From an uncultured Trueperaceae bacterium (lineage in GTDB: Bacteria > Deinococcota > Deinococci > Deinococcales > Trueperaceae), in contig CAJXNS010000016.1 of assembly GCA_913057165.1 (NCBI GenBank), positions 1-34,241 on the forward strand: a stretch of DNA of 34,241 bases. The letters run 5' to 3'. Under the pieces are notes generated by a model. It was not told where the DNA came from and searched no databases. It was given only the letters and a program-made list of their open reading frames with translations. Made by a program: the position numbers and the translations under genes. Shown in pieces: positions 1 to 34,241 of this stretch (within the stretch, counting starts at the first letter, position 1; each line of letters begins with the position of its first letter).

Positions 1-400
1 CGTCGAACGCACGGAAGGTGACGTCTTCAAGCCAGCCGCCAATGGTGCTGGTGACCAGGCCGATGGCCGTACCGAGAAACGCCGCGATGAGCGTCCCTCC
101 GCCTGCCAGTAGGAACAGGCTGGACGTGCCGTGTACAACGCGGCTGAACACATCCCTACCGAGGCGGTCGGTGCCAAACCAGTGCGCCAGGCTTGGGGGT
201 TGGCTGCGTTCAAGCAGCAGTTGTTCGGTCGGTCCGTAGGGTGCCCACAGGCCGCCTGTGAGGGCCACGACGGCGAAGAGTGCCACAGCGGTGACGCCGA
301 ACGCCGAGGTGGGTCTTGCGTACAGCCGACGCAAAAACGCCGTGACTGGAGGGCTGGAGGGAGATGGTCTCCCTCCAGCGGCAGGAAGCCTGCCGGTCAT
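1..400 (-). CDS. ABC transporter permease, DppC/OppC type (partial, 3' end off the window)
   Basis: Inner-membrane permease subunit of a peptide/solute (family 5) ABC importer. About 133 residues are visible; the gene runs off the left edge. After a short Pro/Ser-rich cytoplasmic tail comes a first membrane segment (FGVTAVALFAVVALTGGLWA), then the DppC hallmark region around residues 55-85, with APYGPTEQ and HWFGTDRLGRDVFSRVVHG, then a second hydrophobic segment. Its ATG overlaps the stop of the binding-protein gene by 4 bp (ATGA), so translation is probably coupled; there is no clear ribosome binding site of its own. In Dpp/Opp operons a DppB-type permease usually lies between the binding protein and DppC. 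Here DppC follows the binding protein directly, so the partner must lie further downstream or elsewhere. Confidence 0.88.
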   Translation of the reverse strand, partial: MTGRLPAAGGRPSPSSPPVTAFLRRLYARPTSAFGVTAVALFAVVALTGGLWAPYGPTEQLLLERSQPPSLAHWFGTDRLGRDVFSRVVHGTSSLFLLAGGGTLIAAFLGTAIGLVTSTIGGWLEDVTFRAFD

Positions 401-1896
401 CGCAGGCTAATCGTCTCCAGGTTGGTGCGGCCAGGGAACGCCAGCAGGTTGAAGCCCTGGTAGGTATCGCTGATGGCGCCAAACTGTTGGAAGAAGTACG
501 GGATGACGTACGGGCCTTCGCTGGCGAGGATGCGTTGGATTTCGGCGTACGCCTCAATCCGGGCGTCCTCGTCAAGCGTGGTGCCTGCCTCATCAATCAG
601 GGCGTCCACCGCGGGGTTGCAGTAGTGCGCCTCGTTCCAGACGGCGTCGCAGGCCACCATGGTTTCCAGGTAGAACTGCGGCGTGGGGCGTGACCCCCAA
701 CCGGTGATCCCGAAATCGACCTCCAGCCAGCCGTTCTCGCCGTAGTAGACGCTTTCCGGTTGGACCTGCACATCGATGTCAAAGCCCGCGGCGTCGAGCT
801 GCTCCTTGAGGACAACCGCCAGGTCGGGCCTATCGCCGCTGTCGGGCACGTTCAGCGTGAGGGCGAGGCCGTCTTCGTAACCGGCTTCCGCGAGCAGCGT
901 GCGTGCACGCGCTTGGTCTTGTGCAGGTGGCGTGGCGGCCGGATCGTGGTAATTGCCGTACAGCGGGCCGATGGGCGTGTCTTGCGCGACCCCGCCAGCG
1001 CCGGCCGTGACAACCTCGCGGATGACGCTGCGGTCCACGGCAAGCTTGAGGGCTTCGACCACGCGCGGGTCGTTGCCGGGGGCGCGGTCAGTGCGCAGAC
1101 GCACGAGGTCAAACGCGTTCGTTGAGACGGCGATCCGGTCGATTCCGTTCGCACCCTCAAGGCTCTGGTAGAGCGGCGTGGACATGCGTAAGACCGCGTC
1201 GAGCTGACCGCCACGCAAGGCGTTCACGGCTGCTGATTGATCAGCGAAGAAAACGAGTTCGAGCGCTTCAACGCCTGGGGTCTCAGCAAAGTAGGCGTCG
1301 TTGCGTACGAGCCGCATGCGGTCTTCCGGCTCGTACGACACCACGCGGAACGGGCCCGTGCCATCAAGCGTTCCGCCTAAATCGGTGGCGTCTGCATCCA
1401 CGATCACGGCGTGGTTGTCGCTTAGGTCGTAGAGGAAAAACGGGTTGGGGTCGGTGAGGGTAAAGGTCACCTCGAGCGGGCCGGTGGCTTCAATACCTGC
1501 AATGTTGGCGTAAAGGTCGCTGGTGGGTAGATCGGCGTCTGGGTTTGAGAGGCGCTCGAAGGTGGCGACCACATCGTCGGCACCGAAGGCGGCGCCTGAG
1601 TGGAAGGTGACGCCGTCACGCAGGGCGAAGGTCCACACGGTGCCGTCTTCGGACACGTCGTAGGACTCGGCGAGTTGCATGACCGGTTCGTTATCGGCGC
1701 TGACATCGACGAGATAGTCGTAGACGTTTGAAAGCACCAAGATTTCGGAGTCGGCGGACGCAAACGTGGGGTCGAGCTGCACGGGCGTGGCGGTGCCCAT
1801 ACGGAGGGTTTGGGCGGCCGCGACCGACATCATGCCCGCCAGCAAGGCGGCGGCCATCACGCGTAACGCGTGACGTTGTGGGGTACGGATTTTCAT
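397..1896 (-). CDS. ABC transporter substrate-binding protein, family 5 (DppA/OppA-like)
   Basis: Secreted binding protein (499 aa) that captures the substrate, probably a peptide or similar solute, for the permease encoded next to it. The ATG at 1896 is chosen because AAGGAG lies 7 nt upstream and it opens a clear signal peptide (MKIRTPQRH, then a hydrophobic stretch, cleavage after AAA near residue 28). The mature part starts TLRMGTATPVQLDPTFASAD and carries family 5 features: a YDVSEDGTVWTFALRDGVTFHSG block near residues 75-95, and conserved NAYF/TGPFRV segments. The length fits the family. The substrate cannot be told from sequence. The gene probably starts from the extended -10 at 2000-2008, giving a leader of about 97 nt that contains an inverted repeat. 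Confidence 0.93.
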   Translation of the reverse strand: MKIRTPQRHALRVMAAALLAGMMSVAAAQTLRMGTATPVQLDPTFASADSEILVLSNVYDYLVDVSADNEPVMQLAESYDVSEDGTVWTFALRDGVTFHSGAAFGADDVVATFERLSNPDADLPTSDLYANIAGIEATGPLEVTFTLTDPNPFFLYDLSDNHAVIVDADATDLGGTLDGTGPFRVVSYEPEDRMRLVRNDAYFAETPGVEALELVFFADQSAAVNALRGGQLDAVLRMSTPLYQSLEGANGIDRIAVSTNAFDLVRLRTDRAPGNDPRVVEALKLAVDRSVIREVVTAGAGGVAQDTPIGPLYGNYHDPAATPPAQDQARARTLLAEAGYEDGLALTLNVPDSGDRPDLAVVLKEQLDAAGFDIDVQVQPESVYYGENGWLEVDFGITGWGSRPTPQFYLETMVACDAVWNEAHYCNPAVDALIDEAGTTLDEDARIEAYAEIQRILASEGPYVIPYFFQQFGAISDTYQGFNLLAFPGRTNLETISLR

Positions 1897-1975
1897 GGGT
1901 GGCTCCTTGGATCGCCAAGGCGAAGAGTTGCGCAGGGATCGGACCTGACACCGCGGCCGTGAGGCCGTTTGGATC

Positions 1976-1993
1976 ACATCCCAGGCGGGATGT
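1976..1993. repeat. Inverted repeat at the start of the binding-protein transcript
   Basis: ACATCCC-aggc-GGGATGT: a perfect 7-bp inverted repeat with a 4-nt spacer. It begins where the transcript driven by the -10 at 2000-2005 should start (+1 near 1993), so it could be an operator or a 5' stem-loop in the mRNA. No matching regulator is visible in the window. Confidence 0.45.
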
Positions 1994-1999
1994 TTAGGC

Positions 2000-2008
2000 A
2001 AGGTAGCA
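2000..2008 (-). promoter_or_regulatory. Extended -10 promoter for the ABC importer operon
   Basis: On the minus strand the sequence reads TGC-TACCTT, an extended -10 element between the phosphohexomutase stop and the binding-protein gene. No good -35 is seen. A 14-nt stretch including it (1997-2010) is identical to the promoter region of the second SulP gene (5037-5050). Confidence 0.5.
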
Positions 2009-2028
2009 CGACCGAGCGTGCCGGTGCG

Positions 2029-3483
2029 TCACGCTTCGAAAATGCGACTGCGTACGAGCTGTTGCATCGCGCTGAGAATCTCGCTCACCCGGCTTTCGGA
2101 TGGCGCCTCACAGTAGATGCGTAGCAATGGTTCAGTTCCACTGGCCCGCACCAGAACCCATGCGCCGTCACGAAGGTTGAGCTTGACGCCGTCCAACCGC
2201 TCGACCGATTCGACCGGCTCACCACCCACCTCGGTCGGATCGGTGGCCAGCGCGGCCGTGACGGCGGCCACATCGTCTGGACTACCAAGCGGCATATCGA
2301 TCCGGTCGTAATGGTGTGTCCAGCCGGTCGTCGCGGCGATGGCACGCAGCCGCCCTCCAAGAGGCCCGCCATGCTGCGGGTCGCTTTCAGCGGCATGCAC
2401 CGCGGCTTGTGCCAGCAACCAAGCGTTCAAAATGCCGTCACGCTCAGGAATGTGCTCCGGCAGGCCCACACCGCCCGATTCTTCTCCGGCAATCATGACG
2501 CCCCCGCCGAGCATTTCAGCCACCAGGTACTTAAATCCCACCGGGGTTTCGGTCAGCGGTACGCCGTGCAGTGCTGCAAGCCGGTCGATAAGTCGCGCGC
2601 CGGTGAACGTCTTCACCGCGCGGCCTTGACCGCCTGTCTGCGCCCGCAGATCAAACAGTAATGCGAACACCTCGTGGGCGGTGAGCGGACGCCCGCCGGG
2701 CAGGACAGCACCGAGACGGTCGCCATCACCATCGGTGGCCACCCCAAGGGCTGCATCGCCCGCTTGCATGCGTGCCACCAGCGGATCTAAGTTGGCCGGG
2801 ATCGGCTCGGGATGCCGGCCATCAAACAGCGGCTTCGGCTCGCCCGCGAGGTCCTCAACCTGCACGTCAAGACCGGTGTGCTCTGCAAAACCGCGGACCC
2901 AGCCGCCAGCGGCGCCGCCCATGGCGTCGTGCACCAGCACGCCTTGAAAACGCCGCAAGGCGTCCACATCCAGCACCGTCGCCAGTTGGTCGTAGTAGGC
3001 CGCACGCACGTCGAGCGGCTCGATCGCTGCTGCGGTTGCCGGGTCGTACGGGCGGACGTCCGCTTGGGTGACTTCGGCGGTGCGGGCCGAGACGGCATCG
3101 TAAAGCGGTTGGGTGGCCGTCCCGCCATAAGGGCCTTTCAATTTGAAGCCGTTCCACTCAGGTGGGTTATGGCTGGCGGTCAGCATGACGCCCGCGGCGG
3201 CCTGCAGGTGCGCGACAGCGAAGCTCAGCACGGGCGTCGGCAGTGAACCTCGGTGCAAGCGGACGTGGAGGCCGTTGGCAGCAAGCGTCTCAGCCGCCGC
3301 TTGGGCGAACATTTCCCCGCCAAAGCGACTGTCGTGCGCGACCACGATCTCGCGGGCACCCTCGGCAGCCAGTACATCGGCGGTGGCTTGCGCGGCACGG
3401 CGTACGTTGCCTGTCGTGAAGCGTTCACCGATGCGGTCGCGCCAACCGTCGGTACCGAACTTAAGGGCGTCCATAGATGGCAT
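2029..3483 (-). CDS. Phosphoglucomutase/phosphomannomutase family protein
   Basis: Alpha-D-phosphohexomutase (484 aa), cytoplasmic, moving phosphate between C6 and C1 of hexose phosphates. All four family motifs are present and in order: N-terminal KFGTDGWR; catalytic serine in TASHNPPEWNGFK (Ser104); metal-binding DGDGDR at 251-256; sugar-binding GEESGG at 333-338; phosphate-binding RASGTEPLLRIYCEA at 446-460. DGDGDR rather than DGDADR argues against GlmM. The start is MPSMDALKFG at 3483; the second ATG at 3474 is also possible, and neither has a strong ribosome binding site. The gene starts 22 bp after the second SulP gene stops, so the two are probably co-transcribed. Glucose versus mannose specificity is not decided. 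Confidence 0.9.
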   Translation of the reverse strand: MPSMDALKFGTDGWRDRIGERFTTGNVRRAAQATADVLAAEGAREIVVAHDSRFGGEMFAQAAAETLAANGLHVRLHRGSLPTPVLSFAVAHLQAAAGVMLTASHNPPEWNGFKLKGPYGGTATQPLYDAVSARTAEVTQADVRPYDPATAAAIEPLDVRAAYYDQLATVLDVDALRRFQGVLVHDAMGGAAGGWVRGFAEHTGLDVQVEDLAGEPKPLFDGRHPEPIPANLDPLVARMQAGDAALGVATDGDGDRLGAVLPGGRPLTAHEVFALLFDLRAQTGGQGRAVKTFTGARLIDRLAALHGVPLTETPVGFKYLVAEMLGGGVMIAGEESGGVGLPEHIPERDGILNAWLLAQAAVHAAESDPQHGGPLGGRLRAIAATTGWTHHYDRIDMPLGSPDDVAAVTAALATDPTEVGGEPVESVERLDGVKLNLRDGAWVLVRASGTEPLLRIYCEAPSESRVSEILSAMQQLVRSRIFEA

Positions 3484-3505
3484 GTTACCCGCGCTCAAAG
3501 GGGCG

Positions 3506-5032
3506 TCATCCCGCCGGGTGGTGGCGGTCGTCCCAGCGGGCCCAGACGCTGCCAAACCAACGCGTGGCATGCGCGGGTACGCGCGCGAGTCGGGTGCGCA
3601 CCCCTGCCTGTTCGGCGTCCTCAAGCGCGTCGGCGATACCGGCAGCGGCACTCCAATCAACCCGTCCGCAACCGCCAAGGTCAATGATCAAGTCCGTGGC
3701 ATCTGGATGGCTGGCGAGCAGGTCTGGCAGGCGCTCTTCGAGTTGCTCTTGGCTGCCGTACCAAAGCACCCCTTCCACCCGTACGGTGATGATCGTGCCG
3801 ACGGTGGTGACGTCGACGCGAACGTTGCGTTCACGGCGCAGGTGCTGACCGGCGGCAAGGATGACACCGATGAGGACGGCTTCATCGATCCGTGGTGAGA
3901 GAGCAAGGGTCAGCAAGAACGTGCCGGCCGCCACCACGCCTTGCGAACGGCTTGCCTTGGCGATCTGCCATAGCTCCTGTGGGCGCACCAGACTCCAGGC
4001 GGCGGCGAGAATGATGCCCGCCAGGGTGGCCAGCGGGAGCGCTTCGAGGGCTCCAGCCAGCGGGAGTAGGGCGAGGAGCACGAGCCCGGTCACGAAGCCG
4101 CTCCAGCGGGAGGTGGCACCCAGCAGGCGGTTGAGGGCACTGCGGGAGAAGCTGGCGCCGACAGGAAAGCCTGAGAACAGTCCGGCTGCGACGTTGGCGA
4201 CCCCTTGCGACACGAACTCTCGTCCAGGCCGCCAGGGCCGGCGGGCCTTCGCAGCAAAATCACGACCGATGGAGGCCGCTTCTCCAAACCCGACAAGCGC
4301 CAACACCAGCGCCCCAACCAGCAGGCCGGGGGCGGCTTGCCACGGTAACGCCAGGTTGACGGCTGGTAGGGCGGACGTGACCGGCCCAACCGTGGGGCCG
4401 CTGTAGCCGACCGCTTGGGCGGTCAGAATCGATGCAACCACGGCGATGAGCACGCCGGGAATGCGCGGGTCAAGACGGCGGGCCAAGACCACCACCGCGA
4501 TGGTGACGACCGCAAAGGTGATCGTGAGGGGCTGCCAGTCACGGGTTCGCACGACAGCACTGGCGATATCGCTCAGGCCTAGGCCGCGGGCTTGCACACC
4601 AAGCGCGGCGGGCAGTTGGGACGCCACAATCAGCAGGGCTGCAGCGTTCAGAAAGCCGATCCGAACCGGACGGGATAGCAAGTAAGCAAGCGGGCCCCAA
4701 CCGAACAGGCCGATCGCCATACGGATCAGACCCACCAACAGCGCCAGCAACGCCGCATGCGCGATCCAGGCATCGGTGCGCGGTTCGAGCGTGGCGCTCA
4801 GAATGCCGAACGTCAGTAGGCTGGTGGTGGCGACCGGGCCGACCTGTAGTTCTTTCGCAGATAGAAGCGGGGCGGCCAGCAGCAAAGCCGGCACGATGGC
4901 GTACAGGCCGTGCACGGCAGGCAGACCGGCCAGTTCGGCGTACGCCATGGCTTGCGGTAAAGCCACCAAGGCAACCGAGAAGCCGGCAAGCACGTCACGC
5001 AAACTGGGCCAGCTCAACCGTAGGGCGTTCAC
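3506..5032 (-). CDS. SulP family anion transporter with STAS domain (second copy)
   Basis: Inner-membrane SLC26/SulP transporter (508 aa) for sulfate, bicarbonate or a related anion. It has the family signature near the N-terminus (AGFSVALVALPQAMAYAELAG), about a dozen hydrophobic segments to roughly residue 380, and a C-terminal STAS domain (VRVEGVLWYGSQEQLEE, then DATDLIIDLGGCGRVDWSAA). A TTG at 5041 would also open the frame. I prefer the GTG at 5032 because it lies 7 nt after the extended -10 TGC-TACCTT at 5040-5048, the leaderless pattern seen at other genes here. It lies downstream of the carbonic anhydrase gene and upstream of the phosphohexomutase. It is shorter and clearly diverged from the other SulP protein, so this is not a fresh duplication. 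Confidence 0.88.
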   Translation of the reverse strand: MNALRLSWPSLRDVLAGFSVALVALPQAMAYAELAGLPAVHGLYAIVPALLLAAPLLSAKELQVGPVATTSLLTFGILSATLEPRTDAWIAHAALLALLVGLIRMAIGLFGWGPLAYLLSRPVRIGFLNAAALLIVASQLPAALGVQARGLGLSDIASAVVRTRDWQPLTITFAVVTIAVVVLARRLDPRIPGVLIAVVASILTAQAVGYSGPTVGPVTSALPAVNLALPWQAAPGLLVGALVLALVGFGEAASIGRDFAAKARRPWRPGREFVSQGVANVAAGLFSGFPVGASFSRSALNRLLGATSRWSGFVTGLVLLALLPLAGALEALPLATLAGIILAAAWSLVRPQELWQIAKASRSQGVVAAGTFLLTLALSPRIDEAVLIGVILAAGQHLRRERNVRVDVTTVGTIITVRVEGVLWYGSQEQLEERLPDLLASHPDATDLIIDLGGCGRVDWSAAAGIADALEDAEQAGVRTRLARVPAHATRWFGSVWARWDDRHHPAG

Positions 5033-5039
5033 GTCCGGC

Positions 5040-5048
5040 AAGGTAGCA
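5040..5048 (-). promoter_or_regulatory. Extended -10 promoter of the second SulP gene, probably leaderless
   Basis: TGC-TACCTT on the minus strand, ending 7 nt before the in-frame GTG at 5032. It lies in the short gap after the carbonic anhydrase stop codon. It would let the second SulP gene and the phosphohexomutase be expressed apart from the upstream sulfur operon. Confidence 0.5.
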
Positions 5049-5064
5049 CGCAGCCCCAGCGGCT

Positions 5065-5658
5065 TTACTGGGACAGCAGTTCAACCTCGCCGGTGTGCAT
5101 GCGGTAGACCGCCGCTGCAACACGCAGGCGACCTTCATCAATGAGCGGCTTCAGGACGGCATCTTCCCGCAGTGCAGCCGCTTCGGCGCGGGTGTGTAGG
5201 AGCACGGCGCGGTTGACGACGTCTTCGTCACCCTCGTCAGAAAGGGCGCGCCGAACGGGCACCGCCAGATCACGCACCAGGGGTTGGGAGAGGTCGCCGC
5301 CGGTGCGGACCGCTTGCAACGTCTCGGTCACCGCCCCGCAGCCTTCATGCCCGAGCACGAGGATGAGTGGCGTGCCGAGATGGACCGCCGCATAGCGAAC
5401 GCTGGCGCGTACCTCGTCGCTGAGGACATGCCCCGCGATACGAATGCTGAAGACCTGCCCCAAGCCCACGTCAAAAATGACGCTTGGCGGGACGCGCGAG
5501 TCGCTGCATCCGAGGAGGGTGACACAAGGATGTTGTTCTTCAAGGAGTGCGTCGCGGTCGGTAGGCGACTCGTGCGCGTGCTCCATGCGGCCTTCAATAA
5601 ACCTGCGGTTGCCATCCAGGAGGCCCTGGAGGACGTCATCGGGTTTGGCGTCCGTCAC
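5065..5658 (-). CDS. Beta-class carbonic anhydrase
   Basis: Zinc enzyme (197 aa) for CO2/bicarbonate interconversion in the cytoplasm. The beta-class motifs are complete: GNRRF near residue 16; CSDSRVPP with Cys51, Asp53 and Arg55; and GHEGCGAV with His104 and Cys107. The three zinc ligands and the Asp-Arg pair are therefore present. The start is a GTG whose GTGA overlaps the TGA of the preceding SulP gene, so it is translationally coupled. It sits between two SulP transporter genes, and SulP/carbonic anhydrase pairing is known in bacterial bicarbonate uptake. That makes bicarbonate a serious alternative to sulfate for the neighbours. Confidence 0.95.
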   Translation of the reverse strand: MTDAKPDDVLQGLLDGNRRFIEGRMEHAHESPTDRDALLEEQHPCVTLLGCSDSRVPPSVIFDVGLGQVFSIRIAGHVLSDEVRASVRYAAVHLGTPLILVLGHEGCGAVTETLQAVRTGGDLSQPLVRDLAVPVRRALSDEGDEDVVNRAVLLHTRAEAAALREDAVLKPLIDEGRLRVAAAVYRMHTGEVELLSQ

Positions 5659-7379
5659 GTGCCTGGCTGCAGTCCGAGCGACGCAAGGGCTGCATCGACG
5701 GACATGTATTGAATGTCATCGCCGTATTTGTGGTTCCAGCCAGCCCGGTCAAAAAGGTCCCGCACGGGCCCTTTCACGCCGGCCAATAGCACGCGAACAC
5801 CTTGGGTTTTAAACGCGTCCATCCGGTCGCCGAGCGTGTCGATTGCGACACCGTCGACATCGTTCACACCGCTGAAGTCAAGGACGATCGCTTCTAAGTC
5901 AGGGCGTTCAGCCAGCACATCGTTCATGCGGTTTTCAAGCGCAGCAGCATTGGCGAAGTACAGGCTTGCGTCCACCCGGTGGATGTACACACTCGGCCAC
6001 GTTTGGGCATTGGGGTAGCGCGCAATGTTGCGGTACACGCGGTCGCTTTCAAGCCAGCCGAGTTCGGCGCTGTGCGGCCAGGCGCTACGGACGACAAACA
6101 CCAGCAAGGAGAACCCGACACCGGTCAGGATGCCGGTTTCAATGCCAAGCGTCAGCGTCGCCGCGAAGGTCACAAGCAACGTTGCCGCGTCGGCTTTTTT
6201 GATCTTGAAGAGGTGCGCTGGCTCTTTGACGTCCACGAGACCGAACACCGCAACCATCACGATGGCCGCCAACACGGCGCGTGGCAGGTAGTAGAACAGG
6301 TCGGTAAAGAACAACAGCGTGATGCCGAGCAGCGCGGCGGTGACAAGGCCCGCCAGAGGCGTGCGGGCGCCGGCCTGATCGTTGACGGCGCTGCGGCTAA
6401 ACCCGCCGGTGACGGGGTAGCCGCGGAAGAACGCACCCACCACGTTGGCGAACCCAAGGCCGACCAGTTCGCGGTTGGCGTCGATCTTGTAGCGATGCCG
6501 GCTCGCAATAGCTTTGGCGACAGCCACAGACTCCATGAAACTCACGAACGCGATGGTGGCTGCGACGGGTGCCAGCGCCGCGAGGGCGCCCCCCGATAGG
6601 TTCGGTACGCCGAAGGCTGGGAGTCCCGCCGGTACCGTGCCGACGATGGCCACGCCTTGGTTGTGAAGGCCTTGCGACCACACCACCAGGCTGGACACGA
6701 TGACCACCAGCAGCGGCATCGGGAATTTTTTGCTGATGCGCTTGCCGATCATCAGGGCAGCAATGGACGCCAGACCGATGAGTAGGGTGGGCAGGTGCGT
6801 CCCGCCGATTTCGCGGGCGGCGTTGCTGAGAAGGATGACGACGTTGGATTCACGTGGGATATCCACACCGAGCAGGTGCTTGAGCTGGCTCAGACCGATG
6901 ACGATCGCAGCCGCGCTGGTGAAACCACTGATGACGGCATGCGACAAGAAGTTCACCACGAAGCCTGCGCGCAGGAGCCCCAGGGCGGCTTGAATGACGC
7001 CGACCATGAGCATAAGGAGTGCAGCGAGCGCAATGAACTCAGGGCTTCCGGGCTCGGCGATAGCGCCCACACCGGCCAGGGTGAGTAGCGAGACGATGGC
7101 CACCGGCCCGACCGCCAGTTGGCGTGACGAGCCGAACAGGCTGTAGATCGCCAGCGGGATGGTGCTGGCGTACAGGCCGACGACGGGGGGTAGGCCGGCC
7201 AGCATGGCGTACGCCATGCTTTGGGGGACGAGCATGACCGCAGTGACAAGCCCCGCGATCAGGTCGCCGGGCAGGTCATCGCGGAGTTTGTAGCGCCGAA
7301 GCCAACCGGCGATCGGTAGCAGGCGCTCAAGGAGCGGGGGGGAACCCCCCGCACCTGCTGCGGTGGGACTACTCGACAT
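5655..7379 (-). CDS. SulP family anion transporter with STAS domain (first copy)
   Basis: Membrane transporter (574 aa) of the SLC26/SulP family. A soluble N-terminus of about 35 residues is followed by the family signature (AGLVTAVMLVPQSMAYAMLAG), a long multi-pass domain to about residue 430, and a C-terminal STAS domain (VDASLYFANAAALENRM, then DLEAIVLDFSGVNDVDGVAIDTLGD). The ATG lies inside the end of the rhodanese gene (11-bp overlap), with GAAGGA 5 nt upstream, which argues for co-translation. The 3' end overlaps the carbonic anhydrase start by 4 bp. Codons 8-15 contain a G7/C6 inverted repeat that could fold at the mRNA start. The substrate is open: sulfate, sulfite or thiosulfate from the sulfide oxidation context, or bicarbonate from the carbonic anhydrase. 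Confidence 0.93.
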   Translation of the reverse strand: MSSSPTAAGAGGSPPLLERLLPIAGWLRRYKLRDDLPGDLIAGLVTAVMLVPQSMAYAMLAGLPPVVGLYASTIPLAIYSLFGSSRQLAVGPVAIVSLLTLAGVGAIAEPGSPEFIALAALLMLMVGVIQAALGLLRAGFVVNFLSHAVISGFTSAAAIVIGLSQLKHLLGVDIPRESNVVILLSNAAREIGGTHLPTLLIGLASIAALMIGKRISKKFPMPLLVVIVSSLVVWSQGLHNQGVAIVGTVPAGLPAFGVPNLSGGALAALAPVAATIAFVSFMESVAVAKAIASRHRYKIDANRELVGLGFANVVGAFFRGYPVTGGFSRSAVNDQAGARTPLAGLVTAALLGITLLFFTDLFYYLPRAVLAAIVMVAVFGLVDVKEPAHLFKIKKADAATLLVTFAATLTLGIETGILTGVGFSLLVFVVRSAWPHSAELGWLESDRVYRNIARYPNAQTWPSVYIHRVDASLYFANAAALENRMNDVLAERPDLEAIVLDFSGVNDVDGVAIDTLGDRMDAFKTQGVRVLLAGVKGPVRDLFDRAGWNHKYGDDIQYMSVDAALASLGLQPGT

Positions 7380-7686
7380 CCAGTCCTTCCATCACCCACG
7401 CTTGCGTGCCGCCCGCCAAGTTCGCAAGGCCCGTTTTGCCCTGTTGGGCGAGCCAGGCGCATGCTTGACCGGAGCGGTTGCCGCTGGCGCAGACGAAGAT
7501 CGCGCCGTCGGGAATGTCGTCAAGGTTGTCCGGCACGGTGCTGAGCGGCATGGGTTTGGCGCCTGGGATGTGGCCCATGTCGAACTCGAACGATTCACGG
7601 ACGTCAATCACGGTGGCGTTGCCGTTTTCCATGCGTTCGCGGAGCTCGTGCACATCAATATCGACGTAATCGAAGTCTTGGTTCAC
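7369..7686 (-). CDS. Single-domain rhodanese (sulfurtransferase)
   Basis: Small cytoplasmic rhodanese-fold protein (105 aa) that carries sulfane sulfur on a cysteine. It has VIDVRESFEFDMGHIPGA, the active-site loop CASGNRSGQAC and the C-terminal LAGGTQAW motif, so it looks catalytically complete. An upstream ATG at 7701 gives 5 more residues. I chose the GTG at 7686 because AAAGGA lies 6 nt before it, whereas the ATG abuts a hairpin and has no ribosome binding site. It follows the persulfide dioxygenase gene by 64 bp and overlaps the SulP gene by 11 bp, so it should take or pass persulfide sulfur in the same pathway. Confidence 0.92.
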   Translation of the reverse strand: MNQDFDYVDIDVHELRERMENGNATVIDVRESFEFDMGHIPGAKPMPLSTVPDNLDDIPDGAIFVCASGNRSGQACAWLAQQGKTGLANLAGGTQAWVMEGLDVE

Positions 7687-7705
7687 GGTCGGTCCTTTCA
7701 TACGT

Positions 7706-7730
7706 TTGGGGCGGTGGTGTGCCGCCCCAA
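7706..7730 (-). repeat. Hairpin between the persulfide dioxygenase and rhodanese genes
   Basis: TTGGGGCGG and CCGCCCCAA form a perfect 9-bp stem with a 7-nt loop, 20 nt after the stop of the upstream gene and about 20 nt before the rhodanese GTG. There is no T-tract. It could be a partial terminator, or an mRNA processing/stability element that lowers expression of the downstream genes. Confidence 0.5.
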
Positions 7731-7750
7731 GCGTTGCGCGGGTTTGGGTG

Positions 7751-9148
7751 TTACGCGGTGGCGTGCGCCTGCCGGTAGGCGGAAAAGCCGCCGGCCAGTT
7801 CGGTCACGTTGCCGTAGCCGTGGTGGCGCAGGACGCTCGCGGCCACAGCGGCACGGCCGCCGGCTTCGCAGTGCGTGATGATGTGCGCGTCTTTCGGGAT
7901 GTCGGCGAGGTGCCAGCGAACGCGGCCTGCGTGCAGCTGGTGCGCGCCTTCGACGTGCGCGCCGTGGAACTCGTTGGCGGTTCGCACGTCCAGGACGTAC
8001 GCGTCTTTCTCGGCGGCTTTGAACGCTTGCGCATCGACGGTGGGGATGGCTTCACGCTCGAATGGCGTCAAGGTGGTGACGAACCCAGCGAAGTTGTCAA
8101 TGCCGGTGTAAGCGAGCTTGTCGCGCATGTCGCGGGCTTGCTCGGCGTCAGCGGCGAGCACCACGATCGGTTTGGTGTCGCTTTCCGGGTCGATGGCGTA
8201 ACTGGCGTACGTCGCGAAGCTGCCGCCGTAAGGGACGAACAGGGCGTTGGCGACGGCATCTTGATGCCAGTCTTTGACCGAGCGGGTGTCGACGAACAGG
8301 ATGTCGTTCTGCGCCAAGCGTTCGGCGGTTTCTTCGGCGTTGAGTTCTTGAATGTCGCCACGTTCACCCATGACGGCGGGGCCTTGCTTGTTCCAGCGTT
8401 TCATGCGCCCGAAGTAAAGCGGGGCGTCGGGCTGGCCGTCGAGAAGCGCGTTCGTGAAGCCTTCTTCGTCGTTGTTCTTGACGTAGTCGCTCCACCAGGC
8501 GGTGTTGCGTTCGTAGCCGATGGTGGTGCTGGGGACCGCACCGAGGCTTTTGCCGCAGGCGGAGCCGGCGCCGTGACCGGGCCAAACTTGGATGTGGTCT
8601 GGTAGTGAAAGGAAGTGGTCGCGGAGGCTGGCGAACAGCTGTTTGGCGCCAACGAAGCGGGTGTCCACGCCGCCGGCTGCTTCGTCGAGCAGGTCGGGGC
8701 GACCGACATCGCCCACGAAGACGAAGTCACCGGTGAGGTACGCCATCGGTTCGTCGGTGGTGGCGCCGTCGATCACCAGGAAGGACAGGTGTTCGGGGGT
8801 ATGGCCGGGGGTATGAACCGCGCGTAAGACGACGTTGCCGACCTTGATTTCGCTGCCGTGGTAGAGCTTTTTGACGTCAAACCCGTACTTCCAGTCTTCG
8901 TTACCTTCGTCGCTCGCCCAAATGCGCGCGCCGGTGGCGGCGGCGATTTCGCGGCTTCCGGAGAGGTAGTCGGCGTGGATGTGCGTTTCGGTGACGTCGG
9001 TGATGGTGAGGCCTTGCTTGGCGGCTTCGTCTAAGTAGGCTTGGACGTCGCGGCGTCCGTCAACCACGATCGCTTCGCCGCTGGCTTGGCAGCCGATGAT
9101 AAATCCGCCTTGGGCGAGGTCGGGGTCGTACATGTGTTTGAAGAACAT
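7751..9148 (-). CDS. CstB-like persulfide dioxygenase-sulfurtransferase (MBL fold plus two rhodanese domains)
   Basis: Iron-dependent metallo-beta-lactamase-fold enzyme (465 aa) fused to rhodanese domains, the architecture of staphylococcal CstB, which turns low-molecular-weight persulfide into thiosulfate. The MBL domain (about 1-240) has THIHAD (His56, His58, Asp60), HTPGHTPEH (His112, His116), Asp141 in TGDFVFVGD and His192 in PGHGAGSACG. The first rhodanese domain (about 270-360) has no active-site Cys. The second (about 370-460) has Cys427 in HCEAGGRAAV. The only cysteines are 20, 198 and 427, which to my recollection match the three of CstB. The start at 9148 has AAAGGAG 7 nt upstream. 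It heads the operon with the rhodanese and SulP genes, and its promoter carries a CsoR/CstR-type operator. Confidence 0.92.
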   Translation of the reverse strand: MFFKHMYDPDLAQGGFIIGCQASGEAIVVDGRRDVQAYLDEAAKQGLTITDVTETHIHADYLSGSREIAAATGARIWASDEGNEDWKYGFDVKKLYHGSEIKVGNVVLRAVHTPGHTPEHLSFLVIDGATTDEPMAYLTGDFVFVGDVGRPDLLDEAAGGVDTRFVGAKQLFASLRDHFLSLPDHIQVWPGHGAGSACGKSLGAVPSTTIGYERNTAWWSDYVKNNDEEGFTNALLDGQPDAPLYFGRMKRWNKQGPAVMGERGDIQELNAEETAERLAQNDILFVDTRSVKDWHQDAVANALFVPYGGSFATYASYAIDPESDTKPIVVLAADAEQARDMRDKLAYTGIDNFAGFVTTLTPFEREAIPTVDAQAFKAAEKDAYVLDVRTANEFHGAHVEGAHQLHAGRVRWHLADIPKDAHIITHCEAGGRAAVAASVLRHHGYGNVTELAGGFSAYRQAHATA

Positions 9149-9203
9149 GGGAGCTCCTTTCAAGCTACAGCAGGGCGTGGGTGCGCCCAATGATGGTTCC
9201 GAT

Positions 9204-9232
9204 GATATACCCCCATGGGGTATGTGCGTCAA
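9204..9232 (-). promoter_or_regulatory. Sigma-70-type promoter of the sulfur operon
   Basis: On the minus strand there is TTGACG (9232-9227), a 17-bp spacer and TATATC (9209-9204), about 56 bp before the dioxygenase ATG. This is the most canonical -35/-10 pair in the window. The spacer is filled by the inverted repeat listed separately, so a bound repressor would block RNA polymerase directly. Confidence 0.75.
9207..9223. promoter_or_regulatory. CsoR/CstR-type operator
   Basis: ATACCCC-CAT-GGGGTAT: a perfect 7-3-7 inverted repeat. Operators of the CsoR family, including the persulfide sensor CstR, are described as A/T-flanked runs of C facing runs of G, of the form ATACCC...GGGTAT. The site lies between the -35 and -10 of a promoter driving a CstB-like gene, exactly the target expected for CstR. 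No CsoR-family gene is present in this window, so the repressor must be encoded elsewhere. Confidence 0.75.
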
Positions 9233-9325
9233 GGGATACGGAACCCAGCCGGCCGGTCATGGCGTCACCCTACGCGATTGACGCAATGGCTCTGCTAAAT
9301 TTGTGCGCAAAGGAGCCGCTTACGC

Positions 9326-9862
9326 ATGCCTAACGCCAACCCACTCCGCCGCACCCTCGCGACCTTGACCGGCATCGCCTTGTTGCTGGTCGCTTCGGTC
9401 GCCTTCGCCCAACGACCCACCTTGGAAGAGGCGCTCGCCGCCAACCCCAACCTTGCGACGGTCCAAGACCTCATCGTCACCAGCGGGTACATCGCCAGCC
9501 TTGACGACCTCGGTCGCTACACCTTCTTCGCCCCAACCGACGCCGCCATGGCGTCTTTATCGGAAGACGAGTTCGCCTACCTACGCCGCGACCGCGGCGC
9601 CTTGGACGTCCTCTTCCGCCACCACATGATCCAAGGTGCGGTGCCACCCGACGCGCTCGCACGCATGGACGCCGTCACCACGGTTGAATGGACCCGCCTG
9701 GCGCTCAAGGTTCGCAACGGCACCCTGCACGTCGGCGGTGTGCCCATCCGCAGCGAACCGGTGCGCATCGACCGCGGCTACCTATACGTGATCGATCAGG
9801 TGCTGCAGCCGCAAGGCGCCACCGACGTCAAGGATTTACTCGGCCTGCCCGTCGTCGACTAA
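9326..9862 (+). CDS. Secreted fasciclin (FAS1) domain protein
   Basis: Exported protein (178 aa) with one FAS1 domain, a fold linked to cell-surface adhesion. There is a signal peptide (MPNANPLRR, then LTGIALLLVASVAFA, cleavage before Gln29). The FAS1 domain follows with TFFAPTDAAMASL (H1 box), HHMIQGAV, and the C-terminal box ending YVIDQVLQPQG. The length is normal for a single-domain FAS1 protein. The ATG has AAGGAG about 10 nt upstream. It is divergent from the sulfur operon across 177 bp that hold the operon's promoter; its own promoter is unclear (a TTGACG at 9278 has no properly spaced -10). Confidence 0.92.
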   Translation: MPNANPLRRTLATLTGIALLLVASVAFAQRPTLEEALAANPNLATVQDLIVTSGYIASLDDLGRYTFFAPTDAAMASLSEDEFAYLRRDRGALDVLFRHHMIQGAVPPDALARMDAVTTVEWTRLALKVRNGTLHVGGVPIRSEPVRIDRGYLYVIDQVLQPQGATDVKDLLGLPVVD

Positions 9863-9925
9863 ACCCGCCCCTCACAGCGTTGTCCCTGCACAACGAAACA
9901 AAGGACACAACGGCCTTCTAGGGCT

Positions 9926-9934
9926 TGCTAGGTT
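9926..9934 (+). promoter_or_regulatory. Extended -10 promoter for pckA
   Basis: TGC-TAGGTT, 51 bp before the pckA start codon, with no convincing -35. It matches the extended -10 form repeated at other promoters in the window. The leader of roughly 45 nt contains a ribosome binding site and a small CCTGC/GCAGG hairpin. Confidence 0.45.
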
Positions 9935-9985
9935 GATGCGCACCTGCCACGCAGGCGACGCCCACCGCAAGCCCCAGGAGGACCG

Positions 9986-11602
9986 ATGCAGCACGTCGGA
10001 CATCACATCAAAGCCGAATCGCTTGAAGCGTTCGGCATCACGCACGCACGCACGGTCCACTGGAACCTCACCACGTCCGAGCTGTACAACGCCGCCATCG
10101 TCCGCAACGAAGGCGAAATCGTCCACCTCGGGCCCCTGGCGGTCGACACCGGCCGCTACACCGGCCGTTCACCCAAAGACCGCTTCATCGTCCGCGACGC
10201 CCGCACAGAAGCAAGCGTCGACTGGGGCGCCATCAACCAACCCATGGCGGAAGACCGTTTTGCCGCCCTCAAGGTCGGCATCCTCGCCGCCACCCAAGGC
10301 CGTGACCTGTTCGTCCAAGACGTCTTCGTCGGCACCGACCCCACCCACCGCGTCGCCGTACGCGTCATCACCGAGTTCGCGTGGCACTCGCTGTTCGTAC
10401 GCAACATGTTCGTGCGCCCCACCCGCCGCGCCGCAGAAAAGCACGAACCGGCGTACGTCATCCTGAACGTGCCCAGCTTCAAAGCCGACCCCACCACCAT
10501 GGGCACCGCCAGCGAAACCGTCGTCGCCATGAACTTAAGCGAACGCCTGGTGCTGATTGGCGCCACCGAGTACGCCGGCGAAATGAAGAAATCCGCCTTC
10601 AGCCTCATGAACTTTGAACTCCCAGACAACGGGGTCATGCCGATGCACTGCAGCGCCAACGTCGGCGGCAACGAAAACGTCGCGGTGTTCTTCGGTCTCT
10701 CAGGCACCGGCAAAACGACCTTGTCTGCCAGCCGTGACCGCACCCTCATTGGCGATGACGAGCACGGCTGGTCCGAACGGGGCGTGTTCAACATGGAGGG
10801 AGGCTGCTACGCCAAGGTCGAGCGGCTGTCTGCGGAAGCTGAACCAGAAATCTATGAGACCACCCGGCGTTTTGGCACCATCTTAGAAAACGTCGTCATC
10901 GACCCCGAGACGCACCGGGTTGATCTTGACGACACCTCCAAGACACGCAACACCCGTGCGGCATACCCGATCACCCACATCAGCAACGCGAGCCGGGTGG
11001 GTCATACCGGCCACCCAAGCGACGTGGTGTTCCTCACCGCCGACGCATTCGGCGTGCTGCCACCCATCTCGAAACTGACGCCTGAGCAGGTGGAGTACCA
11101 CTTTCTTTCCGGTTACACCGCCAAAATCGCTGGCACCGAACGTGGCGTCACCGAGCCGGAAGCCACCTTCAGCGCCTGCTTCGGCGCGCCGTTCATGCCG
11201 CGACACCCTGCAGAATACGCAGCGCTACTGCGCGAAAAGATGACCGAACACGGCACGCAGGGCTGGCTCGTAAACACCGGCTGGACCGGCGGGCCGTACG
11301 GACAAGGGCGCCGCATGCCGATCGCGTACACACGCGCCATGCTGGATGCAGCCCTAAGCCACCGCCTTGACGACGTCGAAACCCAAACCGACCAAGCGTT
11401 CGGGCTGCACGTGCCGGTCCACTGTCCGGGCGTGCCTGACGACATCCTGCAACCAAAACGCACGTGGGAGGACCCCGCCGCGTACGACGAGGCCGCCCAG
11501 CGTTTGGCGGGCATGTTCCGCGATAACTTCGCTCGCTTTGCTGATCGCGTGCGACCCGCCGTGCGCGACGCAGGACCCACGGCCGGCGTGGCGCACCCAT
11601 GA
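9986..11602 (+). CDS. pckA: Phosphoenolpyruvate carboxykinase (ATP)
   Basis: Cytoplasmic gluconeogenic enzyme (538 aa): oxaloacetate + ATP to PEP + CO2 + ADP. Family landmarks are complete: TGRSPKDRF at 59-67 (substrate binding); the kinase-1a P-loop GLSGTGKTTLSA at 237-248; the metal-binding GDDEHGW at 256-262; and FNMEGGCYAK near 268-277. The length matches the ATP-dependent family and rules out the longer GTP-dependent enzyme. The ATG follows AGGAGGA. Its TGA overlaps the ATG of the downstream SDR-like gene by 4 bp, so the two are probably one transcription unit. Confidence 0.97.
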   Translation: MQHVGHHIKAESLEAFGITHARTVHWNLTTSELYNAAIVRNEGEIVHLGPLAVDTGRYTGRSPKDRFIVRDARTEASVDWGAINQPMAEDRFAALKVGILAATQGRDLFVQDVFVGTDPTHRVAVRVITEFAWHSLFVRNMFVRPTRRAAEKHEPAYVILNVPSFKADPTTMGTASETVVAMNLSERLVLIGATEYAGEMKKSAFSLMNFELPDNGVMPMHCSANVGGNENVAVFFGLSGTGKTTLSASRDRTLIGDDEHGWSERGVFNMEGGCYAKVERLSAEAEPEIYETTRRFGTILENVVIDPETHRVDLDDTSKTRNTRAAYPITHISNASRVGHTGHPSDVVFLTADAFGVLPPISKLTPEQVEYHFLSGYTAKIAGTERGVTEPEATFSACFGAPFMPRHPAEYAALLREKMTEHGTQGWLVNTGWTGGPYGQGRRMPIAYTRAMLDAALSHRLDDVETQTDQAFGLHVPVHCPGVPDDILQPKRTWEDPAAYDEAAQRLAGMFRDNFARFADRVRPAVRDAGPTAGVAHP

Positions 11603-12300
11603 ACGGCCTGCAAGACAAAGCGATCGTCGTGACCGGCGCGGGTGGGGCGATGGCCGGCCATGTTGAGGATGCCTTCGAGCGTGAGGGCGCCCGCTTAATC
11701 CTGGTCGACCGCGACGAGGTCCGTATCGCCTCGCGCGCTCGCTCGTTTGGGACGCGACCGATCGTTGAGGACCTGCTCACCCGGGAGAGCGCCGAACGGG
11801 CCGCGCGCGCGGCGCTGGATCACATGGGACGCGTTGACGGGCTCATTCATCTCGTCGGCGACCTAATCCCAGGGCGCCTTGAAACCACCACCGACGAGGC
11901 GTACCGGCACGTGTTCGAAAGCAACGTACGCACCCTGTTTCTGACCACCCGCGCGTTTCTACCAGCACTCAAAGCAAGGCAGGAATCGTTCATCGCCTCG
12001 CTCGGTGCACCACCAGCGTTTCACGACCCACTCAGCGAACAAGGGGTCTTTTCGGCCGCCAAAGGGGCCGCCACGGCCCTCTTGCGTGCCCTTGATGCGG
12101 AACTGGCCGGCACCGGCGTGACCGTTTCGATCGTGACGCCACACGGTCCGGTCGACACCCCCACAGGCCGGCACTTGATGCCGGACCCAGGCCCAGGTGG
12201 CTGGATCGATCCAGCCCGCATCGCTCGGGCGTTCGTGCACGCCGCCAGCGGAGATGCCGGCGGACGGCAGGTTGAAATTCCCATCCATCCGGGACGCTAA
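11599..12300 (+). CDS. SDR-fold protein lacking the catalytic tyrosine
   Basis: Rossmann-fold protein (233 aa) of the short-chain dehydrogenase/reductase superfamily. The N-terminal nucleotide-binding motif is recognisable but altered (VVTGAGGAMAG instead of TGxxxGxG). The usual NNAG is replaced by IHLVGD. The catalytic YxxxK reads FSAAK, with Phe151 in place of Tyr and Lys155 kept; a possible catalytic Ser is Ser134. The last 80 residues look like a normal SDR C-terminus. It is coupled to pckA by an ATGA overlap and followed by a terminator hairpin. It may be a non-catalytic, regulatory or changed-function SDR; the substrate is unknown. Confidence 0.85.
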   Translation: MNGLQDKAIVVTGAGGAMAGHVEDAFEREGARLILVDRDEVRIASRARSFGTRPIVEDLLTRESAERAARAALDHMGRVDGLIHLVGDLIPGRLETTTDEAYRHVFESNVRTLFLTTRAFLPALKARQESFIASLGAPPAFHDPLSEQGVFSAAKGAATALLRALDAELAGTGVTVSIVTPHGPVDTPTGRHLMPDPGPGGWIDPARIARAFVHAASGDAGGRQVEIPIHPGR

Positions 12301-12332
12301 CCGGCCGCTCAACCAGCCAACCCACACCATGA

Positions 12333-12360
12333 CGCGGGACGACCGATGGGTCGTCCCGCG
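12333..12360. terminator. Bidirectional terminator hairpin between convergent genes
   Basis: CGCGGGACGACC-gatg-GGTCGTCCCGCG: a perfect 12-bp stem with a 4-nt loop, 32 bp after the SDR gene and 29 bp from the end of the convergent SQR gene. There is no long T-run on either side, but position and strength fit a shared terminator. Confidence 0.7.
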
Positions 12361-12389
12361 CATGCTTTGTGCTTCGTACGGCTTGTGAC

Positions 12390-13592
12390 TTAGGCGATGC
12401 CGCGCAGCATGCCGTGCCAGTACATCTGCGGCAGCAGATGCCGCTTGAGCATGTACATATCCCAACGCTGCTTGGTCTGATCGACCGGGAAGGTCGGCTT
12501 GTACTTGTTGCCGTACTCAAACTCTGCGAGGACCAGCTTGCCGTAGCCGGTCACCAGCGGGCATGAGGAGTAGCCTTCGTACGATTTCTGGCCCTGCTTG
12601 CCGGCACGGTGCGCCAGCAGTTGTTCCACCAGCACCGGTGCCTGCTTGCGAATGGCCGCGCCTGTTTTCGCGGTCGGCACACCGGCGTTATCGCCAAGCG
12701 CCCATACGTCTGGGTAGGTCTTGTGCTGCAGTGTGTGCTCGTCGACATCGGCGAAGCCGGCGTGAGGCCCTTCAGCCACCGCAAGTTTGCTTTCGCGAAG
12801 CACCTTCGGTGCGCGCTGGGGTGGGGTGATGTGGATGAAGTCGTAGTGCATTTCGATCTCACCCGCATCCGGGTCATCGAGGTTCACAAACACCGCGGTG
12901 TCACGCGCTGCGTCAATGCGCACGAGTTCATGACGGAACTTCATGTGCAGGTCGCGCTCTTCGACGATCTGGTTCAGCGTGGCGTTGATTTCAGGCACGC
13001 CCAACATGACTGTGCCTGCGAACCCGCCGGTGATTTGGGTTTTGTCGCGCAAACCGTGCTTCCGTAAGTAGTCGTCGGCGAGGTACATGATCTTTTGGGG
13101 GGCGCCACCGCATTTAATTTGGCCGGAGGGGGCGGTGAAGATCATGTCGCCGCCCTGGAAGCTCTCAAGCGCTTTCCAGGTCGCTTGCGCGCCTTCGGGG
13201 ATGTAGTTGCTGACGACCTTGCCGTTACCGATGGCGTCGCGGGCGCCTTCCACCTTGTCCCAATGCAGTTCAATCCCGAGCGCCATGACCAGTTGGTCGT
13301 AGCCGACGTCGCCGCCTTCTTCAAGGCTGACGGTGTGGGCGTCAGGGTCGATGGAGGCCACCCGGTCGCGAATCCATTCCACGCCGTTCGGGATGAGTTT
13401 CGCTTCATCGCGGCGGGTTTCATCGACGGTCGCGACACCGGCTCCCACCAACGTCCAGAGGGGTTGGTAGTAATGGTCGGTGTTGGGTTCAACGATGGCC
13501 ACACTGAGGTTGCGGTCGGCTCGCTTGAGGCGGGCGGCGGTGGTGATGCCTCCCGATCCTCCTCCGACAATCAGGACGTCGTACTGCTTCAT
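12390..13592 (-). CDS. sqr: Sulfide:quinone oxidoreductase, type II (SQOR-like)
   Basis: Membrane-associated FAD enzyme (400 aa) that oxidises sulfide to a persulfide and passes electrons to quinone. The N-terminal FAD site is DVLIVGGGSGGITTAARL (GxGxxG at 10-15). The protein has just two cysteines: Cys161 in IKCGGAPQKIMYLADDYL and Cys344 in YEGYSSCPLVTGYGKLVLAE, the two redox positions of type II (mitochondrial SQOR-like) enzymes. The second FAD motif is DVWALGDNAGVPTAKTGAA. The C-terminus (WDMYMLKRHLLPQMYWHGML) could be the amphipathic membrane contact. The ATG at 13592 has GAGGAG 9 nt upstream. It lies 3.2 kb from the CstB-like gene, which would use its persulfide product. Confidence 0.94.
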   Translation of the reverse strand: MKQYDVLIVGGGSGGITTAARLKRADRNLSVAIVEPNTDHYYQPLWTLVGAGVATVDETRRDEAKLIPNGVEWIRDRVASIDPDAHTVSLEEGGDVGYDQLVMALGIELHWDKVEGARDAIGNGKVVSNYIPEGAQATWKALESFQGGDMIFTAPSGQIKCGGAPQKIMYLADDYLRKHGLRDKTQITGGFAGTVMLGVPEINATLNQIVEERDLHMKFRHELVRIDAARDTAVFVNLDDPDAGEIEMHYDFIHITPPQRAPKVLRESKLAVAEGPHAGFADVDEHTLQHKTYPDVWALGDNAGVPTAKTGAAIRKQAPVLVEQLLAHRAGKQGQKSYEGYSSCPLVTGYGKLVLAEFEYGNKYKPTFPVDQTKQRWDMYMLKRHLLPQMYWHGMLRGIA

Positions 13593-13755
13593 GGCTTGGC
13601 TCCTCTCGCCATATGAAGGTTTGGCTCTAACGTGAGCCCACTTCCAATTCTGCTGCCCGTGCGCCAACCATCACCCATAGAACCCGTGTATGCAAGGGCC
13701 AATGCGCCTGCCGTATTAGGACATCCGTCCCCACCCATTGTCTTTTGAAAACAGG

Positions 13756-13852
13756 TACAATTAAGACGTAGGGACGGGACGCAGCAGAGACGGTTTCTCC
13801 TTCTCTTTGCTCCTGAAACGCCCGGCGCGATTGGACCCGCGTCGGGCGTTTC
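13756..13852 (+). ncRNA. Candidate small RNA or gnd leader with terminator (in the 347-bp gap 13593-13939)
   Basis: This is the only non-coding gap above 300 bp. A TACAAT hexamer (13756-13761) is followed by a G/A-rich stretch, an imperfect AGCAGAGA/TCTCTTTGCT pairing (about 13782-13811) and a strong hairpin at 13815-13852. A transcript of about 90 nt would end there. No -35 is well placed, no long ORF is seen, and I do not recognise an Rfam family. The part of the gap nearest sqr (13593-13755) shows only the sqr ribosome binding site; I found no clear sqr promoter and no CstR-type site there. Confidence 0.35.
13815..13852 (+). terminator. Terminator-like hairpin upstream of gnd
   Basis: GAAACGCCCGGCGCG pairs with CGCGTCGGGCGTTTC: 15 bp with one G-U pair and an 8-nt loop, followed by GCTTGT. 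It lies 88 bp before gnd and upstream of the probable gnd promoter, so it more likely ends an upstream transcript than attenuates gnd. Confidence 0.6.
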
Positions 13853-13885
13853 GCTTGTAACGGCCCCAGAGCAGCAAACCGGCGG

Positions 13886-13894
13886 TGGTACCCT
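13886..13894 (+). promoter_or_regulatory. Extended -10 promoter for gnd
   Basis: TGG-TACCCT, 46 bp before the gnd ATG, with no recognisable -35. It fits the extended -10 form repeated in the window and gives a leader of about 39 nt with the GGAGG ribosome binding site. Confidence 0.45.
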
Positions 13895-13939
13895 CTTGGC
13901 CGTCACGGGCGCAACGAACGCCCAACGGAGGCACCCTGC

Positions 13940-15421
13940 ATGAGCGACACGACGCAATCCAACCCCCAAGATCTCGCCGATATCGGCGTTGTCGGCCTTG
14001 CGGTCATGGGCCAAAACCTGGTCCTCAACATGGACGACCACAACATCGACGTGGCGGTCTACAACCGCACCACCGCTGTGACCGAAGCGTTCATGCGTGA
14101 CCGTGCAGAAGGCACCCGCATCCAAGCGAGCGACACCCTTGAAGGTCTGGTCGCACAACTCAAAGCACCCCGCACGGTCCTCCTGATGGTCCAGGCTGGC
14201 CGCGCCGTCGACGCCGTCATTGATCAGCTGGCGCCACTGCTGGATGAAGGCGACCTGATTATCGACGGTGGTAACAGCCACTACCCCGACACCCGCAGGC
14301 GCGAAGCGGAACTTAAAGAACGCGGCCTCTACTTCATGGGTCTCGGCGTTTCTGGTGGTGAGGAAGGCGCACGCCACGGGCCGAGCCTCATGCCTGGCGG
14401 TCAACCCGAAGCGTACGAACGTGTCGCACCGATGCTGGAACGCATCGCCGCCAAAGCCCCCAACGGCGAACCTTGCGTTGGTTGGCTCGGCGAAGACGGT
14501 GCGGGGCATTTCGTCAAAATGGTGCATAACGGCATCGAGTACGGCGACATGCAGCTCATCGCTGAAACATACGACCTCATGAAGCACGGCCTCAAGATGG
14601 GTAACGACGCCATGGGTGACGTCGTCAAACGCTGGAACGACGGCCCGCTCGACAGTTACCTGATCGAAATCACCGGCGACATCCTGCACGAACGTAACGC
14701 CGAAGGTGAAACGGTCCTGGACGTCATCCTGGACGCTGCAGGACAGAAAGGCACCGGCCGTTGGACGGCCATCTCAGCCCTTGAGCAGGGCGTGCCGCTG
14801 ACGGTGGTTGAAGAGGCCGTCGCCGCCCGTTCTCTGTCCGCTGCGAAAGACGAGCGTGTGCACGCGGAGACGATTTTAAGCGGCCCTGAAGCGGGTCTCA
14901 TTGAAGGTGAGTCCGAGGCGGTCCTGAGCGACCTGCACGATGCTCTCTACGCCAGTAAGATCGTTAGTTACGCCCAAGGTCTCGCGCTGCTGCGGGACGC
15001 CGCTGCCCATTACGAGTGGACGCTCAACCCGGGGTCAGCTGCCGCCTTGTGGCGCGCAGGATGCATCATCCGCAGCCGGTTCTTAGACGACATCACCGGG
15101 GCGTTCCGCGAAACACCGAACCTGACCAACCTGCTGCTTGCCCCGTTTTTCGTCAAGGCGCTGGAGGCAGCCCAACCGGGCTGGCGGCGCACGGTGGCAC
15201 GCGCTGCTGAAGCGGGCATCCCGACGCCCGCCATGTCCGCGGCCTTGTCGTACTTCGATGGTTACCGCCGCGGGCGCGGGCCTGCCAACATGATCCAAGC
15301 GCAACGCGACTACTTCGGGGCACACACCTTCCAACGGATCGACCGGCCGCAGGAAGAACGATTCCACCACGACTGGATCGACTCAGGCGGTGGGGTCACC
15401 TCCGGCGGGTACGACGCCTAA
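13940..15421 (+). CDS. gnd: 6-phosphogluconate dehydrogenase, decarboxylating
   Basis: Oxidative pentose phosphate enzyme (493 aa): 6-phosphogluconate + NADP to ribulose 5-phosphate + CO2 + NADPH. The N-terminal cofactor site is IGVVGLAVMGQNLVLNM (GxAxxG). The substrate and catalytic segments are IIDGGNSHYPDT, LGVSGGEEGARHGPSLMPGG and GAGHFVKMVHNGIEYGDMQ, with the catalytic Lys in the last. The all-helical C-terminal half is complete (SAALSYFDGYR, RDYFGAHTF). Length and motifs match the long homodimeric form. The ATG follows GGAGG. The next gene starts 9 bp downstream with no ribosome binding site of its own. Confidence 0.97.
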   Translation: MSDTTQSNPQDLADIGVVGLAVMGQNLVLNMDDHNIDVAVYNRTTAVTEAFMRDRAEGTRIQASDTLEGLVAQLKAPRTVLLMVQAGRAVDAVIDQLAPLLDEGDLIIDGGNSHYPDTRRREAELKERGLYFMGLGVSGGEEGARHGPSLMPGGQPEAYERVAPMLERIAAKAPNGEPCVGWLGEDGAGHFVKMVHNGIEYGDMQLIAETYDLMKHGLKMGNDAMGDVVKRWNDGPLDSYLIEITGDILHERNAEGETVLDVILDAAGQKGTGRWTAISALEQGVPLTVVEEAVAARSLSAAKDERVHAETILSGPEAGLIEGESEAVLSDLHDALYASKIVSYAQGLALLRDAAAHYEWTLNPGSAAALWRAGCIIRSRFLDDITGAFRETPNLTNLLLAPFFVKALEAAQPGWRRTVARAAEAGIPTPAMSAALSYFDGYRRGRGPANMIQAQRDYFGAHTFQRIDRPQEERFHHDWIDSGGGVTSGGYDA

Positions 15422-15430
15422 ACGCACGCC

Positions 15431-16168
15431 ATGCAGGCCGTCTGTCTGGCCGCGGGGCGCGGGAGTCGTTTCGGAGGGCTTGGTCGCTACCTACAAAAGG
15501 CCGTTTACCCGGTTGGCCTCAAGCCGTTCATGGCGTACACCCTGGACGCGTGGATTGACGGTGGGGTGCTTGAGGCGGGACGCGATGAACTCTTCGTGGT
15601 GGTCGGTCATCACGCCGAACAGGTAAGGCATGCCGTGGGTTTCGAGTGGCGCGGCGTCCCGGTCCGCTACGTGGAGCAGCCACGCCCGCTCGGTACGGCC
15701 GACGCCCTCGCTCGCGTCGCACCTTTCCTTCACGGCCCGCCCGCCCTCGTCTGGCTGGGCGACACGTACGCCAGCGCAGCGCACGCTCAGGCCTTGCGTG
15801 ACCACGCCACCGACGCCGTCCTGACGCTGGCCATGCCGAGTGGTCCGGAACCTGACAGGGTGCGCGTCACCACCCAAGCGGATCGCATCGTAAGGGCGCA
15901 CGATGGCGATGGCCCGATGGTGGAGGCGGGCGTTTGGAAACTACCGGCAGCTGTCATGGACGCCATGCGCGAAGACGCAGACGGGCCGGCGGAACGGCGC
16001 ATGCTGCCCGCCCTGCAACGGCAGATCGAGGCGGGCTTGGACGTGGGTTTCGTGACCACCGAACAGTGGCTTCACCTCGGCGGGACGCACCCGAGCGTCG
16101 AAGCGAACGTGACGGCAGTCAGCGCCGCCTTGAAAGCCCTCCATCCAGCCGGCTTTGCTGGCGCATGA
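15431..16168 (+). CDS. Sugar-1-phosphate nucleotidyltransferase (HddC/MurU-like)
   Basis: NTP-transferase fold enzyme (245 aa) expected to join a sugar 1-phosphate to a nucleotide. It has the N-terminal pyrophosphorylase signature LAAGRGSRFGGLG followed by KAVYPVGLKPFM (residues 5-35), the EQPRPLGTADAL base/sugar region near 80, and WLGDTY with the metal-binding Asp near 100. There is no C-terminal beta-helix, so it is a short single-domain enzyme. Its stop overlaps the ATG of a GHMP kinase gene (ATGA). A kinase plus nucleotidyltransferase pair suggests anomeric phosphorylation and then nucleotide activation, as in the HddA/HddC heptose route. The actual sugar is not known. Confidence 0.8.
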   Translation: MQAVCLAAGRGSRFGGLGRYLQKAVYPVGLKPFMAYTLDAWIDGGVLEAGRDELFVVVGHHAEQVRHAVGFEWRGVPVRYVEQPRPLGTADALARVAPFLHGPPALVWLGDTYASAAHAQALRDHATDAVLTLAMPSGPEPDRVRVTTQADRIVRAHDGDGPMVEAGVWKLPAAVMDAMREDADGPAERRMLPALQRQIEAGLDVGFVTTEQWLHLGGTHPSVEANVTAVSAALKALHPAGFAGA

Positions 16169-17130
16169 CGGTCACGACGCGCACGCCCTACCGCCTGCCA
16201 ATCGTCGGCGGACTGTCTGACGTGGAGCCTTACGCCAGCCGTTTCGGCGGACGGACGCTCAGCGTCACCCTCGACCGGTACGTGCACATCACGCTGAAGC
16301 CGGCAGTGGACGGCCGCTGGTCGCTCACGTTAGACGGGCGCACCACGTACTTTGAACAACCCAGCAAGGCGCCCATCGAAGCGGTCGCAGGCGTGCTGAC
16401 CCGCTACGGCCCGCAAGCACCCCTTGCGGTCACCGTCCAGAATGACTTGGCGCCCGCTGGGGGTCTGGCCGCCAGCGGTGCGCTGACAGTCGGTTTGGTG
16501 CACGCCCTAGCGCGGCATGCTGGGACCCAACCGGACGCCGCGGAGCTTGCCGCCCGGGCGGCGCAGGTGGAGGTGTTCGACCTGAACGGCGCCAGTGGCT
16601 ACCACGACAGCGCAATTTGCGCCCACGGTGGGCTCAAACGGTTCACGTACGACGCGCACGGCGCGCACCTGGATGCGTGGCAAGCCAACCAGCGCGCCTG
16701 GCAGACGCTTGAGCGGACCGTACGGGTGTTCGATACCGGCCGTGACGCCCCCTCGGGACCGTCGCTACGGGCGCTTGCGGCAAGCATGGGGTCACCCATC
16801 CCAGCGCTCGAGCGCATGAAGACAGCCACGGCCTCCGCAGCGGACGCCCTCAATGCCGGTGACGCCGCTGGCTTGGCGCATGCAGTCCGCCTGCAGCAAA
16901 CAGAGAAGATGGGTCTGGCGGGCGACTTCACGTCGCCTGATGTGGCAGCGCTGGTCCGTGCGTTCGACAGGCGGGGTGTGGCCGTCCAGATTCCAGGCGG
17001 CAAAATTGGGCGTTACCTGTTCGTGTGCGACCCAAGCGGCCGTCACGACGCGTACGGCGACTTGCTAACCAACGCCACGCCGGTCGCTACCGGCTTTGCG
17101 GCGTCAGGAAGCGAAGCGACGACCGCATGA
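16165..17130 (+). CDS. GHMP kinase (HddA-like sugar-1-kinase)
   Basis: Small-molecule kinase of the GHMP superfamily (321 aa). The N-terminus (RTPYRLPIVGGLSDVEPYAS) resembles D-glycero-D-manno-heptose 7-phosphate 1-kinase. The ATP-binding motif 2 is degenerate (DLAPAGGLAASGALTVGLVH, about 94-113, in place of PxxxGLGSSAA). A later segment, EVFDLNGASGYHDSAICAHGG, corresponds to the substrate/Mg region of heptose kinases. Motif 3 may be IPGGKIGRYLF near 298-308. The ATG at 16165 overlaps the nucleotidyltransferase stop, and its own stop overlaps the FluC start, so the three are translationally coupled. Function as a sugar kinase is inferred; the altered P-loop is the main doubt. Confidence 0.72.
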   Translation: MTVTTRTPYRLPIVGGLSDVEPYASRFGGRTLSVTLDRYVHITLKPAVDGRWSLTLDGRTTYFEQPSKAPIEAVAGVLTRYGPQAPLAVTVQNDLAPAGGLAASGALTVGLVHALARHAGTQPDAAELAARAAQVEVFDLNGASGYHDSAICAHGGLKRFTYDAHGAHLDAWQANQRAWQTLERTVRVFDTGRDAPSGPSLRALAASMGSPIPALERMKTATASAADALNAGDAAGLAHAVRLQQTEKMGLAGDFTSPDVAALVRAFDRRGVAVQIPGGKIGRYLFVCDPSGRHDAYGDLLTNATPVATGFAASGSEATTA

Positions 17131-17495
17131 GCGGCCTGGTGAACGTCCTTGCCGTGGCTGCTGGGGGCGCGATCGGCGCGGTTGCGCGCTACGGCGTGGG
17201 GTTGGCCGTGGTCGCAGCGTGGCCGCAAGCGGGCTGGCTTGGCACGCTAAGCGTGAACGTGGCCGGCACGTTCGCGCTCGCTTGGTTGCTCGCGGGTTGG
17301 GCGGACGCACCCGACGCCGCCCGGTTGTTCTTCGCCACCGGGGTCCTCGGTGCTTTTACGACCTACGCCACGTTCACCGTTGAAGGCTTACGCTTGGTGC
17401 AGGCAGGGCGCCTTGGGACCGCCGCCGCGTACGTGGCACTGACACTGATCCTTGCGGCCTTCGCGGCGGTGGCCGGTTGGCGTCTTGGAAGTTAA
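17127..17495 (+). CDS. fluC: Fluoride channel FluC (CrcB)
   Basis: Small inner-membrane protein (122 aa) with four hydrophobic segments; as a dual-topology dimer it lets fluoride leave the cell. Motifs fit: GGAIGAVARYG (Arg21), GTLSVNVAGTFALA with the conserved Asn44, and GVLGAFTTYATF at 72-83, the Phe/Thr-rich pore segment. One copy is visible, as expected for homodimeric forms. It starts inside the stop codon of the GHMP kinase gene (ATGA), so there is no room for a fluoride riboswitch directly before it. An unusual operon partner for sugar-activation genes. Confidence 0.92.
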   Translation: MSGLVNVLAVAAGGAIGAVARYGVGLAVVAAWPQAGWLGTLSVNVAGTFALAWLLAGWADAPDAARLFFATGVLGAFTTYATFTVEGLRLVQAGRLGTAAAYVALTLILAAFAAVAGWRLGS

Positions 17496-17515
17496 ACCAA
17501 AGCCCACCGATTCGG

Positions 17516-17553
17516 TATCTTAGGGCGGCCAAAACGCCGCGTGTTGGCGGCGT
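17516..17553 (+). promoter_or_regulatory. Possible icd promoter -10 and leader hairpin
   Basis: TATCTT at 17516-17521, then a perfect 7-bp hairpin ACGCCGC-gtgttg-GCGGCGT at 17534-17553 in the 82-bp gap before icd. No matching -35 is seen. The hairpin lacks a T-tract on the plus strand, so it could be a weak terminator of the upstream operon or a leader structure. Confidence 0.3.
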
Positions 17554-17577
17554 CACCCCTGCTTTAAAGGAGTTCGC

Positions 17578-19032
17578 ATGAGTTCAGCGCAACCCACGCC
17601 CGTGGCCGTCGCCCACGGCGACGGCATCGGACCGGAAATCATGGACGCCACCCTGCAAATTCTGGAGGCTGCCGGCGCCAACCTTGAGGTGCGACCCGTC
17701 CGCCTCGGTAAAGCCGTCTACGAAGAGGGTGTGCCGTCCGGGATCGACGCGTCAGCCTGGGATGTCATGCGCGAGACCGGCGTGCTCCTCAAAGCGCCCA
17801 TCACCACACCGCGCGGCGGGGGTTACAAAAGCCTGAACGTCACCCTCCGTAAGACCTTGGGGCTGTTTGCCAACGTCCGCCCGTCGGTCGCGTACCACCC
17901 GTTCGTGAAAACGTTGCACCCGAGCATGAACGTCCTCGTCATCCGTGAAAACGAGGAAGACCTGTACGCCGGGATCGAGCACCGCCAAACACAAGAGGTC
18001 ACCCAATGCCTCAAGCTCATTACCCGCCCAGGCAGCGAAAAGATCGTGCGGTACGCCTTTGAGGAAGCGCGCGCGCAAGGTCGTAAGCGGGTCACGGCGT
18101 TGGTGAAAGACAACATCATGAAGATCACCGACGGCCTTTTCGCGCAGGTGTTCGAAGAGGTTGCCGCTGAGTACCCCGATATTGAGCACGACCAAATGAT
18201 CATCGACATCGGTGCCGCCCGGCTGGCGGATACACCGGAGGCGTTCGATGTGGTGGTCACCAGCAACCTGTACGGCGACATCGTCAGCGATATCACCGCG
18301 CAGTTGACGGGCTCGGTCGGCTTGGCCGGCAGCGCCAACGTCGGCGAGCACGTGTCGCTCTTTGAAGCGATTCACGGCTCAGCGCCCGACATTGCCGGGC
18401 AAGGCATCGCCAACCCGTCAGGTCTGCTCCTTGGCAGCGTCATGATGCTGCAGCACCTGGGCTTGGGTGACGTCGCTGAGCGGGTGCATAACGCGTGGCT
18501 AACCACCATCGAAGACGGCGTGCATACCGGCGATATTTATGACGCTTCTGTAAGCCAAGAGCGTGTCAACACAACCGGTTTCACAGAGGCTGTCGTGGCG
18601 CGCCTCGGTCAAGAACCGAAGAAGCTCGCGCCGGCACGCTACGGTCAGCAACCCGCACCGCGCGTCAAGTTTGACCTCAAGGCCACCCACGAAACCAAGG
18701 AACTGCTCGGGGTGGACGTGTTTGCCGACTGGAGCGAGGGCGACCGCAACCCTGACGTGCTTGCGGAGCGTTTAAACGCCGTAGCGGCGCCGTTCCGCTT
18801 ACAGGTGATCACCAACCGCGGGGTGAAGGTTTGGCCGCAAGGGATGCCTGAAACCTTTAAGACCGACCATTGGCGCTGCCGTTTCATGCGTGACGACGGG
18901 GAGCCTGTCGAACGGCGGGCGGTGGTGGACCTGCAAGCCCGCTTGGTGGATGCGGGCGTGGACGTCATCAAGACGGAAAACCTGTACCGCTTCGCTGGCG
19001 TGCAGGGGTTCAGCCAAGCCCAAGGCCAGTGA
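17578..19032 (+). CDS. icd: NADP-dependent isocitrate dehydrogenase, Thermus type
   Basis: TCA-cycle enzyme (484 aa): isocitrate + NADP to 2-oxoglutarate + CO2 + NADPH. The core (about 1-345) has the beta-decarboxylating dehydrogenase motifs: GDGIGPEIM at the N-terminus, KSLNVTLRK and NVRPSVAYHP for substrate, VIRENEEDLYAGIEH, and SNLYGDIVSDITAQLTGSVGLAGSAN with the metal-binding Asp residues, followed by EAIHGSAPDIAGQGIANPSG for cofactor. An additional domain of about 135 residues follows (VFADWSEGDRNPDVLAERLN to ENLYRFAGVQGF). That extension is the hallmark of the roughly 500-residue Thermus enzyme and is absent from E. coli Icd. The ATG follows AAAGGAG. Confidence 0.95.
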   Translation: MSSAQPTPVAVAHGDGIGPEIMDATLQILEAAGANLEVRPVRLGKAVYEEGVPSGIDASAWDVMRETGVLLKAPITTPRGGGYKSLNVTLRKTLGLFANVRPSVAYHPFVKTLHPSMNVLVIRENEEDLYAGIEHRQTQEVTQCLKLITRPGSEKIVRYAFEEARAQGRKRVTALVKDNIMKITDGLFAQVFEEVAAEYPDIEHDQMIIDIGAARLADTPEAFDVVVTSNLYGDIVSDITAQLTGSVGLAGSANVGEHVSLFEAIHGSAPDIAGQGIANPSGLLLGSVMMLQHLGLGDVAERVHNAWLTTIEDGVHTGDIYDASVSQERVNTTGFTEAVVARLGQEPKKLAPARYGQQPAPRVKFDLKATHETKELLGVDVFADWSEGDRNPDVLAERLNAVAAPFRLQVITNRGVKVWPQGMPETFKTDHWRCRFMRDDGEPVERRAVVDLQARLVDAGVDVIKTENLYRFAGVQGFSQAQGQ

Positions 19033-19067
19033 CCCCTGCGCCCACCTGCGCAACCGAGCGGGGTGGG

Positions 19068-19076
19068 TGCTAGCCT
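19068..19076 (+). promoter_or_regulatory. Extended -10, leaderless promoter of the MntR-like gene
   Basis: TGC-TAGCCT ends exactly 6 nt before the ATG at 19083, with no ribosome binding site between. The surrounding 15 bases (GTGGGTGCTAGCCTC) recur identically before the DAO oxidase gene at 27628-27642. Confidence 0.65.
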
Positions 19077-19082
19077 CAAGCC

Positions 19083-19754
19083 ATGGCGCGCGAAAGCCGT
19101 TACAGCGAATCGGTTGGGGATTACCTCAAGACGATCTTTGAGGCCAGCCGTCACGGTCCGGCCCGCAGTGGTGACATCGCCGAACGGATGGGCCTGACGC
19201 GTGCGTCGGTGTCTGGCATGCTGTCGCGCCTTGCGGAACTCGGCCTGATTGAGCACCGCCCGTACAAGGGCGCCACGCTCACCGAAGCTGGAACGCGCGA
19301 GGCGCTTAAGTTGGTCCGCCGCCACCGGGTGGTGGAGACGTTCATGATTCGCCACTTGGGTTACGCGTGGGATGAGGTGCACGGCGAGGCAGAGGCGATT
19401 GAGCACGCGATCGGCGAGCGGTTTACCGAGCGGTTGTCTGCCTTCTTGGGGCACCCTGAGCACGACCCACACGGCGATCCCATTCCAACAGCAGCTGGGG
19501 TGCTACCCGAAACGCCCGATGAGTTACTGACCGACGTGCCGCCCGGCGGCCGGTTTGCGGTCGCGCGCTTGCGGTCGCAAGATCCGAGCGTGCTTGGGTA
19601 CTTGGCGTCCAAAGGGGTGGAGCCAGGCGTCACGCTTGAGGTGGTGGCGACCGAACCGGGGGGTGGGGCGATGGAGGTGCAGCTTGATAACCGCCGGTTC
19701 GCCCTGTCTGAACGTCTGGCTGCGGTCATCCGCGGTCGCGCCACGCCGGGTTAA
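19083..19754 (+). CDS. DtxR/MntR-family metalloregulator with FeoA-like domain
   Basis: Metal-sensing transcriptional repressor (223 aa). Domain 1 (about 5-75) is a winged helix (DIAERMGLTRASVSGMLSRLAELGLI). Domain 2 (about 75-140) is the dimerisation/metal domain. Domain 3 (about 150-220) is an SH3-like FeoA domain, present in DtxR/IdeR but absent from B. subtilis MntR. The selectivity residues look like manganese sensors: Asp13 where DtxR has Met10 and MntR Asp8, and Glu104 where DtxR has Cys102 and MntR Glu99; His81, His100, Glu107 and His108 are kept. MntR Glu11 is replaced by Lys16. It probably controls the metal transporter genes that start at 21370. There is no ribosome binding site; the start is leaderless. 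Confidence 0.9.
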   Translation: MARESRYSESVGDYLKTIFEASRHGPARSGDIAERMGLTRASVSGMLSRLAELGLIEHRPYKGATLTEAGTREALKLVRRHRVVETFMIRHLGYAWDEVHGEAEAIEHAIGERFTERLSAFLGHPEHDPHGDPIPTAAGVLPETPDELLTDVPPGGRFAVARLRSQDPSVLGYLASKGVEPGVTLEVVATEPGGGAMEVQLDNRRFALSERLAAVIRGRATPG

Positions 19755-19803
19755 GTGCGGGCGTTCGTGGCCTGCGTTGCGGACCGGTGGGTCTGCCCAG
19801 CGA

Positions 19804-19809
19804 TACGCT
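19804..19809 (+). promoter_or_regulatory. -10 element, leaderless promoter of the sirtuin gene
   Basis: TACGCT, 6 nt before the GTG start at 19816. No good -35 or ribosome binding site is seen. It is listed because spacing and form match the other leaderless promoters. Confidence 0.45.
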
Positions 19810-19815
19810 CCAAAG

Positions 19816-20664
19816 GTGGACCGCGAACTTCAAGACTTGCGTGCGTTTCTTGAGCAGGGTCGGCCGCTGGTTCTGACGGGCGCTGGGATTAGTACCGACT
19901 CCGGCATTCCTGACTACCGCGGGCCGGGCAGCAAGGAACGCAACCCAATGCGCTACCAGACGTTCGTGAAGAGCGAACCCGATCGTCGGCGCTACTGGGC
20001 GCGCAGCATGGTCGGTTGGCCGCTCACCGACCGGGCGCAACCCAATGAGGCACATCGCGCGCTCGCGCGGCTTGAGCGGACTGGACGCACCGCAGGGGTG
20101 CTGACGCAGAACGTGGACGGTTTGCATCAGGCAGCCGGCAGCCGGCATGTGCTTGAGTTGCACGGCAACCTTGCCTGCACCGTGTGTTTGTCGTGCGGTT
20201 TGCGCGGCCGGCGGGCGGACCTGCAGGAACGCATGAAGCAAGCCAACCCTGGCTTTGATGCCAAGACCGACGACGTGGCCCCCGATGGGGACGTGGAGAT
20301 CGACGACCGTTATGCCGAAGGGTTTCAGGTGCCGCCCTGCCCGGCGTGCGGTGGGACGCTCAAGCCTGATGTGGTGTTTTTTGGTGAGAACGTGCCCGCC
20401 GCGCGGGTGGACCGCGCGTGGGACATGCTGGATAAGGCGGACACCCTGCTGGTGCTTGGGTCGTCGCTGACGGTCTTTAGCGGTTACCGTTTCGTGCGTA
20501 AAGCCAAACAGCTGGGCATGCCTGTGGCGATCTGTAATGACGGGCCCACGCGCGGTGACGATGATGCGGATGTGCGGCTTCATGCGCGCCTGACGCCACT
20601 GCTTTCGCGGTTGCTCGAGCGTGACGCTGCAACTTTAGGGGCTCCGCGCGAAGCGGCGGGGTAG
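19816..20664 (+). CDS. NAD-dependent protein deacylase, sirtuin (SIRT4-like class II)
   Basis: Cytoplasmic Sir2-family enzyme (282 aa) that removes acyl groups from lysines using NAD. NAD-binding GAGISTDSGIPDYRG is at 22-36, TQNVDGLHQAAGS at 97-109, and the catalytic His116 in ELHGN. The zinc site has Cys124/Cys127 (CLSCG, with Cys121 nearby) and Cys175/Cys178 (CPACGG). KPDVVFFGENVP and LGSSLTVFSGYRF follow, a combination typical of SIRT4-like sirtuins. The GTG start is chosen because the homology begins just after it and a -10-like TACGCT lies 6 nt upstream; the longer open frame upstream is not sirtuin-like. Its TAG stop doubles as part of the next gene's -10. Confidence 0.92.
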   Translation: MDRELQDLRAFLEQGRPLVLTGAGISTDSGIPDYRGPGSKERNPMRYQTFVKSEPDRRRYWARSMVGWPLTDRAQPNEAHRALARLERTGRTAGVLTQNVDGLHQAAGSRHVLELHGNLACTVCLSCGLRGRRADLQERMKQANPGFDAKTDDVAPDGDVEIDDRYAEGFQVPPCPACGGTLKPDVVFFGENVPAARVDRAWDMLDKADTLLVLGSSLTVFSGYRFVRKAKQLGMPVAICNDGPTRGDDDADVRLHARLTPLLSRLLERDAATLGAPREAAG

Positions 20665-20667
20665 CCT
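20662..20667 (+). promoter_or_regulatory. -10 element of the HAD gene, overlapping the sirtuin stop codon
   Basis: TAGCCT, 7 nt before the ATG at 20675. The TAG is also the stop codon of the sirtuin gene. There is no ribosome binding site between it and the start, fitting a leaderless transcript. Confidence 0.45.
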
Positions 20668-20674
20668 TCCCGGC

Positions 20675-21337
20675 ATGACGAAACCGTTAAAGGCGTTGTT
20701 GTTCGATTTGGATGGCACGCTGGTGCATACCGATCCGCTGCACTTTGCCGCTTGGCGTGCCGCGCTTGCGCCGCACGGGATCGGTTTAAGCCAGGAAGCT
20801 TATGAAGCGCGCATTTGGGGGCGGCATAACCCCGAGATTGTTCGCGATTGGCTGCCGCATTTGGATGCCGATGAGGGTGTGGCGTTCGCCGACGCGAAGG
20901 AAGCCGCCTTTCGCGCGGCGGCTGAATCGCTCGAGCCGTTACCTGGGGCAGCTGGGCTGATGTCAGAAGCACGCGCTGCGGGGGTGTCGGTGGCCGTGGT
21001 GACCAATGCGCCGCGACCGAACGCGGAGTTCATGCTGGAGGCAACAGGTCTCGTGTCTTTGGTGGACCGGCTGACGATTGGTGAAGAGTGCGTGGCACCG
21101 AAGCCGGACGCCGCTCCGTACCGTGAGACGCTTGACGTGCTTGGGGTGGGGGCCAGCGAGGCCATTGCGTTTGAGGATTCCCCGAGTGGCCTCCGTTCGG
21201 CCGTGGCGGCTGGCCTTGCGGTGGTTGGGATGACGACCACCCAGCCAGCGGTGGATCTGTTGGCAGCAGGCGCGCAGGTGGCTTGGGGGTCGTTTGCGGG
21301 TCGGCGGGTGCAGGATGCTGCCGGCGTGCTGGGTTGA
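20675..21337 (+). CDS. HAD-superfamily phosphatase (beta-phosphoglucomutase-like)
   Basis: Soluble HAD hydrolase (220 aa), subfamily with a helical cap. Motif I is LLFDLDGTLVHTD (nucleophile Asp11, acid Asp13), motif II is VAVVTNAPRP, motif III has the Lys in CVAPKPDAAPY, and motif IV is AFEDSPSGLRSAVAAG. It is therefore a complete enzyme, most likely a sugar-phosphate phosphatase or mutase. The substrate is not recognisable. It follows the sirtuin gene with only 10 bp between but appears to have its own -10. Its TGA lies within the -35 of the metal-transporter promoter. Confidence 0.9.
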   Translation: MTKPLKALLFDLDGTLVHTDPLHFAAWRAALAPHGIGLSQEAYEARIWGRHNPEIVRDWLPHLDADEGVAFADAKEAAFRAAAESLEPLPGAAGLMSEARAAGVSVAVVTNAPRPNAEFMLEATGLVSLVDRLTIGEECVAPKPDAAPYRETLDVLGVGASEAIAFEDSPSGLRSAVAAGLAVVGMTTTQPAVDLLAAGAQVAWGSFAGRRVQDAAGVLG

Positions 21338-21363
21338 CGGTTTTGGGTTTTGGTTTGTAAACT
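21334..21363 (+). promoter_or_regulatory. Promoter of the metal ABC transporter operon (leaderless)
   Basis: TTGACG (21334-21339), an 18-bp spacer and TAAACT (21358-21363), ending 6 nt before the ATG at 21370. It has a full -35 and -10 and no ribosome binding site, so the mRNA should begin at or next to the start codon. Confidence 0.7.
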
Positions 21364-21369
21364 CCCCGC

Positions 21370-22311
21370 ATGATTAGGCAAGCCAAACTTTTTATTGTGG
21401 TATTCCAAATATTGAGCTTGGGCGTGTGGGCACAAAGCCCACTCCAGGTCGTCACCACCACCGGCATGATCGGCGATGTCACCCAGCAGGTCGTAGGCAC
21501 CTGCGGCCGTGTCGACACCCTCATGGGCCCCGGCACCGATCCCCACGCCTACACCGCCACCAACGCCGACGTGACCGCCCTTCGCAATGCGGACCTCATC
21601 CTCTACAACGGCTTGGGTCTGGAAGGCAGCCTGGCCGAGGTCCTCGCCGCGCTGGCTGCCCGGCAACCCACCCTGGCGTACGCCGAAGCCGCCGCCCCAG
21701 AAGACGCCCGACTCCGCGGGGAACGCGGCGGCTCGGTCGACCCGCACGTGTGGATGGACGTCGCCTTGTGGGCGAACGGTATTCCAGCACTCACCGAGCG
21801 CCTCAGTGACCTCGCGCCCGAGTGTCGCGAAGGCTTTGAAGACCGCGCTACGGCGTACCAGGACACCCTGGCTGCGCTTGCGTCGTGGGTCGAAGCGGCG
21901 TACGCCACCATCCCAGAAGAACGCCGCGTCCTGCTCACCGCACACGACGCATTTGGGTACTTAGGTGGCGCATACGGCGTCGAAGTCGTCGGCATCCAAG
22001 GCATCTCAAGTGCCAGCGAAGCATCGGTCGGGGACGTCCGCCGGGTGGCCGACATCCTCGTCGAACGGAGCATTCCAGCCATCTTCGTCGAAAGCACCAT
22101 CAACCCCCGCACCGTGGAAGCGGTGGTCGATGCCGCCGCCAGCCGTGGGGCAGACGTACGCGTCGGCGGACTGCTGTACGCCGACGCCATGGGCGACCCG
22201 GGTACGCTAGAGGGCACCTACGTCGGTATGACGCTGCACAACACCACCACCATCGTTGAAGCGCTCGGCGGTTCGGTGCCACCCATCCCGGAGGTCCTTC
22301 CACAACCTTGA
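21370..22311 (+). CDS. Metal ABC transporter substrate-binding protein (MntC/TroA-like)
   Basis: Secreted cluster A-I metal-binding protein (313 aa) for the ABC importer encoded downstream. The signal peptide is MIRQAKLFIVVFQILSLGVWA. Metal ligands of the Mn/Fe type are visible: His in DPHAY, His in SVDPHVWMD, Glu in IFVESTIN and Asp in LLYADAMG. The His-rich loop of zinc-specific ZnuA is absent, which favours manganese or iron. The first 50 bases are clearly more AT-rich than the rest of the gene. They include an MntR-like palindrome over codons 2-6. The stop overlaps the TTG of the ATPase gene. It is the first of four tightly coupled genes. Confidence 0.93.
   Translation: MIRQAKLFIVVFQILSLGVWAQSPLQVVTTTGMIGDVTQQVVGTCGRVDTLMGPGTDPHAYTATNADVTALRNADLILYNGLGLEGSLAEVLAALAARQPTLAYAEAAAPEDARLRGERGGSVDPHVWMDVALWANGIPALTERLSDLAPECREGFEDRATAYQDTLAALASWVEAAYATIPEERRVLLTAHDAFGYLGGAYGVEVVGIQGISSASEASVGDVRRVADILVERSIPAIFVESTINPRTVEAVVDAAASRGADVRVGGLLYADAMGDPGTLEGTYVGMTLHNTTTIVEALGGSVPPIPEVLPQP
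21374..21387. promoter_or_regulatory. Candidate MntR/DtxR-family box inside the first codons
   Basis: TTAGGC-AA-GCCAAA: a 6-2-6 palindrome with one mismatch, resembling DtxR/TroR/MntR-type boxes (TTAGGC...GCCTAA). It lies at +5 to +18 of the predicted leaderless transcript, where a repressor would block initiation or early elongation. The likely regulator is encoded 2.3 kb upstream. Confidence 0.5.
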
Positions 22312-23060
22312 CCGACCACGAAGCCCACCTGGCCCTACACATCGAAGACCTCACGGTTGCCTATGACGGCCGGCCGGTCCTGTGGGACGTCGATCTTGAC
22401 GTCCCAACCGGCGTGATGGCCGCCATCGTGGGGCCGAACGGCGCGGGTAAGAGCACGCTCCTTAAAGCGATGTTGGGCTTGGTCAAACCCACCGCTGGGC
22501 ACGTGTACGTGCTCGGTCGGCCGTACCGCGAACAGCGCGCGAAGGTGGCGTACGTGCCGCAACGCAGCGGCATCGATTGGGACTTCCCCACCACCGTGCT
22601 GGATGTGGTCGTGATGGGACGCTACGGCCAACTGGGCTGGTTGCGCCGCCCGGGTAAAGCCGCCTACGACCGTGCCCGCGAAGCGCTTGAACAGGTCGGC
22701 ATGAGCGACTTTCAAGACCGCCCCATCGCGCGCCTCTCTGGCGGTCAGCAGCAACGCACCTTCCTAGCGCGCGCCCTCGCCCAAGACGCCGACGTGATGG
22801 TGCTCGACGAACCGATGGCTGGCGTGGACGCCACCAGCGAACGCGCCATTCTCGAGGTCCTCAAACACGTCCGGTCGCAAGGACGCACCGTCTTGGTGGT
22901 GCACCACGACCTGCAGACGGTCCGCACCGCCTTTGACTGGTTGATGATCCTCAACGTGCGTGCAATCGCGCAAGGACCCGTCGATGAGGTCTACAACCCC
23001 ACCAACCTAGAAGCGGCGTACGGACCCCAAGTCGCGTTTGCCACCCACCAAGGCAGCTGA
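22308..23060 (+). CDS. Metal ABC transporter ATPase
   Basis: Cytoplasmic ATPase (250 aa) powering the metal importer. Walker A is GPNGAGKSTLLKAM (about 44-57), the Q-loop is VAYVPQRSGIDWDFP, the signature is LSGGQQQR, Walker B is ADVMVLDEPMAGVD, and the H-loop His is in VVHHDL. The Q-loop with IDWDFP is typical of Mn/Zn/Fe cluster ATPases (MntA/TroB/ZnuC). Translation appears to start at a TTG that overlaps the previous stop as TTGA. The downstream permease starts 13 bp after the stop. Confidence 0.95.
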   Translation: MTDHEAHLALHIEDLTVAYDGRPVLWDVDLDVPTGVMAAIVGPNGAGKSTLLKAMLGLVKPTAGHVYVLGRPYREQRAKVAYVPQRSGIDWDFPTTVLDVVVMGRYGQLGWLRRPGKAAYDRAREALEQVGMSDFQDRPIARLSGGQQQRTFLARALAQDADVMVLDEPMAGVDATSERAILEVLKHVRSQGRTVLVVHHDLQTVRTAFDWLMILNVRAIAQGPVDEVYNPTNLEAAYGPQVAFATHQGS

Positions 23061-23073
23061 GACGCAACCCGGC

Positions 23074-24171
23074 ATGCTTGACTACACGACCATCACCGTT
23101 CTGACCGGCGCGTTACTGCTCGGCTTAACGGCTGGCTCATTGGGGACATTCGCGGTGCTACGCCGCCAAAGCCTGCTGGGCGACGCACTGGCGCATGCCG
23201 CTCTGCCTGGCGTGGTGCTCGCGTTCATCGTCACAGGCAGCCGTAGCCTCGGGGTGCTGCTCGCGGGTGCGCTCGCGACCAGCCTCCTCGGCGCACTGCT
23301 GCTCGACCGGGTGGTCCGCCGCAGCCGGCTCAAAACAGACCCATCCCTCGGCCTGGTTTTGAGCAGCTTTTTTGCGGTGGGTGTGGTGCTGCTCTCCTAC
23401 GCCCAGCGGCAGGGCGGCGCCGGCCAGGCTGGCCTTGAGTCGTTCCTGTTCGGACAAGCAGCCGCTCTGCTTCGCAGCGACCTGTGGATCACCGGTGGCC
23501 TGACGCTGTTCGCCTTGGGTTCGCTGCTGCTGTTTTGGAAGGAATGGAAGGTCGCGACCTTCGATCCAGCCTTTGCCGCATCGATCGGCCTGCCGGTCGC
23601 ATGGCTTGAAGCGGCCCTCACCGCACTCGTGGCGGTCGCCGTGGTGCTCGGTTTGCAGCTCGTCGGCATTGTCCTGATGGCGTCGATGCTGATCGCCCCG
23701 GCGGTGGCGGCCCGCCAGTGGGTGCGTACGCTCGAGTCGATGACGATCTTGGCCGCCGCGTTCGGCGCGACCGCTGGCGTGGTCGGCACGTACGTAAGCG
23801 CCCAAGCGGACGGCCTGGCGACCGGCCCGTTGATCGTGCTTGCCATGAGCGCCATCACGGCCGTATCGCTGCTGGCCGCCCCGCATCGCGGGCTGCTTTG
23901 GCGGAGCTTGCAGCGTCGCATCGGTCGCCGTGACGCCACACCCGACCGGGTGCTGACCGCCATGCAGCGCCTGGCACGCGACCACCACAACCCCACATAC
24001 CCAAGCGACCTGGGCATGCTCGAGGCGGGCCTTGGCGCGCGTTGCCACCGGGCTCTGGCTGAACTTGAGGCCTCTGGGCTGGTGGAGCGCACGGTTCACC
24101 CGCCCGAATCGACCACGCACTACCGCCTGACGCAGGCAGGTGCTGAACATGCCGGCTTGGAGGCGTCGTGA
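23074..24171 (+). CDS. Metal ABC transporter permease 1 with C-terminal winged-helix extension
   Basis: Inner-membrane permease (365 aa) of the ABC-3 family (MntB/TroC/ZnuB). Residues 1-270 hold the multi-pass domain, with GDALAHAALPGVVLAF (40-51), KTDPSLGLVLSSFFAVGVV, KVATFDPAFAASIGLP and LVGIVLMASMLIAPAVAARQW. Residues 290-363 form a soluble tail that reads like a winged helix: DRVLTAMQRLARDHHNP, ARCHRALAELEASGLVERT, then a wing ending THYRLTQAGAEHA. Usual family members end near 270-290 residues. The ATG at 23074 is preferred over an upstream TTG that lies inside the ATPase gene. It forms a GTGA overlap with the second permease gene. Confidence 0.92.
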   Translation: MLDYTTITVLTGALLLGLTAGSLGTFAVLRRQSLLGDALAHAALPGVVLAFIVTGSRSLGVLLAGALATSLLGALLLDRVVRRSRLKTDPSLGLVLSSFFAVGVVLLSYAQRQGGAGQAGLESFLFGQAAALLRSDLWITGGLTLFALGSLLLFWKEWKVATFDPAFAASIGLPVAWLEAALTALVAVAVVLGLQLVGIVLMASMLIAPAVAARQWVRTLESMTILAAAFGATAGVVGTYVSAQADGLATGPLIVLAMSAITAVSLLAAPHRGLLWRSLQRRIGRRDATPDRVLTAMQRLARDHHNPTYPSDLGMLEAGLGARCHRALAELEASGLVERTVHPPESTTHYRLTQAGAEHAGLEAS

Positions 24172-25301
24172 CCGAGTTGCTGACCGGCGTGGCGTTTTCG
24201 GTGGTGGCGACCGGCATGCTGGTGGGTTGGTCGGCAGCGTGGTTGGGGACGTTTCTGGTCTTGCGCAGCACCGCCATGATCACCGACGCGATCAGCCACA
24301 GCATCCTGCTCGGCATCGTGGTGACGTGGTGGTGGTCGGGGCAAACCTCAGGACCGCTGCTGATTTTGGGGGCTGCTTTGGCAGGCGTCGCCACCGTGTT
24401 TTTAAGCGACGCTTTGGCGCGGACGCGCCTGGTGAAAGACGATGCAGCGATCGGACTGGTGTTTCCGGCGTTGTTCGCCCTTGGGGTGCTGCTCATCAAT
24501 CTGCTCGCACGCGACGTGCATATTGATCAGCACACCGTGCTGCTGGGCGAAATTGGGTTCGTATGGCTGGATGTGACCACCGTCGCTGGCGTGGCGGTGC
24601 CCACGTCGCTGTTGTGGATGGCAGTGGTGACCCTCATCAACGGCGTGGTGATGATGCTGCTTTTCAAAGAGTTTCAGCTCGCCACGTTCGACCCTGGATT
24701 GGCAGCCGCACTCGGCTTTGCGCCCGCGGGACTGGCGGCGTTACTGACGAGCCTGACCAGCGTGACAGCGGTCGCCGCGTTTGATGCTGTCGGGGTGGTG
24801 CTGTTCTTGGCGTTCGCGATTATTCCGCCCGCAGCGGCGTATCTGCTGACCGACCGGTTGTGGCGCATGCTGCTTTACGCGACGTTCATGGCGAGTGTGG
24901 CAAGCGTCTTGGGGTACGTCATCGCCGCAGCGTGGGACCTCAACATTGCTGGCAGCATGGCTGCGGTCGCTGCAGCACAGTTTTTGCTGGCTTGGCTTCT
25001 CAGTCCGCAGCAGGGGCTGCTGGCGCAGCGTCTCATGCGGCGCCGTGAGCGTGACCAGCACGCCCAAGAAGCGATGGCGGTCCACCTGTGCCAACACGAG
25101 GATGACCCCGAAGCGGAAGTTGAGAACGTCGTCGGTGCACTCCGGTCCCACCTGGGGTGGCGGGATGCGACCGCCCGGCGGGTGGTGGCGCAAGGTCTGG
25201 AGTCAGGTTTGGTGACGCGCGACGGGGAACGCTTGGCCCTCACGCCGCTTGGGCGGGCGCTCGCGCAGCGCATTTTGGGTACGCCGACGGGGGCGCGTTA
25301 A
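24168..25301 (+). CDS. Metal ABC transporter permease 2 with C-terminal winged-helix extension
   Basis: Second ABC-3 permease (377 aa), probably forming a heterodimer with the preceding one, as in TroABCD. The membrane domain (1-280) carries GTFLVLRSTAMITDAISHSILLG and FQLATFDPGLAAALGFAP, plus AIIPPAAAYLLTDR. The tail (about 295-372) again resembles a winged helix: AMAVHLCQHEDDPEA, VGALRSHLGWRDATARRVVAQGLESGLVTR, then LALTPLGRALAQRI. The GTG start overlaps the previous stop. Its TAA overlaps the stop of the convergent marC-like gene by 4 bp, leaving no room for a terminator. Confidence 0.92.
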   Translation: MTELLTGVAFSVVATGMLVGWSAAWLGTFLVLRSTAMITDAISHSILLGIVVTWWWSGQTSGPLLILGAALAGVATVFLSDALARTRLVKDDAAIGLVFPALFALGVLLINLLARDVHIDQHTVLLGEIGFVWLDVTTVAGVAVPTSLLWMAVVTLINGVVMMLLFKEFQLATFDPGLAAALGFAPAGLAALLTSLTSVTAVAAFDAVGVVLFLAFAIIPPAAAYLLTDRLWRMLLYATFMASVASVLGYVIAAAWDLNIAGSMAAVAAAQFLLAWLLSPQQGLLAQRLMRRRERDQHAQEAMAVHLCQHEDDPEAEVENVVGALRSHLGWRDATARRVVAQGLESGLVTRDGERLALTPLGRALAQRILGTPTGAR

Positions 25302-25897
25302 AAACCCAGAGCGTTGGACAGGCCGCTGGTCAGCATTTGCACGCTGATCATGATGAGCAGCATGCCCATCAACCGTTCGATGGCATGCAAGCCGCGTTGA
25401 CGCAGCACACGGTAGAGCGCCGGTGCTGCGAGCAGCACCACCGCGCTGATACCCCAGGCGATGAGGACTGCAAGCGTCCAATGGCCCATGCGTTCGGGTG
25501 CGTCCTTCGCCATGAGGATGACGGTGGCCATGGCGGACGGGCCAGCAATCAGCGGGATGGCAAGCGGCACAATGAACGGATCGTCGCTTGGTTGGGTGCC
25601 CATCACGCCGTCGGCGCGCGGGAAGATCATGCGAATGCCGATGATGCCCAGCACCAAACCGCCTGCAATCGTCACGCTTTCGCGTTCCAGGCCCAAGAAC
25701 TCTAGGATGGCTTCGCCTGCAAACAGGAATGCGAGCAGGACAGCAAGGGCGATCAGGAGTTCGCGGGCGATAATCCGCAATCGCTGTTGGTTCGTGTATT
25801 TTTCTAGGATCGACATGACGACCGGCAGGTTGCCGAACGGATCCAACACGAACAGCAGCACGGTGGCAGCCGACCAAACGCTAGGTCCAAAATCCAT
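25298..25897 (-). CDS. MarC family integral membrane protein
   Basis: Membrane protein (199 aa) of the MarC/UPF0056 family with six predicted membrane segments. Recognisable features are LFVLDPFGNLPVVMSIL near the N-terminus, GGLVLGIIGIRMIF in the middle and PLAIPLIAGPSAMATVILM (about 106-124), the family's repeated Pro/Gly pattern. The biochemical role of the family is not established; a link to multiple antibiotic resistance was withdrawn. The ATG at 25897 has GAGGGAGG upstream. It is divergent from the methyltransferase gene, with overlapping -10 elements between them. Confidence 0.93.
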   Translation of the reverse strand: MDFGPSVWSAATVLLFVLDPFGNLPVVMSILEKYTNQQRLRIIARELLIALAVLLAFLFAGEAILEFLGLERESVTIAGGLVLGIIGIRMIFPRADGVMGTQPSDDPFIVPLAIPLIAGPSAMATVILMAKDAPERMGHWTLAVLIAWGISAVVLLAAPALYRVLRQRGLHAIERLMGMLLIMISVQMLTSGLSNALGF

Positions 25898-25923
25898 GTG
25901 GCCCTCCCTCGTCAAGCCGGCCG

Positions 25924-25930
25924 TAGACTA
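25924..25930. promoter_or_regulatory. Overlapping divergent -10 elements (marC-like / methyltransferase)
   Basis: TAGACT on the plus strand (25924-25929) and TAGTCT on the minus strand (25930-25925) share the palindrome GTAGACTAC. Each would give a leader of about 20 nt containing the ribosome binding site of its gene. No strong -35 is seen on either side. Confidence 0.5.
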
Positions 25931-25957
25931 CATGCCCAACGACCTTTGGAGGGGCGC

Positions 25958-26740
25958 ATGTCCAACGACAACCAAAGCACGTACTTGCAGGAGAACCGCC
26001 GTTACTGGAACTCCGTCGCGGACTGGTGGGCACCGCGGGGTGAGGCCGCCTGGCAACGCCGCGAGCCCGTATGGGGCATCTGGGGTGTGCCGGAGTCTGA
26101 AGTACAGCTCCTGCCGACCTCCATGCAAGGGCTCAATGCCGTGGAGCTTGGTTGCGGCACGGGTTACGTGGGTGCTTGGATGGCCCGGCGTGGCGCTGTG
26201 GTGACCGGGATTGACCTGTCTGAACGGCAGCTTGAAACCGCCCGGCGGCTTGAAGCGGACCACGGCCTTGGCGTGACCTTTGTGCACGGCAACGCCGAAG
26301 CCACGCCGTTTGCGGATGCGTCGTTTGACTTCGCAATCAGCGAGTACGGTGCGGCGCTATGGTGCGATCCGTACCTTTGGCTTCGTGAGGCGTCGCGGAT
26401 CTTAAAGCCTGACGGCCGGCTGGTGTTTTGGACCCAGCACCCGTTTGCGTACGTGACGGCGCCGCAGGACGGGTCGCTTTCGACTGAGCGGCTGGAGCGG
26501 CCGTATTTTGGGCTTCGCATGATGGATTGGACGGCCGCCGCAGAAGACCCTGGTGGCATGGAGTTCACGTTGCCGCTTTCGGGTTGGTTTGAGGCCTTAA
26601 CCGCAGCCGGTTTTGTCGTTGAGCGGTTGCTTGAGCCACAAGCCCCCGCCACCGGGCCGGACGAAGCGTTTTTCGTGTCCCGACGCTGGGCTCAGGCTTA
26701 CCCAAGTGAACTGGCCTTCGTGGCGCATAAGCCTGGCTGA
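25958..26740 (+). CDS. Class I SAM-dependent methyltransferase
   Basis: Cytoplasmic methyltransferase (260 aa), UbiE/type 11 fold. After an N-terminal RRYWNSVADWW segment, motif I is AVELGCGTGYVGAWM (about 56-70), the acidic end of strand 2 is TGIDLSERQLETARR, motif II is GNAEATPFADASFDFA, and post-motif III is ASRILKPDGRLVFWTQHPFA. A C-terminal region (LPLSGWFEALTAAGFVVERL) is typical of small-molecule methyltransferases. The substrate is unknown. The ATG follows TTTGGAGG. An earlier in-frame start at 25898 would read across the divergent promoter and is not preferred. Confidence 0.9.
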   Translation: MSNDNQSTYLQENRRYWNSVADWWAPRGEAAWQRREPVWGIWGVPESEVQLLPTSMQGLNAVELGCGTGYVGAWMARRGAVVTGIDLSERQLETARRLEADHGLGVTFVHGNAEATPFADASFDFAISEYGAALWCDPYLWLREASRILKPDGRLVFWTQHPFAYVTAPQDGSLSTERLERPYFGLRMMDWTAAAEDPGGMEFTLPLSGWFEALTAAGFVVERLLEPQAPATGPDEAFFVSRRWAQAYPSELAFVAHKPG

Positions 26741-26750
26741 AATCGGACCG

Positions 26751-26779
26751 TTGCGCCGAGGATTTGATTGTCGTAATCT
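26751..26779 (+). promoter_or_regulatory. Promoter of the lipoprotein gene (leaderless)
   Basis: TTGCGC (26751-26756), a 17-bp spacer and TAATCT (26774-26779), ending 6 nt before the ATG at 26786, with no ribosome binding site. This is one of the best-formed leaderless promoters in the window. Confidence 0.65.
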
Positions 26780-26785
26780 GCAGGC

Positions 26786-27601
26786 ATGAAAAGCATTCGG
26801 CGTTTGGTGCAGGCAGTGTTGGGTTTAGGTTTGACCGTGACGTTGGTGGGCTGCGATACCGCCGGACTGCTTGATAGATTGGAAGTCACTGCTACTGGGC
26901 CTGACCTGATGGCTGAGGCCACAGAGTTTGCCGAATCCGAGCGCCTAACGGATCTAAACACCTCAGCGACTGCGTTGTCTCTCGAGGTGACGCAGACCAA
27001 CCAAGCGTGCAGAGATCTTCAATCCTTTGCTGACGCGATCCTCGCGTATAAAGCAAAGCGTTTGGGAACCACACCACACGTCTTCTGTGGCGTTGAAGAA
27101 CTGCCACAGGTTGATGCCATTGAGCTTGATGGCTGGAGTGACCTCACGAAGATTGAGTGGGACGTCAGGTTGGTTGACGAAAGTGTCATCACCGTCGCAT
27201 ATAGCGATCAGGTGTACGAATTCGAGGTAGTCGATCAGGATATTACAGTCAATGCTTTGGGCTTGCACCTCGAGTCGAGCGACGGTGAGGATCACGTGGG
27301 AGGCACGGCATTCAGCGACGTGACCCTTGAATATGCGAATTGGGACGCAGCATCAAACAGCGCAAGCTACACGGTGAAAGCGGACGCAGATAGCTACCTC
27401 GAGCCGTTAGGCATGTACCAGTCAGCAACTCTCTTTACGGCCTTGCAGGAAGGCTTTTCTGGCGTGAACGCAGGGGGTTCCATTTCACTCAAGGCGAAAT
27501 TCCCTGGTAGTTTCGTACAAAACGCCCTCGAAAACGCGACCAGCGTGTCTTTCCAGCTTGAAGCCGACGCTCCCAAGTTCACCGGAAAACGCAGCAACTA
27601 A
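26786..27601 (+). CDS. Putative lipoprotein of unknown function
   Basis: I do not recognise this protein (271 aa). It has a lipoprotein signal: MKSIRRLVQ, a hydrophobic stretch, then the lipobox LVGC with Cys23, so it should be lipid-anchored outside the inner membrane. The mature part is acidic and looks mainly beta-stranded (VITVAYSDQVYEFEVVDQDITVNALGLHL, written here in part as VITVAYSDQVYEF), with a Cys pair (CRDLQSF... and VFCGVEE) that could form a disulfide. By eye the base composition is lower in GC than the neighbours, hinting at faster evolution or acquisition. It stands alone between a methyltransferase and an oxidase, with its own promoter. Confidence 0.75.
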   Translation: MKSIRRLVQAVLGLGLTVTLVGCDTAGLLDRLEVTATGPDLMAEATEFAESERLTDLNTSATALSLEVTQTNQACRDLQSFADAILAYKAKRLGTTPHVFCGVEELPQVDAIELDGWSDLTKIEWDVRLVDESVITVAYSDQVYEFEVVDQDITVNALGLHLESSDGEDHVGGTAFSDVTLEYANWDAASNSASYTVKADADSYLEPLGMYQSATLFTALQEGFSGVNAGGSISLKAKFPGSFVQNALENATSVSFQLEADAPKFTGKRSN

Positions 27602-27612
27602 TTCATTGTACG

Positions 27613-27641
27613 TTGAGCACCGCTTTCGTGGGTGCTAGCCT
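27613..27641 (+). promoter_or_regulatory. Promoter of the DAO-family oxidase gene (leaderless)
   Basis: TTGAGC (27613-27618), a 17-bp spacer ending in TGC, and TAGCCT (27636-27641), 6 nt before the GTG at 27648. It has both -35 and extended -10 features and shares 15 identical bases with the promoter at 19062-19077. Confidence 0.65.
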
Positions 27642-27647
27642 CGCTTG

Positions 27648-28796
27648 GTGAAGCACCCAAAGCCAAACAGGGTCACCGTCATCGGGGGCGGAATCGTCGG
27701 CGCGTCCGCAGCGTGGCGTTTGGCAGCCGCAGGTCACCACGTGACCGTCTTGGAGGCGGCCGACCGCCCAGCCATCCAATCCAGTGGACGTAGCGCGGCT
27801 GGGGTGCGCGTCCAGTTCTCCAGCGAATCCAACGCGCGCATGTCCTGGTTCGGCATTCAAGAGTTCCAAGAATTTCACGCCCTCACAGGGCGCGATTCCG
27901 GTTACCGCCCTCAGGGCTACCTGTTCTTGGTGCCCGAGTCGCACTGGCCCAACCATGAGGCCGCCCTGTCCATGCAGCAAACGCTCGGCCTGCCCGCAGA
28001 GCGCCTTACAACCAAGGACGCCCAAGCGATCGTGCCCTTTGATCCGGATGGCATTTACGCTTGCACCTACGGCCCGCAAGATGGGGTGATCGAGCCTAAA
28101 GGGGTCACGCAGGCGTACCTCGATATGGCTGTCAGCCACGGTGCAACCATCCGGCTGGCCAGTCCGGTGACAGCGGTCGCCTTCAAACAGGGTGTATGGA
28201 CGGTTACAACGCAGGCTGAAACGTTTACTTCTGATTTCGTTGTCAACGCGACTGGGGCGTGGTCCGGCCGCATTGCTGCTATGGCGAACTTGACGTTGCC
28301 GGTTGAACCCTCGCACCGCTCGGTCTTCGTCACTGAGCCACTTGGTTTTGACCACGCCTACCCGCTGACAGTCGACGTGGCGACAGGTACGTACATCCGT
28401 AGTGACGGTCAACGGTTGCTGATCGGGCGTTCCAACCTAAAGCAACCACCAGGGTTGTTCACAGGGGTGGACTGGGACTGGCTGCCGGACACGATCGAGC
28501 CCGCCACACGGCGTTTTCCGTTTGTCGGCAATACGACCATCGACAGACACGCAAGCTGGTGGGGGTATTACGCCTTGACGCCCGATGACAACGCCATCAT
28601 CGGCTTCCATCCAGACGCCGAAGGCTGGCTTGACGCGACCGGGTTCTCAGGACACGGCATTCAACATGCCCCCGCCGCCGGCGTGGCCATCTCAGAGTTG
28701 GTGAACCAAGGGGCGTCCACCTCGTTTGACCTGACGCCCTATGCGCACGCTCGGTTTCTTAAAGACACGCCCACCGTTGAGCATCACGTTGTTTAG
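27648..28796 (+). CDS. FAD-dependent oxidoreductase, DAO family
   Basis: Flavoenzyme (382 aa) of the D-amino acid/sarcosine/glycine oxidase superfamily. FAD-binding motif VTVIGGGIVGASAAWRLAAAG is at the N-terminus (GxGxxG about 12-17), followed by TVLEAADRP and SSGRSAAGVRVQFSSE, the segment around the flavin. A second FAD contact is VVNATGAWSGRIA near 200, and the C-terminal motif is GFSGHGIQHAPAAGVAISELV. The substrate is probably a secondary or primary amine or amino acid but cannot be assigned. GTG at 27648 is chosen over the adjacent TTG because it lies 6 nt from the -10. It ends 21 bp from the convergent HTH gene, with no hairpin between. Confidence 0.9.
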   Translation: MKHPKPNRVTVIGGGIVGASAAWRLAAAGHHVTVLEAADRPAIQSSGRSAAGVRVQFSSESNARMSWFGIQEFQEFHALTGRDSGYRPQGYLFLVPESHWPNHEAALSMQQTLGLPAERLTTKDAQAIVPFDPDGIYACTYGPQDGVIEPKGVTQAYLDMAVSHGATIRLASPVTAVAFKQGVWTVTTQAETFTSDFVVNATGAWSGRIAAMANLTLPVEPSHRSVFVTEPLGFDHAYPLTVDVATGTYIRSDGQRLLIGRSNLKQPPGLFTGVDWDWLPDTIEPATRRFPFVGNTTIDRHASWWGYYALTPDDNAIIGFHPDAEGWLDATGFSGHGIQHAPAAGVAISELVNQGASTSFDLTPYAHARFLKDTPTVEHHVV

Positions 28797-28817
28797 CGTC
28801 CACCTTTGCTTTGGGGA

Positions 28818-29726
28818 CTAACCCTCAACCGAAGTCGCCTCGAACTCCTGCACCCAGCGCGCGACCGTGCTGCGATCTACCTCCAGCTCGCGGGCCAAAG
28901 CGCTCTTGTTTAAGCTCCGACCGGCTTCTTCGTACCGCTGCCTCACGATCGCTTTCTTTGCGTCGTACACACCGCTTGAGTAGTAGTGGGCTTTACGCTG
29001 AGGTTGAACAGCATCCGGTTGAAAGGCACGGCTTCCGCGCTTGAGCCAGTCACGTACCACGCGCGATGAGAGGGCATGCTCCTCAGCAAAGCGTTCGACC
29101 GCGGCATCGGTTCTTAGCGATTCGGCATCTTGCACCAGCAAGCGATGGGCGTGGGCAGCCTCTTTCAGCCAGCGGTTGATGGTACTGACACTGACGCCCA
29201 CACGCTGAGCGAGTTTCGATTGCGTCCACATTGCATGCCCGTCGCGTTCGAGGGTACGAATCACTTCCGTTCGGCGGGCAGATGTGCGTGCCCGCTTGCG
29301 CCATCCGTACACGCCCCGGGCGTAGTTGGCGATTGTCGTCCCGGTCGCGTGGCACACCGATTCGGGATACGCCCGCGCCACGCCAGCGTACGTTCCACAC
29401 TCTTCGAGACGTTCATGAAGCCACATTCGGTTCCAGTAGTGCGGCAGGCCGTGCTCAGCAAGGTACCCAACCGTGGGGTCGCTGGGTGGCGCGGTCTGGA
29501 CGTTCGCGCGGCGCGCAGCGCTTTCCTCTAGCCGCCGTTGCAGAACCTGCCAATCATCCTTGGAGACGCGAATGTCAAGAATGCGGCACTCCAGCGAACT
29601 CCCTTCAATCACCAAGTGAAGGTCGATCGCGTGGCCGCTTGGGTCAGTTTGCAGACCCGTGATTTCGACCCTGTCGGCTTGATCGATGGCGTGACAGAGT
29701 TGCTGAAGAGGCAGATGCATTCGCAC
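28818..29726 (-). CDS. Unrecognised protein with several helix-turn-helix motifs
   Basis: Predicted DNA-binding protein (302 aa), not assigned to a known family. Residues 1-75 form a separate domain (VEITGLQTDPSGHAIDLHLVIEG, cited by its start) of mixed strands and a closing helix. The rest carries repeated HTH-like units, each ending in a Trp/Tyr-containing recognition helix: TGTTIANYARG (about 129-139), KLAQRVGVSVSTINRWLKEA (about 169-188), ALSSRVVRDWLKRG (about 217-230) and ALARELEVDRSTVARWVQEF (about 276-295). There is no catalytic DDE or recombinase motif. The GTG at 29726 has GGGAG 8 nt upstream; an ATG follows at 29720. It could be a transcription factor, a nucleoid protein or a relic of transposase HTH domains. 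Confidence 0.7.
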   Translation of the reverse strand: MRMHLPLQQLCHAIDQADRVEITGLQTDPSGHAIDLHLVIEGSSLECRILDIRVSKDDWQVLQRRLEESAARRANVQTAPPSDPTVGYLAEHGLPHYWNRMWLHERLEECGTYAGVARAYPESVCHATGTTIANYARGVYGWRKRARTSARRTEVIRTLERDGHAMWTQSKLAQRVGVSVSTINRWLKEAAHAHRLLVQDAESLRTDAAVERFAEEHALSSRVVRDWLKRGSRAFQPDAVQPQRKAHYYSSGVYDAKKAIVRQRYEEAGRSLNKSALARELEVDRSTVARWVQEFEATSVEG

Positions 29727-29830
29727 GGTAAAGCTCCCATGATGGTCAAACTCTCGGCGTTATCGCGGCGGTGACGCACCGCGCGGATTGACCGACGGCA
29801 CGACGGATACGACGTCTCAAGTGACCCAAG

Positions 29831-31033
29831 TTAAGGACCCACGACGGCACCAAGTTGGGACTGCAGCGTCAGGGCAGGCGCGTAGTTGGGGTCTTCATCC
29901 AGTACGCCTTCAAGGGTTTCTTCGGCAGCTTGGGTTCGGCCCTCGTTGGCTTGCGCCAACGCCACGGCCGTCCGCAGATCAACCGCACCGGCAGGCACGC
30001 GGTGGGTGTCAGCAACGCGGAGGAGTTCCGCATGCGCACCCTGGCGGTGAAGCGCCTCAATCAAACCCGCAACAGCCGGCCTGTACTTCGGATCGCTTGG
30101 ATGAAGTTGATTGGCCAGCGCTTCAAACGCTTGGACTGCACCGCGTAGATCACCGGCACCTAGGTGGGCGCGCGCAGCGATCAAGCGGGCATCGACACTG
30201 TAGGCGGTCGCCTGCAGGCGTTCAGCACCCCCGAGTGCGTCCGGCCATCGCTCTTGGGAGAGTTGATCGTAAAGCCGAACCAAGAAGGCGTAGTCGGGCT
30301 GCCCAATACCTTCCTGCGGGCGTTGCTGCTGCAGGACCTGGCGGGCAGCACGCACCACGGGCGCGTCAGGATCAGGAGCACGATCGAGCGTCCTCTCGGC
30401 ATCCGCCGTTCGCCCTAAGGCGCGGTAGGTGCGAGCAAGCGCAACGGTTCGGGCGTTTTCACGGTCGCCCGCTTGCATGCGTAGCAGGTCAGCCAACCCA
30501 CTGCTGCTCGGCTGGCTAGCGCGCAAGCGCATGGCATCAGACACATACCGGTCACCTGATAGCGCATTGGCTTGATCGAGCTGCCGGGCGGCGTCAAGCG
30601 GTTGGCCTCGTGCGGCAAGCTCCCAGGCGTGCCGGGCATGCAGCTCGGCTTGCTGCTGGGCTGATAACGCCACGCGCGGTGTCTGATCGCCGTTCAAGGC
30701 GGCCGCAATGGCGGCGTCAGCCAATTCTGGACGGTCCATCCTCAGGTACGCAACTGCTCGATTGGCGTGCAGCGCCGCCTCGTCCGGCCAGATAACCAGG
30801 GCCGTGTCAACGGCTTGCAACGCTTCGCTGTTGCGGCCTTGCAGCAGCAGACCGATCACCAAGTTCAGGTGGGCTTCGACATGGTTGGGTTGCATCTCAA
30901 CGGCTGCTGCGAGTTGCGCAAGGTCTTGGGTGCGCGGGTCCTCATTTGGTGAGGCAGGCGAGCCGGTTGCGCCCACGACCGATGCGGCCGCTAGGGTGAC
31001 ACCGATGGTGAACTTCAGGGCGGCCTGCTTCAT
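29831..31033 (-). CDS. Exported TPR-repeat protein
   Basis: Alanine-rich helical-repeat protein (400 aa) with a signal peptide (MKQAALKFTIGVTLAAASVVG). Several tetratricopeptide-like units are visible: AVEMQPNHVEAHLNLVIGLL, ALVIWPDEAALHANRAVAYL, ALARTYRALGRTADAERTLD, and AEETLEGVLDEDPNYAPALT near the end. TPR proteins act as assembly scaffolds or lipoprotein-like pilotins. Its ATG overlaps the stop of the GspE/PilB-like gene (ATGA), so it is probably made with that ATPase and may help assemble the secretion or pilus machine. No enzymatic motif is seen. Confidence 0.85.
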   Translation of the reverse strand: MKQAALKFTIGVTLAAASVVGATGSPASPNEDPRTQDLAQLAAAVEMQPNHVEAHLNLVIGLLLQGRNSEALQAVDTALVIWPDEAALHANRAVAYLRMDRPELADAAIAAALNGDQTPRVALSAQQQAELHARHAWELAARGQPLDAARQLDQANALSGDRYVSDAMRLRASQPSSSGLADLLRMQAGDRENARTVALARTYRALGRTADAERTLDRAPDPDAPVVRAARQVLQQQRPQEGIGQPDYAFLVRLYDQLSQERWPDALGGAERLQATAYSVDARLIAARAHLGAGDLRGAVQAFEALANQLHPSDPKYRPAVAGLIEALHRQGAHAELLRVADTHRVPAGAVDLRTAVALAQANEGRTQAAEETLEGVLDEDPNYAPALTLQSQLGAVVGP

Positions 31034-32547
31034 GCGTTGGTCACCCGCAGCACCTCTTCGAAGGTCGTCACGCCACGCCAGGCTTTTTCGACGGCGTCTT
31101 GGCGAAGATTAAGCGCCCCTGCGGTTTGGGCGAGGTCTTGAATGGCTTCACCGTTGGCGCCGTGCAAGATGGCGTCGCGCAACGCAGCGTCGACCGTGAT
31201 CAGTTCATGAATGGCGGTTCGCCCCCGGTACCCCGATCCGCCGCAATGCTCACAGCCTGCCCCCTCGCTTGGCGTGGCGCCTTCCGGCATCGTGCCAGCC
31301 GCCAGGCCGAGCGCGTCTAGCGCTTCGGGTTTGGGGCTTACGGGCTGGCTGCAGCGTTCGCAAACGCGGCGGACAAGACGCTGGGCGACGACGGCGATCA
31401 ACGACGCACTGACGTTGAAACGTTCAACGCCCATCTGGTTGATACGCGTAATGGCGCCGGCAGCATCGTTGGTATGCAGCGTGGCAAGAACAAGGTGGCC
31501 CGTTAACGCGGCTTCGGTCGCAATTTGCGCGGTCTCACTATCGCGAATCTCGCCGACGAGAATGACGTCAGGATCCTGCCGCAAAAACGCCCGAAGGGCG
31601 CTTGGAAAGGTCACGCCGGCGCGGGGGTTGACTTGCACTTGGTTGAGTCCCGGCAGCTTGTACTCAACGGGATCTTCAACCGTCACCACGTTGGTTTCTT
31701 CACGGTTCACCTGCTGCAGGGCGCTAAACAGCGTGAAGCTTTTCCCGGACCCTGTCGGCCCCGTCACCAGCACCAACCCGTACGGCCGGTGGATGGCATC
31801 CTCAAAACGCTTAAGGTTGGCGCTTGAAAAGCCGAGCTTTGCGAGGGTGGGGATGGCGTCCGATCCCTTGAGGAGTCGCATGACCACCTTTTCGCCGTAA
31901 ACCGTCGGGACGGTACTGACGCGAATATCGCTTGCGCTACTGCGTTGACCAGCTTGAATGCGGCCGTCTTGTGGCGACCGGCGTTGGGCAATATCAAGCG
32001 AAGCCAAGATTTTGATGCGCGCCACCATGGCACGATGGAGATTGCTTGGGACGGTCTGCACCAACGAGAGCAGCCCATCCACGCGAAAACGAATGGCGGT
32101 TCGACCCTCTTGCGGTTCGATGTGCACGTCGCTGGCTTCTCGGACGATGGCGTCCTCGATGATGCGGGAGACAAGTTTGACAATGGCGGTGTCTTCGGCG
32201 GTCAGGTCATCCTCTTGCTCGTCACCAGCCTCAAGCCCATGGTCGGACGCGGCAGCGTCACTGAGTGCATCCAGCGCTTCGCTCGGATCGACCAGGTACG
32301 CACGGTGGTGGCGCCGCAGCGCATTTTCTGAGGCGTGCACGTAAGACACCGTCGCTTGGCTGTGCAGACGAACACGGTCGATTTCTTCAAGGTTGGTCCC
32401 CGGCGGCATGGCCACATGAAGGTGGCCGTCCTGAAACGCGATGGGGGTGATCAACGTCTCGCGGATGAACTCAGCCGGGAGGCGCTCCATGGCGGTCGGA
32501 TCGGCTTCCTCCAAACCGACCATGTGGGTTTGTTTTTTCACTTTCAT
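31030..32547 (-). CDS. gspE: Type II secretion/type IV pilus assembly ATPase (GspE/PilB family)
   Basis: Cytoplasmic hexameric ATPase (505 aa) that drives pseudopilus or pilus assembly. An N-terminal GspE-N/MshEN-like domain (about 15-90) is followed by the core: SDVHIEPQEGRTAIRFRVDG near 139-158; Walker A GPTGSGKS at 263-270; the Asp box VEDPVEYKLPGLNQVQVN; Walker B VILVGEIRD at 328-336; and the His box GHLVLATLHTNDA. Zinc-binding cysteines are Cys396/Cys399 and Cys432/Cys435. The start is MKVKKQTH at 32547 because TACAAT lies 7 nt upstream; upstream in-frame codons lie inside that promoter. Secretion versus pilus role is not decided by the sequence. Confidence 0.93.
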   Translation of the reverse strand: MKVKKQTHMVGLEEADPTAMERLPAEFIRETLITPIAFQDGHLHVAMPPGTNLEEIDRVRLHSQATVSYVHASENALRRHHRAYLVDPSEALDALSDAAASDHGLEAGDEQEDDLTAEDTAIVKLVSRIIEDAIVREASDVHIEPQEGRTAIRFRVDGLLSLVQTVPSNLHRAMVARIKILASLDIAQRRSPQDGRIQAGQRSSASDIRVSTVPTVYGEKVVMRLLKGSDAIPTLAKLGFSSANLKRFEDAIHRPYGLVLVTGPTGSGKSFTLFSALQQVNREETNVVTVEDPVEYKLPGLNQVQVNPRAGVTFPSALRAFLRQDPDVILVGEIRDSETAQIATEAALTGHLVLATLHTNDAAGAITRINQMGVERFNVSASLIAVVAQRLVRRVCERCSQPVSPKPEALDALGLAAGTMPEGATPSEGAGCEHCGGSGYRGRTAIHELITVDAALRDAILHGANGEAIQDLAQTAGALNLRQDAVEKAWRGVTTFEEVLRVTNA

Positions 32548-32554
32548 CAGGGTT

Positions 32555-32584
32555 ATTGTATACATGCCTATGGTGGTTTCGCAA
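32555..32584 (-). promoter_or_regulatory. Promoter of gspE, overlapping the divergent gspF promoter region
   Basis: On the minus strand: TTGCGA (32584-32579), an 18-bp spacer and TACAAT (32560-32555), 7 nt before the ATG, so leaderless. It overlaps the palindrome TGTATACA (32557-32564), which could also supply a -10 for the divergent gspF gene. Confidence 0.6.
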
Positions 32585-32624
32585 TCCTGCTTGGGCGAAG
32601 CGCGCCACGAACGAGGTCTCAACC

Positions 32625-33704
32625 ATGCTCAAACGCAATCAAACCGACCGCAAGCAACGAGGTGCCGTGACGAACAAGGATCTCGTCTCATTCACCCGGC
32701 ACCTCACGCTCATGCTCGAGTCGGGATTGGACTTACGTTCGGCTCTGCAGGTCAGCGGTGACGTCACCAGCAAAGCCAAACTCGACAAAGCCGTGCGGTC
32801 GGTCGGTCGCGACGTACAAATTGGTATTCCCCTCAGCGAAGCGATCGCCCGGCAACGTCTTTTTGATCGTTTTGTCATCGAAATGCTCCGGGCCGGTGAA
32901 GCCACTGGAGACGTTCTTTCGGTCCTACGCCGGGTGAATGTCTACCTTGAGAAGCGCATCAAAATCCAACAAACCGTCCAAAAGGCGACGGTATACCCCG
33001 TTGTCACGCTGGTGTTCTCGCTGGTGGCCGTCATTGCGATGCTCGCCTTGGTCGTGCCGCAGTTTGTATCGATTGTCGAGGGCCTCGGCGCTGAACTCCC
33101 GCCGCTCACCCAAGCGGTGGTGGCCGTCAGCGAATTTGTGCAGCAGAACGTGTTGGTGCTGATCGGCTTGGTCGCACTGGCGATCGGCGGCATCACACTC
33201 GGTCGCCGTATTCCTTGGGTGCGCACAGCCACCGACCGGGTGTTACTCGGACTACCGGTCGTCGGGCCCGTCGTGAGGGCCAACGCGTTGACACAGTGGA
33301 CGGGCAGCTTGGCGTTCTGTTTGCATGCTGGGCTTGATATTCGCTCCAGCTTGGATGTGTCACGGCGCTTGGTGGGCCTTGCACCGTTCGACCGTGCCTT
33401 GCGTGACGTCCGGCAGCATGTGAGTGATGGAGATTCCCTGGCTGCGGCCGTGGCCCGGCACCCGGACATGTTTCCCAACTTGATTCAAGGCGTGGTCCGT
33501 GTCGGTGAACAAAGCGGTTCGCTTGAAGCACCCCTGCAGAGCGCCGCGTCGTTTTACGAGGATGAGCTCGACACCCTTTCTGCCAGCGTCGGTAGCGCCA
33601 TCGAACCGTTCTTGATGGTGTTCATCGGCGGCATCGTCGGCGTTGTGGTGGTGTCCATGATGCTGCCAATGGCAGCCGCATTACAGGAAGCCGGCGGGTT
33701 CTGA
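32625..33704 (+). CDS. gspF: Type II secretion/type IV pilus inner-membrane platform protein (GspF/PilC family)
   Basis: Polytopic platform protein (359 aa) that contacts the assembly ATPase. It has two related T2SSF domains: about 20-140 (FTRHLTLMLESGLDLRSALQ, then FVIEMLRAGEATGDVLSVLRR) and about 222-345 (FCLHAGLDIRSSLDVSRRL, then LIQGVVRVGEQSGSLEAPLQ). Membrane segments lie near 125-150, 175-195 and 330-355 (FMVFIGGIVGVVVVSMMLPM, last part). It is somewhat shorter than the usual 400 residues, missing mostly the N-terminal lead. ATG at 32625 has GAGG about 9 nt upstream. It is divergent from the ATPase gene and convergent with the secretin gene. Confidence 0.93.
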   Translation: MLKRNQTDRKQRGAVTNKDLVSFTRHLTLMLESGLDLRSALQVSGDVTSKAKLDKAVRSVGRDVQIGIPLSEAIARQRLFDRFVIEMLRAGEATGDVLSVLRRVNVYLEKRIKIQQTVQKATVYPVVTLVFSLVAVIAMLALVVPQFVSIVEGLGAELPPLTQAVVAVSEFVQQNVLVLIGLVALAIGGITLGRRIPWVRTATDRVLLGLPVVGPVVRANALTQWTGSLAFCLHAGLDIRSSLDVSRRLVGLAPFDRALRDVRQHVSDGDSLAAAVARHPDMFPNLIQGVVRVGEQSGSLEAPLQSAASFYEDELDTLSASVGSAIEPFLMVFIGGIVGVVVVSMMLPMAAALQEAGGF

Positions 33705-33734
33705 CGCACCCCGGCCGAAACTGGCCATAAAGGA

Positions 33735-33761
33735 GGGGCCAGCACGACGCGTGCTGGCCCC
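33735..33761. terminator. Bidirectional terminator hairpin between gspF and the secretin gene
   Basis: GGGGCCAGCACG-acg-CGTGCTGGCCCC: a perfect 12-bp stem with a 3-nt loop, centred in the 84-bp gap between two convergent genes. There is no long T-run, as with the hairpin at 12333-12360. Confidence 0.7.
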
Positions 33762-33788
33762 TGTTCATGGGTTGTTCTGCGGTCTTCC

Positions 33789-34241
33789 CTAAGGTCGCTG
33801 AGCCGCGGTTGGAATGGTGGGAGACGCGACGTCCACCTCGAGTGTGATCACAAGGTCGCTTCGCTCACGGCTCAGGCTGTCGTTGCGGAACAGCCCGCCC
33901 AGTAGCGGGATGTCTTTAAGCACCGGAATACCGGTCTCGCTGGTCGCTTCGCCCGACTGCAACAGGCCACCTGCGACGACGACCGAACCGTCAGGCACGC
34001 TCAGGGTGTTCGCGATGCGTTTTTCCGTCAGTCGCAACCCGGTGAGGCCTTCGAGTTCACCGGTGAAATCGGAGAGTGAAATATCAAACTGCAGATTGAC
34101 GTTGCCGTCGCGGGCGATCAAGGGCGTGACTTCAATCAACGTGCCGAAATCCACGGTTGTGGTGCCGGTTTCACCGTCCGCAGAACGCGACAAAATTTGC
34201 ACCGTGCCCCCGCTCGTGAAGGTTGCTGTGGTGTCGTTGGC
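33789..34241 (-). CDS. Secretin (GspD/PilQ family), C-terminal part only
   Basis: Outer-membrane secretin channel; the open frame continues past the right edge, so only the last 150 residues are seen. They match the C-terminal part of the secretin domain: VDFGTLIEVTPLIARDGNVN, VPDGSVVVAGGLL, then GIPVLKDIPLLGGLFR, the family signature near the end, followed by RSDLVITLEVDV. Its presence beside GspE and GspF proteins supports a complete type II secretion or type IV pilus/competence system here. GspD and PilQ cannot be told apart from this fragment. Confidence 0.93.
   Translation of the reverse strand, partial: ANDTTATFTSGGTVQILSRSADGETGTTTVDFGTLIEVTPLIARDGNVNLQFDISLSDFTGELEGLTGLRLTEKRIANTLSVPDGSVVVAGGLLQSGEATSETGIPVLKDIPLLGGLFRNDSLSRERSDLVITLEVDVASPTIPTAAQRP

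Follow-up and report, generated by a model that had tools for sequence, protein, structure and literature searches.

A predicted CstR-type operator in the promoter of a CstB-like persulfide dioxygenase operon in Deinococcota

The promoter of a CstB-like persulfide dioxygenase gene contains a palindrome, which raises the question of whether a CstR-like persulfide sensor or a copper-sensing CsoR reads it. The window, meaning the whole stretch of 34,241 nucleotides analysed here, reads TTGACG CAC ATACCCC ATG GGGGTAT ATC on its minus strand from 9232 to 9204. This reading confirms the preliminary description of TTGACG-17 bp-TATATC with a perfect 7-3-7 inverted repeat upstream of a CstB-like gene. 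The promoter elements and the genes of the operon are the following.

9227..9232, minus strand: -35 hexamer TTGACG, assigned from its sequence and from a TTGACN that lies 0-4 nt ahead of the operator in the majority of relatives with the site.
9207..9223, ATACCCC-CAT-GGGGTAT on the plus strand: operator palindrome of type 2 (TAC-X9-GTA), predicted binding site of a CstR-clade protein from its 0 mismatches, its conservation in genus and family, and co-occurrence.
9204..9209, minus strand: -10 hexamer TATATC, whose first three bases are common to the operator, assigned from position and conservation.
7751..9148, minus strand: CstB-like persulfide dioxygenase/rhodanese of 465 aa (Pfam Lactamase_B and Rhodanese; full-length match to 3TP9 and 3R2U).
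7369..7701, minus strand: single-domain rhodanese, second gene of the operon (Pfam PF00581), present after cstB in three of four genus mates.
5655..7379, minus strand: SulP-family permease with a STAS domain, third gene (Pfam and TIGR00815 over cut-off), overlapping the rhodanese gene.
5065..5658, minus strand: beta-carbonic anhydrase-like gene (Pfam PF00484), a probable operon member from gene spacing, with a 4-nt overlap with the SulP gene.
3506..5041, minus strand: second SulP-like gene (Pfam PF00916), a possible operon member from gene spacing.

The two hexamers are separated by 17 nt (9226-9210), and the palindrome lies 58 bp upstream of the cstB-like ATG. The earlier claim that the repeat fills the spacer holds for 14 of the 17 spacer bases; three bases (9224-9226) separate the palindrome from the -35 element, and its last three overlap the -10 element. 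A consensus promoter scan did not flag TTGACG-17-TATATC, so the promoter assignment rests on conservation and position. ATACCCCNNNGGGGTAT is present in one mismatch-free copy in the window, where 0.53 matches are expected at up to 3 mismatches. Since the window contains eight perfect 7-3-7 inverted repeats, the repeat alone proves little; the weight of the palindrome as a candidate operator comes from its sequence, position and conservation. Its form, TAC-CCCCATGGG-GTA with two short G/C tracts within the inverted repeat, fits the definition of a CsoR-family type-2 operator, an inverted repeat TAC-X9-GTA that encloses a pair of short G/C tracts (PMC3902906).

The CstB-like protein comprises an MBL domain, a middle rhodanese domain and a C-terminal rhodanese domain, which together span its full length. 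The best matching PDB sequences are 3TP9 (E=1.4e-112) and 3R2U (E=7.8e-89), the latter of which we take to be S. aureus CstB. The cysteine of the GSACGK motif and that of CEAGGR in the C-terminal rhodanese align with those of 3R2U. The protein thus has the architecture that characterises CstB along a full-length alignment with 3R2U, namely MBL, rhodanese homology and rhodanese domains with cysteines in the MBL motif and in the C-terminal rhodanese. In all four genus mates, as in many members of the family, cstB is followed by the SulP gene, with the rhodanese found between them in three mates.

The preliminary description predicted a CstR encoded outside the window, and held that a genome with no CsoR-family gene would speak against it. 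Two CsoR-family (DUF156) genes were found in the genome (1.78 Mb, 95% complete), and one of them is the predicted kind. This CstR-like gene (G000:C74, hereafter C74) is located on another contig behind two YeeE/YedE sulfur-transport genes. Its product scores 75.7 bits against PF02583, above the cut-off, and keeps both cysteines, with a tyrosine replacing the copper-binding histidine (sensor residues C-Y-C). The other gene, C22, adjoins a copZ-like gene, encodes C-H-H at the sensor positions and matches the Thermus CsoR 3AAI (E=9e-33). The surveyed genomes gave 129 DUF156 matches, mainly of the C-H-H (64) and C-Y/F-C (51) types, and C-Y/F-C is kept throughout the CstR clade except in one Cys-less member. 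The CstR-clade protein L151 of genome G007 lacks both cysteines and reads Y-E-G.

In a tree of these proteins, the C74 clade is sister to TTHA1953-like C-F-C proteins from Thermus-like genomes, which match TTHA1953 in cysteine spacing. The clade did not group with a characterised CstR: 7MQ1, the sole CstR reference, falls elsewhere, with low support over about 55 residues. Judged from sequence, the regulator probably works like CstR, with persulfide as its presumed signal, and strict orthology to Firmicute CstR is not claimed. Genera g7 and g5 contain a separate C-A/T-C class of DUF156 proteins (L126, L138, L140, L143, L145, L150), which the tree places, with weak support, nearest to 7MQ1, the CstR of S. 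pneumoniae. The L145 gene of this class lies near a thioredoxin gene.

All five genomes of the genus have a mismatch-free operator in front of cstB, in every case arranged as TTGACG-N3-[17mer]. The absence of the repeat upstream of the orthologous operon in close relatives had been named as evidence against the proposal; it is conserved in the whole genus. At up to two mismatches, the operator is found at cstB in most members of the family and also in three further families, as a rule preceded by TTGACN at a distance of 0-4 nt, and Meiothermus-like genomes (g25) carry two operators flanking one TTGACA. Only the 17-mer at up to one or two mismatches was used in these searches, because a shorter 15-mer motif at two mismatches was at background level (43 sites vs 61 in the control). 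A search of named relatives returned only distant cstB matches, none with the operator. The genus names Thermus-like and Meiothermus-like were themselves inferred; genus g20, of the same order, encodes a CsoR 93-96% identical to T. thermophilus CsoR. The PEPCK of the window is nearest to 1J3B, presumably a Thermus protein. These matches place the organism in Deinococcota, and its family is probably Trueperaceae.

Other arrangements at cstB were also observed. Six loci of g7 and g5 (L028, L037, L038, L039, L040, L044) have a cstB without the operator and share a conserved ATTATGC-N5-GCGCATA-like motif upstream; at L028, L037 and L039 a divergent LysR-type gene is read upstream of cstB. These loci look like a regulator swap. 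Thermus-like g20 loci (L157-L160) have an operator-like GTACCCCCATRGGGTAT in the cstB promoter, with ATACCCCACATGGGTAT at L159. The DUF156 proteins found there were of the TTHA1953-like and copper CsoR types only, and the published TTHA1953 motif does not describe these cstB sites. GTACCCCCATGGGGTAT-type sites precede cstB in Thermus.

Presence of the operator was compared with that of the regulator gene. Of the 28 family genomes with a CstR-clade gene, 27 contain operators at up to one mismatch (107 sites), vs none of the 8 that lack the gene (Fisher p=3e-7). At the cstB promoter, site and CstR-like gene are both present in 28 genomes and both absent in 7; two (G010 and G027) have the gene but no site, and none has a site without the gene (Fisher p=3.5e-6). 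Because the genomes share ancestry and many of them are incomplete, both p values overstate independence. G007, which has the Cys-less clade member and one site, was excluded from the family comparison. Copper CsoR is present in both groups, with and without the CstR-clade gene. Genus g7 shows the same pattern internally, with 3 and 2 sites in its two genomes that carry the gene and no site in the four that lack it; such within-genus contrasts are independent of deep ancestry. The comparison supports the view that the operators track the CstR-like gene and not copper CsoR.

The operator is not confined to cstB. The genome itself contains 4 sites at up to one mismatch vs 0 in a reversed control, and 6 vs 1 at up to two mismatches; five of these six lie at sulfur or thiol genes, the targets besides cstB being a membrane rhodanese, thioredoxin reductase, a YgaP-like protein and yeeE-yeeE-cstR. 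The five genus genomes together have 41 sites at up to two mismatches vs 3 in the reversed control. Each site was read individually, and 37 of the 41 stand in front of sulfur or thiol genes: cstB, membrane rhodanese, trxB, SQR, Grx-like, peroxiredoxin, TlpA-like, two DUF302 types, YgaP-like and yeeE-yeeE-cstR. The four misfit sites have two mismatches each. The operator is thus found upstream of persulfide dioxygenase and rhodanese genes, as is typical of a CstR-type sensor, and the rhodanese promoters have the same TTGAC(G/C)-N3-[operator] geometry. In these rhodanese promoters the -10 element is very near the ATG (L080, L200, L207), and at yeeE the operator overlaps the ATG (L077, L097, L108, L118, L008), so leaderless transcripts are likely.

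The regulon looks smaller in the window species than in its genus mates, because its genome gave no match in a search for a Grx-like gene, a negative that carries little weight on its own, and its peroxiredoxin match is only 35% identical. The SQR gene of the window (12390-13667, minus strand), closest to mitochondrial-type SQR structures, has no operator, whereas the SQR genes of all four genus mates carry it.

Three other explanations of the palindrome may be weighed. Its reader could be C22, the copper-sensing CsoR, in which case the operon would respond to copper. A copper CsoR is indeed encoded in the genome, and Streptomyces copper-CsoR operators are also TAC-X9-GTA with G/C tracts (PMC3902906), so that the motif alone cannot separate a copper CsoR from a CstR-like reader. 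For the same reason, the earlier argument that no copper gene is near was weak, although its conclusion, that copper CsoR is the less likely reader, holds. A better basis for deciding is the co-occurrence, together with the distinct operator of the copper genes. The genome's own copZ-csoR carries a different site, CCCTACCCCCCTGGGGGAGGGG; copper CsoR loci of relatives mostly have CCCCACCCC-N4-GGGGTGGGG-like sites, like the Thermus copper operator, and lack the present operator, while most CstR-clade loci have the present operator and not the copper type. No such operators occur in family genomes that have copper CsoR but lack the CstR-clade gene, and the targets are sulfur and thiol genes. The two Thermus paralogs each failed to bind the site of the other (PMC10318464). 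Membership of the operon in a copper CsoR regulon was therefore rejected, as copper loci carry another operator and the sites are absent from family genomes with copper CsoR only. We regard a copper response as very unlikely, and every sequence test available supports the CstR-type reading that had been favoured.

The reader might instead be the CstR-clade regulator with a different signal, general thiol oxidation or another reactive species and not persulfide. TTHA1953, the characterised sister, loses DNA binding with Cu(II) or H2O2 and not with NaHS (PMC10318464), and the regulon includes thioredoxin reductase and peroxiredoxin. However, the core targets (cstB, rhodaneses, SQR) remove persulfide, ScCsoR and YrkD with the same two cysteines respond to sulfane sulfur (PMC7533328, PMC9918477), and NaHS is not itself a persulfide; such a signal seems improbable to us. 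That the palindrome is a functionless chance inverted repeat in GC-rich DNA, for which the eight perfect repeats of the window might be invoked, is hardly credible: it persists at orthologous promoters throughout the genus and in other families while the flanks diverge, and it is enriched genome-wide over the reversed control. Three observations count against a CstR-like regulator as the reader. G010 and G027 have the gene but no cstB site. The operator-like cstB sites of g20 occur with only a TTHA1953-like protein, for which another motif and no NaHS response have been published (PMC10318464), and the SQR of the window has no site.

We consider it highly probable that the palindrome is the operator of the CstR-like repressor C74, which holds the cstB operon off until persulfide releases it, and which also controls a dispersed regulon. 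From the operator, regulator, regulon and co-occurrence, which sequence comparison supports, we infer binding, repression and persulfide as the signal. At low sulfide or persulfide, the reduced repressor would sit on the operator and cover the promoter between -35 and -10, blocking cstB, the rhodanese and SulP, and probably also the carbonic anhydrase and the second SulP. Rising persulfide would modify or cross-link its two cysteines, and the repressor would leave the DNA. The operon would then be expressed and persulfide removed. The same repressor would control the membrane rhodanese, trxB, YgaP-like and its own yeeE-yeeE-cstR genes; in the genus mates its regulon would extend to SQR, Grx-like, peroxiredoxin, TlpA-like and DUF302 genes.

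Two-Cys repressors of persulfide-removing genes include ScCsoR, YrkD of Bacillus licheniformis and Staphylococcus CstR (PMC7533328, PMC9918477, PMC5480029), and ScCsoR and YrkD lose DNA binding on treatment with sulfane sulfur (PMC7533328, PMC9918477). S. aureus CstR is likewise a CsoR-family protein with two cysteines and no copper histidine, and its target is the persulfide dioxygenase/rhodanese CstB. It probably controls one operon directly (PMC5480029), whereas about ten dispersed operons are predicted in the present genus, and it does not belong to an orthologous clade in the tree. ScCsoR (SCO0620, Streptomyces coelicolor) is a two-Cys CsoR-like protein with the same spacing (Cys37/Cys66) that represses persulfide dioxygenase, rhodanese and transporter genes; polysulfide releases it from its ATACC-N6-GGTAT site at the persulfide dioxygenase gene (PMC7533328). 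Its arms are separated by 6 bases and not 7, its circuit is small and local, and its transporter is a sulfite exporter and not a SulP.

CstR-like control of sulfur genes in a phylum unrelated to Staphylococcus, as the preliminary description proposed, is supported by sequence, but the phylum already had TTHA1953 of Thermus thermophilus, which represses Sox genes (PMC10318464). This protein, by its residue pattern a member of the sister clade, also has two cysteines 29 apart and a dispersed sulfur regulon; it differs in its operator TACNNTACNNNNGTANNGTA, which has no G/C tract, in its Sox targets and in its lack of response to NaHS (PMC10318464). Copper CsoR (TtCsoR, 3AAI), with which C22 belongs, is of the same protein family but has a C-H-H copper site and the operator CCCCACCCCACCTGGGGTGGGG.

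On balance, we lean towards the view that one CstR-clade sensor governs persulfide and thiol stress genome-wide in this branch of Deinococcota. Its regulon would link persulfide oxidation directly with thioredoxin-system genes (trxB, Grx-like, peroxiredoxin, TlpA) as well as with YeeE transport, and the three DUF156 paralog groups of the phylum would each use an operator of their own. What sets this case apart is how broad the regulon is and that it reaches the thioredoxin system. The locus offers a persulfide regulon open to experiment, in a phylum for which the surveyed literature describes CsoR-like sulfur control only at the Thermus Sox genes, and it shows paralogous DUF156 repressors dividing operators within one genome. 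It would also assign DUF302 proteins, YgaP-like membrane proteins and paired YeeE to the persulfide response, and suggests that persulfide sensing may be coupled directly to thioredoxin reductase.
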